Below, piece after piece: positions 1 through 50,765 of a DNA stretch of 50,765 nt. The stretch's first letter is position 1. The number at the start of each line of letters is the position of its first letter. Position numbers and translations under genes: made by a program. A model generated the notes under the pieces. That model was not told the DNA's origin, did not search any database, and was given only the letters and a program-made list of their open reading frames with translations. The stretch comes from an uncultured Erysipelotrichaceae bacterium (GTDB lineage Bacteria > Bacillota_I > Bacilli_A > Erysipelotrichales > Erysipelotrichaceae), in assembly GCA_947036815.1 (NCBI GenBank), contig CAMQRS010000007.1, forward strand, positions 1-50,765, written 5' to 3'.

Positions 1-7
1 AACGCAT

Positions 8-47
8 AAAAATACCCTCCTCACTGGTTTGTCCAGTAAAGAGGGTA
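8..47 (-). terminator. Intrinsic terminator-like hairpin, minus strand
   Basis: Arms TACCCTC (13-19) and GAGGGTA (41-47) enclose a second pair ACTGG/CCAGT. Read on the minus strand, the stem is followed by five T. It lies beyond the terminator of the tRNA-Leu/Cys unit, so it may be a second stop for that unit. From about 50 to 320 I see no gene. Confidence 0.5.
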
Positions 48-320
48 CATATCAAGTTTGTAATTAACAAAGAAGTGTTTATATTTTTTATTGTGATTAG
101 GGCATCTTCGTGACTGATTAACAGTATTATTATAATTAAACTATATATATAAGAGTACAAACCACTTCGTAATGATACAAACGTATATTAAAGAAGTGTA
201 ATCCAATAACTATTGAAAGTTAAGAGTGCATATTCATGCTGATAATTCGTATAATTACTTAAAAATAAGATTTTTATATATAATAAGTACGAAGTTTTCT
301 TAATAGAATGTCTTGCATAC

Positions 321-350
321 AAAAAAAATCGATAATAAATTATCGATTTT
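321..350 (-). terminator. Terminator of the tRNA-Cys/tRNA-Leu unit
   Basis: A perfect inverted repeat (AAAATCGATAAT with ATTATCGATTTT) is followed by a T run on the minus strand, ten bases past the CCA end of tRNA-Leu. Confidence 0.75.
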
Positions 351-359
351 AATGTTTAA

Positions 360-446
360 TGGTCGGGACGGGGGGACTTGAACCCCCACGAGGTTTCCCT
401 CAACGGATTTTAAGTCCGTTGCGTCTGCCGATTCCGCCACGTCCCG
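360..446 (-). tRNA. tRNA-Leu (anticodon UAA)
   Basis: An 87-nt class II tRNA with a long variable arm. The acceptor stem is CGGGACG/CGTCCCG, the anticodon loop is CTTAAAA, and CCA is encoded. It is second in a two-tRNA transcript, 8 nt downstream of tRNA-Cys. Confidence 0.95.
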
Positions 447-454
447 ATTAAATT

Positions 455-528
455 TGGAGGTTCCTATCGGATTTGAACCGATGATCACAGAGTTGCAGTC
501 TATTGCCTTACCACTTGGCTAAGGAACC
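455..528 (-). tRNA. tRNA-Cys (anticodon GCA)
   Basis: A 74-nt tRNA with acceptor stem GGTTCCT/AGGAACC, anticodon loop CTGCAAC and encoded CCA. It is first in the transcript that also carries tRNA-Leu(UAA). Confidence 0.95.
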
Positions 529-555
529 ATGTACTAATAAATTAGGTACTTCGCT

Positions 556-585
556 ATTATATAATATGATGTGAAGTAAAGTCAA
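556..585 (-). promoter_or_regulatory. Promoter of the tRNA-Cys/tRNA-Leu unit
   Basis: On the minus strand, TTGACT (585-580) and TATAAT (561-556) are separated by 18 bp, about 28 nt upstream of tRNA-Cys. Confidence 0.7.
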
Positions 586-1032
586 TAAGTAAGTACTAAA
601 AAATGGAATCAAGTGTATAAAAGTGCATTTTTTTAAGTGAATGAGCCATTTAATGAAGTTAATAACATTATTTTAGGTTAATAATTGTGGTGTATAAGTA
701 TTTAATGGTACCTGCTTGTAAAAAATGGCATCATTTGATTTGAGACTATCATAGTTTTTTTATTACTTCTTATTTCTGAAGTTGTTATTTGTGAAAAAGT
801 AGTTATGAAATAATGCAAAACTTTTTCCTTAATAGCTTAAGAGTAAGGTTATTTATCGATAACTTGAAACTGACTAAGATAAATGTTGAGCTCATTAAGT
901 GTAAACAATGATGTCTACTGTGATTCAAGAAATAAGACTATGAAATTCAATATTAAACTGTTAATATGAATACATAAATAGGTGTAGCATCTTCTATAAT
1001 AGATATACACCTTAAACAAAGGGGGAATTACT
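586..1032. other. Non-coding stretch
   Basis: No convincing gene. Near its right end, GGTGTA (981-986) and TACACC (1006-1011) form an inverted repeat around a TATAAT at 995-1000. This is a plausible promoter with an operator for the small ORF and acetyltransferase that follow. Confidence 0.5.
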
Positions 1033-1098
1033 ATGAAAATATATAATAAAAGCATAGATAAAGAAAAAATGAGGGGTGAAGTTGTTTACTCCTTATAA
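1033..1098 (+). CDS. Possible 21-residue leader peptide
   Basis: A GGGGG ribosome binding site at 1021-1025 precedes an ATG opening a 21-codon frame rich in Lys and Glu. It stops 14 nt before the acetyltransferase start. It could be a translated leader, the broken start of an older gene, or chance. No family recognised. Confidence 0.3.
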   Translation: MKIYNKSIDKEKMRGEVVYSL

Positions 1099-1112
1099 AA
1101 TGGAGGAAAAAG

Positions 1113-1565
1113 ATGAAAGATGTATTTATTTCGGATTTTACAAATCCCTATTTTCAAAAGGCGTTCAAGCTGTATTTTGATGATATGGGAATTAAAATTG
1201 ATGATTGGGAAAGTTTGTTTTCTCTTATGATTAATGAAGAGGATAACTATGCATATATAAGATTAGGAGAACAAGGAGAGATCATCGGCTTTATACAATT
1301 TAGCCATATTAATTTATCTAATTGGTTTTTTATTGCACCATTAGGTTTTATTAGGGAATTTTGGATTGATAAAGCATTTAGGAATTTAGGGTATGGTACT
1401 GATTTGTTGGTACTTGCTGAAATTCATTTTATGAATAACGGTATGGATAAATCTATACTAACGACAGAAACAGTTCCTGAATTCTATGAAAAAAGAGGTT
1501 ATATTAAAGAAGTGACTATTGATGCTAAAAATAAAGATGACGTTTACATTAAAACATTAAACTAA
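1113..1565 (+). CDS. GNAT-family N-acetyltransferase
   Basis: A 150-residue protein with the GNAT fold pattern. A central strand is followed by the acetyl-CoA pyrophosphate loop in IDKAFRNLGYGTDLL (around 90-104; R/Q-x-x-G-x-G type), and the C-terminal region YEKRGYIKE resembles the FYxxxGF element of the family. GGAGG at 1102-1106 supports the start. The substrate cannot be read from sequence. It stands alone, with a strong terminator about 270 nt downstream. Confidence 0.8.
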   Translation: MKDVFISDFTNPYFQKAFKLYFDDMGIKIDDWESLFSLMINEEDNYAYIRLGEQGEIIGFIQFSHINLSNWFFIAPLGFIREFWIDKAFRNLGYGTDLLVLAEIHFMNNGMDKSILTTETVPEFYEKRGYIKEVTIDAKNKDDVYIKTLN

Positions 1566-1829
1566 ATGGATTGTTGTTTATATGTAAGATACAATAATTA
1601 GAATGATAAAAAAAGAACTAATATAGAAAACTTTTTTTAAAGACAAAGTTAAATTTAATCCTATGTTATCATAATAATCATGTATTTTAAGACGTCCTTT
1701 AGGACGTGATGAATGGAACGTATATATTGCTAAAACAAATGTGTATTGTAGAATATTCAATTGTATATTATAAGGTTGAGTAAAAACGTGGTTAGACATA
1801 AACTGAGTTATGTAACATAACAAGGTAAT

Positions 1830-1882
1830 TATAAAAGATGAGCCCCAGTGTTTGAATATTTACACTAGGCTCATCTTTTATA
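1830..1882. terminator. Bidirectional terminator hairpin
   Basis: TATAAAAGATGAGCC pairs with GGCTCATCTTTTATA, and CAGTGT/ACACT pairs inside. A-rich and T-rich flanks allow termination in both directions. Confidence 0.75.
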
Positions 1883-1917
1883 ATTCTACGTTTTTTTATG
1901 GTTCAACCATATATAAA

Positions 1918-1940
1918 AAAAAGAGTCGTTGACTCTTTTA
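1918..1940. terminator. Short terminator hairpin
   Basis: AAAAGAGTC-GTT-GACTCTTTT, flanked by A and T runs. Confidence 0.65.
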
Positions 1941-2062
1941 GAATAATGACTGTATATGTCTAAACTACTTTAAACATACTTGTTTTCATTTGAAGCAAGT
2001 GTGATATGTTGCTAAATAATGTAGTTGATTAAATGATAGGAATACATTTGTATTTAGTATAA

Positions 2063-2089
2063 TAAAAAAAACTGCGATTTCTCACAGTT
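2063..2089 (-). terminator. Terminator of tRNA-Leu(UAG)
   Basis: On the minus strand, the stem AACTG(TG)AG/CGCAGTT is followed by a run of T, directly after the tRNA CCA end. Confidence 0.65.
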
Positions 2090-2101
2090 CATTTATTTAA
2101 T

Positions 2102-2186
2102 TGGTGCGGATGACAGGAATCGAACCTGCACGCCGTGAAGCGCTAGATCCTAAGTCTAGTGCGTCTGCCAATTCCGCCACATCCGC
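2102..2186 (-). tRNA. tRNA-Leu (anticodon UAG)
   Basis: An 85-nt class II tRNA with acceptor stem GCGGATG/CATCCGC, anticodon loop CTTAGGA and encoded CCA. It is a single-gene transcript with its own promoter and terminator. Confidence 0.95.
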
Positions 2187-2223
2187 GCATCAATTTACAG
2201 TCACTTATTGTGAATGCCCTATT

Positions 2224-2251
2224 ATTATAGCACGAACAATAATAAATGCAA
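2224..2251 (-). promoter_or_regulatory. Promoter of tRNA-Leu(UAG)
   Basis: On the minus strand, TTGCAT (2251-2246) and TATAAT (2229-2224) are separated by 16 bp. Confidence 0.6.
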
Positions 2252-2384
2252 TAGAAAAATATAAAAGACAACAGGGTTTTTTAAAAATAAATTAGCGTAT
2301 AAATAGTCGTTGCTAAATTGACACGATTTTGTATAATTATACTATAGTTATAAGAGATATTATGAAACTGAATAAGGGGGATAA

Positions 2385-3401
2385 ATGGCAAAGTTAGTAC
2401 TAAAAAACATGAGCAAAATTTATTCTCGTGATATTAAGGCTGTATCAAACTTTACACTGGCGATTGAGGAAAAACAATTTATAGTGTTAATAGGACCGTC
2501 AGGTTGTGGTAAAAGTACAACTTTACGAATGATTGCAGGTTTAGAAACCCCAACTTCTGGAGAATTATATATCGATGATACATTGAATAATTCTATTGCT
2601 CCTAATAATAGAAATGTGAGTATGGTGTTTCAAAATGATTCTTTATTTCCAAATATGACTGTCTTTGACAATGTTGCGTTTGGACTCAATGAGAAAAGAA
2701 AAAGAAACTCGACTGTAGAAGGACGAGTAAGGGACATTGCTCGTAGTTTGGAGATTCTAGAATATTTAGATAGGAAACCATCGCAACTATCGGCAGGACA
2801 AAGGCACAGGGTAGCATCAGGGAGAGCTTTGGTTAGAGATTCAAAAGTGTTATTGATGGATGAACCGTTTACTAATTTGGATGCAACATTAAAAGTGCAA
2901 ATGCGTGAAGAAATCATGAAACTATATCATAGGTTAGATGTGAGTGTGGTCTATGTCACTCATGATCAAGTAGAGGCGATGAGCATGGCGACAAAAATAG
3001 TGGTTATGAAAGATGGATGTATTCAACAAATAGGTACACCAAAAGAAATATACAATAGCCCAGTGAATAGGTTTGTTGCTAGTTTTTTAGGAAGTCCAAG
3101 CATGAATATATTCAACGTGATGTATGAAGATAACGTTGATACATTAGGAAAATATACGTTTGAATTAACTGATAGCATGCAAGGTGCGTTAAAGGGGAAC
3201 CAAAGTAAAACTTTAATGTTAGGGGTGCGACCTCAATATATAAAAGTTGTGGAAAAAGATCAAGGATATCCAGTATACGTAAATGGTGTTAAGTTAATAG
3301 GAAGTGAATATATTGTACATTCTGATATAGAAGGTCAAAAGGTATGCTTCCTCTGTGATGCTACACAAAGTGTTATAGAGAATCAACAATTGTATATTTA
3401 G
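2385..3401 (+). CDS. MsmK/UgpC-type sugar ABC transporter ATPase
   Basis: A 338-residue cytoplasmic ATPase that would energise carbohydrate ABC importers. Walker A GPSGCGKST is at 37-45, the Q-loop in VFQND near 81-85, a slightly altered signature LSAGQ at 135-139 (usually LSGGQ), Walker B VLLMDEP at 155-161 and the switch His at 193 in THD. The last ~100 residues form the TOBE-like regulatory region typical of MalK/MsmK. No permease or binding-protein gene is adjacent, so it is probably a shared ATPase for several importers. MalQ next door fits a role in maltodextrin use. Confidence 0.88.
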   Translation: MAKLVLKNMSKIYSRDIKAVSNFTLAIEEKQFIVLIGPSGCGKSTTLRMIAGLETPTSGELYIDDTLNNSIAPNNRNVSMVFQNDSLFPNMTVFDNVAFGLNEKRKRNSTVEGRVRDIARSLEILEYLDRKPSQLSAGQRHRVASGRALVRDSKVLLMDEPFTNLDATLKVQMREEIMKLYHRLDVSVVYVTHDQVEAMSMATKIVVMKDGCIQQIGTPKEIYNSPVNRFVASFLGSPSMNIFNVMYEDNVDTLGKYTFELTDSMQGALKGNQSKTLMLGVRPQYIKVVEKDQGYPVYVNGVKLIGSEYIVHSDIEGQKVCFLCDATQSVIENQQLYI

Positions 3402-3488
3402 ATAGATAATACGCACATACACTTCTGTAATGTAGAGACAATGAATACGATAGTATAATTATTTATAATCATAGAGGGGAAACAAAAA

Positions 3489-4934
3489 ATGAGAAAAGCA
3501 GGAATATTAATGGCCATATCTTCGTTGCCATCAAAGCATGGAATCGGTGATTTTGGACCAAGTGCATATGAATTTATTGACCATTTAGAATGTGCGAATA
3601 TGAAAGTGTGGCAAGTGTTGCCGCTGAATGCCTTGGGATATGGAAATTCACCATATCAACCATATTCATCGAATGCAATGGATGAACTTTGCATTAGTTT
3701 AGAAATCTTAGTAGAAGAAGGTTTATTGACAAGTGTTCCTTCTTATCAAACAGACAATACGAGTATAGATTATGAAAATACACGTAAGTTCAAACATCAA
3801 TTCCTAATAGAAGCCTTTAAAAACTTTACAGAAGATACAGGGTATTATAAATTTATTGAAAACTATTGGGTACATAACTACGCAGTATTTATGGCGTTGA
3901 AAAAACAAAATAATATGAATTGTTGGAATACATGGGATGATGACCAAAAACATTGGGTAGATGGTAGTGGATATGATATCCAACATTTAGATGCTGAAAT
4001 TAAGTATGAAAAATTTATTCAATACCAGTTATTTAAACAATGGAAGCACATTAAACAATATGCGAATAATAAAAAAATAGAGTTAGTAGGAGATGTCCCA
4101 ATTTATGTGGGGATTGATAGTGAAGATGTCTATTCGAATAAATCAGACTTTTTATTAGATGAAGCAGGGCATCCTGTGTTCATTGCCGGAGTACCACCTG
4201 ATTACTTTTCGGTGACTGGACAGCGATGGGGGAATCCTATCTATAACTGGGAGAAAATGCGTAACGAAGGGTTTCCTTTTTGGATCCATCGTTTAAATTA
4301 TACAAATCAATTATTCGATAAAATTAGAATAGATCACTTTAGAGCGTTTGATACGTATTGGAAGATTCCTTCAAATTGTAATACCGCAATTGAAGGTGAA
4401 TGGAAGGAAGCTCCAGGATATGACTTATTTGATACGTTAAACTATCATGCACCTAATCTAGATATTATTGCTGAAGACTTAGGTGAATTAAGAGCAGAAG
4501 TACTTACACTAAGAGATCATTACAACTTACCAGGAATGAAGATTACTCAGTTTACCTTTAATCCTAACGGTACGTCTGACTTTGTTGATCGTGAGCACAT
4601 GATTGTATATACAGGAACGCATGACAATCATACAATCAAAGGATATTTAGAAGAACAAGGCGCTTCGTTTAAAATCAGAAGTAAAAAGTTCTTGAAAGAT
4701 AACGGATACTGGAGAGGGAATCTAAGTACTAGTTTTAACTATTACGCATTAAGTGATATCGCAAATACAGCAATCCTACCAATGCAAGATATATTAGGAT
4801 ATACGGATGATACTAGGATGAATACTCCAGGAACGCTTGGATACCCGAATTGGCAGTGGAAATTAAGTTCGTTTGAAGCGTTTGAATTAAGAATTAAGCA
4901 ATTAAGCAATTGGATTAAAGAAACAAATAGATAA
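3489..4934 (+). CDS. malQ: 4-alpha-glucanotransferase (amylomaltase, GH77)
   Basis: 481 residues, close to the usual bacterial amylomaltase length. It disproportionates maltodextrins by moving alpha-1,4-glucan chains and releasing glucose. The GH77 landmarks are present: the nucleophile Asp282 in RIDHFR, acid/base Glu329 in IIAEDLG, Asp379 in TGTHDNH, and DVPIYV near 200. The gene follows the MsmK-like ATPase by 87 nt. A TATAAT at about 3454 could give it a separate promoter, and GAGGGG precedes the start. Uptake and remodelling of maltodextrins is the likely joint role. Confidence 0.95.
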   Translation: MRKAGILMAISSLPSKHGIGDFGPSAYEFIDHLECANMKVWQVLPLNALGYGNSPYQPYSSNAMDELCISLEILVEEGLLTSVPSYQTDNTSIDYENTRKFKHQFLIEAFKNFTEDTGYYKFIENYWVHNYAVFMALKKQNNMNCWNTWDDDQKHWVDGSGYDIQHLDAEIKYEKFIQYQLFKQWKHIKQYANNKKIELVGDVPIYVGIDSEDVYSNKSDFLLDEAGHPVFIAGVPPDYFSVTGQRWGNPIYNWEKMRNEGFPFWIHRLNYTNQLFDKIRIDHFRAFDTYWKIPSNCNTAIEGEWKEAPGYDLFDTLNYHAPNLDIIAEDLGELRAEVLTLRDHYNLPGMKITQFTFNPNGTSDFVDREHMIVYTGTHDNHTIKGYLEEQGASFKIRSKKFLKDNGYWRGNLSTSFNYYALSDIANTAILPMQDILGYTDDTRMNTPGTLGYPNWQWKLSSFEAFELRIKQLSNWIKETNR

Positions 4935-4963
4935 AGTACTAACTACATGTTAGTGCTTTTTTT
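4933..4963 (+). terminator. Terminator after malQ
   Basis: AGTACTAAC pairs with GTTAGTGCT around loop TACAT and is followed by seven T. Confidence 0.8.
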
Positions 4964-5161
4964 GTTTATGAAATATATGGAGTAGAAGAAACAAACGTAA
5001 AATACAAATACAAGGAGTGGATACAGTGCGTAATTTTCATGTATGTATATAAGTTAATGCATCGAATATTACACCTTAGTTTAAAACTACTACCACTTAT
5101 GCACAAAGCCATTATTGTTTTTAAAATATGCTATGATAGTAATGCGAAGAAAGGGGAACGA

Positions 5162-5626
5162 ATGAAAATAATAATAAATATTCAAGAAGATATGAATGAA
5201 AACGAAATTCATTTATGTGTACGTGAATTAAACGAGGAAGTAGTAGCAATACAAAAAATAATTCAACAAAACTTATCTTCATATAATGAAATGGTTGTAT
5301 ATCAAGAAGATGTCGAATACTATATACCGCTAAAACAAATTCTCTTTTTTGAAACATCAGGAAGAGAGATTATGTTACATACAAAATCTGAACTATTTGT
5401 GGTGAAAAAGAAATTGTATGAGTTAGAAGAAATACTCCCTGATTACTTCGAACGTATTTCAAAGTCATGTGTGGTCAATGTGTTATCCATTTATTCAATG
5501 AATAAAAAAGTAGTAAGCAACGGCTTGATTGAGTTCAACGGTACCCATAAACAAGTGTATGTATCAAGAATGTATTATAAGAGTTTAAAATTAAAGTTAG
5601 AGAGGAAACGTAGATCTTATGAGTAA
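5162..5626 (+). CDS. LytTR-type DNA-binding regulator
   Basis: 154 residues. An N-terminal segment of about 50 residues precedes a LytTR DNA-binding domain (from about VEYYIPLKQILFFETSG to the end, with DYFERISKSCVVNV and YVSRMYYKSLK as typical elements). There is no receiver domain, so it is a one-component LytTR regulator. The start at 5162 is chosen for the AAAGGGG binding site just upstream; a longer frame to 5039 lacks one. It overlaps the next gene by 8 nt, so the two are translationally coupled and very likely functionally paired. Confidence 0.82.
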   Translation: MKIIINIQEDMNENEIHLCVRELNEEVVAIQKIIQQNLSSYNEMVVYQEDVEYYIPLKQILFFETSGREIMLHTKSELFVVKKKLYELEEILPDYFERISKSCVVNVLSIYSMNKKVVSNGLIEFNGTHKQVYVSRMYYKSLKLKLERKRRSYE

Positions 5627-6353
5627 AATTAAAAATATAGTTAAAGCATTGTTTTTTATAGTATTAGCAGTGTGTTTAATTGGAGGAGAATTAGATTATT
5701 TTGAAGGGTTAAACATTTGGAGAATTGGATTCATCTTAATGTTTTCATACAGTGTGATTCAAGCGATCTACTATAAAAGTTTTTCTAGCGCATGCTTCAG
5801 CGTGGCAGCTCTATACTATGTAGTACAATCGCTTGTGGATGTTCCTAAGTTATCGGTATGGGTATTGTTTATTAGTTCTATCTTATTTAGTATGGCATTG
5901 TCACACCTGTTTCCAAATAACTACAAATACAAAAAAAAGTGTAAGTATAGTTATGAATACGAAGGTAATGAGAAAACAAGTGGATCCAATTATGATTATA
6001 GTAGTGATGGTTTTGAAGGAGAAAATAAAGTGTACGTAGGTGTGAATCTAGGGAGTGCTGAAAAATATATAAGCTCTAATAAATTTGAATCATGCGAAGC
6101 ACATTGTAATTTTGGAGAGTTGAAAATATATTTTGATGCAGCAAGTATGGATTCAGCTAATGGTAATTTATATGTAGAACTTAATTTCGGGGAAGTAGAT
6201 GTTTATGTACCTAGAAATTGGCGGGTAGAAACAAGTGTATCTTCGGCATTTGCAAGCGTGAACTTTAAAGGAACGGAATCAAGTGATAAAAATAAATTGT
6301 TAAAAATTAGTGGAAGCGTCCATTTTGGAGAATTAAATATTATTTATATTTAA
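5619..6353 (+). CDS. LiaF-like membrane protein coupled to LytTR regulator
   Basis: 244 residues. Three to four hydrophobic segments fill residues ~7-98, followed by a Lys/Tyr-rich linker and a C-terminal domain of repeated beta-like pieces (FGELKIYFD, NFGEVDVYVP, HFGELNIIYI). This resembles the C-terminal beta-helix of LiaF-family cell-envelope stress sensors. Known LytTR/membrane-partner pairs often use the membrane protein to hold the regulator inactive; by analogy this one may restrain the upstream LytTR protein. The signal is unknown, and the family assignment rests on pattern only. Confidence 0.65.
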   Translation: MSKIKNIVKALFFIVLAVCLIGGELDYFEGLNIWRIGFILMFSYSVIQAIYYKSFSSACFSVAALYYVVQSLVDVPKLSVWVLFISSILFSMALSHLFPNNYKYKKKCKYSYEYEGNEKTSGSNYDYSSDGFEGENKVYVGVNLGSAEKYISSNKFESCEAHCNFGELKIYFDAASMDSANGNLYVELNFGEVDVYVPRNWRVETSVSSAFASVNFKGTESSDKNKLLKISGSVHFGELNIIYI

Positions 6354-6446
6354 ATAGTAGGTAATTATATGCATTTTAGTGATACGAAGTAGGAATTAGT
6401 TGTATGTTTATCCAATATATAGTAATCTAGAAAGTGGAGAAAACAT

Positions 6447-7217
6447 ATGGAAACAAAAAAACTAGTAGAAGAAGTTAGTGCAGTGGCTAAAGAAGCAGGA
6501 AAGTTTATTTTAAATAGAGAAAAAATTGATATATCTGTTAAGGGAGACGTTGCGAATATAGTAACTAATATGGATATTGCAGTTCAAAAATTAATCCTTT
6601 CAAAATTAAAAATGATTTTACCAGAAGCAAAGATAATCGCAGAAGAAAACAATGTATTTGGTTTTGATGAAGGATATGTATGGGTAGTGGATCCAATTGA
6701 TGGAACTACAAATTATGCTTATGATTGCAAGTGTAGTTGTATCTCAATTGCGCTTCTTTATGAAAAAGAAGGGTATATAGGTGTTGTTTATAATCCGTAC
6801 CTAGATGAATTATTTGTTGGAGTCAAAGGTGAAGGAAGTACATTGAATGAGAAATCTATTCATGTGAATGATAACAAACTAGCATCATCATTAATTGTAG
6901 TGGGAACGACGCCATACGATAAAGCGAAAGCAGATGTTACTTTTGATAACTTGAAACAATTATTTTTGCATGGAAGAGATATTAGAAGAAGTGGAAGTGC
7001 AGTGTTGGATTTATGTTATATCGCATGTGGAAGATTCGATGCTTTTTATGAAGCATGTTTAGCTCCATGGGATTATAGTGCAGCTTCAATTATTGTGAGT
7101 GCAGCAAATGGTAAAGTAGAAACAATAGCTCCAGCAGTTTGGGGATATGAAAAATCAATACCTATTATTGCAGGAAACAAAAACAATTTTAACGAAATTA
7201 AAAACATAGTTAAGTAA
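6447..7217 (+). CDS. Inositol monophosphatase family protein
   Basis: 256 residues, standard length for the IMPase/SuhB superfamily of Mg-dependent, Li-sensitive phosphatases. The metal-binding elements are visible: AEEN near 65-68, WVVDPIDGTTNYA near 79-91 (D-P-I-D-G-T motif) and the C-terminal WDYSAASIIV. The substrate could be inositol-1-phosphate, another sugar phosphate or a nucleotide such as pAp. GTGGAGA upstream supports the start. It has its own terminator and appears monocistronic. Confidence 0.9.
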   Translation: METKKLVEEVSAVAKEAGKFILNREKIDISVKGDVANIVTNMDIAVQKLILSKLKMILPEAKIIAEENNVFGFDEGYVWVVDPIDGTTNYAYDCKCSCISIALLYEKEGYIGVVYNPYLDELFVGVKGEGSTLNEKSIHVNDNKLASSLIVVGTTPYDKAKADVTFDNLKQLFLHGRDIRRSGSAVLDLCYIACGRFDAFYEACLAPWDYSAASIIVSAANGKVETIAPAVWGYEKSIPIIAGNKNNFNEIKNIVK

Positions 7218-7220
7218 ATA

Positions 7221-7244
7221 AGGGGATCATTAGGTCCTTTTTTT
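7221..7244 (+). terminator. Terminator after IMPase gene
   Basis: AGGGGATC/GGTCCTTT with G-U pairs and loop ATTA, followed by a run of T. Confidence 0.6.
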
Positions 7245-7338
7245 GTTGTAATATATATTTTAGATAATCTATAAATGTGGTAATTGGAGGCTCAAAAAAC
7301 ATAAAATTAAAAAAATTTATTTTTTTTCTATAAAAGGG

Positions 7339-7367
7339 TTGCCAAGTGTAAATCTGTATGGTATTAT
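7339..7367 (+). promoter_or_regulatory. Promoter of tRNA-Asn
   Basis: TTGCCA (7339-7344), 17-bp spacer, TATTAT (7362-7367), 12 nt before the tRNA. Confidence 0.75.
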
Positions 7368-7379
7368 GTTTAAGCAGTT

Positions 7380-7455
7380 GCCTGAATAGCTCAGTTGGTA
7401 GAGCACTCGGCTGTTAACCGGACGGTCACAGGTTCAAGTCCTGTTTCAGGCGCCA
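7380..7455 (+). tRNA. tRNA-Asn (anticodon GUU)
   Basis: A 76-nt tRNA with acceptor stem GCCTGAA/TTCAGGC, anticodon loop CTGTTAA and encoded CCA. The anticodon stem has a C27-A43 mismatch and a U28-G42 wobble. Its last six bases begin a 44-bp direct repeat that recurs at 10415, marking it as the insertion site of the downstream island. Confidence 0.95.
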
Positions 7456-7493
7456 TGTAACAGATAAACACCCATTTGGGTGTTTTTTTCTAT
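7450..7493 (+). repeat. 44-bp direct repeat, left copy (att-like)
   Basis: Identical base for base to 10415-10458 (offset 2965), with mismatches immediately outside both ends. It contains the tRNA-Asn GCGCCA end and the terminator hairpin. Confidence 0.95.
7466..7490 (+). terminator. Terminator of tRNA-Asn
   Basis: AAACACCC-ATTT-GGGTGTTT followed by T; it lies inside the 44-bp repeat. Confidence 0.85.
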
Positions 7494-7502
7494 ATTAAGA
7501 TG

Positions 7503-7536
7503 AAGATGTACACCGTAATTGCGGTGTACATCTTTT
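7503..7536. terminator. Strong terminator at the left inner end of the island
   Basis: AAGATGTACACCG pairs perfectly with CGGTGTACATCTT (13 bp, loop TAATTG) and is followed by T. No gene lies between it and the tRNA-Asn terminator, so it may be a relic of the DNA that arrived with the island. Confidence 0.75.
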
Positions 7537-8241
7537 TGTTTAGAAGTGACTTGGTACGTTTGAGAATTGAGGAGTATGAAATAGAAGAAATTCAACATAA
7601 AAGTCCGACTGAGTTAGATGAGTGTTCAACGATAGAGATATAGGATATATTAAGCTAGCCTATATGGTGAATATGAAGGCAGATATGAAAGAGCGGTTAT
7701 GCAACTTTAGTAGCCGAACAGTAAGAAAGATCGGATATTACATTTAAAAATCACAATTTTTTTTTCAAAGGCTTGACAATAAAAGTTGATGAAAGCAGTG
7801 AATTTTGAATGAACAAGAAGTGCGCTGTAAAGGGGTGATACATTTATATTTTTAAATTTTCAAGTCAAGAGCAAAACTTTTTCACATAGGCTTTATGTGG
7901 TAATATTTCACCTTGGTATTTTCAAATTCTTTTATTTTTCTTTCATATGGAGGATGAGGGGGGAAATGATAATAGGAAAGAAGAAATAATAGTTAAGAAA
8001 ATTTGGTAGATGTGTAAAGCTGACAAAGAGATAATATTTATTGCATTTAACACCCCCCCTTTTTTATTATTGTTAATTGAAGTAATTAGAATCATAAAAT
8101 AAAGGTTAGTAATAAGATAAAAAATACATAATTAATACTAAATGAATCAGTTCTATATAATTGAATGTAACAAATTGTAACAAGTGTCAAATTAAATAAC
8201 GGTTTTAAGGTTATAGCATGAATTAAAGCGTTTATTAAGAT
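7537..8241. other. Long non-coding stretch inside the island
   Basis: About 700 bp without a convincing gene. A short frame from about 7540 to 7642 encodes a Glu-rich stretch (LRIEEYEIEEIQHKSPTELD) and looks like a decayed coding remnant, but I cannot identify it. A G6 run (about 7960) and a C7 run (about 8053) are present. The rest is AT-rich. Confidence 0.45.
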
Positions 8242-8271
8242 TTGTTTTTTTTCATAATAAATGATTATAAT
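8242..8271 (+). promoter_or_regulatory. Promoter of the radical SAM/peptide operon
   Basis: TTGTTT (8242-8247), 18-bp spacer, TATAAT (8266-8271). Transcription would start near 8278, just ahead of the AGAGGT binding site at 8281. This also rules against translation from the earlier ATG at 8261. Confidence 0.6.
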
Positions 8272-8293
8272 ATTTTACATAGAGGTACATAAT

Positions 8294-9817
8294 ATGCTTA
8301 ATAAAACTGAATTAGTTGATTTACTAATAAAGGTATATCCAGATAATAACATTGGAGCACTTGGACAGGTATTTACAACAACAAATAATGAATATTTTTA
8401 TGATAGTGGAACAGGAAAAGTATTTAATTGTGGTAGCAAAGAATTTGAAATTTTATCATATATATCAAATGATGATATAATATCTATTAAGAACCTTGAT
8501 AGCTCATATGAGCTTTCTATTGGTAATATTTTAAATTTAATTTCTAGTGAAAACATCCTAATAACTTCCGTTCAAAATAAGTTTTTTATACCTACAAAAG
8601 ATGAATTAAATAATTCCGCCATACATGGAATTGAACAGGTTGTTCTAGAGTTAACAGAACAGTGTAACTTACGTTGCAAGTACTGCATATATCATGAGGA
8701 AAATCCTCAGTTTAGAGGCTTTAGCACTAAGAACATGAGTGAAGAAACAGGGATGAAAGCGATAGATTATATGCTAGAGCATAGTAATAATGATTTAATT
8801 ATTGGTTTCTATGGAGGAGAACCTCTATTAAGGTATACGTTAATGAAAAAATTAATAGAGTATAGTATATCTAAAAAAAATACAAAAAAATTAAGTTTTT
8901 CATTTACTACTAATGGTGTCTTGATTACCGAAGAAATGGCGGAGTACTTGGCTTCGTTAGATGCAACAGTTTTGATTACATGTAGTATAGATGGGCCTGA
9001 GCATATTCATGACGAATGGAGAATAGACGGAGGTAAAGCCGGATCTTTTTCAAGAAGTATTCGAGGATTAAAATATTTAATAAATGCATTTGATAAAAAA
9101 ACGGATAAGATTGCTCAAATTTATTCAGTTTTATGTCCTCCTTATACAAAAGAAAAATATATTGAAATAAGTGATTATTTTAATAATGCTTCTTGGATTC
9201 CTGAAGATATTCAGATTTCTTATACTTATGTAAAAGACTATTCATTAGATAATCATGTCACTATGACTAATAAAGTACAAAATTTAAATATAGATGATCC
9301 AATGGCAGTAACAAATCCTATAAAAAAATACGCAATGGAAGAAATAATGAATAATAATATAGGAATAGGATATGGGGAAAAAATAGAGAAAGCAAATATA
9401 TTTACAATTCACAATCGACTATTAATTCATACACCGAGTGACATGATGCCAATGAATGGTTGTTGTGTACCTGGAAAAAGAAGAGTATTCATTAGCACGG
9501 ATGGTGACTTTAAAGTTTGTGAAAAAATTGGAGATTCTCCAAGTATAGGTAATATTAGCAAGGGAATTGAGATTGATAAATTATATAAATATTATATTGC
9601 AGATTATAAAGAAAAATCACTACAAAAATGCAAAAATTGTTGGATAAAAAATATTTGTCCAGTATGTTATGCATCGTGTTATAGTGAATTTGGAATAGAT
9701 ATGGAAAAAAAAGACAAGGTGTGTCATGCAGCTCGTCTTGACGTAAAGAATAGGTTAGTACAATATCATGAAATATTAGAACAAGCGCCTGATAAGATAA
9801 GTAAAATTATTGCTTAG
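8294..9817 (+). CDS. Radical SAM/SPASM peptide maturase
   Basis: 507 residues, with start 8294 chosen for AGAGGT at 8281 and the promoter position. Residues 1-100 form an N-terminal region of the kind that often binds a precursor peptide (RRE-like; inference). The radical SAM cluster motif CNLRCKYC uses Cys124, Cys128 and Cys131; GFYGGEPLL is the SAM-contact GGE motif. The C-terminal SPASM region supplies auxiliary Fe-S ligands: Cys390/391, 409, 446, 449, 455, 458, 462 and 477. This architecture belongs to enzymes that install thioether or other crosslinks in ribosomal peptides. The next gene, 46 nt downstream, is a small Cys-containing peptide, its likely substrate. It resembles, from memory, maturases of clostridial Clo7bot/Cys-rich peptide systems. 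No transporter or peptidase accompanies it. Confidence 0.92.
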   Translation: MLNKTELVDLLIKVYPDNNIGALGQVFTTTNNEYFYDSGTGKVFNCGSKEFEILSYISNDDIISIKNLDSSYELSIGNILNLISSENILITSVQNKFFIPTKDELNNSAIHGIEQVVLELTEQCNLRCKYCIYHEENPQFRGFSTKNMSEETGMKAIDYMLEHSNNDLIIGFYGGEPLLRYTLMKKLIEYSISKKNTKKLSFSFTTNGVLITEEMAEYLASLDATVLITCSIDGPEHIHDEWRIDGGKAGSFSRSIRGLKYLINAFDKKTDKIAQIYSVLCPPYTKEKYIEISDYFNNASWIPEDIQISYTYVKDYSLDNHVTMTNKVQNLNIDDPMAVTNPIKKYAMEEIMNNNIGIGYGEKIEKANIFTIHNRLLIHTPSDMMPMNGCCVPGKRRVFISTDGDFKVCEKIGDSPSIGNISKGIEIDKLYKYYIADYKEKSLQKCKNCWIKNICPVCYASCYSEFGIDMEKKDKVCHAARLDVKNRLVQYHEILEQAPDKISKIIA

Positions 9818-9863
9818 TAATTCAGTATAAAATATATAGTGAATTTAGAAAGGAGGATATTTT

Positions 9864-9977
9864 ATGAAATTAGTAAATCCATTAAACAAAGTAGTAATTG
9901 AAAAAGCAGGGAATGAATTTTATTCTGCAGCTTGCAGTTGCCCGTTTATGTCTCAAACAGTAATGTTTAACTTCTAG
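9864..9977 (+). CDS. Candidate 37-residue RiPP precursor peptide
   Basis: A short gene that simple ORF length cut-offs would miss. A near-perfect AAAGGAGG (9849-9856) sits 7 nt before the ATG, and a terminator follows. The peptide has a leader-like half starting MKLVNPLNKVV and ending near GNEFY, then the probable core SAACSCPFMSQTVMFNF. The core has two Cys in a C-S-C pattern, Ser/Thr residues and an aromatic C-terminal end FNF. The leader motif KLVNP resembles, from memory, precursors of Clo7bot-type systems, but the core has far fewer Cys than I recall for those. It is cotranscribed with the maturase. A thioether (sactionine or ranthipeptide) link from Cys24 or Cys26 is the expected product; this is inference. 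Confidence 0.82.
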   Translation: MKLVNPLNKVVIEKAGNEFYSAACSCPFMSQTVMFNF

Positions 9978-10000
9978 AGTTTAACAGTTTGAATGAGTTA

Positions 10001-10042
10001 AATGTACTTCTTATTTCATATAATGAGAGGTACATTTTTTTG
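10001..10042 (+). terminator. Terminator after the precursor peptide
   Basis: ATGTACTTCT (10002-10011) pairs with AGAGGTACAT (10026-10035) and is followed by seven T. It ends the maturase-peptide transcript. Confidence 0.8.
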
Positions 10043-10315
10043 TTTGATTTTTTGGTAATTTAAAAACTAATGTTGTATACTAAGCTATTGGAAGTCCGTC
10101 TTGTCATAATATTGTCCTTGCTCATTTTCTCTTATCTTTCTTGTCCACATTATTATAACCATTCCACGATTTAACCTTGTTTTTATGCAATAATCGAGTA
10201 TTTTTATACAACAATCCGTTAAGAAGGTGGTAATTGATCTTTCTCTTAAGCAAGTTGTCAAAATGGAATTAGCATACAAATAGTATAAAATAACCTGTTA
10301 TTTTTAAAAAAACTA
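10043..10315. other. Non-coding right arm of the island
   Basis: No supported gene. A minus-strand 64-codon frame (10279-10085) has no ribosome binding site and no recognised family; it may be decayed coding sequence. AAAATAA/TTATTTT around 10287-10304 could form a short hairpin. Confidence 0.4.
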
Positions 10316-10343
10316 TTGCAACATATAAATTAAGTGGTATAAT
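10316..10343 (+). promoter_or_regulatory. Promoter-like site near the right end of the island
   Basis: TTGCAA (10316-10321), 16-bp spacer, TATAAT (10338-10343). No ORF follows before the terminator in the right 44-bp repeat. Confidence 0.5.
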
Positions 10344-10349
10344 TTAAAT

Positions 10350-10456
10350 GTTAGTAAAATACGAGTACTATTCTTCAGTACTGATTAAAAGTGTTTGTCT
10401 TAAGATAGATGAACGCGCCATGTAACAGATAAACACCCATTTGGGTGTTTTTTTCT
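10350..10456 (+). ncRNA. Candidate small RNA between promoter and repeat terminator
   Basis: The promoter at 10316-10343 and the terminator at 10431-10455 would yield a transcript of about 105 nt with a perfect hairpin (AGTACT, 10364-10369 and 10377-10382) and no coding frame. It may be a real sRNA or a leftover tRNA-type transcription unit whose tRNA was lost. Confidence 0.25.
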
Positions 10457-10458
10457 AT
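10415..10458 (+). repeat. 44-bp direct repeat, right copy (att-like)
   Basis: Exact copy of 7450-7493, including the GCGCCA of the tRNA-Asn end but not the rest of a tRNA. Confidence 0.95.
10431..10455 (+). terminator. Duplicate tRNA-Asn terminator
   Basis: Same hairpin as at 7466-7490, within the right 44-bp repeat. It isolates the ABC-F gene from island transcription. Confidence 0.8.
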
Positions 10459-10464
10459 TTCTGT

Positions 10465-10495
10465 TTGTTACATTTTAGGATAGATGTGGTATAAT
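10465..10495 (+). promoter_or_regulatory. Promoter of the ABC-F gene
   Basis: TTGTTA (10465-10470) and TATAAT (10490-10495), spacer 19 bp; the -10 is strong and the -35 weak. Confidence 0.55.
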
Positions 10496-10525
10496 GCTCG
10501 TGATAATAATGGAGGAATTTAATAA

Positions 10526-12121
10526 ATGATAGGAACTAATAATATAAGTATAAGATTTGGAACAAGAACATTATTTAAAGATGTGAATATAAAATTTGTG
10601 AATGGAAATTGCTATGGATTAATTGGAGCAAATGGAGCAGGTAAATCTACATTCTTAAGAGTGTTAAGTGGAGAATTAACACCAGACACTGGTGATGTAT
10701 TTATGGGAAGTAATGAAACTTTATTCACTTTGAAACAAGATCACTTCGCGTATGATAATGAAACTGTGATGCATACAGTAATGATGGGGAATGAGAAATT
10801 ATTTACTATTATGAAAGAAAAAGATGAATTATATGCAAAAGAAGACTTTACTGATGCAGATGGTGAGAGAGCTGGAGAATTAGAGTCAGACTTCGCTGAG
10901 ATGGATGGATGGAATGCTGAAAGTGATGTATCGATGTTACTTAATGGATTAGGAATTGATAGCGAACTTCACGAAAAATTATTGAGTGAATTAACTGGGT
11001 CTGAAAAAGTGAAAGTATTATTAGCTCAAGCGTTATTTGGAAAACCTGATACATTGTTATTGGATGAGCCTACAAATAACTTGGATATTAAAGCAATCGC
11101 ATGGTTAGAAAACTTTTTAATTAACTACGAAAAAACAGTAATTGTTGTATCTCATGATAGACATTTCTTAAATAAAATTTGTACGCATATTGCAGATGTA
11201 GATTATGGAAAAATTCGTATCTATTCAGGAAATTATGATTTCTGGTATGAATCAAGTCAATTAATTGTGAAACAATTAAGAGATGCAAACCGTAAAAAAG
11301 AAGATAAAATAAAAGAGTTAGAAGATTTTATTGCTCGTTTCTCTGCAAACGCATCGAAATCAAAACAAGCAACTTCTCGTAAGAAAACATTGGATAAAAT
11401 TGAATTGGATGACATTAAACCGTCAACTCGTAAATATCCATTCATTGATTTCAAACCAGAAAGAGAATCAGGAAAACAAATTCTATTTATTGAAGACTTA
11501 TCTTATAAAGGAGAAGACACTCAATTATTAGATAAAATTAATATAAATGTTATGCAAGGGGATAAAATTGCTTTAGTAGGTAACCCAGTTGCCGGAACAA
11601 CGATGTTTAAATTAATTACAGATGAATTAAAACCAGATACTGGTTCAATTAGTTTTGGACAAACGATCACAATGTCGTATGTACCTAATGATAATACAGA
11701 ATTCTTTGAAAGTGATGATGATATTTGCATATGGCTATCACGTTACTCTGATATTGAAGATTTATCATTTATTAGAGGATTCTTAGGAAGAATGTTATTC
11801 TCAGGAGAAGAAGCACTTAAAAAAGTAAGTGTTTTATCAGGGGGAGAAAAAGCTCGTTGTATGTTAAGTAAAGCAATGCTTGAAGCACCTAACTTCTTGA
11901 TGCTAGATGACCCAACTAACCATTTAGACTTGGAATCAATTACTGCATTAAATAATGGATTAATTGCTTATAAAGGTGAAATGCTATTTACTTCACACGA
12001 TCACCAGTTCATTGATACAATCGCAAATCGTATTATTATGATTAAAGATGATGGAACTATGATTGATCGTCGTTGTACATATAATGAATTCCTAGAAAGA
12101 GAATTAGGAATTAAAGAATAG
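10526..12121 (+). CDS. ABC-F ATPase (YkpA/YbiT-like)
   Basis: 531 residues: two ABC ATPase domains without membrane segments, joined by a charged linker (about 250-290). ABC-F proteins act on ribosomes in translation or antibiotic protection. Domain 1 has Walker A GANGAGKST at 34-42, an altered signature LTGSE at 156-160 and Walker B LLLDEPTNNLD. In domain 2, Walker A is degenerate (GNPVAGTT at 352-359, with Thr for the catalytic Lys), the signature LSGGE is intact, and Walker B reads LDDPTNHLD with Asp in place of Glu. I recall a degenerate second Walker A in the YkpA branch, so this may be a subfamily trait. GGAGG at about 10511 supports the start. The gene abuts the island. Confidence 0.9.
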   Translation: MIGTNNISIRFGTRTLFKDVNIKFVNGNCYGLIGANGAGKSTFLRVLSGELTPDTGDVFMGSNETLFTLKQDHFAYDNETVMHTVMMGNEKLFTIMKEKDELYAKEDFTDADGERAGELESDFAEMDGWNAESDVSMLLNGLGIDSELHEKLLSELTGSEKVKVLLAQALFGKPDTLLLDEPTNNLDIKAIAWLENFLINYEKTVIVVSHDRHFLNKICTHIADVDYGKIRIYSGNYDFWYESSQLIVKQLRDANRKKEDKIKELEDFIARFSANASKSKQATSRKKTLDKIELDDIKPSTRKYPFIDFKPERESGKQILFIEDLSYKGEDTQLLDKININVMQGDKIALVGNPVAGTTMFKLITDELKPDTGSISFGQTITMSYVPNDNTEFFESDDDICIWLSRYSDIEDLSFIRGFLGRMLFSGEEALKKVSVLSGGEKARCMLSKAMLEAPNFLMLDDPTNHLDLESITALNNGLIAYKGEMLFTSHDHQFIDTIANRIIMIKDDGTMIDRRCTYNEFLERELGIKE

Positions 12122-12149
12122 AATTATTTTATATATAATATGAAACGAG

Positions 12150-12187
12150 AACCGTTATACTTCGATAAGGAGATAACGGTTTTTTTA
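12150..12187 (+). terminator. Terminator after ABC-F gene
   Basis: AACCGTTAT (12150-12158) pairs with ATAACGGTT (12173-12181), followed by T6. Confidence 0.75.
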
Positions 12188-12211
12188 TATGGTTGAGCAA
12201 TACCTTGATTA

Positions 12212-12252
12212 TACATAGGTAGGTTATGTAGGCATTAGTCGATGCTTTTTTT
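12212..12252 (+). promoter_or_regulatory. Leader hairpins upstream of the polysaccharide operon
   Basis: TACATA/TATGTA (12212-12230) is followed immediately by GCAT-TAGTCG-ATGC and seven T (12232-12252). The second hairpin is terminator-like and lies 35 nt before the glycosyltransferase start. It could be an attenuator, or a second terminator for the ABC-F gene. Confidence 0.4.
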
Positions 12253-12287
12253 ATGAATATGAATACCTTGTTAATAGGGGGTATTCT

Positions 12288-13547
12288 ATGAAATATAAAT
12301 ATTTACTAACCATGGGGTTTTCTATCGTATGGTTTAGCATATCATTGTATTTTTCTTATTTTTGGGTAACAGAATTAAGTGCATTTTTACCAGAGTTATA
12401 TGTATTGTGGGTTGTCTTTGGAATTGCGTTAATACCGGGATTTCTAATGAGTGGAATGTTCTTTTCCAATCTCTTGTTCTTTAGAAGAAAAGAATTGCCA
12501 GATATACAAGCACCGGTAGACATCATTATTTGTGCATATAACGAAGAGGACAGTATTTATGAAACGATACAGGCTCTAGTGAAACAAAAATATAGAGAAA
12601 AGATTCGTTTGATTGTTGTTGATAATGCTTCAACAGATGAAACTAAAACAGAAATAGCAAGAGCTATCCTATGCTTTAATAAAGTAGAAATCATTTATGT
12701 GTATTGTGAAACACCAGGGAAAGCAAATGCACTTAATTGTGGATTAAAGTACGTGCGTACTGAATACTTTCTTAGTGTAGATGCAGATACAATACTAGAT
12801 GAATATTCACTAAAACACATCATTAATAATATTATCCACTATAAAAGTGCTTGTGTTGCAGGAAATCTACTAGCTCAAAATGACAGTAGCCTTATCTCTA
12901 AGATGCAAAGATATGACTACTATTTAAGTATTGCAGCGATTAAGCGTTACCAAGGAAGTTATCATGCCACACTGGTAGCACAAGGAGCATTTAGTGCGTA
13001 TAACACTTGTGCTGTAAGAGAAGTTGGAGGATGGAAAGAAGGGCTGGGAGAAGATATTGTATTAACTTATCAACTTCTTGAAACGGGATGTGCATCCACG
13101 TATGAGTCGAAAGCAGTAGGATATACAAAAACACCAAGTACATTCTTTGGCTTGTATAATCAAAGAAAAAGATGGGCTAGTGGGATGTTGGAAGGCTTTA
13201 AAGCTGTTCCACCAAGAAAACAAGGAACTTTTTATTCTAAGTATTTTGCATTAGTTAATTTAAGCATTATCTATTTAGACTTTGCCTATTTATTTGGATT
13301 TTTACCAGGGGTAATACTAGCCTTTTTCGGAATTTATTGGTTTGCAGGTATTTATACTTTATTATTAATACCAATTACGATTGCAATGTATTCTACATTC
13401 TATTGTTACCAAAAGAGAAATGGAATTACAATGAAGCATAGTTTCTTCGGATTTGTATCATTTTTACTTCTATTTCAATTCATTCAAAGTTGTGCAGCGG
13501 TACATGGCTATATGAATTGTTTATTCAGAGTGAAAGGGAATTGGTAG
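12288..13547 (+). CDS. PgaC/IcaA-like GT2 glycosyltransferase
   Basis: 419 residues, matching the length of poly-beta-1,6-GlcNAc synthases (IcaA/PgaC). Two N-terminal membrane segments (about 8-25, 37-64) precede a cytoplasmic GT2 domain: ICAYNEE at 81-87, Asp112 in VDNAS, DAD at 165-167, GED at 254-256 and QRKRW at 292-296, the processive-synthase signature. C-terminal membrane segments follow (about 310-345, 350-375, 393-412). The deacetylase starts 1 bp after the stop, which supports a PNAG-like secreted polysaccharide. No IcaD/PgaD partner is seen. Chitin- or hyaluronan-like synthases share these motifs and cannot be excluded. Confidence 0.85.
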   Translation: MKYKYLLTMGFSIVWFSISLYFSYFWVTELSAFLPELYVLWVVFGIALIPGFLMSGMFFSNLLFFRRKELPDIQAPVDIIICAYNEEDSIYETIQALVKQKYREKIRLIVVDNASTDETKTEIARAILCFNKVEIIYVYCETPGKANALNCGLKYVRTEYFLSVDADTILDEYSLKHIINNIIHYKSACVAGNLLAQNDSSLISKMQRYDYYLSIAAIKRYQGSYHATLVAQGAFSAYNTCAVREVGGWKEGLGEDIVLTYQLLETGCASTYESKAVGYTKTPSTFFGLYNQRKRWASGMLEGFKAVPPRKQGTFYSKYFALVNLSIIYLDFAYLFGFLPGVILAFFGIYWFAGIYTLLLIPITIAMYSTFYCYQKRNGITMKHSFFGFVSFLLLFQFIQSCAAVHGYMNCLFRVKGNW

Positions 13548-13548
13548 C

Positions 13549-14256
13549 ATGAAAAAGAATGGGTTTAACGCGTGTTTCATCTGCTTGATGATAGGTATGA
13601 TTGGTTGTGTAGGCTTTCTTATGTTACCGGACAGCGTATTTTTAAAAGAAATTTCAGTACCTGAAGTGGATGAACATACTTCGATGATTGCTTTTACCTT
13701 TGATGATGGACCAAATAACGTGTATACAGAGGAGCTATTAGTGTTGTTGCAAGAGGAACAGGCAATTGTTACGTTCTTCTTGATGGGAGAGCATATGGAA
13801 GAGTATCCAACACTTGTTGAAAGTATTGTGAAATCTGGTCATCAAATCGCAAATCATACGTATTCACATCCTAATGTTGAGTACTTAGAGTTAGAAGAAA
13901 TCGAAGAAGAGTTGGCGAGTACACAACGTATGTTAGAAGCGTTCGATAGTGAGGTGGTTCCTTTATTTCGACCACCTTACGGATGTTACTCGGAGCTACT
14001 TTTTAAATTAGAAATTCCAGTAGCTTTGTGGAATGTGGATAGTAGTGACTGGGAAGGGACGTCATCTAGTGAAATTTATACGAAGGTAATGAATGAAGTG
14101 AGTGATGGAGATATTGTTGTCTTTCATGATGATAATAAGGAAACAATAGAAGCGATACGTTTATTAATTCCTGAATTAAAAAAACAAGGATATCAATTTG
14201 TAGACATAACTACCTTGCTGAAATATAAATCAAGTGAAGCTGTTTTGAACAAATAA
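13549..14256 (+). CDS. Membrane-anchored polysaccharide deacetylase (NodB domain)
   Basis: 235 residues. An N-terminal hydrophobic anchor (about 8-27) is followed by an extracytoplasmic NodB/CE4 domain. Motif 1 is TFDDGP (Asp52, Asp53), motif 2 HTYSH (metal His103, His107), motif 3 RPPYG (141-145), then WNVDSSDW and IVVFHD. CE4 enzymes remove N-acetyl groups from GlcNAc polymers. One base separates it from the glycosyltransferase, so the pair probably makes and partly deacetylates one polymer, as IcaA/IcaB do. It is shorter than typical IcaB. Confidence 0.88.
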   Translation: MKKNGFNACFICLMIGMIGCVGFLMLPDSVFLKEISVPEVDEHTSMIAFTFDDGPNNVYTEELLVLLQEEQAIVTFFLMGEHMEEYPTLVESIVKSGHQIANHTYSHPNVEYLELEEIEEELASTQRMLEAFDSEVVPLFRPPYGCYSELLFKLEIPVALWNVDSSDWEGTSSSEIYTKVMNEVSDGDIVVFHDDNKETIEAIRLLIPELKKQGYQFVDITTLLKYKSSEAVLNK

Positions 14257-14258
14257 TA

Positions 14259-14307
14259 AAAAAAGAGTATGCGTCTTCCTTTGTTAGGAAAGCACATACT
14301 CTTTTTA
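14259..14307. terminator. Bidirectional terminator
   Basis: AAAAAGAGTATG pairs with CATACTCTTTTT, with inner CTTCCT/AGGAA. It serves the deacetylase (plus) and the Tpx-like gene (minus). Confidence 0.8.
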
Positions 14308-14310
14308 TTC

Positions 14311-14814
14311 TTATAATGAGTTTTGTTGTTCAACGATTACTTTGAAAATTTCATTCACATCCAGTGAGGCTTGTAAATCTTCAAGATATTGAACATATAA
14401 AATATGACCTTGATCATTAACTATGAAGCAAGCTTTTACTAATTGACTTAATTCATAAATATAAGTTCCTGTATTACGAGCGAAATCTCTTTTTTTGAAA
14501 TCTGATAAAATATTTATGTGTTCAAGTTTGCATGATTTAGTCAGTCTTTTTTGAGTGAAGACTGGATCATTAGTGATCGCAAAACAATGTGTCTTTGGAT
14601 AATCCTTTAACAGGATATCTAATTTTTCTAATTCTCTTGTATAGTATTGATTAGTGAAGTTTGGGTAACTAATCATTATCTTTAAGCCTTTCACATCTTG
14701 TATATAAAATTCTTCTTCATCATGATCATATAATGAAAAATTTGGCAATTGAAACCCTAAGTTAAGAGGGTCGATGTTTCTAGTGTAGATACGTTTTTTA
14801 TTTTTTGTATTCAT
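14311..14814 (-). CDS. Tpx-like peroxiredoxin homologue lacking the peroxidatic Cys
   Basis: 167 residues with the thiol-peroxidase layout: FQLPNFSLYD near 21-30, a helix after residue 50, then LTKSC and INILSDFKKRDFARNTG, which lines up with the Tpx region around the resolving Cys (RFCGAEG...VITLSTFRN). Tpx enzymes have a catalytic Cys in a T-x-V-C-A motif; here that place reads FTNQYYTREL, with Tyr57 where Cys should be. Cys95 fills the resolving position. It should lack normal peroxidase chemistry and may be a regulatory or structural relative. GGAGG upstream supports the start. It stands alone, convergent with the deacetylase. Confidence 0.7.
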   Translation of the reverse strand: MNTKNKKRIYTRNIDPLNLGFQLPNFSLYDHDEEEFYIQDVKGLKIMISYPNFTNQYYTRELEKLDILLKDYPKTHCFAITNDPVFTQKRLTKSCKLEHINILSDFKKRDFARNTGTYIYELSQLVKACFIVNDQGHILYVQYLEDLQASLDVNEIFKVIVEQQNSL

Positions 14815-14900
14815 AAGAACCTCCGTTTTCAGTAATTATTATACCACAATAATAATAGGATAAGAGGAATATAAATAATTAATGCAAGATAATAAAATGT

Positions 14901-14918
14901 TTGTGAAATTTTACACAA
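14901..14918. promoter_or_regulatory. Rex-box-like operator upstream of pgk
   Basis: TTGTGAAATTTTACACAA differs by one base from the Rex consensus form TTGTGAAATTTTTCACAA. It lies just upstream of the pgk -35. Rex senses NADH/NAD+ and controls fermentative and glycolytic genes in Bacillota. Confidence 0.6.
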
Positions 14919-14926
14919 AAAAACAC

Positions 14927-14955
14927 TTTAAACAAAAAAGTGAAAGTGATATAAT
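14927..14955 (+). promoter_or_regulatory. Promoter of pgk-tpiA
   Basis: TTTAAA (14927-14932), 17-bp spacer, TATAAT (14950-14955). Confidence 0.6.
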
Positions 14956-14985
14956 AGAAGCGACTTATGATCAGGAGGCTATACA

Positions 14986-16164
14986 ATGGCAAAAAGAACT
15001 GTAAAAGATTTAGATGTTGCTGGAAAACGCGTAATCGTACGTGTGGACTTCAATGTACCTAGAAAAAATGGAGTGATCACAAACGATAACCGTATTGTGC
15101 AAGCATTACCAACTATTAATTACTTAATTGAAAATAAAGCGAAAATCGTTTTAATGTCTCACTTAGGTAAAATTAAAACAGAAGAAGACAAAGCTAAAAA
15201 CAGCTTAAACGTTGTTGCTGAGCGTTTAGCTCAATTAGTAGATACAAAAGTATCTTTCTGTCCTGTAACAAGAGGGGCACAATTAGAAGAAGCAATAGCT
15301 GCTTTAAATGAATCTGAAATCGTAGTGATGGAAAACACTCGTTACGAAAAAGGTGAATCTAAGAATGATGAAGAATTAGGAAAATACTGGGCTAGCCTAG
15401 GAGAATTATTTGTAGTTGATGCTTTTGGATCAGTACATAGAGCACATGCTTCTACTGTAGGAATTCCTACTCATTTAGAAAATGCGTTAGGATTCTTAGT
15501 TGAAAAAGAAGTAATTATGTTAGGTAAAGCTGTGGATACACCAGAAAGACCTTTTGTGGCTATCATCGGTGGAGCGAAAGTGTCTGATAAAATTGCAGTT
15601 GTTGATAACTTATTAGAAAAAGCTGATAAAGTAATCGTTGGTGGAGGTATGGCTTATACTTTCATGAAAGCTCAAGGTTTAGAAATTGGTAAATCTTTAG
15701 TAGAAGAAGATAAAGTAGGATTAGCTAAAGAATATTTAGCAAAAGCTGGAGATAAATTAGTATTACCAATTGATAACATCTGTGCAGATGCATTTGCTGA
15801 AACTGCAAACATCGTAGTATGTGATAACGCAGATATTCCTGCTGATTACATGGGATTAGATATTGGACCTAAATCAATTAAATTATTCGAAGACACTTTA
15901 GCTGGAGCTAAAACTGTTGTTTGGAATGGACCTATGGGTGTGTTCGAAATGGCACCATTCGCTAAAGGAACATTGGCTGTATGTACTGCAATTTCTGAAT
16001 TACCAGGAGCAACTACAGTAATCGGTGGTGGAGATTCTGCTGCTGCAGCAATTCAATTAGGATTTGCTGAAAAATTCTCGCACATCTCAACAGGTGGTGG
16101 GGCATCGTTAGAATACATGGAAGGTAAAACATTACCAGGAATCGCTGTTATTTCTGAAAAATAA
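14986..16164 (+). CDS. pgk: Phosphoglycerate kinase
   Basis: 392 residues, normal bacterial length. Converts 1,3-bisphosphoglycerate and ADP to 3-phosphoglycerate and ATP. The substrate-binding VRVDFNVP is near 18-25, SHLGK near 58, [11 protein letters not shown] near 146-156 (usually FGTAHRAHAST), the nucleotide site GGAKVSDK near 196-203, and the C-terminal GGGDSAAA loop. A strong AGGAGG precedes the start. It is the first gene of a two-gene unit with tpiA, 20 nt apart; gapA and gpm are not in the window. Confidence 0.98.
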
Positions 16165-16184
16165 TTCAAGGGAGAAAAATTAAA

Positions 16185-16928
16185 ATGAGAAAACCTATTA
16201 TCGTTGGAAACTGGAAGATGAATAAAACTATTACTGAAGCTTTAGAATTTGTAGCTGCAGTAGATGCAAATGTACATGCGGATGCTGATTTTGGAATCGC
16301 TTCTTCATTCATTGCATTAAATGAAACAAACAAAGCTGCTAGCAAATTAATCGTTGCTGCACAAAACTGTCACTTTGCTGACAACGGTGCATTTACTGGA
16401 GAAGTAAGTGTTCCAATGTTAGAAGACATCAATGTTAAATTCTGTATTATTGGACATTCTGAAAGAAGAGAAATGTTCGGTGATACTGATGAAACAGTAA
16501 ACAAAAAAGCAAAAAAATTAATTGATGCTAATATTACTCCAATCTTATGTATTGGTGAAACAGAAGCACAATATGATGCAAAAGAAACTGAAACAGTAAT
16601 TAGAACTCAATTAACTGGATCATTAGCTAACTTATGCGCAAACTGTGTTGGTAACATGGTTGTCGCTTATGAACCAATCTGGGCAATCGGAACTGGGAAA
16701 TCAGCAACTAAAGAAGATGCACAAAACTGTTGTGCAATCGTACGTGACCAAGTAAAAGTTATGTATGGTGATGACGCTGCTAACAAAGTTAGAGTACAAT
16801 ATGGTGGATCTGTAAAACCTGATAACATCGTTGAATACATGGCTTGTCCTGATATTGATGGAGCTTTAATTGGTGGAGCAAGCTTACAAGCTGCTTCATT
16901 TAACGAAATCATTTCAAAAGTTAAATAA
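16185..16928 (+). CDS. tpiA: Triosephosphate isomerase
   Basis: 247 residues. Interconverts dihydroxyacetone phosphate and glyceraldehyde 3-phosphate. Catalytic Lys11 lies in GNWKMNK, His in IIGHSERRE near 94, Glu in AYEPIWAIGTGKSA near 165, and the phosphate-binding YGGSVKP and GGASL near the end. It follows pgk in the same transcript and is closed by a terminator. Confidence 0.98.
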   Translation: MRKPIIVGNWKMNKTITEALEFVAAVDANVHADADFGIASSFIALNETNKAASKLIVAAQNCHFADNGAFTGEVSVPMLEDINVKFCIIGHSERREMFGDTDETVNKKAKKLIDANITPILCIGETEAQYDAKETETVIRTQLTGSLANLCANCVGNMVVAYEPIWAIGTGKSATKEDAQNCCAIVRDQVKVMYGDDAANKVRVQYGGSVKPDNIVEYMACPDIDGALIGGASLQAASFNEIISKVK

Positions 16929-16933
16929 TAACG

Positions 16934-16967
16934 AAAGATATTCACTTAGGTGGATATCTTTTTTTAT
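16934..16967 (+). terminator. Terminator after tpiA
   Basis: AAGATATTCAC pairs with GTGGATATCTT, followed by T7. Confidence 0.8.
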
Positions 16968-17015
16968 CGACATTTTTTTTATATAACACTTGTTATTCTA
17001 TAAAAAAGGAGGGAA

Positions 17016-17198
17016 ATGATGAAACGAGTACTAGGAATGGGGATTACACTTTTAGGTGTTATTTTTTTAATGAATCCAGGGTTTACGACGGAGGAATTAT
17101 TAGCAACAAGTACATATTTTTTTATTTCTTATTGGCCACTTATATTGATTTTCATAGGTGTATATTTACAAGCTAATGTGAAAAAAAAGAGAAGATAA
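17016..17198 (+). CDS. Small LiaI-like membrane protein
   Basis: 60 residues with two hydrophobic segments (about 4-21 and 31-50) and a basic tail VKKKRR. The pattern of Gly-rich first helix, short loop and SYWPLILIFIGVYL second helix resembles the LiaI/DUF5668 type of short membrane proteins. AAGGAGG sits before the ATG. It lies between tpiA and eno with terminator and promoter on either side, so it seems independent of glycolysis. Confidence 0.65.
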   Translation: MMKRVLGMGITLLGVIFLMNPGFTTEELLATSTYFFISYWPLILIFIGVYLQANVKKKRR

Positions 17199-17249
17199 GA
17201 GAATCATAATGTGAATAGATATAGAAAAGAACAAAATAATAAGTAGTTT

Positions 17250-17267
17250 ATGTGAAATAATTCACAT
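17250..17267. promoter_or_regulatory. Rex-box-like operator upstream of eno
   Basis: ATGTGAAATAATTCACAT has perfect 7-bp arms (ATGTGAA/TTCACAT) and matches the core of the Rex site. It lies 13 bp before the eno -35 and resembles the site in front of pgk. Confidence 0.6.
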
Positions 17268-17280
17268 TTGAATTATTTGC

Positions 17281-17310
17281 TTGAAAAGTTAAATAAAAAT
17301 GTGGTATAAT
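17281..17310 (+). promoter_or_regulatory. Promoter of eno
   Basis: TTGAAA (17281-17286), 18-bp spacer, TATAAT (17305-17310). Confidence 0.7.
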
Positions 17311-17333
17311 TCATATGGAAAATACCTAATTAG

Positions 17334-18656
<1,323 letters not shown>

Positions 18657-18663
18657 TAATGAT

Positions 18664-18688
18664 TAAAAGAGTCTTAGGACTCTTTTTC
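18664..18688 (+). terminator. Terminator after eno
   Basis: AAAGAGTC-TTAG-GACTCTTT followed by T. Confidence 0.8.
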
Positions 18689-18759
18689 TTTATCCATATT
18701 TACTTGCCTTTTTATATAGGTGTGCTATAATTATAAAGCATTGAAAGGAGATTAAGAGT

Positions 18760-18981
18760 ATGATAGATATATTATTAATGGTTGTTTCTGCGTTTATTAT
18801 CATCCTTTCATTACTACAAAGTGGAAAATCAGATGGTATTAGTAGTGCTTTCTCAGGTGGAGAAGGTTTAAATCTTTTCGCTAATGTGAAAGAACGTGGA
18901 GTTGAAAAAATTTTAAGTAGAGCTACGCTAATTTGTGGAATTATATTTTTCGCATTAGTTATTGCATCTTTAAAGTTTTAA
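18760..18981 (+). CDS. secG: Preprotein translocase subunit SecG
   Basis: 73 residues with the SecG layout: a first membrane segment (about 2-18), the polar loop LLQSGKSDGISSAFSGGEGL with the family-typical GGS/SGG-rich stretch, then a second segment (about 52-71). Accessory subunit of the SecYEG channel. In many Bacillota secG precedes rnr, as here, which supports the call. GAAAGGAG is upstream of the start. Confidence 0.9.
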   Translation: MIDILLMVVSAFIIILSLLQSGKSDGISSAFSGGEGLNLFANVKERGVEKILSRATLICGIIFFALVIASLKF

Positions 18982-18982
18982 C

Positions 18983-19008
18983 AAAAAGACCGTTAGGGTC
19001 TTTTTTTC
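18983..19008 (+). terminator. Terminator after secG
   Basis: AAAAAGACC-GTTA-GGGTCTTTTT. Partial read-through to rnr is possible, as rnr starts about 30 nt later without a clear promoter. Confidence 0.7.
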
Positions 19009-19036
19009 TTATCGTATGTGAAATGGAGGTATTAAT

Positions 19037-21130
19037 ATGAAATTTATACAAGTCATATTGGATACAATAGAGAATAATGAATATAAAGGATATACAATAG
19101 AGGAGTTTAGCACTTTTTTACATATAAATGATAGTGATGATAAAGAAGAATTAGATAAAGCATTACTTTTTTTAACAGATGAAGGGACGCTCTTAATAGA
19201 TGATCAGAAGCGTTATGTTAATTTAGAAACATTACATTGTATTAAAGGGACACTTCGAGTGAATCCAAAAGGATTTGGATTTGTGGAAACTGAAGATACA
19301 TCAGTATATGTACCTAGAGATGAAATCAAAAAAGCATTGGATAAAGATGAAGTAATCGCAAAGGTTAAGAATAATGCCGATGGAACAAAAGAATGTAAGA
19401 TTGTTAAAATAGTTAAACATTCAAAATCTACTATCGTAGGGGTAATTAAAAAGAAAGAAAGTCGTGTGTGGTTTTTACCAGATACAGACATTCCTGATCG
19501 TAAATTTAAAATTACAAATGCAAATGACTATGCGTTAGTGAATGATACTAAAGTACAAGTATATATTGATAAATATGGAAAAACACTGCATTGTTCAATT
19601 ATCAAAGTATTAGGGCATAAATATGATCCAGGAATGGATATTTTAAGTATCTTGTTGGAACATGACATTGAACCAGCATTTCCTAAACAAGTAATAAGAG
19701 AAGTAGAAAAAATTAAACAAACAATTCAGAAGAGTGAATTAGAAGATCGTTTAGATTTAAGAGATACGTTAATTGTTACAATTGATGGAGATGATAGTAA
19801 AGATTTAGATGATGCTATTCATGTGAAAAAAATTGAAGGTGGATATCAATTAGGAGTGCATATTGCAGATGTTTCTCACTATGTAAGAGCGAATACAGCG
19901 TTAGATAAAGAAGCGTATGAACGTGCTACAAGTGTATATGTATGTGATCGTGTAGTACCTATGTTACCACAAGTGTTGAGTAATGGAATTTGTTCTTTGA
20001 ATCCTAGAGAAGATAGATTAACTATATCTTGTATCATGGATATGGATATGAATGGAAACATTACAGACTATACAATTGCTCCAAGTGTGATTAACACGTG
20101 TGAACGTTTGACTTATAAAAATGTAAATAAAATTATAGATAGAGATCTTAAAATGTCTCAAAAATATGAATATATTTTACCTATGATTCGTTGTATGGAA
20201 GAATTAAGTTTAATTATTAGAAAAAAAAGACATGACTCTGGAAATATAGATTTTGATACAAAAGAAAGTAAAATTTTGTGTGATTCTAAAGGACGTGTAA
20301 AAGCAATTGTATTACGTGAACGTGGTGAGAGTGAGCGAATCATAGAAGATTTCATGATTAGTGCCAATGAATGTGTTGCTGCTCATGTTAAAAACATGGA
20401 TTTACCAAGTATCTACCGTGTACATGAAACGCCTGAATTAAAGAAAATACAAGATTTTGTAGCAGTAGCAAATACGTTAGGATATCAATTAAAAGGTGAC
20501 TTAACAAATGTATACCCAAGACAACTTCAACAAATGCTTGAAAAAGCTAAAGGAGATGACTCTTATTCAGTGCTATCTACCTATATGCTTAGAAGTATGC
20601 GTAAAGCTAGATATGATGTAAACTGTTTGGGGCATTTTGGATTGGCTCTACAAGAATATACACACTTTACTTCACCGATTCGTAGATACCCAGACTTAAT
20701 TGTACATCGTATGCTACGTAAATATTACTTCAATGATGTTCAAAAAGTTAGTGCTATTGAAAAAGATGTTGAATGGATAGAAAAAGCAAGTGAGCATACT
20801 TCTGAAAAAGAACGTAATGCAGTAAATGCAGAGCGTGATGTTGCAGATATGAAAAAATGCGAATATATGGAAAAATATATTGGTACTACATATGATGGCG
20901 TTATTAGTTCAGTAACTAAATTCGGTATTTTTGTAGAATTAGAAAATACAGTAGAAGGTTTAGTGCACATTAGTGAGATGAAAGATGATTATTATCATTA
21001 TGAAGAAAATTCTAGATCATTAATTGGGGAAAAAGCTAAAAACAAACTAAGTATGGGAATGAAAATTAGAGTTCAAGTAAAAGCTGCCTCTAGATTCACT
21101 AAACAAATTGATTTCACAATAGTGAAATAA
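19037..21130 (+). CDS. rnr: Ribonuclease R
   Basis: 697 residues. A processive 3'-5' exoribonuclease that degrades structured RNA and works with tmRNA in clearing stalled mRNA. Order: N-terminal winged-helix (1-65), cold-shock domain with NPKGFGFVE (near 75-83), catalytic RNB domain with IDGDDSKDLDDAI (249-261; metal-binding Asp), the HFTSPIRRYPDLIVHR motif, and a C-terminal S1 domain (GVISSVTKFGIFVELENTVEGLVHISEM). It sits directly before smpB-ssrA, the usual arrangement. Confidence 0.97.
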   Translation: MKFIQVILDTIENNEYKGYTIEEFSTFLHINDSDDKEELDKALLFLTDEGTLLIDDQKRYVNLETLHCIKGTLRVNPKGFGFVETEDTSVYVPRDEIKKALDKDEVIAKVKNNADGTKECKIVKIVKHSKSTIVGVIKKKESRVWFLPDTDIPDRKFKITNANDYALVNDTKVQVYIDKYGKTLHCSIIKVLGHKYDPGMDILSILLEHDIEPAFPKQVIREVEKIKQTIQKSELEDRLDLRDTLIVTIDGDDSKDLDDAIHVKKIEGGYQLGVHIADVSHYVRANTALDKEAYERATSVYVCDRVVPMLPQVLSNGICSLNPREDRLTISCIMDMDMNGNITDYTIAPSVINTCERLTYKNVNKIIDRDLKMSQKYEYILPMIRCMEELSLIIRKKRHDSGNIDFDTKESKILCDSKGRVKAIVLRERGESERIIEDFMISANECVAAHVKNMDLPSIYRVHETPELKKIQDFVAVANTLGYQLKGDLTNVYPRQLQQMLEKAKGDDSYSVLSTYMLRSMRKARYDVNCLGHFGLALQEYTHFTSPIRRYPDLIVHRMLRKYYFNDVQKVSAIEKDVEWIEKASEHTSEKERNAVNAERDVADMKKCEYMEKYIGTTYDGVISSVTKFGIFVELENTVEGLVHISEMKDDYYHYEENSRSLIGEKAKNKLSMGMKIRVQVKAASRFTKQIDFTIVK

Positions 21131-21210
21131 ATAATACTTTTTAGCATATAATACTATTGAGTGATATAATAAAGAATGATATTATTATATTCCAAAGAGA
21201 AAGGAGATAT

Positions 21211-21663
21211 ATGGCAAGTAAAGTAATTGTATTTAATCGAAAAGCATATCATGATTACTTCGTTGAAGATGATTATGAAGCTGGATTGGTACTGCAAGGT
21301 ACAGAAATAAAATCTATACGTAAAGGATCTATACAAATCAAAGATGCCTATATTTCTTTTGTGGATGGAGAAGCATTTATCAAGGAGATGTATATACCTA
21401 AGTATGATTTTGGGAATATACATAATCATGATGAAACAAGAGAACGTAAGTTATTAATGCATGCTCATGAAATTAAAAAACTTCATCAAAAAGTGAAGGT
21501 TCAAGGGTATACAGTTATTCCTATTGATGTGCATTTACATAAAGGAAATGCCAAAGTTAAGATTGCTTTAGCAAGAGGTAAACATCTTTATGATAAACGT
21601 CATGTGGAAAAAGAAAAAACAGCACAACGTTCTATTGAAAAAGCGATTAAACGCGCAGTATAA
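21211..21663 (+). CDS. smpB: tmRNA-binding protein SmpB
   Basis: 150 residues. Binds tmRNA and places it in the decoding centre of stalled ribosomes. It shows EAGLVLQGTEIKSIR, the KDAYISF motif, KIALARGKHLYDKR and a basic C-terminal tail (EKEKTAQRSIEKAIKRAV). The start at 21211 is chosen for AAAGGAG just upstream and family length; an in-frame ATG at 21157 lacks a binding site. ssrA begins 33 nt after the stop. Confidence 0.96.
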   Translation: MASKVIVFNRKAYHDYFVEDDYEAGLVLQGTEIKSIRKGSIQIKDAYISFVDGEAFIKEMYIPKYDFGNIHNHDETRERKLLMHAHEIKKLHQKVKVQGYTVIPIDVHLHKGNAKVKIALARGKHLYDKRHVEKEKTAQRSIEKAIKRAV

Positions 21664-21696
21664 ACACCACACATAATAGAAATATTATGTGAATAT

Positions 21697-22077
21697 GGGG
21701 GTGTAAAGGTTTCGACAGGAAGTTATCTGGTAGCAAATGCAGTCGTGTGATCCACGTTAATCATCAAAAATAAATTAATTGTAAAAACAAAATTAGCAAA
21801 CTTCTTTGGTGGAAACCAAGCTGTAGCTTTCGCTGCTTAATAACCTAACTATTGGTTTGCAGTCGTAGACTAATCACATAGCTTTCTGTGGTTAACTCTG
21901 CGTAAGAGATGAAAGATAAGGGACACAAGGTCTAGGTGTGCTCTCGAAAACTAAATAGACAAACCTTTTAATTAGTTGTCTGTTGCTATTAAAAGGATAA
22001 CAAGTTCAGACTAAACTGTAGATTTTGCTACGTGGGATGCTTTTTGGACAGGGGTTCGACTCCCCTCATCTCCACCA
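21697..22077 (+). ncRNA. ssrA: tmRNA
   Basis: About 381 nt from GGGGGTG to the encoded CCA. The 3' end carries the tRNA-like T-arm (GGGGTTCGACTCCCC) pairing as expected. The tag frame starts at GCA 21796 and reads ANFFGGNQAVAFAA before two TAA stops (21838-21843). The tag ends in AFAA rather than the common ALAA. It lies immediately after smpB. Confidence 0.96.
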
Positions 22078-22088
22078 AATTAATAAAT

Positions 22089-22130
22089 ACTGTTGTGAAA
22101 TCTTACATAGATTTTATGGCAGTTTTTTTT
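22089..22130 (+). terminator. Terminator after ssrA
   Basis: ACTGTTGTGAAATCT pairs imperfectly with AGATTTTATGGCAGT, followed by T8. Confidence 0.75.
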
Positions 22131-22260
22131 GTTATAATTAAATAAATACTGAAAACATATATGCTCTTTAGGCCTATTCTAGGGAATGTTAAAATGCGTT
22201 GCTTGTGGCAATAGAAAAATATCTGCTAGAATTAGGATACAAACAAAGGAGGTATTTGTT

Positions 22261-22770
22261 ATGTTAAATGAAAATATTAGATCTATTAGAAAGTCGAAAG
22301 GACTTTCACAAGAAGAACTTGCTATCAAGTTAAATGTTGTGCGACAAACTATTTCGAAATGGGAAAAAGGATTGTCTGTTCCAGATTCAGAAATGCTACT
22401 ATCTATATCAGAAAATCTTGAAATACCAGTAAGCACATTGCTTGGAGAAACAATGGTTGAGGCAAGAGAAGATGAATTAAAAGTGATTTCAGAAAAATTG
22501 GAGATTATCAACTTGCAGTTATCACAAAAAAGTATGAAAACACGTAAAATAGTTCACTGTATATTTATTTCTTTATGTGCAGTTATAATAATGAGTATAG
22601 TGGGCTTCACTATGTTAAAGAGTCCTTATTTTGGGTGGGATTATAGTGAGCCTGAAACTGCAGTTCTTGGAGTGGCTTTCCATTCAATTGAATGGCTGTT
22701 TGTAAGGTTAGCACCAATTACTTTTATGGGAGCGATTATTGGTATAATTTTAACACGCAAAAAATCATAA
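22261..22770 (+). CDS. XRE-family regulator with membrane tail
   Basis: 169 residues. The N-terminal helix-turn-helix (about 5-60) reads IRSIRKSKGLSQEELAIKLN, VRQTISKWEKG and the SVPDSEML motif frequent in Bacillota XRE proteins. Two hydrophobic segments follow (about 100-120 and 145-165), so this is a membrane-tethered regulator. AAAGGAGG at about 22246 fixes the start; an ATG at 22186 has no such site. Its target is unknown; it may control itself or the CGGC protein next door. Confidence 0.85.
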   Translation: MLNENIRSIRKSKGLSQEELAIKLNVVRQTISKWEKGLSVPDSEMLLSISENLEIPVSTLLGETMVEAREDELKVISEKLEIINLQLSQKSMKTRKIVHCIFISLCAVIIMSIVGFTMLKSPYFGWDYSEPETAVLGVAFHSIEWLFVRLAPITFMGAIIGIILTRKKS

Positions 22771-22905
22771 ATTTTGGTATAATTATATATATAGAAAATA
22801 AAAAATAGACATATTTATGATATTTAAAAAAATCTCGCAATGATATAGTTTTCAATTTTAGAAATATATTTATTATAAATATATAAATTTTAAGGAGGGT
22901 TATCA

Positions 22906-23238
22906 ATGAAGGTAGGTATTATACGCTGTATGCAAACTGAGGATGTTTGCCCTGGTACAACTGATTTTAAGGTTATTCGTGAACGACAAGGTGCTTTTGA
23001 GGGAATAACTGGGGATATTGATATCATCGGATTTGTTTCTTGTGGTGGATGTCCGGGAAAAAAAGCTGTTTTAAGAGCAAAAGAACTTGTTAAGTGCGGA
23101 GCAGATACGATTGTATTAGCATCTTGTATTTGTAAAGGGACACCAATAGGATTTCCATGTCCATTCAATAATGTTATGAAAAAGCAAATCATTGCTGCTG
23201 TTGGGGAAGATATTAAAATTATTGATTATACACATTAA
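22906..23238 (+). CDS. CGGC domain protein
   Basis: 110 residues with the eponymous SCGGCPGKK motif near 44-52 and further conserved Cys (RCMQTEDVCPG near 8-18, ASCICKGTPIGFPCPF near 75-90). The family is thought to bind metal or act in redox, but no function is established. AAGGAGG precedes the start. The nearest neighbours are an XRE regulator and a DUF4003-like protein, each with its own spacing, so operon membership is unclear. Confidence 0.82.
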   Translation: MKVGIIRCMQTEDVCPGTTDFKVIRERQGAFEGITGDIDIIGFVSCGGCPGKKAVLRAKELVKCGADTIVLASCICKGTPIGFPCPFNNVMKKQIIAAVGEDIKIIDYTH

Positions 23239-23444
23239 TATATTTGTAAATTAAAGACAGTTTCGTCCAATCTTTAATATGGATGTGTGGGATTCAATCC
23301 GTGTTTTTTAATTCAATTTCACTTTCAGCTATATTACTATATTGATTAATATTTCGTTATTCTATGGAGCAGTTTCGAATACTAATTTAACTAATTCCGG
23401 CGAAAAAAGATTTAACTTGTATGAATTAATAAAAGGAGATTAAA

Positions 23445-24419
23445 ATGAGAAAAGAACTTGATATAATATGTAAAAATTTCATTATAAATAGAGATGTGAT
23501 AAAAGAAACCTTAACACGAGAAAATAGAGATATGATCCCAATAGGTGCTTTGATATTTACTAGTAAAGGTATTCATGCAGATGAAATAACATTACTTACA
23601 TGTAAGCAAATTTTAAAGAAAAATACAGGTCTGTTTTCTAATTTTAAGGGTTTTTCAAGACTTCCAGTTATTTCAATGCTAGCGACTTCAAGAGACCCTG
23701 AAGAACAACTAAATAAAGCTCTTGAAATTTATGGTGAGTTTAAAAGAAATTTCAGTGGTTCTGAATACCTTGTATTGTGTGCAATAATGCTAGCTGATTT
23801 ATCAGAAATACAAAATTATTTTAACTTATCAAATAAAGCAAAAGTAATTTACTCTTTAATGAAACAGAATCATCCGATTTTGACATCGCACGATGATAGT
23901 GTATTTAGCATGATTTTTGCCTTATCAAATAAGACAAATGAAGAAAATTTAATAGAATCAGAAAAGTGCTATAATTTAATCAAATCACATTTTTTCAATA
24001 AAGATGCAGTTCAATCATTAAGTCATGTACTAGCTCTGTGTGATGACTCTGCGGAAATCAAAACAGATAAAGTAATGGAGATTTACAATAAACTATTGGA
24101 TAAAAAATACAAATATGGTAAAGGTTATGAACTTGCTAGTTTAGGAGTTTTGGCAATGTTACCGGTGCATGTAGATGTTATCATAAACGATTTGATTTAT
24201 GTAGATTCCTTTTTATCGAAGCAAAAGGGATATGGATTTTTTAGCGTTTCAAAAACTGAAAGACTGATGCATTCTGCGATGATTGTGGCGAGTCATCATG
24301 TAGATAAAAAAGATGCCGATATGTTAACATCGACTATTCACAGTTCTATTTTTCCGTTAATTATCGCTCAGCAAGCAGCTGTTATGGCAGCAGCACAGGT
24401 GGGTGCTGCTGCGAGTTAG
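23445..24419 (+). CDS. DUF4003-like protein
   Basis: 324 residues, mostly helical, without signal peptide or clear membrane span. Segments such as FSRLPVISMLATSRDPEEQL and GYGFFSVSKTERLMHSAMIV, and the Ala-rich tail QQAAVMAAAQVGAAAS, match what I recall of DUF4003, an uncharacterised Bacillota family. AAGGAG is upstream. Single gene with no functional clue from neighbours. Confidence 0.6.
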   Translation: MRKELDIICKNFIINRDVIKETLTRENRDMIPIGALIFTSKGIHADEITLLTCKQILKKNTGLFSNFKGFSRLPVISMLATSRDPEEQLNKALEIYGEFKRNFSGSEYLVLCAIMLADLSEIQNYFNLSNKAKVIYSLMKQNHPILTSHDDSVFSMIFALSNKTNEENLIESEKCYNLIKSHFFNKDAVQSLSHVLALCDDSAEIKTDKVMEIYNKLLDKKYKYGKGYELASLGVLAMLPVHVDVIINDLIYVDSFLSKQKGYGFFSVSKTERLMHSAMIVASHHVDKKDADMLTSTIHSSIFPLIIAQQAAVMAAAQVGAAAS

Positions 24420-24510
24420 TGTAAATAATTATATATAATGGTCTCTATGTATCCTTGTAGCTTCTTGTGATTATACAAAAGTGAATATAATAATATCGAA
24501 TAAATTGTAA

Positions 24511-24553
24511 TAAAAAAACGGCTGAGGGTAACACATTACCTTCGCCGTTTTTG
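24511..24553. terminator. Bidirectional terminator
   Basis: AAAAACGGC/GCCGTTTTT with inner GGGTAA/TTACC. It lies between the convergent DUF4003-like and ClC genes. Confidence 0.8.
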
Positions 24554-24573
24554 TTTGTTTTGAATAAGCTATT

Positions 24574-26121
24574 TTAATCAGCTACTGTTAAATCCATCAT
24601 TGATTCACGAACGACAACTTCATGAGTTAAGTCGGTAAGAATCGTAAGTTCATCTTCTGCACGAAATTGTGTATCACCATTTGGTATTATTGTTTCTCCA
24701 CATCGTTGCACTTTAATAAGTAAGCATTTTTCAGGTAATATTAAATCACGTAATACTTTTCCTTCGGCTAGTGCACCGTGTTGTATAATCGCACTAACAA
24801 AAATTTGTTGAGCATCATGTACCTGATCTTTCATTTGACGACTATGTAATAAACTTTCCATTAAAGACTCATAAATAGGCTTACTTTTACATGCGTTCGC
24901 TACTACGTAAGCTATCACTGAAGTAATTATTAAAGGTAGTAACTGAGAAAAAGAACCAGTCATTTCCAAAATTAATATAACACCTGTAATAGGAGCACGT
25001 ACAATGGCAGTGAAATAACCTACCATAGCTAAGATAACGATATTATCAAATAATAGTGGATCAAATCCAAAGACAGGGATAATACATTTTGCAAAGATTG
25101 CTCCTGTAGAAGCACCAAGAACTAGTAAGGGAAAGAAGATTCCTCCTGGTGCACCTGATCCAAAACTAATCATGGAAAATATAAATTTTACGACAAAGAT
25201 TAATATTAACATAAGCAATGTTGTTGAACTATGTAGTTCTCCTAAAGCAGCATGACCACCACCAAGTACAACAGGAAATACCATTGCTAGCAAACCTGCA
25301 ATTACAAAAGGAATCATAATTCTTATTTTAGTGTTTTTAATTTTACGATATAAAGTTTGAGACTTAAGCATAGCAGTGTTGTACACACTACCAGCGATTC
25401 CTAATACGATACCTAGCATAATTAAAATCCAATAATGTTCAAGAGGAATATTGGTTACGATATCAAAGTGAAATACGGGTGCTCCACCAAAAACCATCAT
25501 TCCTACCATATCAGCAACTACGGCTGAAACAATGGATGAGAGTAATACCATTGGCGATATATAGCCGAATATTTCTTCAATCACAAACATAGAACCTGCT
25601 AAGGGAGCATGGAATGCTGCAGCTAATCCTGCGCTTGCGCCACTCGCCATATAAATTCTACGCTCACTTTGAGATTTTGTAACCTTATTCGCAATTCCTT
25701 CGGCAACACATGCTCCAAGTTGAATAGAAGGACCTTCACGACCTAAAGATAATCCTCCTAATGCAGATACACAACCACCAAAGAATTTAGCAATTAAAGT
25801 AGCAAACCATGTATTTTTTATATACCCTAACATTTGAGCTTTTAGTTGAGGAATTCCACTTCCGCCAATTAATTTAAAACGAGCACACAATACCCCAATT
25901 CCATAACCAGCTGAAGCTAAGATAAGAAGTGTTAATGGTAGCCAAATTTTGTGTTCCGCTACCCATCCATAGATGTTAAATGCAGTCTCTTCTGAATAGG
26001 ATAAAGCTAATCTATATGCAGCATTAACACTTCCAGCGACCAATCCAATGAGGGCGCTAATAATTAAAATTCTACCTTCGCTGTGTTTTACTACAGGGGT
26101 AGATGATATTTGTTCTTTCAT
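24574..26121 (-). CDS. ClC-family Cl-/H+ antiporter with TrkA-C domain
   Basis: 515 residues. Residues 15-430 hold the multi-helix ClC core: GSGIPQ at 87-92, GREGPSIQLG at 127-136 with gating Glu129, the proton-path Glu pair in FVIEEIF (182-183) and GSGAPGGIFFP near 318. Both glutamates support a H+-coupled exchanger rather than a channel. The last ~80 residues form a TrkA-C (RCK-C) type domain, known to bind ligands and gate transport in other families. Single gene; AAGGAGAT before the ATG. Confidence 0.93.
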   Translation of the reverse strand: MKEQISSTPVVKHSEGRILIISALIGLVAGSVNAAYRLALSYSEETAFNIYGWVAEHKIWLPLTLLILASAGYGIGVLCARFKLIGGSGIPQLKAQMLGYIKNTWFATLIAKFFGGCVSALGGLSLGREGPSIQLGACVAEGIANKVTKSQSERRIYMASGASAGLAAAFHAPLAGSMFVIEEIFGYISPMVLLSSIVSAVVADMVGMMVFGGAPVFHFDIVTNIPLEHYWILIMLGIVLGIAGSVYNTAMLKSQTLYRKIKNTKIRIMIPFVIAGLLAMVFPVVLGGGHAALGELHSSTTLLMLILIFVVKFIFSMISFGSGAPGGIFFPLLVLGASTGAIFAKCIIPVFGFDPLLFDNIVILAMVGYFTAIVRAPITGVILILEMTGSFSQLLPLIITSVIAYVVANACKSKPIYESLMESLLHSRQMKDQVHDAQQIFVSAIIQHGALAEGKVLRDLILPEKCLLIKVQRCGETIIPNGDTQFRAEDELTILTDLTHEVVVRESMMDLTVAD

Positions 26122-26604
26122 GATATCTCCTTTGTTTTTTTACATTTTGTGAAATTTGTGTAATGGTGAACATAAGTTTTTAACTTATGTTTAAGATTAT
26201 CTTTCACTATAATTTTCAATTATATTTAGCGCATCCATCCCTTTTAGAAACGCCATATAGATTACAGTAATGAAAGATGTTATTTTAAATAATAAAAATA
26301 ACCTACGCCCTTTAGTTTACATCAAACATCTCTTTAATACAATGTAAAGAAGCCAATAGGAAGTAGGTTTATTTGTATTTTTACAAGAGCTAACTTAAAA
26401 TACATAGCTGTGTAAAATTATGATATAAAATAATAATTGCGATTTCCACAAAATATGACTATTACTAAGAAAATAACCACAAACTATAGTTTTAAAATAA
26501 AGTAAATTCTATGAATGTTTCGAATGTAAAAAAAACTGTTTACTTTCTCTTCGATTTAGAATACAATTGCTGTTATGTGCGTACGCACAGTTAGAAGGTA
26601 AAAC
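26122..26604. other. Long divergent intergenic region with nested inverted repeat
   Basis: No gene. ACATAAGTT/AACTTATGT forms a hairpin near 26170-26191. A nested structure runs about 26291-26377: outer arms AAATAACCTAC and GTAGGTTTATTT, inner arms TTTACAT and ATGTAAA. It lies in front of the DEAD-box helicase, whose relatives often have long regulated leaders. Confidence 0.5.
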
Positions 26605-27978
26605 ATGAAATTTAATGAATTAAATATAAGTAAGGATATACTTAGAAGTATTGAAGAAGTGGGATATGTGAATCCGACTCCTATTCAAGAACAAGCAATT
26701 CCAGAAATATTACAAGGGAAAGATATTATTGGTTGTGCTCAAACAGGAACTGGAAAAACAGCAGCATTTGCGATTCCAATTTTATCCTTATTAGAAAATA
26801 AAAAAGACGGAAAAATAAAAACGTTAATTTTAACTCCAACTAGAGAGTTAGCATTACAAATATATGAAAACTTTGAAGCATATGGAAAATACACACCACT
26901 TAGAACAGCAGTAATTTTTGGTGGAGTAAATCAAAGTAATCAGGTAAGAGAATTAAAAAAAGGAATTGATATTTTAATTGCAACTCCTGGTAGATTAATG
27001 GATTTACATAAACAAAAGTTTATTGATTTAAAATCAATAGAAATCTTTGTATTAGATGAAGCAGACCGTATGTTAGATATGGGATTTGTTCATGATGTTA
27101 AACGTGTAATTACACTGATTCCTAGAAAAAGACAAACGTTATTATTTAGTGCAACAATGCCTAAAGAAATTCAACAACTTGCATCTACTTTATTACGTAC
27201 TCCAGTACATATAAGTGTTACACCAGTATCAAGTGTTGGACAAACTATTTCTCAAGAAATATATAAAGTAGACAAACCAAACAAAACAAAATTATTAATG
27301 CATGTATTAAAAGACAAATCATTAAAACAAGTACTTGTATTTACACGTACAAAACATGGTGCTGATAGAGTAGTTCGTGATCTTAAAAATGCAGGAATGA
27401 TTGCATACGCAATTCATGGAAATAAATCTCAAAATGCAAGACAAAGTGCATTAAAAGGATTTAAATCTGGAGATATTAGAGTATTAGTAGCAACGGATAT
27501 TGCAGCTAGAGGAATTGACATCAATGAACTTGAGTTAGTAGTAAACTTTGATTTACCTAATATAAGTGAAACGTATGTACACCGTATTGGACGTACTGGT
27601 AGAGCTGGAGCACAAGGAAGATCAATTAGTTTCTGTGACTTCGAAGAGCAAGCATACTTAAAAGATATTGAAAAATTACTTGGTAAAAAATTACCAACAA
27701 ATACAAATCATCCTTACCCGATGCAAGTATTTGAAATTGTTGAAAAACCAGTAAGAGTAAGAAGAGGAAGAGCGAATGCAAAAGTAGAAACTGAGCAAGT
27801 AGTAAAACCGAAAAAAGAAGTTGGTAAAAAAGAGTTCAAATCTAGTAAAGATAAAGACAAAGTTAAAAAGTTTGATGATACGTATAGAGGGAATTCTAAA
27901 TTCTCAAAAATGAAAGATGATAGCAAACGTGGAAAAAGTAATAAATCTAATTTTCATGTAAGAAGAAATTCTAAGTAG
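26605..27978 (+). CDS. DEAD-box RNA helicase
   Basis: 457 residues. Q motif FNELNIS...PTPIQ, Walker A AQTGTGKT at 45-52, PTRELALQ at 78-85, TPGR, DEAD at 151-154, SAT at 182-184, ARGIDI and HRIGRTGRAG. A basic, Lys/Arg-rich, low-complexity tail (about 375-457) would bind RNA. The layout fits CshA/RhlE-type helicases acting in ribosome assembly and mRNA turnover, especially in the cold. The ribosome binding site (GAAGG) is modest, and the upstream region is long and structured. Confidence 0.94.
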   Translation: MKFNELNISKDILRSIEEVGYVNPTPIQEQAIPEILQGKDIIGCAQTGTGKTAAFAIPILSLLENKKDGKIKTLILTPTRELALQIYENFEAYGKYTPLRTAVIFGGVNQSNQVRELKKGIDILIATPGRLMDLHKQKFIDLKSIEIFVLDEADRMLDMGFVHDVKRVITLIPRKRQTLLFSATMPKEIQQLASTLLRTPVHISVTPVSSVGQTISQEIYKVDKPNKTKLLMHVLKDKSLKQVLVFTRTKHGADRVVRDLKNAGMIAYAIHGNKSQNARQSALKGFKSGDIRVLVATDIAARGIDINELELVVNFDLPNISETYVHRIGRTGRAGAQGRSISFCDFEEQAYLKDIEKLLGKKLPTNTNHPYPMQVFEIVEKPVRVRRGRANAKVETEQVVKPKKEVGKKEFKSSKDKDKVKKFDDTYRGNSKFSKMKDDSKRGKSNKSNFHVRRNSK

Positions 27979-27983
27979 TCCAC

Positions 27984-28019
27984 ATAGTTTTCCACTTTAA
28001 TTGTGGAAAACTATTTTAT
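27984..28019 (+). terminator. Terminator after helicase gene
   Basis: Perfect 12-bp stem ATAGTTTTCCAC/GTGGAAAACTAT, then a T-rich stretch. Confidence 0.8.
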
Positions 28020-28184
28020 ATATTACAACTTCATGCCTATTTTATGTGTTTTTAGATAGATGGTACTACATTAAGTAGCCTTGTGTAATATCACGGAGCA
28101 AATAAAAAAGAGTTAGTATGAAACGAATAAGCATAAATAAAGAAGCGTATCAAAGAATAAAATAATAATAGAAAAGAGGGAATT

Positions 28185-29567
28185 ATGGCAAAAAGAGTAG
28201 ATTTATTAAATGGAAATATCGCATCTTCATTAACAAGATTGGCATTTCCCTTGATGGGAATTAGCTGTCTACAAATAGCGTATAATCTTACTGATATATT
28301 TTGGATAGGTAAACTTGGAGCTGGTGCAGTTGCAGCGGTTGGAACAGGAGGACTTCTGCTATGGCTTTCTCAAGGAATCCATACCCTTGCTCAATTGGGA
28401 GGTCAAGTATTGGTAGCCCAAAAACTAGGAGCACACAAAAGCGAAGAAGCTGGTATGTATGCACATGCAGCGATATGGATGAGTATTTCTATATCACTGA
28501 TACTGGGTTGTATATTTTATTTTGGGGTAGAACCGATTGTATCTATCTTTGGATTAAATGATCCAATCGTTATTCAAGAAGCACAGATATACATAAAAGT
28601 TACTTGTGGAATGGTTATTTTTATGTTGTTAGCTAAATTGTTAACTGCGTTAATAACGACAACTGGGGATAGTAGAACACCACTAAAAGCAACGATGGTT
28701 GGATTAGTATTCAATATGATACTAGATCCAGTATTGATATTTGGATATTTTGGATTTCCAGAAATGGGCGTATTCGGAGCTGCATTAGCTACTATTATTG
28801 CGCAAATGATAGTGTTGTTAATACTAGTGCTACACTGTATTAAGGATCAACATCTATTCTGTTTTGTACGAATGAATAAAGCACCGAATGTAAATGCATG
28901 TACTAGAATACTAAGGTTAAGTATACCAACAGCCTTACAAAATACCTTGTTTCCACTAATATCGATTTATATGGCAAATCTAACTGCTGGTTTTGGTGAT
29001 ACAGCGGTAGCTGCACAAAGAATTGGATCACAAGTAGAATCAGTATCATGGATGGCAACTGATGGATTTGCAATGGCAGTGAATAGTTTTGTTGCTCAAA
29101 ACTATGGAGCTAAAAATATGGCTCGTGCAAAAAAAGGTGCCTACCAAGCAATTTTAATGTTAGGAGTATACGGGCTATTTACAAGCGTGTTCCTAATATT
29201 TGGTGCAAAAGCGATATACCAAATATTCTTAGATGATGCTCAAGTAATTGAAATAGGAATTAACTATTTAGTTATTGTTGGATTCACTCAAGTATTCTTA
29301 TGCTTTGAAATTTTATCTAGTGCAATCTTAAATGCTTTTGGTAAAACATTGTATCCAGCATTTATAGCTACTGTCTTTACAGGAATGAGAATTCCATTAG
29401 CGTTATTCTTGATTTCAACAGCGTTAGGTTTAAATGGAATATGGTTTGCATTATCTATTAGTACTTTATTTAAAGGTGTACTTCTACTTGGAGTAGTATT
29501 GTATTTTTTAAGAAAAATACAAGTACCTGAAAATGAATTAGTAAAAGAAGTAGAAACGAATTCTTAA
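28185..29567 (+). CDS. MATE-family efflux transporter
   Basis: 460 residues with about 12 membrane segments in two related halves, the MATE arrangement. Typical elements: SLTRLAFPLMGISCLQIAYNLTDIFWIG at the N-terminus, GDSRTPLKATMVGLVFNMILDPVLI in the first half, and VAAQRIGSQVESVSWM and AVNSFVAQNYGAKN at the start of the second. Exports cationic or hydrophobic compounds with Na+ or H+; substrate unknown. GAGGGA is upstream. A 15-codon frame (28118-28165) precedes it and may be chance. Confidence 0.92.
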   Translation: MAKRVDLLNGNIASSLTRLAFPLMGISCLQIAYNLTDIFWIGKLGAGAVAAVGTGGLLLWLSQGIHTLAQLGGQVLVAQKLGAHKSEEAGMYAHAAIWMSISISLILGCIFYFGVEPIVSIFGLNDPIVIQEAQIYIKVTCGMVIFMLLAKLLTALITTTGDSRTPLKATMVGLVFNMILDPVLIFGYFGFPEMGVFGAALATIIAQMIVLLILVLHCIKDQHLFCFVRMNKAPNVNACTRILRLSIPTALQNTLFPLISIYMANLTAGFGDTAVAAQRIGSQVESVSWMATDGFAMAVNSFVAQNYGAKNMARAKKGAYQAILMLGVYGLFTSVFLIFGAKAIYQIFLDDAQVIEIGINYLVIVGFTQVFLCFEILSSAILNAFGKTLYPAFIATVFTGMRIPLALFLISTALGLNGIWFALSISTLFKGVLLLGVVLYFLRKIQVPENELVKEVETNS

Positions 29568-29691
29568 AATGTTATCGAAAGTATAGGTGTAGATAGTGTA
29601 TATTGGTATGCACAATAATAAGCATCAATGTACATAACCCTATCGTTAATCAACTAAATAGAATAAAGAATAGACTTTAATTTATATTCAT

Positions 29692-29724
29692 AAAAGAACT
29701 TCACTTATTTGTGGAATTCTTTTA
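29692..29724. terminator. Hairpin between MATE and the small gene
   Basis: AAAAGAACTTCAC pairs with GTGGAATTCTTTT with one mismatch, with A and T flanks. Probably the MATE terminator. Confidence 0.65.
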
Positions 29725-29788
29725 CATAGGCGAATACCTTGGCAATTGTTGTAAATTCACATATACAAGAGTATAGGAGAAAATATAT

Positions 29789-29980
29789 ATGATAAATAAA
29801 AAAGTGTATTTTAAAGATGATGAATATCAAAAAGATGACAACGAACTTAACGCAGATACAGTTGGGAAAACATCTTCTCGTAAGTATATGGCAGCAGGAG
29901 TAGCATTCGCATCTTTGTTAAGTTTAGGTATTTGGTTAAAAATAAAACATGAATACGAAGCAGTTGAATCAGAATTATAG
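29789..29980 (+). CDS. Small single-span membrane protein
   Basis: 63 residues: a charged N-terminal half (KDDEYQKDDNELNAD), then SSRKYMAAGVAFASLLSLGIWLK giving one membrane span (about 35-50), and an acidic tail. GGAG lies upstream. No family recognised. Confidence 0.55.
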   Translation: MINKKVYFKDDEYQKDDNELNADTVGKTSSRKYMAAGVAFASLLSLGIWLKIKHEYEAVESEL

Positions 29981-30012
29981 AGTTAGGGAAATTAGACGAT
30001 AATGAATTAAGA

Positions 30013-30036
30013 AAAAAAAGCCGTGAGGCTTTTTAT
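30013..30036. terminator. Bidirectional terminator
   Basis: AAAAAGCC-GTGA-GGCTTTTT, shared by the small membrane protein (plus) and the GntR gene (minus). Confidence 0.75.
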
Positions 30037-30788
30037 TTTTGTAGTAAACGTAAACTAAACTTATTACGATCTCCACGATAATGAGCAATTGAATATTCTT
30101 GGATAATCCCTTGTTCGTTATATGCTTGTGTAGTAATAGAATAGATGGCGTCATTTTTCTTGATTTCCAATAATTTAGCCAAATGGCTAGGAGCATTCAA
30201 TGCTTCCACTACTCTATCTACGTAAGCAATGGGAGTGTTATTTATTCTAAACACTTCATAAAGGGAAGCATCTGTTTTAGAGAAATCATATTCTAAAAGT
30301 GAAGGTGCATAAGAAATAGGCACATATGTATTTACATACACCATAATTTCTTCATTCGCATAGCGTAAACGTTGTAAGTGTAGTACTTTATTATGGATCT
30401 TGATTTGAAGTGAGTCCGCTAGTACTTCATCCGCTTCAATGATTTCTTGCTTCAATACCTTTGTAGAAGGTGTAAGGTGTAATTGACGCATCTCTTCATT
30501 GAAAGAATTTAACTTTTGAAAGAAGAAACCGTCTACTTTAGGAGAGGTAACAAAAGTACCTTTTGCTTTTTTACGTTCAATGTAACCTTCCTTCTCTAGT
30601 GCTTGAAAGGCTTGACGAATCGTAGGACGACTAATATCTAATGCTTCACAAAATTCTAGTTCAGTAGGTAATTTCTCACTTATCTTATAGGTATTATTTT
30701 TTATTAACGCTATCATCGTTTCCTTAATTTGAAAGTATAAAGGAACGGGTGATTGCTTATTAATTGTATAGTAGTGTTGTATGTTCAT
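30033..30788 (-). CDS. GntR-family (HutC-type) repressor of the deoC operon
   Basis: 251 residues. The N-terminal winged helix (about 8-75) has PVPLYFQIKETM, LPTELEFCEALDISRPTIRQAFQALEKEGYIERKKAKGTFV, split by family landmarks. Residues ~90-245 form a UTRA effector domain, which usually binds a phosphorylated sugar or amino sugar. The start at 30788 is chosen because AGGT lies just upstream; an ATG at 30809 has no binding site. It is divergent from deoC, and two 16-bp palindromes in the shared intergenic region are the probable operators, so it likely controls both itself and the deoC operon. Confidence 0.9.
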   Translation of the reverse strand: MNIQHYYTINKQSPVPLYFQIKETMIALIKNNTYKISEKLPTELEFCEALDISRPTIRQAFQALEKEGYIERKKAKGTFVTSPKVDGFFFQKLNSFNEEMRQLHLTPSTKVLKQEIIEADEVLADSLQIKIHNKVLHLQRLRYANEEIMVYVNTYVPISYAPSLLEYDFSKTDASLYEVFRINNTPIAYVDRVVEALNAPSHLAKLLEIKKNDAIYSITTQAYNEQGIIQEYSIAHYRGDRNKFSLRLLQK

Positions 30789-30836
30789 ATGCGTACCTCG
30801 TTGCTTCATTATAATCTAATATAATCAATAATGCAA

Positions 30837-30852
30837 TAATGTAATTACATTA
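30837..30852. promoter_or_regulatory. GntR operator, distal palindrome
   Basis: Perfect palindrome TAATGTAATTACATTA, upstream of the deoC -35 and 49 bp from an identical copy. Confidence 0.75.
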
Positions 30853-30861
30853 CAATAAACG

Positions 30862-30889
30862 TTGACTAATGTAATGACTATGTTATAAT
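30862..30889 (+). promoter_or_regulatory. Promoter of deoC operon
   Basis: TTGACT (30862-30867), 16-bp spacer, TATAAT (30884-30889). The spacer contains a half-site TAATGTAAT (30868-30876), and the -10 overlaps the proximal operator. Confidence 0.8.
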
Positions 30890-30901
30890 GTAATTACATT
30901 A
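30886..30901. promoter_or_regulatory. GntR operator, proximal palindrome
   Basis: Second perfect copy of TAATGTAATTACATTA. It overlaps the -10 and start region, a classic repressor position. Confidence 0.75.
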
Positions 30902-30911
30902 CAGAGGAACT

Positions 30912-31607
30912 ATGATGAACACAATAAATTTAACAAAAGAAAGTTTAGCTAAGTATTTTGACCACACATTATTAAAAGCATTTGCTACGGAAGAAGATTT
31001 AATAGGTATATGTAAAGAAGCAAAAGAAATGGGAGCTGCAATGGTAGCAATTAATTCATACCCAGTTGCTTTATGTAAAGAATATTTAAAAGATTGTGAT
31101 GTACATGTAGGAGCTGCGATCGCATTTCCATTAGGACAAACAACAATTGCTGTAAAAGTGTATGAAACGCAACAAGCGATCAAAGACGGTGCAGATGAAA
31201 TTGATTATGTCATTAATATAGGAAAAGTAAAAGAAGGAAACTATGCATATATAAAAGAAGAGATGACAAGTATCGTAGAAGTATGCAAATCAAATAATAT
31301 TCTTAGTAAAGTTATCTTTGAAAATTGTTATTTAACGAAAGAAGAAATAACAAACGTAGCCTTAATTTCGAAAGAAGTAAAACCAGACTTTATTAAAACA
31401 AGTACAGGATTTGGAACAGGTGGAGCGACATTTGAAGACGTTGAATTAATGATTAAAACAGTGGATGGAGCTTGTGAAGTGAAAGCAGCTGGTGGAGTAA
31501 GAGATTGGCAAACTTGTAAACAAATGATTACATTGGGAGCCACTCGTATTGGAACTAGTTCAGGATTAAAAATTTTAGAAGAATTTGAAAAAGAGGTAGG
31601 AAAATAA
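30912..31607 (+). CDS. deoC: Deoxyribose-phosphate aldolase
   Basis: 231 residues. Splits 2-deoxyribose-5-phosphate into glyceraldehyde 3-phosphate and acetaldehyde by Schiff-base chemistry. Lys162 in IKTSTGFGTGG is the Schiff-base lysine; the proton-relay Asp is in DEIDYVINIG (near 95-104). GAGGAA precedes two adjacent ATGs (30912, 30915). First gene of an operon with an RmlD-like reductase (1-nt overlap) and a mannose-6-phosphate isomerase, not the usual deoxynucleoside genes, so the physiological substrate may be a different deoxy-sugar phosphate. Confidence 0.93.
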   Translation: MMNTINLTKESLAKYFDHTLLKAFATEEDLIGICKEAKEMGAAMVAINSYPVALCKEYLKDCDVHVGAAIAFPLGQTTIAVKVYETQQAIKDGADEIDYVINIGKVKEGNYAYIKEEMTSIVEVCKSNNILSKVIFENCYLTKEEITNVALISKEVKPDFIKTSTGFGTGGATFEDVELMIKTVDGACEVKAAGGVRDWQTCKQMITLGATRIGTSSGLKILEEFEKEVGK

Positions 31608-32473
31608 TGAAAATTGCAATTACAGGAGCAAATGGATATATAGCATCACTTATCCAAATGTATAACAAACAGCATACGTATTTAAGAGTGAGTCGTAGTG
31701 ATGTAGACTATGAGGATTTAAGCCAAGTTAAACAATATTTTGAAGCGCTTGATTTTGATCTTGTGATTCATTGTGCTGCGAACATTGTAACAAAAGAGTG
31801 TGAAGAAAAACCGGAAGCAACTCGTAAAGTAAATGCGTTATCAACAATCGAAATAGCGAAAGTTTGTAAAGCAAAAGGGAAACGACTTATCTTTTTCTCA
31901 ACGGAACAATGCTTTAATGGTAAAACATGCGAAGGACCTTTTAGTGAAACGGATGCACTATGCTCAGTAACGAATTATGCGCTACAAAAGCAAGAAGCAG
32001 ATGACTATATTTCAGCGAATTTAAACAATTATATCACACTTCGTCTATCATGGATGATGGGATTAGATATGCCAAATATAAGCGCAGGAGCTAATATTAT
32101 TAAAAATACATTGGCTGCACTACGCAATAAAAAGCCTACTTTATTTACGGTAAATGAAGTAAGAGGACTTACCTATGCACAACACATTTCTAATCAATTT
32201 GATAAAATAATAGCATTAGAAAGTGGAGTATACCATTTAAGTAGTGAAAACAATTTAAAGACGTATGAAGCAGCGAAATATATTGCGAGAGAATTCGGAT
32301 ATAGCACAGAGGAAATAGATACGTATTTACTTCCTAATCATGAACGCTATGCAGATCGTTTCCGTGACTTTAGATTAGCAAATGATAAAATAAAATCTCA
32401 AGGAATAGTACTCTCTACATTTGAAGAAGATGTGCAAAGAGTCATTAAAGATTTCGGATGGAAAAGAGGCTAA
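31607..32473 (+). CDS. RmlD-like NAD(P)-dependent sugar reductase/epimerase
   Basis: 288 residues. Extended short-chain dehydrogenase fold: TGANGYIA nucleotide loop (7-14), VIHCAANIVTKECEEKPE, FFSTEQCFNG and the catalytic Tyr-x-x-x-Lys in NYALQKQEAD (near 124-133). It resembles dTDP-4-dehydrorhamnose reductase (RmlD/RfbD), but rmlA-C are absent and it lies in a catabolic-looking operon, so it may act on another keto-sugar. Starts at the last base of deoC and overlaps the next start by one base (TAATG): tight translational coupling. Confidence 0.8.
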   Translation: MKIAITGANGYIASLIQMYNKQHTYLRVSRSDVDYEDLSQVKQYFEALDFDLVIHCAANIVTKECEEKPEATRKVNALSTIEIAKVCKAKGKRLIFFSTEQCFNGKTCEGPFSETDALCSVTNYALQKQEADDYISANLNNYITLRLSWMMGLDMPNISAGANIIKNTLAALRNKKPTLFTVNEVRGLTYAQHISNQFDKIIALESGVYHLSSENNLKTYEAAKYIAREFGYSTEEIDTYLLPNHERYADRFRDFRLANDKIKSQGIVLSTFEEDVQRVIKDFGWKRG

Positions 32474-33420
32474 TGATGTATCCAATTAAATTAAAACCAA
32501 TATACGATAAAACAATTTGGGCAAATAATAAGCTAACAAAAATTAGAAATATTGATTGTGATGAATATGGAACATGTTGGGAAATGAGCGCACACCCGTA
32601 TTGTCAAAATATTATATTAAATGGAGTATATAAAGGACAAAATTTATTGAGTGTTATTAAAGAAAATAAAGAAGCGATGTTAGGTAAATATACCCTTGAT
32701 GATATGCTTCGTGTTGCATATTTAGATGCTAAAGAAGACTTATCGATTCAGGTACATCCATATAATGAATATGCACTTGCGAACGATAATGATCTAGGAA
32801 AAACAGAATCTTGGTATGTGTTGGATGCACTAGAAGGTGCAACATTAGTGGCAGGGACACTGACAACAGATAAAGAAGAAATAAGAAAATCAATAGCTGA
32901 TGGAACACTGGAAAAACACTTGCGTAAAGTGCCAATAGAAAAAGGTGACTTTATCTATATAGATGCGGGAATGTTACATGCGTTGGGTGCTGGTATCTTC
33001 GCTATTGAAATTGGAACGAATTCAAATGTAACTTATCGTTTCTATGATTATCATCGTACAGATGCAAAAGGAAATGGAAGAGAACTTCATTTAGAAAAAA
33101 GTTTTGATGTAACAGATTTTACGAACCAATCAAATAAAGTAAGTAATCCCTTTGTTCAACATGAAACAACTACAAAAACAGTACAATGCGAAAGCAACGA
33201 TTTCAATGTGGATATATATGATGTTGTTGATACATTAACTTTGGATACGAATAATGAAACTTTTATGAGTATCACTTTTGTCGAAAAGGATGCAACAATT
33301 CTATGCAACGGAGAAACAATAGATGTTAATTATACAGATACGTTATTTATACCAATTTCTTGTCCTCCACTAACGATTACTGGTAGTGGTAGAGTTTTGG
33401 TAGGTTATTTAAGCAAGTAA
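32473..33420 (+). CDS. manA: Type I mannose-6-phosphate isomerase
   Basis: 315 residues. Interconverts mannose-6-phosphate and fructose-6-phosphate; Zn-dependent cupin. Metal and active-site elements: SIQVHPYNEYA (near 93-103), GKTESWYVL, GMLHALGAGIFAIEIGTNSNVTYRFYDYHR. The start at 32473 overlaps the upstream stop as TAATG, with AGAGG before it; 32476 is an equally possible ATG. Third gene of the deoC operon. Confidence 0.9.
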   Translation: MMYPIKLKPIYDKTIWANNKLTKIRNIDCDEYGTCWEMSAHPYCQNIILNGVYKGQNLLSVIKENKEAMLGKYTLDDMLRVAYLDAKEDLSIQVHPYNEYALANDNDLGKTESWYVLDALEGATLVAGTLTTDKEEIRKSIADGTLEKHLRKVPIEKGDFIYIDAGMLHALGAGIFAIEIGTNSNVTYRFYDYHRTDAKGNGRELHLEKSFDVTDFTNQSNKVSNPFVQHETTTKTVQCESNDFNVDIYDVVDTLTLDTNNETFMSITFVEKDATILCNGETIDVNYTDTLFIPISCPPLTITGSGRVLVGYLSK

Positions 33421-33454
33421 CTATCTATTATCCTTTTAATTATTTAACTTGATT

Positions 33455-33498
33455 GATTGTGGTCTATATTGATTGACTTTGAACGATTGTGGTGTATA
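33455..33498 (+). promoter_or_regulatory. Direct-repeat operator at the nanE promoter
   Basis: GATTGTGGTCTATA (33455-33468) and GATTGTGGTGTATA (33485-33498) are 30 bp apart, about three helical turns on the same face. One is upstream of the -35; the other overlaps the -10. Different from the GntR palindromes, so another regulator is implied. Confidence 0.55.
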
Positions 33499-33500
33499 AT
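33473..33500 (+). promoter_or_regulatory. Promoter of nanE
   Basis: TTGACT (33473-33478), 16-bp spacer, TATAAT (33495-33500). Confidence 0.75.
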
Positions 33501-33528
33501 GAACTTATAGTTAATAAAGGAGACTTTT

Positions 33529-34278
33529 ATGAAAACACAAGATACAAGAAAAAGAATGTTATTGGATGGATTAAAGGATGGATTAATAGTTTCATGTCAA
33601 GTACAACATGACGATCCTATTTATACAGAAGATATGGCTCTTAAAATGGCTGAAGCTGCATGTTGGGCTGGAGCAGTTGCAATCCGTGCAAACTCACCTG
33701 AACAAATAAAAACGATTAAAGAAAAAGTAGACTTACCAATGATCGGATTATGGAAAGTATGGCATGAAGATACGGATGTATTTATTACTCCAACAATGAA
33801 AGAAGTACGCGCTATTTGGGAAGCTGGAGCTGAAATTATTGCGTTAGACTGTACTGCACAAACAACTCATGAAAAAACACAAGCATGGGACTTAATTAAA
33901 GAAGTGAAAAAGGAAATTCCAGAGGCTATTATTTTCGCTGATATTTCAACGTATGAAGAAGCTAAACGTGCAATCGATAATGGGGCAGATATTGTAGCGC
34001 CTACGTTATATGGTTATACAAAAGATACAGCGCATGTAGAAGGTGCTGATTATAGAGAATTTGCATGTATGTGTAGAGATTTTAAAGATGATGCATATGT
34101 AATGATGGAAGGTCATTTATATTCTCCTGAAGATGCAATGAAATGTATCTACTTAGGAGCACATTCAGTAGTTGTAGGAAGTGCAATTACAAGACCTCAC
34201 TTGACAGCAAAACGCTTTGTTGATTTATTAAGTGGTTACCAAAATAACTGGAGAGATTCAGAAAAAGCAAAACATTAA
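33529..34278 (+). CDS. nanE: N-acetylmannosamine-6-phosphate 2-epimerase
   Basis: 249 residues, a TIM-barrel of the NanE family. Converts ManNAc-6-P to GlcNAc-6-P in sialic acid and ManNAc breakdown. Landmarks: DGLIVSCQV near 17-25, AVAIRANSPEQIKTIK, MIGLWK with the catalytic-region Lys, ALDCT, FADISTYEEAKRAIDNGADIVAPTLYGYT, and GHLYSPEDAMKCIYLGAHSVVVGSAITRP. AAAGGAG before the start. No nanA or nanK nearby. It has its own promoter and terminator. Confidence 0.93.
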   Translation: MKTQDTRKRMLLDGLKDGLIVSCQVQHDDPIYTEDMALKMAEAACWAGAVAIRANSPEQIKTIKEKVDLPMIGLWKVWHEDTDVFITPTMKEVRAIWEAGAEIIALDCTAQTTHEKTQAWDLIKEVKKEIPEAIIFADISTYEEAKRAIDNGADIVAPTLYGYTKDTAHVEGADYREFACMCRDFKDDAYVMMEGHLYSPEDAMKCIYLGAHSVVVGSAITRPHLTAKRFVDLLSGYQNNWRDSEKAKH

Positions 34279-34282
34279 AATT

Positions 34283-34305
34283 AGGGAGCGAAAGCTCCTT
34301 TTTTT
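34283..34305 (+). terminator. Terminator after nanE
   Basis: GGAGC-GAAA-GCTCC with a GNRA-type tetraloop, then T7. Confidence 0.85.
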
Positions 34306-34369
34306 ATAAGGGTAATGCAAAAAATATGTTTTCGAGGTATAATAAAATAAAAATAGGAGAAGTAAACTT

Positions 34370-35311
34370 ATGAAAAATATGGTAATTTGTGGATTGGGTT
34401 ATATTAGTGCTCGTGTTGCACAAGGTTGTGTATTAGCAAACAATATGAATATGTATGGTTTTGTTAGTAGTGATGAAAGTAAAGCATTGGCGTACAAAGA
34501 AAAGTATCATGCACAAAAAATATTTAATACGTATGAGGATATGTACCAAGATGATAAGGTTGATGTTGTCTATCTAGCAACTCCTAATCATGTGCATTAT
34601 GAACAAGTGATGGAATGCTTGAAGCATAAGAAACATGTGATATGTGAGAAACCTTTCGTAGCAACAGAACATGAAATTATAGCTTTATTTGCCTACGCTA
34701 AACAACAAAATTTATTTTTAATGGAAGCTGAAAAAACATTCTTCTCTCCGCTTTTATTAGCCATCAGAGACAAAATAAAAACAGGGGTTATTGGAGAAGT
34801 GTATCATATCCAAGCGGACTATAATTATGATGTTCGTAAGTTAAATTATCCGGATACTCACTGGGTATTTAAAGAAAATGGAGGATGTGCATTGGATGTA
34901 GGAGTATATCCTATTTGTTTTGCCCACTTCTTCGCTAATGCCAATGTAATCTCTTCTCAGGGACTTAAAAGGATGTATGAAGATTATACTTGTGACTTCA
35001 TGTATCAAGCGCTAATACAGTATGACAACGGAATAAGTGCAAGTGTAAAGAGTAGTTGGTTGCAAGACCTTCCATTAAAGGGATTTGGTCATATTTATGG
35101 AACAGAAGGGTATATCGAAGTACCTCAATATTGGAAAGATAATAAAGCAACGATATATAGTGACAAAGGGAAAGAATCGATAGAAATAGAAATATTAAGT
35201 GATTTCTGTGGAGAAATAGAACATGTGGCTACTTGTATTGAACAAGGGTTACTACAAAGTCCTATCTTAAGTGAAGCTATGTCACTACAAATATTAAAAG
35301 TAATAGAATAA
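34370..35311 (+). CDS. Gfo/Idh/MocA-family oxidoreductase
   Basis: 313 residues. N-terminal Rossmann domain starting MVICGLGYISARVAQG, with VDVVYLATPNHVHYEQVMECLKHKKHVICEKPF carrying the conserved E-K-P motif near 98-100. The C-terminal substrate domain includes GGCALDVGVYPICFA (the G-x-x-x-D-V/I-G-x-Y/H-x family motif). Oxidises or reduces a sugar or sugar derivative with NAD(P). AGGAGAAG precedes the start and a TATAAT lies near 34339, so it has its own promoter after the nanE terminator. Confidence 0.88.
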   Translation: MKNMVICGLGYISARVAQGCVLANNMNMYGFVSSDESKALAYKEKYHAQKIFNTYEDMYQDDKVDVVYLATPNHVHYEQVMECLKHKKHVICEKPFVATEHEIIALFAYAKQQNLFLMEAEKTFFSPLLLAIRDKIKTGVIGEVYHIQADYNYDVRKLNYPDTHWVFKENGGCALDVGVYPICFAHFFANANVISSQGLKRMYEDYTCDFMYQALIQYDNGISASVKSSWLQDLPLKGFGHIYGTEGYIEVPQYWKDNKATIYSDKGKESIEIEILSDFCGEIEHVATCIEQGLLQSPILSEAMSLQILKVIE

Positions 35312-35313
35312 AA

Positions 35314-35343
35314 AAAGCCCGATACCTTAAGGTATCGGGCTTT
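35314..35343. terminator. Bidirectional terminator
   Basis: Perfect 13-bp stem AAAGCCCGATACC/GGTATCGGGCTTT, loop TTAA, between convergent genes. Confidence 0.9.
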
Positions 35344-35347
35344 AGTC

Positions 35348-36022
35348 CTATACTAAACTAGTTCTTCCGTATGCTTTTTTCCAATCTGCTGTAAATGCAT
35401 CTACTGCAGTATCAGTTGCAGGATGATTCATCATATTTGTTAATACATCAGTTGGTACAGTAACTGCTTGAATTCCGTTTTCAATTAATTTGTGTACTTG
35501 ATCTGTATTTTTGAAAGAAGCAGCAACAATTTTTGCTTCCATCATATTTATATCAAGCATGTTTTGTAGCGCGATTGTGTTTGCTACACCATCACCAAAG
35601 TTACACATACGATTTACGTAAGGAGCTAATGCATCAGCACCAGATAAAGCAGCTAAGAATCCTTGTTCTGCTGTATAAATAGCAGTAGCTAATACTTTAA
35701 TTCCTAATTTTTTGATTTCTTTAATAGCTTTTAAACCTTCATTTGATACTGGTACTTTTACATACATACGTTCTGGGTTATCTTTACGTAATGAAGCGAT
35801 ATATTTAGCTTCTTCTACGATATCAGCACATGTTGTACTTAATACTTGTACATATAAATCTTGTTCATCATTTAAGATTGCTAATATTTCATTTACTACT
35901 ACATTAAAATCTTTCCCACTTTTTGTGATGATAGAAGGGTTTGTAGTTACCCCGTCTAAAGTTAAGTATTCATTAAAGTATGCAATTGCTTGTGTGTCAG
36001 CTGTGTCTAAGATTAATTCCAT
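35348..36022 (-). CDS. FSA/TalC-type aldolase (transaldolase-like)
   Basis: 224 residues, the short-transaldolase length of fructose-6-phosphate aldolases. MELILDTADTQAI at the start, TTNPSIITKSG near 26-36, Schiff-base Lys89 in MYVKVPVS, and ATAIYTAEQGFLAALSGADALAPYVNRM. The start at 36022 is chosen for GGAGGAAATAAC just upstream. Third gene of the glycyl radical enzyme operon, 17 nt after the activase. It would split a keto-sugar phosphate into glyceraldehyde 3-phosphate and a three-carbon ketone. Confidence 0.92.
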   Translation of the reverse strand: MELILDTADTQAIAYFNEYLTLDGVTTNPSIITKSGKDFNVVVNEILAILNDEQDLYVQVLSTTCADIVEEAKYIASLRKDNPERMYVKVPVSNEGLKAIKEIKKLGIKVLATAIYTAEQGFLAALSGADALAPYVNRMCNFGDGVANTIALQNMLDINMMEAKIVAASFKNTDQVHKLIENGIQAVTVPTDVLTNMMNHPATDTAVDAFTADWKKAYGRTSLV

Positions 36023-36039
36023 GTTATTTCCTCCTTGAA

Positions 36040-36876
36040 TTAATTTCCATAAATACATGCGTTAATATTTGCATCTATGAATGTTTGTCTAATATCCTCT
36101 ACTATTTTATCATTAATTGGCTTCGCATCATATAAAGAATAAGATAAGTTTAAGCTTTTATATTTAGACTCACCTAAATTATGATATGGCAATAAATGAA
36201 CTTCTTTAAGTCCTACTTCATGCATAAATGAAATAATTCCAGTTATGTTTTCACTTGAATCAGTGTAAGTAGGAACGATTGGTATGCGTATAATAATTTC
36301 AGCATTTAAATGTATTAATTGCTTTATATTTTCTTTTACTTTATGAATGTCTATTCCTAATACTTCTTTTGCTTTTTGTGGATTCATAATCTTTAAATCA
36401 ATTAGAAATCTATCGCAAAGTTTTGCCCATGCATGTATCTGTTCTATATCTAATGCCAAAGTAGACTCAATGGCAGTATGCAAGTTTTGTTTTTTGCATG
36501 CACTTAGTAGTTCTAAGGCTGCTACTTGTTGAAGTAATACTTCACCACCGGATAAGGTGATACCACCATTACTAGTTTCATAAAATACTTTATCTCTTAT
36601 TAATACATCCATGATTTCATCAATTGTTTTATGTTCACCAATCATGCTCTTTGCCTTGGTAGGACAATCTTCCACAGCACTTGTACAAACGCCATTTGCT
36701 AAGCTACATTGGATACATAGACTCTTTTTAAACATGAGTTGGGGATGTACACTTAATGATTCTGGATTGCAGCACCAAGGGCATCTAAATGGACAACCTT
36801 TAAAGAATACAATACTGCGGATTCCACCACCATCATGTAGACTGTAGCGTTGTATATTAAAGATGCTTGCGTTCAT
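36040..36876 (-). CDS. Glycyl radical enzyme activase (radical SAM)
   Basis: 278 residues. Uses SAM to install the glycyl radical in its partner. The cluster motif C-x3-C-x2-C is Cys28, Cys32, Cys35 in GCPFRCPWCC. An insert with CIQCSLANGVC and EDCP (about 54-72) provides extra Cys, as in dehydratase-type activases but with room for one auxiliary cluster rather than two (my reading). GGITLSGGEVLLQ is the SAM-binding GGE region. Its start overlaps the upstream stop by one base (TAATG), so the two are coupled. Confidence 0.93.
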   Translation of the reverse strand: MNASIFNIQRYSLHDGGGIRSIVFFKGCPFRCPWCCNPESLSVHPQLMFKKSLCIQCSLANGVCTSAVEDCPTKAKSMIGEHKTIDEIMDVLIRDKVFYETSNGGITLSGGEVLLQQVAALELLSACKKQNLHTAIESTLALDIEQIHAWAKLCDRFLIDLKIMNPQKAKEVLGIDIHKVKENIKQLIHLNAEIIIRIPIVPTYTDSSENITGIISFMHEVGLKEVHLLPYHNLGESKYKSLNLSYSLYDAKPINDKIVEDIRQTFIDANINACIYGN

Positions 36877-39140
36877 TATAAGGTATGCTCACTACGATTG
36901 ATAATATCGTCTTGAATTGCTTTACTTAATTCAGTAAACATAGCACTATATCCAGCCACACGAATGACTAAGTCACGATGTTTTTCAGGGTTGTTTTGGG
37001 CATCAATTAATGTTTGTTTTGATTGTACATTAAATTGAATGTGTTGAATATCTAGTTGATTGAATGCTTTGATGTAGGCAACTAGTTTTTCTAATCCACT
37101 ATCATTTTCTAATACAGAAGGAGAAAACTTAATATTTAGTAAGCTTCCGTTACTTGTTAAGTAGTTATCTAATTTACTAACGCTTTTTAATGATGCCGTT
37201 GGTCCATTCACGTCTCTACTTACCATGGGAGATAACCCACCATCTGCTAGTTGTTCTTTTGCTTTTCTTCCATCTGGTGTGGCATTTACTGCTTCTCCTA
37301 AAGGAATGTGTGCACTCACTGTATAAGATCCAGGTTGGAAGTATCCACCACGTGGGTTTTTATACTTAGCAACTTCTTCACAATAATACGTTAATAGTTC
37401 ACTTCCTAAGAAATCTACTTCATCATTGTCGTTTCCATACTTATCATATTGGTGAATGAAGGTTTGTCTCATTTTTTCATTTCCTTCATAATTCGTATCT
37501 AATAACTCCATTAATTGTTCATACGTTAATTTTTCTTCTTCAAATACTGCTTTCTTAATCACGTATAATGAATCACTTAAGTTTGGACAACCAATTCCTT
37601 GTACTCCAGAGAAATTATAGATCGTACCACCTTCACTACAGTCTTTAGCGTTGTCTATACAACCATCCATAAATGTAGATAAGAAAGGAGTCGGTGCAAC
37701 ATTTGCATGACAACTATCACATAGGTTACTACCTTCTACCATATAGTTAACATAGGTTGTGATTGTTGCTTTAATAGAAGCTTTTAATTCTTCATAATTC
37801 GTATATGTCTTTTGGTGCATACTCACTTCTAAGCATTTTAGTAGATTAAACATTGCGATATCATGTAATCCATACATCTTGTGAGGAATAGATAATTCTA
37901 CACATCCGACAACCCCGTAATCATTGGCGTCTTCTAAACTGATATTACGATTTCTGAATGATTTGATATTTACTTCATCAGAGAATAGTTGAGGTAATCC
38001 ATTACCTAAACGTACCATTTCAGATGCCAACATTAATAAGTCATGTGGTGATTGTTTAGATACACGCACACTTAAATTTGGTTGTGGTAATTGAATGTCT
38101 TCGTGAAGACGTAATAATTTATAACTAAGTGGATTCGTTGCATCAATACCTGCTTTATTTATTCCCGAAATCATCATTGTGTAACCACTAGGGAAACCAG
38201 CGAAGAACTTAGCACTTTCTTTACTACGAATAAATACGATTGTATTCATTTTTAAGTATAAATTTTGTAGTAATACGGCATTGAATTCATTTTCTTCATA
38301 GAAATCAAGCATGTATTGATCGAATCTTCCGATTGAAATACTACTTGCATTACTTTCATGTTGTAAGATTAAACATTGCATCCAAAATAGTTGAATTGCT
38401 TCATATAAATTGGTAGGAACACCCGTTGCAATGTGTTCTAAGTTAGTAATCATTACTTGTAATTCTTGTATTCTTTGTACATCAGTAGTCGAGTTTAGTT
38501 CTTGTTCCACAAATGTTTTATTTCTTAGGATATATTGGATACTTGCTTCTACTGTAATTTTTGAAGCTTGTAGGAAATGATTGGTAGGTTTTTGTTCCAA
38601 CTGCTTATTCACTTTATCAAGCATTCCTTGAAATCCAATTTTTAATAATATTTCATAATCAGGAATAATGTGTCCTTGACCCTTGTCGGTTTGATTGATT
38701 GCGAATATTCTAGTTTTAGTTGCTTCAACTACCTCGTCGCTTACTCTTGCTTGGTAGTAATCTTTTAAAGAACGAGAAGCCCAATAAGGATATAGTTCAT
38801 TTTTAAATATTTCTTTATCTTTTGTAGAGAATATGAATTTATCTTGATCTCTAGTTTCAAACTGTTCAATTTCATCTAAAATCCAATACGGACTCATTTC
38901 TGGTGAAATAACTCCAGCTCTCGGTGTCTTCGTACGGTTTCCAACAATTAAATCTTGAGTATCTAATGTTAGTTCGTGATTTTCTAAGATATGTCTTATT
39001 GCTTTAGCACGTCGAATTAAGACATGCTCACCTTCGGTAGTCTTGTAACTTTGCGTATATAATACTGCTCTTTCAATACTTACTTGTCTTGGTTTACTTA
39101 ATAACTCTTCTTTATAGGTTTGTAATCTAGTTGATAACAT
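36876..39140 (-). CDS. Glycyl radical enzyme (PflD/YbiW-like C-O lyase or dehydratase)
   Basis: 754 residues, shorter than dehydratases such as CutC. Thiyl Cys413 lies in VVGCVELS, a G-C-x-E motif with Glu415 that marks dehydratase-like rather than pyruvate formate-lyase (C-C) enzymes. The radical site is Gly730 in RVAGYSA near the C-terminus. The neighbours (activase, FSA-type aldolase) match E. coli pflDC-fsaB and ybiWY-fsaA. I recall recent work assigning PflD/YbiW to ring opening of 1,5-anhydroglucitol-6-phosphate to 1-deoxyfructose-6-phosphate, which FSA then splits; that is the leading hypothesis. Oxygen-sensitive chemistry implies anaerobic growth. AGGAGG upstream; divergent from a DeoR regulator. 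Confidence 0.9.
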   Translation of the reverse strand: MLSTRLQTYKEELLSKPRQVSIERAVLYTQSYKTTEGEHVLIRRAKAIRHILENHELTLDTQDLIVGNRTKTPRAGVISPEMSPYWILDEIEQFETRDQDKFIFSTKDKEIFKNELYPYWASRSLKDYYQARVSDEVVEATKTRIFAINQTDKGQGHIIPDYEILLKIGFQGMLDKVNKQLEQKPTNHFLQASKITVEASIQYILRNKTFVEQELNSTTDVQRIQELQVMITNLEHIATGVPTNLYEAIQLFWMQCLILQHESNASSISIGRFDQYMLDFYEENEFNAVLLQNLYLKMNTIVFIRSKESAKFFAGFPSGYTMMISGINKAGIDATNPLSYKLLRLHEDIQLPQPNLSVRVSKQSPHDLLMLASEMVRLGNGLPQLFSDEVNIKSFRNRNISLEDANDYGVVGCVELSIPHKMYGLHDIAMFNLLKCLEVSMHQKTYTNYEELKASIKATITTYVNYMVEGSNLCDSCHANVAPTPFLSTFMDGCIDNAKDCSEGGTIYNFSGVQGIGCPNLSDSLYVIKKAVFEEEKLTYEQLMELLDTNYEGNEKMRQTFIHQYDKYGNDNDEVDFLGSELLTYYCEEVAKYKNPRGGYFQPGSYTVSAHIPLGEAVNATPDGRKAKEQLADGGLSPMVSRDVNGPTASLKSVSKLDNYLTSNGSLLNIKFSPSVLENDSGLEKLVAYIKAFNQLDIQHIQFNVQSKQTLIDAQNNPEKHRDLVIRVAGYSAMFTELSKAIQDDIINRSEHTL

Positions 39141-39159
39141 AATAACCTCCTATTGTTCT

Positions 39160-39251
39160 TTATTATTTTATATCGTTTCGTATTGTTTTGCAATGATTTT
39201 TATTAAATTTTATTGTTTCTTCTTAGTGTTTCTTATATAATGTAAGAGAAA
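39160..39251. promoter_or_regulatory. Shared control region of the GRE operon and DeoR gene
   Basis: Three GAAAC elements on the minus strand (39179-39175, 39219-39215, 39232-39228) lie in an AT-rich spacer between divergent genes. DeoR-family operators often contain repeated GAAA-type elements, so these are candidate sites. TATAAT at about 39236-39241 is the probable -10 of the DeoR gene. Confidence 0.4.
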
Positions 39252-39263
39252 GTGGTGATTTTA

Positions 39264-40037
39264 ATGTTTACTAGTGAAAGACATGAAATAATAATCAATA
39301 AATTAAAAGAAGATAAAAAAGTAAAAGTGAAGGAATTAAGCGAACTTTTTAGCGTGAGTGAAGATTGCATTCGTAAAGACCTTCGATTACTAGAAAAAGA
39401 AAATAGATTGAAACGTACGTATGGTGGAGCCATACCGTGTGAGACTAATAAGTTTGTTTTTCGTAGTGTTTTTGAAAGAAGAAACTTGGATGTAGCGACA
39501 AAGGAGCGAATTGCGATACTTGCCTATGATCAAATTGAAGTAGGAGATACCATCTTTCTAGATGTATCAACAACGAACATCTGTTTAGCTAAGTTAATTG
39601 CTAGCGGAGATAAACCTTGCATGGTTATATCGAATATGTTTGATATCTTACAAATACTAGCTGGATGTCCCAATGTTGGTATATTAGGAACCGGTGGAGA
39701 AGTAAGTAAGGAATTAAATGCTTTTGTAGGAAGTATGAGTGTCGATGTATTATCTAAATATTATTTTGATAAAGTATTTATTGGAAGTACAGGAATAGAC
39801 TTTAATACTCTATATTCAACGACATTTGATGTTAATGATGGGGTTGTGAAGGCTAAAGCGGTTGAAAATGCAAAGAAATCATATTTAGTGATGGAAAGTG
39901 TGAAGTTTGATGCAATCGGAACGTATAAATGTATCTCTATTGAAGAAGTTGATTATATAATAAGTGAAGCGTATCCTGCTTCTACTAAAATAGAAGCACT
40001 TAAAAAAGTAGGAGTACAAGTACTCGCAGAAAAGTAG
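39264..40037 (+). CDS. DeoR-family transcriptional regulator
   Basis: 257 residues. N-terminal HTH (about 1-55): SERHEIIINKLKEDKKVKVKELSE..., with SVSEDCIRKDLRLLEKENRLKRTYGGA, the canonical DeoR motif. The C-terminal sugar-phosphate-binding domain (about 75-235) has IFLDVSTTNICLA and GTGGEVSKELNAFVG. The start at 39264 is preferred because AAGTGGTG can serve as binding site; an in-frame GTG at 39252 is possible. Divergent from the glycyl radical operon, it probably represses it until a sugar phosphate binds. Confidence 0.9.
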   Translation: MFTSERHEIIINKLKEDKKVKVKELSELFSVSEDCIRKDLRLLEKENRLKRTYGGAIPCETNKFVFRSVFERRNLDVATKERIAILAYDQIEVGDTIFLDVSTTNICLAKLIASGDKPCMVISNMFDILQILAGCPNVGILGTGGEVSKELNAFVGSMSVDVLSKYYFDKVFIGSTGIDFNTLYSTTFDVNDGVVKAKAVENAKKSYLVMESVKFDAIGTYKCISIEEVDYIISEAYPASTKIEALKKVGVQVLAEK

Positions 40038-40148
40038 ATAAGGGATTATAGGTATTAAAAAATATCAGTTCATTGCCAGTCAAAAATTTATGATTGAGTC
40101 AGGAATGGAAACGTACACTGTAGTCGAATAGGGCTATCAATAATAAAG

Positions 40149-40178
40149 AAAGCGATGCATTCATTTGCATCGCTTTTT
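40149..40178. terminator. Bidirectional terminator
   Basis: AAAGCGATGC(A)/(T)GCATCGCTTT followed by T, between the DeoR and adenosyltransferase genes. Confidence 0.8.
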
Positions 40179-40692
40179 AATATTCAATTCCTTTTCTAGC
40201 TGCTATTCCTTTTTGATACGGGTGCTTAATACATTGAAATTGTGTATAGTAGTCAACGACATCCACTAACTCCTGTTCCACTTGGTGTGCAGTAATAATT
40301 ACTTCTACATGACTAGGTTTATGTTTAATAAGATGAATTAAATCACTTAATTCTAATAGGTTCAGTTGTATCGCATCCATAATTTCATCCAATACAAGGC
40401 AATCTACTTCGTGTATTGTTTTCGTTGCTTGATTCCATAATTGTTGTTGCTTCAAAGTAAATTCTTGTTTTTCTTGCTCGTTCATTTGAACATAAAATTT
40501 ATTACTCATTTGACTAGTGTGAATTTGAATAGGTTGCGTCCTTAGAAAATTAATTTCACTACTCGTTCCATCTTTTAAAAATTGAAATAAAGCAACGTTC
40601 TTTTGAATTGCTAATTGTCTTATGATTAAACCAATAGCTGCTGTTGTTTTTCCTTTACCATCGCCACTATATAAATGTACATATCCTTGCAT
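40177..40692 (-). CDS. Cob(I)alamin adenosyltransferase (CobA/BtuR type)
   Basis: 171 residues. P-loop GDGKGKTT at 10-17 in YVHLYSGDGKGKTTAAIGLI, then LVLDEIMDAI and EVIITAHQVEQELVDVVDYYTQ, all typical of the CobA/CobO/BtuR family that attaches the adenosyl group to corrinoids. The final sequence HPYQKGIAARKGIEY is the conserved family ending. No other cobalamin gene or B12 riboswitch is in the window, so it probably serves salvage of imported corrinoid. Confidence 0.92.
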   Translation of the reverse strand: MQGYVHLYSGDGKGKTTAAIGLIIRQLAIQKNVALFQFLKDGTSSEINFLRTQPIQIHTSQMSNKFYVQMNEQEKQEFTLKQQQLWNQATKTIHEVDCLVLDEIMDAIQLNLLELSDLIHLIKHKPSHVEVIITAHQVEQELVDVVDYYTQFQCIKHPYQKGIAARKGIEY

Positions 40693-40779
40693 TTGTTACC
40701 TCACTTACGTTTTCTCCATTATATCATGATAAAAATAATATTTTATTGTATAATAATAAAAAAGAAAGCGAGATATATA

Positions 40780-41997
40780 ATGAATGTAACTAACACTTTT
40801 TTAAAGTATGTAACGATAGATACGGAATCTGATGCGCACAGTACGCAAACTCCGAGTACAAGTAAGCAATTTGATTTAGCTAATGTATTAGTAGAAGAAA
40901 TGAAGTCATTGGGAATTGAAGATGCGTATGTAGACACGTATGGTATTGTCTATGGGACGATTGCATCTAATGTGGATACACCTTGTGATACAATAGGATT
41001 TATCGCTCATATGGATACTAGTCCTGACATGAGTGGAAAAAACATTAAGCCAAGAATAATTGAGCAGTATGATGGGAATGAAATAGTGCTAAATGAAGCA
41101 TTAGATATTCGTATGGATGCAACAATGTTTGATAATCTAAACGACCATGTCGGTCAAGATTTAATTGTTACCGATGGTACAACTTTACTAGGAGCAGATG
41201 ACAAAGCAGGAATTGCTGAGATTATGTGTATGTGCGCCTATGTGATGGAGCATGATATTCCCCATGGAACAATTAAAATCGCATTTACTCCAGATGAAGA
41301 AGTAGGAAGAGGTACGGATCACTTCGATGTAGAAGCATTTGGTGCAGATTATGCATATACAGTAGATGGCAGTGATATCGAAAGTATAGATTATGAAAAC
41401 TTTAATGCAGCTAGCGCATTGATTGATATACAAGGAAGTAGTATACATCCCGGAGATGCAAAACATAAGATGGTAAATGCGAGTGAACTAGCAATGGAAT
41501 TTCATTCATTATTGCCAACTAAAGATCATCCTGCTCTAACGCAAGGATATGAAGGATTCAATCACTTGACATATGTTCAAGGAGAGTGTGAAGCAGCTAA
41601 AATGGAATATATTATACGTAATCATGATACAAACTTGTTCGCAAAACAAAAAGAAGACTTTATGTTGATTGCAGATTTTTTAAATAAAAAATACGGTTCG
41701 AATACAATAACATTAAGCATAGAAGATAGTTATGCAAATATGGCTGATTTAGTACGTACTAAAATCGAAATTGTTGAAAAAGTAGAAGAAGCGATGAAAC
41801 AATTAGGAATGAATCCAAAAAACACTCCCATACGAGGTGGTACAGATGGTGCTAGATTGACATATGCAGGTTTATTGTGTCCGAATATCGGTACAGGAGG
41901 ATTTAACTTCCATGGAAAATATGAATTTATTAGTATTCAGTCTATGGAGAAAATAGTTAAGTTATTAGTTAAAATAGTAGAAAACAATACTATATAA
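40780..41997 (+). CDS. pepT: Peptidase T (tripeptidase)
   Basis: 405 residues, normal for PepT, an M20-family Zn aminotripeptidase. Metal ligands and catalytic residues: IAHMDTSPD, LGADDKAG, TPDEEVGRG (Glu-Glu), AYTVDGSDIE and the C-terminal NFHGKYEFI. RGGTDGARLTYAGLLCPN is also characteristic. The start at 40780 is chosen by family alignment (MNVTNTFLKYVTIDTESD); in-frame codons back to 40675 run through the divergent promoter region. The methyltransferase follows by 10 nt. Confidence 0.95.
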   Translation: MNVTNTFLKYVTIDTESDAHSTQTPSTSKQFDLANVLVEEMKSLGIEDAYVDTYGIVYGTIASNVDTPCDTIGFIAHMDTSPDMSGKNIKPRIIEQYDGNEIVLNEALDIRMDATMFDNLNDHVGQDLIVTDGTTLLGADDKAGIAEIMCMCAYVMEHDIPHGTIKIAFTPDEEVGRGTDHFDVEAFGADYAYTVDGSDIESIDYENFNAASALIDIQGSSIHPGDAKHKMVNASELAMEFHSLLPTKDHPALTQGYEGFNHLTYVQGECEAAKMEYIIRNHDTNLFAKQKEDFMLIADFLNKKYGSNTITLSIEDSYANMADLVRTKIEIVEKVEEAMKQLGMNPKNTPIRGGTDGARLTYAGLLCPNIGTGGFNFHGKYEFISIQSMEKIVKLLVKIVENNTI

Positions 41998-42007
41998 AGG
42001 AGAATAT

Positions 42008-43156
42008 ATGAAGGTAGTTCTAGAAGAAATAATACATAATAATATTGATAAGGTAATTCTTTCTAATCCAAAAAGTAAAGAGTCTCAATATAAAAAAATA
42101 GTAATAAGAAAAATAATGTTGAAAGAAGAAATATATTATCAATTTGAAATGTTTACTCAAACACAAGCTTTTCATGAAAACGTAACCGAAAGAGATTGTT
42201 TACATAAATTAGAGATATATTTAACAGAGATGTTTAAACAATGTGATGCCTATACAGAAGTAAAAAACTATGTAATAAAAATTAGTAAAAAAGGAAAAAT
42301 GATGGTTTCAAGTAAACAAGTAAGTGCTCCTAAAGTGTTAGAAGTTAAAGACCATAATAAAAAGAAAAAGTATATCTTAGAAGAAGGTAGTTATATTGCT
42401 CCTTTGTATGATTTAAATATTTTCACAAAAGAAGGTAAAATTGTTCAATCAATGTATGATAAATATAAGCAAATCAATCGGTTTATAGAAATGATAGATG
42501 ATTGCATTACTCCAGATATGACAAAGTTGAATATCATTGACTTTGGATGTGGAAAAAGTTATTTAACATTCATTCTGTATTATTATTTAGTTGAAATCAA
42601 AAAAATAGAAGTACGTATGATTGGATTAGACTTAAAAGAAGAAGTAATTAAAAATTGTAACGCAATCGCTGAAAAGTATGGTTATGAAAATTTAGCATTT
42701 GAAGTGGGAGATATCAATGGATATCAATGTGATTTTGATGTAGATATGGTGATTTCTTTACATGCATGTGATACGGCAACGGATCATGCCTTATATAATG
42801 CGATTACATGGAATGCGAAAATTATATTTTCTGTTCCTTGTTGTCAACATGAGGTGAATGCACAAATTCAAAGTGATGAATTCTCAATCTTGACTAAGTA
42901 TGGATTATTAAAGGAACGACTATCATCTATTATGACAGATGAAATACGTGCTAATTTACTAGAAACACAATCTTATAAAGTGCAAGTATTAGAATTTATT
43001 GATATTGCACATTCACCTAAAAATATCTTATTAAGATGTACGAAAAGCGATAAAATAACTGAATCAAAAAAAGAAAAAGCAAAACAGGAAGTGGAAACTT
43101 TGCTTCAACAATTTGGATTTAATCATACTTTGTATGATTTATTGTTTAAAAAATAA
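42008..43156 (+). CDS. SAM-dependent methyltransferase (Methyltransf_32-like)
   Basis: 382 residues. A ~165-residue N-terminal region of unknown role is followed by a class I methyltransferase domain: motif I IIDFGCGKSYLTF near 177-189, IGLDLKEEVIKNC, VISLHACDTATDHAL and SVPCCQHEVN. This combination matches, from memory, the Methyltransf_32 group found in Bacillota and eukaryotic homologues; RNA or small molecules are possible substrates. AAGGAG before the start. Cotranscribed with pepT by spacing. Confidence 0.8.
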   Translation: MKVVLEEIIHNNIDKVILSNPKSKESQYKKIVIRKIMLKEEIYYQFEMFTQTQAFHENVTERDCLHKLEIYLTEMFKQCDAYTEVKNYVIKISKKGKMMVSSKQVSAPKVLEVKDHNKKKKYILEEGSYIAPLYDLNIFTKEGKIVQSMYDKYKQINRFIEMIDDCITPDMTKLNIIDFGCGKSYLTFILYYYLVEIKKIEVRMIGLDLKEEVIKNCNAIAEKYGYENLAFEVGDINGYQCDFDVDMVISLHACDTATDHALYNAITWNAKIIFSVPCCQHEVNAQIQSDEFSILTKYGLLKERLSSIMTDEIRANLLETQSYKVQVLEFIDIAHSPKNILLRCTKSDKITESKKEKAKQEVETLLQQFGFNHTLYDLLFKK

Positions 43157-43321
43157 CGCTTATTGTTTATGTAATATATTTCATTTTTCTGTAACATTTT
43201 CAAGAAAATAAATGTAAATTGTTTTATTTTGAAACTATCTAAAATGCTCTTGAAAGACTAATTTTTAGTGTTATAATTGACAAAGGGAAACCTAATCTAT
43301 ATAAGAATAGAAGGAGAAAAT

Positions 43322-43639
43322 ATGAAAAAATTTAATTTAGGATTAGCATGTTTACTTTTAGCATTAGTTACAGGGTGTAGTGCTGCAAAAGTAAGTACAG
43401 AAGAAGGCGTTATTATAAGTGAAATAAACGAAGATGCAAAAACAATCGTTGTACACAATTATAAAGACGAAGATTCAGTAAAAACATTAGTATTAAGCGA
43501 TGAATTCAATATCGGATTATTTAGTGTTGGTAAATTAATGAAAGTTACTTACGAACATGAAGAAGATAAAACTGATGAAGGTGATTTAACAACCTTCACA
43601 TTCTGTAGTTCATACAGTCAATGTGGATTGGAAGAATAA
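43322..43639 (+). CDS. Small lipoprotein of unknown function
   Basis: 105 residues. Signal peptide MKKFNLGLACLLLALVTGC with a lipobox LVTGC; Cys19 would be lipidated. The mature part is acidic and mostly beta by pattern (EEGVIISEINEDAKTIVVHN) and has two Cys near the end (FCSSYSQC). The start at 43322 has GGAG upstream; an ATG at 43277 would bury the signal peptide. TATAAT at about 43272 gives it its own promoter. No family recognised. Confidence 0.75.
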   Translation: MKKFNLGLACLLLALVTGCSAAKVSTEEGVIISEINEDAKTIVVHNYKDEDSVKTLVLSDEFNIGLFSVGKLMKVTYEHEEDKTDEGDLTTFTFCSSYSQCGLEE

Positions 43640-43708
43640 TACCATAATTAACGGTTATTTAAATTCTAATATTAGTTGAGTGTAATCCATTACTAAATAG
43701 GATGTAAT

Positions 43709-43745
43709 AAAGATATGAAAATAGAAATATTTCCATATCTTTTTA
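43709..43745 (+). terminator. Terminator after lipoprotein gene
   Basis: AAGATATG/CATATCTT with inner AAATA/TATTT pairs, then T. Confidence 0.7.
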
Positions 43746-43801
43746 TTATGCGATTTTAATAAAATACAAGGATACGATATCTAAATAACGGATGTAAAAC
43801 T

Positions 43802-43830
43802 AAAAAAAAACTGAAACTTTCATTTCAGTT
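43802..43830 (-). terminator. Terminator of the tRNA-Arg genes
   Basis: On the minus strand, AACTGAAA/TTTCAGTT is followed by T9. Confidence 0.75.
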
Positions 43831-43841
43831 TAACTTTCAAT

Positions 43842-43918
43842 TGGTGTGCCTAACAAGAGTCGAACTTGCTACCTTCAGAGTCGGAGTCTGACGCTCTATC
43901 CAGGTGAGCTATAGACAC
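43842..43918 (-). tRNA. tRNA-Arg (anticodon CCG)
   Basis: 77 nt. Acceptor GTGTCTA/TAGGCAC (one T-G wobble), anticodon stem TCAGA/TCTGA with loop CTCCGAC, encoded CCA. Reads the rare CGG codon. Downstream of tRNA-Arg(CCU). Confidence 0.93.
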
Positions 43919-43962
43919 ATATAATACATAGTCTTTAATCTAAAAGGCTATTATTTAGAAAA

Positions 43963-44039
43963 TGGTGTCCACGAGAGGAGTTGAACCTCCGACCCCACGC
44001 TTAGGAGGCGTGTGCTCTATCCATCTGAGCTACGAGGAC
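43963..44039 (-). tRNA. tRNA-Arg (anticodon CCU)
   Basis: 77 nt. Anticodon stem CACGC/GCGTG with loop CTCCTAA, encoded CCA. The acceptor GTCCTCG/CGTGGAC has a U-U mismatch at the fifth pair. Reads AGG. It lies 44 nt upstream of tRNA-Arg(CCG), probably in one transcript. Confidence 0.93.
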
Positions 44040-44169
44040 ATTTAATAAAAAAATAAGTAAACGAATATGAATATGTAGCTATCTGAAAAAATATTCATAA
44101 ATTGATTATACCATGTTACAAGACATTTTCACTATAATTTGTTATAATAACAAAGAAAGAAGGTATATT

Positions 44170-45792
44170 ATGAAGAAAAATTTATTATTAATATTTGCGA
44201 TTGCTTATGTGATATTTGGAGCCGCTGTTTATTATGTACAACTACCACCTTTAGACTGGCATTCACCACTGTTTTGGTCTTATGCGACATTAATGATTGC
44301 AGTGTTGGCAGTTCCAATCATTGTGATGGCAACAATCCCAAGTGTAAAGTTCTATAATACTAACCTTAAAAAAGTCGGAATTGTATTTGGTACTGCTTTA
44401 GCAGTTTGTATTGCTTTACCAGTCATTTCTAGTAGTATTTCAGTTCGATTATTTAATGCGGATGAATATGCATCACGTATTGATGTTGAAGAAGCAGAAT
44501 TTGATACGATTAGTGAAGTAGACTTTACAAAAACACCGATTATAGATCGTACTACAACGCAAGCGTTGGGTGATCGTGTAATGGGACAAATGAGTGACTT
44601 AGTTTCTCAGTTTAATGTGTCTACAGAATATACACAAATATCATATTTAGATAGTGTGTATCGTGTTACTCCTCTAGAGTATGCAGATTTCTTTAAATGG
44701 GCATCGAATAAAGACGAAGGAATCCCGGCTTACATTAGTGTTGATTCAACAAGTGGAAGCGCAGAACTTGTTCGTTTAGATGATTTAGGTTTGGATAACA
44801 TGAAGTATGTACCATCAGCGTTATTCAATAAGAATTTAGAACGTCATTTACGTTTCAACTATCCAACAGAAATCTTTGGAAGTCCTTCATTTGAAATTGA
44901 TGAAGATGGAAAACCTTGGTATGTATGTAGTACTTATACATATAAAGGAGTAGGGGCTAAACGCTCAGTAACTGGTGCAATTGTAGTGGATCCTATTAAT
45001 GGAGAAAGCAAAAATTATGCATTAGATGATATGCCTAGTTGGGTAGACAGAATTTTTCCTGAAAGTTTAATAATCGAAGAAATTGACGATCACGGAAGTT
45101 TACAAGACGGATATATAAATTCAGTTATCGGTCAAAAACAAGTAGTAGTATCAAGTGAAGGATATAACTATATTGAAAAAGATGGAGATATTTGGTTATA
45201 TACAGGAATTACAAGTGTTACTGCTGATGAAAGTAACTTAGGATTTATGCTAGTAAATATGAGAACTCATGAAGCGTTGAAAATTAGTGCTCCAGGAGCG
45301 AATGAAACTAGTGCAATGAAATCGGCAGAAGATGAAGTTAAAAACTTCGGTTATGAAGCATCATTCCCAATTTTAGTTAATGTGAATGGAAATCCAACTT
45401 ACATGTTAAGTTTGAGAGCTCCAAGCAGCGATGAGAGTAATGGAGTAATTAAAAAATATGCGATGATCGATGTAACAGACTATCAAAAAGTAGTTACAGT
45501 TGATGTTAACGAAGGTTTTGATGTATTAAAAGAGTTAATGGTTGAAGTGCAAGGTGGAACTAGTTTAGTTGAAAAAGAAAAAGATACTAAAACAATCACG
45601 ATTGCATCATTAGAAAAAATATTGGTTGATGGAACTACTTATTATTACTTCATAGACAGTGAAGGTGGAAAATATAAGATAGAATTTGATACTAAATTTG
45701 AAGATGAATTAGCATTTGTGAAAGTAGGAGATACATTAGATATTTCTTATGAAGTAAGTGAAGGAATAGTTAAGATTTCAGACATAGAATAA
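44170..45792 (+). CDS. Membrane-anchored protein with large extracytoplasmic domain
   Basis: 540 residues. Three hydrophobic segments (about 4-21, 34-55, 66-90) precede ~450 polar residues rich in beta-like stretches. Pieces such as AYISVDSTSGSAELVRL and VTGAIVVDPINGESKNY resemble PepSY-type units (a residue pattern ending in D-x-x-x-G-x); this is an impression only. The start at 44170 has AAGAAAGG upstream; the ATG at 44113 lies in the promoter region. No family recognised. Divergent from the tRNA-Arg genes and followed by a strong terminator. Confidence 0.75.
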   Translation: MKKNLLLIFAIAYVIFGAAVYYVQLPPLDWHSPLFWSYATLMIAVLAVPIIVMATIPSVKFYNTNLKKVGIVFGTALAVCIALPVISSSISVRLFNADEYASRIDVEEAEFDTISEVDFTKTPIIDRTTTQALGDRVMGQMSDLVSQFNVSTEYTQISYLDSVYRVTPLEYADFFKWASNKDEGIPAYISVDSTSGSAELVRLDDLGLDNMKYVPSALFNKNLERHLRFNYPTEIFGSPSFEIDEDGKPWYVCSTYTYKGVGAKRSVTGAIVVDPINGESKNYALDDMPSWVDRIFPESLIIEEIDDHGSLQDGYINSVIGQKQVVVSSEGYNYIEKDGDIWLYTGITSVTADESNLGFMLVNMRTHEALKISAPGANETSAMKSAEDEVKNFGYEASFPILVNVNGNPTYMLSLRAPSSDESNGVIKKYAMIDVTDYQKVVTVDVNEGFDVLKELMVEVQGGTSLVEKEKDTKTITIASLEKILVDGTTYYYFIDSEGGKYKIEFDTKFEDELAFVKVGDTLDISYEVSEGIVKISDIE

Positions 45793-45795
45793 GGC

Positions 45796-45825
45796 AAACG
45801 CACTCGAATGAGTGCGTTTTTTTAT
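45796..45825 (+). terminator. Terminator before cysK
   Basis: Perfect 10-bp stem AAACGCACTC/GAGTGCGTTT, loop GAAT, then T. Confidence 0.88.
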
Positions 45826-45837
45826 TGTGCAAAATAT

Positions 45838-45876
45838 TTGACAATATTATGGGTAGACTATATCATACTGATATAG
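45838..45876 (+). promoter_or_regulatory. cysK promoter with overlapping palindrome
   Basis: TTGACA (45838-45843), 17-bp spacer, TATCAT (45861-45866). The -10 lies inside the inverted repeat CTATATC-ATACT-GATATAG (45858-45876), a likely repressor site. Confidence 0.7.
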
Positions 45877-45895
45877 AAGTAAAAGGAGTAAACAA

Positions 45896-46825
45896 ATGAA
45901 AAAAATATATAAAAATGCACTCGAACTAATAGGAAATACGCCATTAGTAAGGCTATCAAATATAGAAAAACAATATGGATTAAATGCGACTCTATTGGCG
46001 AAGGTAGAAATGAATAACCCAGGAGGTAGTGTGAAAGATCGTATTGCGCTACGGATGATAGAAGATGCAGAAAATAGAGGAATCATTTCTAAAGGAGCAA
46101 CACTTATTGAAGCAACAAGTGGAAATACAGGAATAGGATTAGCTCTCGTTGCTGCGATAAAAGGATATCATACAATTATTACGTTACCAGATACGATGAG
46201 TATGGAACGTAGAAACTTATTAACAGCATATGGAGCGACCTTGGTATTAACAAAAGGAAGTGAAGGAATGAAGGGGGCAATTCAAAAAGCTCAAGAAATT
46301 CAGGAAAACACTCCTAATAGTTTTATTGCATCTCAATTTGAAAATAAAGCAAACCCTCAAGCACACGTTACTTCAACAGGAATAGAAATATATGAAGATA
46401 GTGAGGGAAGTGTTGATATATTCGTAGCTGGAGTTGGAACAGGTGGGACCATCAGTGGTGTTGGAGCATACTTAAAGAGTAAGAAAGACATCAAGGTGGT
46501 TGCAGTAGAACCTACAAACTCAGCTGTTTTAAGTGGAGAATCAGCTGGACCACATAAAATCCAAGGAATTGGTGCTGGGTTTATCCCAAATACATTGGAC
46601 ACGAATGTGTACGATGAAATCATACGAGTAAGCGATGAAGATGCTTTTGCAATGGGTAGAAACTGCGCAAGAACAGAAGGATTGCTTGTAGGTATTTCAA
46701 GTGGTGCTGCTTTACATGCAGCAGTCATTGAAGCTCAAAAAGCAGAGAATGAAGGGAAAACAATCGTTGTATTATTACCAGATACAGGGGAGAGATATTT
46801 ATCTACTGCCATGTTTAGTGAATAA
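45896..46825 (+). CDS. cysK: Cysteine synthase (O-acetylserine sulfhydrylase)
   Basis: 309 residues. PLP enzyme making cysteine from O-acetylserine and sulfide. PLP Lys47 in NPGGSVKDRIA, substrate loop TSGNTGIG near 76-83, phosphate-binding GTGGTISGVG near 180, and SSGAA. The C-terminal end is LLPDTGERYLSTAMF, typical of CysK. AAAGGAG before the start. Monocistronic with a clear promoter; no cysE nearby. Confidence 0.95.
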   Translation: MKKIYKNALELIGNTPLVRLSNIEKQYGLNATLLAKVEMNNPGGSVKDRIALRMIEDAENRGIISKGATLIEATSGNTGIGLALVAAIKGYHTIITLPDTMSMERRNLLTAYGATLVLTKGSEGMKGAIQKAQEIQENTPNSFIASQFENKANPQAHVTSTGIEIYEDSEGSVDIFVAGVGTGGTISGVGAYLKSKKDIKVVAVEPTNSAVLSGESAGPHKIQGIGAGFIPNTLDTNVYDEIIRVSDEDAFAMGRNCARTEGLLVGISSGAALHAAVIEAQKAENEGKTIVVLLPDTGERYLSTAMFSE

Positions 46826-46897
46826 AAAGAGTGAGTACTTCAAATAGGTACTCTTACATGAAGTTGATTTTTACGAGTACTCCAAAAATCAGTATAC

Positions 46898-46950
46898 AAA
46901 AAGTCACAAAATGGGTTAGCAATTGCTAAGTATCATTTTGTGACTTTTCT
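46898..46950. terminator. Bidirectional terminator
   Basis: AAAAGTCACAAAATG pairs perfectly with CATTTTGTGACTTTT (15 bp). A smaller hairpin GAGTAC/GTACTC (46833-46853) precedes it. Confidence 0.85.
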
Positions 46951-48288
46951 TTATACTTGAATCCAGTTTGCACGTTTGTAATAGATGAGTAGTATAATGG
47001 CGCTTAAACCCCATGTAATTGGCCAACCCATAAATACGTATTTAATATCGTTAAATAATTCAACGGTAACTGTAATCCATACCATACGACAAATACACCA
47101 ACAAAATACCATGACATACATCGGCACTTTTGTTCTTCCTGCCCCTCTCATAACTCCTGCAAGAGAATGGGAAACAGCAAGTAGGGCATATCCTGGCACA
47201 ACAGTGCGCATCATTAATTGACCAATTCCTTGAATCTCAAGATTGCTAGAGAAGATAGACATAATTTGTGGAGCGAATAATAATAGGAAACACGAAACGA
47301 TGAGAATAGAAACCACACTCATAATCATTCCATACAAAGCTCCTTTTTTTACTCGATCGAATTTTTTAGCCCCCATGTTTTGTCCAACAAAAGTAGTCAT
47401 CGCCATAGAGAATGACATTACAGGCATGATGGCAAAACCATCTACCTTCATATAAGAACCGGCTCCTGCCATGGCGATTGCACCAAATGAATTAATGTTT
47501 GCTTGAACAACCACATTAGATAGCGATACTATCGCATTTTGACAGGCACTAGGTAATCCAACTTTAATAATCTTTTGAAATATTTCTTTATGAATTTTAA
47601 TTTTCTTTAATGTAAGCTTATACATTTCAGTAGACTTACATAACTGTCTAATCGTTAATGTCGCACTCAACGCTTGCGCAATCATAGTTGCATAGGCAAC
47701 ACCAGCAATACCCATGTTGAATTGAGTAACGAATACAATATCCAAGACAATATTTGTGATACTAGATATAATTAGGAAATACAGAGGATGTTTACTGTCA
47801 CCAACAGCACGTAACATACCACTTCCCATGTTATATACAATTAAACCCATGATACCCATGAAATATACTTGTAGATAAATGATACTACTTTCCATAACTA
47901 GAGGATCAACATTGACTAATTTTAAAATAGTTGGAGTAAAGCATACCCCTAAAATCGTTGAACAAATACCTGATATAAAAGCTACTGCCATCGTTGTATG
48001 AATAGCACGATGAACATTTTCTGCATCTTTAGCGCCATAGTATTGTGAGATAACAACCCCACCACCAAGCGATAAACCCATGAAAAAACTAACTAATAAA
48101 TTGACAATAGAACCACTTGAATTAACCGCAGCAAGTGCAGCATCTCCAATATAATTTCCAACAACAATACTATCAACTGTATTATATAGTTGTTGAAATA
48201 GATTCCCTATTAATAATGGAAAAGCAAAAAACAGAATTTGTTTCCATATATTTCCTTCAGTAAGCAAACCTTTTTGACTAGCTTCCAT
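46951..48288 (-). CDS. MATE-family efflux transporter
   Basis: 445 residues with about 12 membrane segments. N-terminal PLLIGNLFQQLYNTVDSIVVGNYIGDAALAAVNSSG and VVISQYYGAKD; second half VGLPSACQNAIVSLSNVVVQA and MTTFVGQNMGAKK, the repeated MATE pattern. It belongs to a different branch from the transporter at 28185. The start at 48288 is chosen for AAGGGGG just upstream; a longer frame to 48348 has no such site. Substrate unknown. Confidence 0.92.
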   Translation of the reverse strand: MEASQKGLLTEGNIWKQILFFAFPLLIGNLFQQLYNTVDSIVVGNYIGDAALAAVNSSGSIVNLLVSFFMGLSLGGGVVISQYYGAKDAENVHRAIHTTMAVAFISGICSTILGVCFTPTILKLVNVDPLVMESSIIYLQVYFMGIMGLIVYNMGSGMLRAVGDSKHPLYFLIISSITNIVLDIVFVTQFNMGIAGVAYATMIAQALSATLTIRQLCKSTEMYKLTLKKIKIHKEIFQKIIKVGLPSACQNAIVSLSNVVVQANINSFGAIAMAGAGSYMKVDGFAIMPVMSFSMAMTTFVGQNMGAKKFDRVKKGALYGMIMSVVSILIVSCFLLLFAPQIMSIFSSNLEIQGIGQLMMRTVVPGYALLAVSHSLAGVMRGAGRTKVPMYVMVFCWCICRMVWITVTVELFNDIKYVFMGWPITWGLSAIILLIYYKRANWIQV

Positions 48289-48536
48289 GTAATTCCCCCT
48301 TAATAATAAGTTATAGTATACTCCTATTTTGGTTGTTTTTCTATGCAAATTGACTTTTTGTGAGATCTTATATTTTGGTTACTAATAATATTAAGGTATA
48401 TTTATAGAAAATAAGGATTGTATTAAATGTTGCATTGTTAAATGGTAATGATTGTTTGTGATAGAGTTTGAATGATTATTTGTAACTTTAGAAGTATAGT
48501 GATATACTGTATTTATAAAAAACATAAGGGGGAAAT

Positions 48537-48959
48537 ATGATGGAATCAAAAGTAGAAACAGCAATACATTTATTTAAGAATGGGTATAATTGTGCACAGG
48601 CAGTGGCATGCGCATATGCAGACGAAGTAAATGCAGATCATGATTTAGTTTATAAAGTAGCTGAAGGATTCGGTGGTGGTGTCCCAGGACATGCAGGTAT
48701 ATGTGGAGCAGCAAGTGGGATGGTTATTGTAGCAGGATTAGTGTATAGTGATAGTGATGTTACTAAGAAATCTAAAGTTACTAGCTACCCTAAGGTAAAT
48801 GCATTACAAAAGAAATTTTGTGAACGTTTAGGTGCGATAGAGTGTAGAGCGCTGAAACTTAGTAAAGATCAAACAATGGTTGGAGGAAAAAGAGCGGGGT
48901 GCATCGAATGTGTACGAGAAGCAGCACGAATCATTGAAAGTGACATCTTAAATAAATAG
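48537..48959 (+). CDS. C_GCAxxG_C_C family redox protein
   Basis: 140 residues matching the Cys pattern that names this family: NCAQAV near 18-23, GICGAASG near 54-61, FCERLGAIECRAL near 93-105 and GCIECVREAA near 120-129. Known members have signal-free, redox- or metal-binding Cys and an undefined role. GGGGG upstream; ATG 48540 is an alternative start. The next acetyltransferase begins 12 nt after the stop, so they form an operon. Confidence 0.88.
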   Translation: MMESKVETAIHLFKNGYNCAQAVACAYADEVNADHDLVYKVAEGFGGGVPGHAGICGAASGMVIVAGLVYSDSDVTKKSKVTSYPKVNALQKKFCERLGAIECRALKLSKDQTMVGGKRAGCIECVREAARIIESDILNK

Positions 48960-48971
48960 GAAGAGGTATGC

Positions 48972-49451
48972 ATGGCAAATAAGCAAGGATTATATATAAA
49001 ACTCTTAGAGAAAAAAGAATGGAATGATATTCTAATACTAGAGGTAGAAGAGTCTCAATCAGGTTTTATTGAATCGGCACAAGAGTGTGTTATAGAAGCA
49101 CAGACCAATGCTTATCACATGTGTTGGAATTTTTATGGAATATATAATAGTGGAATTTTAATTGGTTTTGCGATGCATGGAAGACAAACATATGGAATCA
49201 TACCGTATTCAAGGGTATGGCTAGATCGTTATATGATAGACAAAAACTACCAAGGTAAAGGGTATGGAAAACAAGTGCTATTATTGATTATGGATGAACT
49301 GTATAAGCATTATAAAACAAAGAAAATATATTTGTCTTTATATGAAGAGAATACAGTAGCATTTAATTTATACTTGAATGTAGGGTTTAAAAAAACGAGA
49401 GTTGTGGACTCTAATAATGAAAGAGTCATGACAATATCCAAGAGACAATAA
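48972..49451 (+). CDS. GNAT-family N-acetyltransferase (BltD/PaiA-like)
   Basis: 159 residues. Acetyl-CoA loop YQGKGYGKQVL near 95-105 (Q-x-x-G-x-G), preceded by LDRYMIDKNY and followed by LSLYEENTVAFNLYLNVGFKKT. The layout resembles spermidine/spermine acetyltransferases of the BltD/PaiA type, but substrate assignment is tentative. GAAGAGG before the start. Confidence 0.83.
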   Translation: MANKQGLYIKLLEKKEWNDILILEVEESQSGFIESAQECVIEAQTNAYHMCWNFYGIYNSGILIGFAMHGRQTYGIIPYSRVWLDRYMIDKNYQGKGYGKQVLLLIMDELYKHYKTKKIYLSLYEENTVAFNLYLNVGFKKTRVVDSNNERVMTISKRQ

Positions 49452-49492
49452 AAAATATCATCCTAGTTGATTAAGATGATATTTTTTTTAAA
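49449..49492. terminator. Bidirectional terminator
   Basis: AAAAATATCATC/GATGATATTTTT between the convergent GNAT and PHP genes. Confidence 0.8.
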
Positions 49493-49495
49493 TTA

Positions 49496-50380
49496 TTATT
49501 TATTTAATTTACTTATAAATGCATTAAATATTTCTTGTTTTTGATCCTTTTGGTATCCATATTCTCCAAGTTCAATAGAAGGTTTAAGACTACCGTGGAA
49601 ATCACTTCCCATACCAATTAATATACCATTATCTCTACAAAATTGTTCGAAGTATTCATTTTGTGCAGGTGTATGATAGTTACTGTAAGCCTCAATACCA
49701 TCAATTCCATAAGCAATCGCTTGATGCAATAATTCATCTTGTAAATAATATGTATCGTGGGGATGAGCTAAGATAGCTAATCCATTATCCGCGTGAATAC
49801 GATCAATCGTTTCTTTGAAATCAGGATACAATACTTCTACATAGTTTGGTTTTCCTTTTTTACATAAGTCCCAAAAGAAATTAGGAATTGCTGGGTTCGA
49901 TCTACTTCCTCCAGGAATGTATGGTTTAAAGTCTTCAATATCTGGATGCTTACTAAATAAGTATTCGCAAATAATAAAGAAAGGATTATCTCCGTCTTTT
50001 ATAAAGGGATATATTTGGTTGCGATCAATTTCAATCTGATATGTTTCTTCAAATTTCTTAATTCTAAGTTCAGTTACATCATCCATGATGGTATTGATAA
50101 ACCTTGATAAATCTTTATAGTGCTGTTTATTATAATCAATACCATAACCTATTAAATGGGTTTCTCTACCATCGAATAAGGTATCAAATTCGATGGCAGG
50201 AATTACTTGGATATCATATTGCTTAGCATAATGTATCATTTCGTCAATTCCACGAACTTCATTATGATCAGTTAATGCAACACATTGAATTCCTTTTTGA
50301 TGAATAAATTCTATTAATTGTTTTGGTGTAAAATCACCATCTCGGCTATACTTCGAATGCATATGTAAATCAAATTTCAT
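49496..50380 (-). CDS. PHP-domain metal-dependent phosphoesterase
   Basis: 294 residues. PHP motifs in order: DLHMHSKYSRDG (3-14), LTDHNEVRG near 37, AIEFD, an insertion domain in the middle, then ILAHPHD near 200 and GSDFHGS near 258. These coordinate a trinuclear metal site. Relatives (YciV/TrpH type) cleave 3',5'-nucleoside bisphosphates or short RNA 5' ends; the exact substrate is unknown. The start at 50380 is chosen for AGAGGAA upstream. Confidence 0.9.
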   Translation of the reverse strand: MKFDLHMHSKYSRDGDFTPKQLIEFIHQKGIQCVALTDHNEVRGIDEMIHYAKQYDIQVIPAIEFDTLFDGRETHLIGYGIDYNKQHYKDLSRFINTIMDDVTELRIKKFEETYQIEIDRNQIYPFIKDGDNPFFIICEYLFSKHPDIEDFKPYIPGGSRSNPAIPNFFWDLCKKGKPNYVEVLYPDFKETIDRIHADNGLAILAHPHDTYYLQDELLHQAIAYGIDGIEAYSNYHTPAQNEYFEQFCRDNGILIGMGSDFHGSLKPSIELGEYGYQKDQKQEIFNAFISKLNK

Positions 50381-50712
50381 GTTAATTCCTCTTTTTATTA
50401 TTAATAATCCTCTACATTCTAGCATGAGGTAGAGGTAAGTTCAATTATATAATGTAAAGTAGGTAAAAATTACATATTAGTGCAGAATAAAAATGTATTA
50501 TAATCATGTATGTAAAAATAAATATGTTATAATCATATGGTAAATAATACAATTTAGATCGCACGCTGCAATCTACTATCATAAAGTATTTGTTTTACAT
50601 AGATATAATCGGGGTCAATAAGGTAAACTTGTTGATAGTTAAATTGTGTCAAATAAATATGGATAGGAATAAGCGGACTTACTAAGTTAGTTATTTCAGA
50701 AAGAGGTAAAGG
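50381..50712. other. Non-coding intergenic region
   Basis: No gene. TAGATCGCA/TGCAATCTA at 50554-50574 can form a hairpin with one mismatch; a promoter for the next gene probably lies to its right. Confidence 0.45.
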
Positions 50713-50765
50713 ATGAACGTACAAGAATTAAAAGAATTAAAAGTATTATCAGCACAAATACGAGT
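50713..50765 (+). CDS. 5' fragment of a probable transketolase
   Basis: Only 17 codons before the window ends: MNVQELKELKVLSAQIR, preceded by AGAGGTAAAGG. The short leading helix ending in A-x-x-I-R resembles the start of transketolase or its N-terminal subunit, but so little sequence allows only a guess. Confidence 0.4.
   Translation, partial: MNVQELKELKVLSAQIR

Follow-up and report, generated by a model that had tools for sequence, protein, structure and literature searches.

The window, meaning the whole stretch of 50,765 nt analyzed here, carries a two-gene cassette on its forward strand with the following features:

8294..9817, + strand: RumMC-like radical SAM/SPASM maturase gene (507 aa; ATG at 8294, stop codon at 9815-9817)
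9849..9856, + strand: Shine-Dalgarno sequence AAAGGAGG of the peptide gene, recognized by sequence
9864..9977, + strand: 37-codon precursor gene (frame and core kept in five other genomes; NF035954 E value, 4e-4)
9864..9932, + strand: leader MKLVNPLNKVVIEKAGNEFYSAA, which together with the CxC aligns to CA_C0660 profile positions 1 to 26 (predicted cleavage site approximate)
9933..9974, + strand: core CSCPFMSQTVMFNF, 14 residues (predicted links Cys26-Val33 and Cys24-Phe37, from the RumC register and alignment)
10000..10044, + strand: intrinsic terminator (16-pair stem at 10000-10037 plus T tail)

The first-pass annotation described this locus as a minimal radical SAM RiPP cassette with an unlisted precursor, and the coordinates of the enzyme gene, the 46-nt gap, AAAGGAGG, the 37-codon gene, and the terminator hold. 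An in-frame ATG is also present at 8261, but AGAGG is better placed for the start at 8294. The peptide gene runs from an ATG at 9864 to a stop codon at 9975-9977, and its 37-aa product, MKLVNPLNKVVIEKAGNEFYSAACSCPFMSQTVMFNF, has Cys residues at positions 24 and 26. Five terminator-like sites were found in the region, against 0.8 expected. A search of the source genome identified a single copy each of the enzyme and peptide genes. The ~1.1 kb 5′ of the enzyme gene (7218-8293) contains no clear protein gene; one tRNA (7380-7452) and a poly-C/poly-T tract (near 8053) lie in this gene-poor stretch. About 2 kb upstream of the cassette, genes for a LytTR regulator and then a LiaF-like protein (5039-6353) were identified and are probably unrelated.

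Among NCBIfam profiles, the ruminococcin C maturase RumMC (NF035951) ranked first for the window enzyme at 540 bits, followed by CcpM (251 bits), the lachnocin maturase (171 bits), and PapB (150 bits); the SCIFF maturase and GggB profiles scored 117 and 57 bits, respectively. RumMC was the best NCBIfam match for the tested enzymes paired with short peptides (short-type enzymes). The window enzyme lies below the curated NF035951 cut-off (540 versus 720 bits), as do relatives paired with longer precursors (419 to 494 bits). A Clo7bot-type system had been named as the nearest in appearance. It resembles the cassette in being a radical SAM RiPP system, but a Clo7bot origin was discarded: its maturase profile is absent from the enzyme's best 25 NCBIfam matches, and the precursor was unmatched. 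By alignment, the CX3CX2C motif of the window enzyme lies at 124/128/131 and its SPASM Cys residues at 390, 409, 446, 449, 455, 458, and 477. The cluster Cys of RumMC2 are at 126/130/133, 394/413/462, and 450/453/459/481 (PMC8188230); using that numbering, 10 of 10 have counterparts in the window enzyme at constant offsets of +2 and +4. An AlphaFold model from a nine-sequence alignment (mean pLDDT, 75) has an N-terminal RRE-like domain at about residues 20 to 90, with three strands and then helices at 24 to 86 (pLDDT mostly 80 to 90), and its fold matched the maturase CteB best in the PDB (5wgg; E value, 8.8e-16), with CteB 5why also among the best matches. The modeled architecture is RRE-SAM-SPASM.

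In enzyme trees, from which Ruminococcus gnavus RumMC was left out, six short-type enzymes split from five long-precursor enzymes with support of 100/100. Support for the short-type clade fell to 85/87 once the divergent enzymes from L051 and L053 were added, and monophyly of the short-type maturases is therefore likely, short of proof. Comparison of six with eight sequences identified C46 (RRE strand 3), K344, Y360, and K473 as specific to short-type enzymes; C230 was dropped as a marker, since it is also present in L051, which has a long precursor. One plasmid-borne RumMC-like enzyme from Paraclostridium (L048:4962-6517) is annotated as two pieces and probably frameshifted; it adjoins an intact precursor gene and an ABC transporter gene.

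The small gene is a genuine precursor gene and more than a chance frame, as first proposed. A DNA search with the pattern CxCP[FW]x[ST]Q[ST][VA]MF identified the core motif CxCP[FW]xxQ[TS][VA]MF in 6 of 316 genomes of the order, with one match per positive genome, and the reversed pattern gave zero matches in the same 316 genomes. A RumMC-like enzyme (NF035951; E value, ≤1e-90) was found in 6 of 295 genomes of the order, the identical six that carry the peptide core. The small ORF expected downstream of homologues was present in all five intact cassettes, 35 to 81 nt from the enzyme gene, and a stem-loop with a T run lies 3′ of the peptide gene in the window, G037, G076, and G096. The peptides read MKEVKVIVESKKQQTIAEGSCSCPFTSQTVMFFTF in G052, MKEVKVIVENKKQEAIAKGSCWCPWTSQTVMFINF in G096 and G102, MEEVKVIVENKKQETVALGSCWCPWYTQTVMFINY in G037, and MKMVNQKMTDENKRNLICNCPFASQSAMFGGGWYLVNKG in G076. 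Both Cys residues are invariant in 6/6 short peptides, in keeping with the earlier suggestion that Cys24 and Cys26 are the likely donors, and the alignment shows conserved aromatic residues in the core. The 37-codon frame is also kept in relatives, where most peptide pairs show more synonymous than replacement differences (e.g., pS 0.40 versus pN 0.11 for G096/G037), with small counts and a few core comparisons showing no synonymous excess.

A single genus (g38) accounts for four of the six positive genomes, which leaves three independent lineages. Only four of nine g38 species carry the cassette core, and the neighbors in G037 differ from those in G052 and G096; thus, in this genus the cassette is mobile or frequently lost. 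In G102, 12 bases separate the peptide start from a contig end, and the other neighbor matches the G096 locus, so assembly most likely truncated this cassette. No further short cassette turned up among 395 genomes drawn from the class, searching 392 genomes of the phylum for the enzyme gave no additional case, and scans of viral contigs, both for the enzyme and for the core pattern, and of phage records gave no match. An alignment scan of viral contigs identified RumC-like loci with long precursors (L051, its apparent duplicate L052, and L053) and none with a short one, and the genome contig search gave only three distant relatives, all with long precursors. L051 and L053 are IMG/VR contigs classed as viral, and their RumMC-like enzymes accompany long precursors of the CA_C0660/Apre_1838 type. 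NCBIfam 20.0 has no entry for the short class; the core string SQTVMF was found in no paper by full-text search, which says little, as most papers omit such sequences.

The sole profile match of the window peptide was to the CA_C0660 precursor (NF035954), through the leader and CxC; it covers positions 1 to 26 of 64 and falls below the cut-off (20.4 versus 60 bits). The RumC precursor profile (NF035950) gave no match in the NCBIfam search. Long precursors were identified at L002, L003, L004, L048, L049, L050, L051, and L053, and are about 65 to 74 aa where the gene start is clear. Like the CA_C0660 and Apre_1838 (TIGR04067) putative precursors, most have an MK[LIF][IV]NP leader and then a CxC, a style common to the window peptide, and are encoded beside a RumMC-like enzyme, but these relatives differ from the window peptide in their length, their second Cys cluster after the CxC, and a usually adjacent ABC transporter. 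Within the short class, mean identity is higher in the 14-residue core (0.58) than in the leader (0.39), the reverse of the longer precursors (core, 0.26; leader, 0.37). The KLVNP leader motif, earlier suggested for alignment, varies across the short class, in which it is the core that is conserved, and the leader NP is absent in g38.

Judged by sequence, the nearest known system is ruminococcin C/CA_C0660. The likeness to ruminococcin C (NF035951 and NF035950) includes the best enzyme profile, the RRE-radical SAM-SPASM arrangement, the same cluster Cys, a CxC that opens the core ~20 residues in, and a +7/+13 register that fits the N-terminal hairpin. RumC itself has 63 aa, four Cys, and two hairpins, whereas the window peptide has 37 aa, two Cys, and at most one predicted hairpin; here, one enzyme and one precursor take the place of a multigene cluster, and both fall below the family cut-offs. 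Of the suggestion that this could be a new precursor class, the conserved class stands, but it has kin, as the match of leader and CxC to the CA_C0660 profile indicates. We regard the peptide as a shortened relative of RumC-type precursors rather than a member of an unrelated class, and the candidate grouping is a short, single-hairpin precursor class of the RumC/CA_C0660 kind with its own probable maturase subclade.

In the first hairpin of RumC1/C2, Cys24 is linked to residue 31 (+7) and Cys22 to residue 35 (+13) (PMC6779426). Transferred to the window peptide, this register would join Cys26 to Val33 and Cys24 to Phe37, the last residue, and for this reason the product reads as a single hairpin, or half of RumC. 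The corresponding acceptors would be Val and Asn/Thr in g38, with one residue left over, and Ala and Gly in G076, with 8 residues beyond +13; short cores of the window and g38 thus end 0 or 1 residue past +13. The residue at +13 varies across the short class (F, T, N, and G), which agrees with the acceptance of Ala, Thr, Gly, and Lys as acceptors by RumMC2 in the second hairpin (PMC8188230). Given the enzyme family, thioether formation in the window peptide is very likely; by analogy, attachment at the α-carbon is likely, and Val33 and Phe37 are offered as a testable proposal argued from the register.

The gene pair, its conservation, its kinship to RumMC and to the CA_C0660 precursors, and the presence of all cluster Cys are established directly, and at the gene level a radical SAM/SPASM maturase adjoins a Cys-bearing precursor, as in sactipeptide systems. 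We favor, with a probability of about 0.6, a bicistronic, ruminococcin C-like RiPP cassette that is reduced to one hairpin formed by predicted thioethers. Carried over from RumMC2 (PMC8188230, PMC6779426), the mechanism would begin with binding of the 37-residue peptide's leader by the N-terminal RRE of the enzyme. The radical SAM cluster would then give rise to a 5′-deoxyadenosyl radical that takes the α-hydrogen from the acceptor residue, and the Cys sulfur would be joined at this position with the SPASM clusters assisting. Closure of the inner bridge (Cys26-Val33) first and the outer bridge (Cys24-Phe37) second would give a single 14-residue hairpin with two nested rings, corresponding to the first hairpin of the two in RumC. 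Residues 1 to 40 of RumC2, the N-terminal hairpin alone, are an extremely poor substrate for RumMC2 (PMC6779426), so the short-type enzymes must differ, and the cassette is a naturally occurring test case for the maturation of an isolated N-terminal hairpin by RumMC-type enzymes.

It is possible, if rather unlikely, that the same cassette installs another set of cross-links, such as one thioether (e.g., Cys26-Val33), the swapped pairs Cys24-33/Cys26-37, a non-α (ranthipeptide) attachment, or a carbon-carbon bond at the conserved Phe/Trp. For RumC's own N-terminal hairpin, the authors left some room for swapped pairing (PMC6779426), and the conserved core aromatics would suit a carbon-carbon bond. 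The PapB and SCIFF maturase profiles also match the enzyme, at 150 and 117 bits, but far more weakly than RumMC, by far the best profile at 540 bits; moreover, the core has no PapB-type Asp/Glu acceptors, and both Cys are invariant in 6/6 peptides. Decay is far less probable still: the 37-aa length against 65 to 74 aa in relatives, with the second hairpin missing, could suggest a RumC-type precursor shortened by a stop codon, but the length class, core, and enzyme-peptide layout are kept in distinct lineages, the window enzyme is intact, and synonymous differences predominate in most pairs, and a decayed or truncated remnant was rejected on these grounds.

Neighborhoods were compared for clues to export and role, with flanks read for about 5 to 10 kb on each side where contigs allow. 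No exporter, protease, or immunity gene adjoins any intact short cassette, and the neighbors vary between lineages and are mostly metabolic. In contrast, an ABC transporter gene adjoins the precursor at four of the five longer-precursor loci with flanks read (Herbinix, Paraclostridium, Sarcina, and Anaerococcus), the Fontibacillus locus having no adjacent one. The window genome encodes no C39-ABC exporter, only a 131-aa C39-like frame, and EcsB, an alternative export route, was not found there. The product could therefore be a conserved modified signal or cofactor for its producer, by a logic like that of SCIFF or peptide pheromones, rather than an exported antimicrobial, a role compatible with the hairpin chemistry. 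Although the core is better conserved than the leader, opposite to the longer precursors, the cassette is known from three lineages and its patchy spread (4/9 g38 species) is unlike that of a housekeeping cofactor; furthermore, all four g38 genomes encode C39-type transporters elsewhere, and some RiPP clusters rely on exporters encoded elsewhere. We hold the signal or cofactor reading to be somewhat less probable than its denial. Given core conservation across lineages and the lack of an adjoining exporter or immunity gene, a bacteriocin role is no more likely than a signaling or housekeeping one. The fuller proposition, an exporterless class of single-hairpin sactipeptides constrained in core rather than leader and serving as signal or cofactor rather than bacteriocin, is speculative; if true, the short maturase clade would show a two-hairpin antibiotic system cut to one or, in the other direction, RumC would have arisen by gain of a second hairpin.

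The cassette offers a compact, testable substrate-enzyme pair, and what a conserved core does where no exporter gene is close by is a functional question in its own right. Should the register be correct, the C-terminal residue would itself serve as a thioether acceptor, and the product would, to our knowledge, be the smallest nested sactipeptide hairpin, streptosactin being as short but un-nested. Streptosactin is a 14-residue product with two thioethers, encoded by a small gene cluster (PMC8172795). The window cassette resembles the streptosactin/GggB system in its 14-residue core, two (here predicted) thioethers, and small gene cluster, and differs from its un-nested rings, its other maturase, and its cluster with protease and regulators.

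A second RumMC-like enzyme of G102 is encoded at a different contig end (L038:1-120), where AAAGGAG and GTGAAAAA lie just before the end and a small gene 3′ of the enzyme is apparently cut 8 nt into its GTG start. In G076 (L037:15012-17990) and G102 (L038:2181-5239), mannose/sorbose PTS genes (IIB, IIC, and IID) adjoin a RumMC-like enzyme. These PTS genes are 81 to 91% identical between the two genomes, whereas the enzymes share just 43% identity, and the relative orientation differs.
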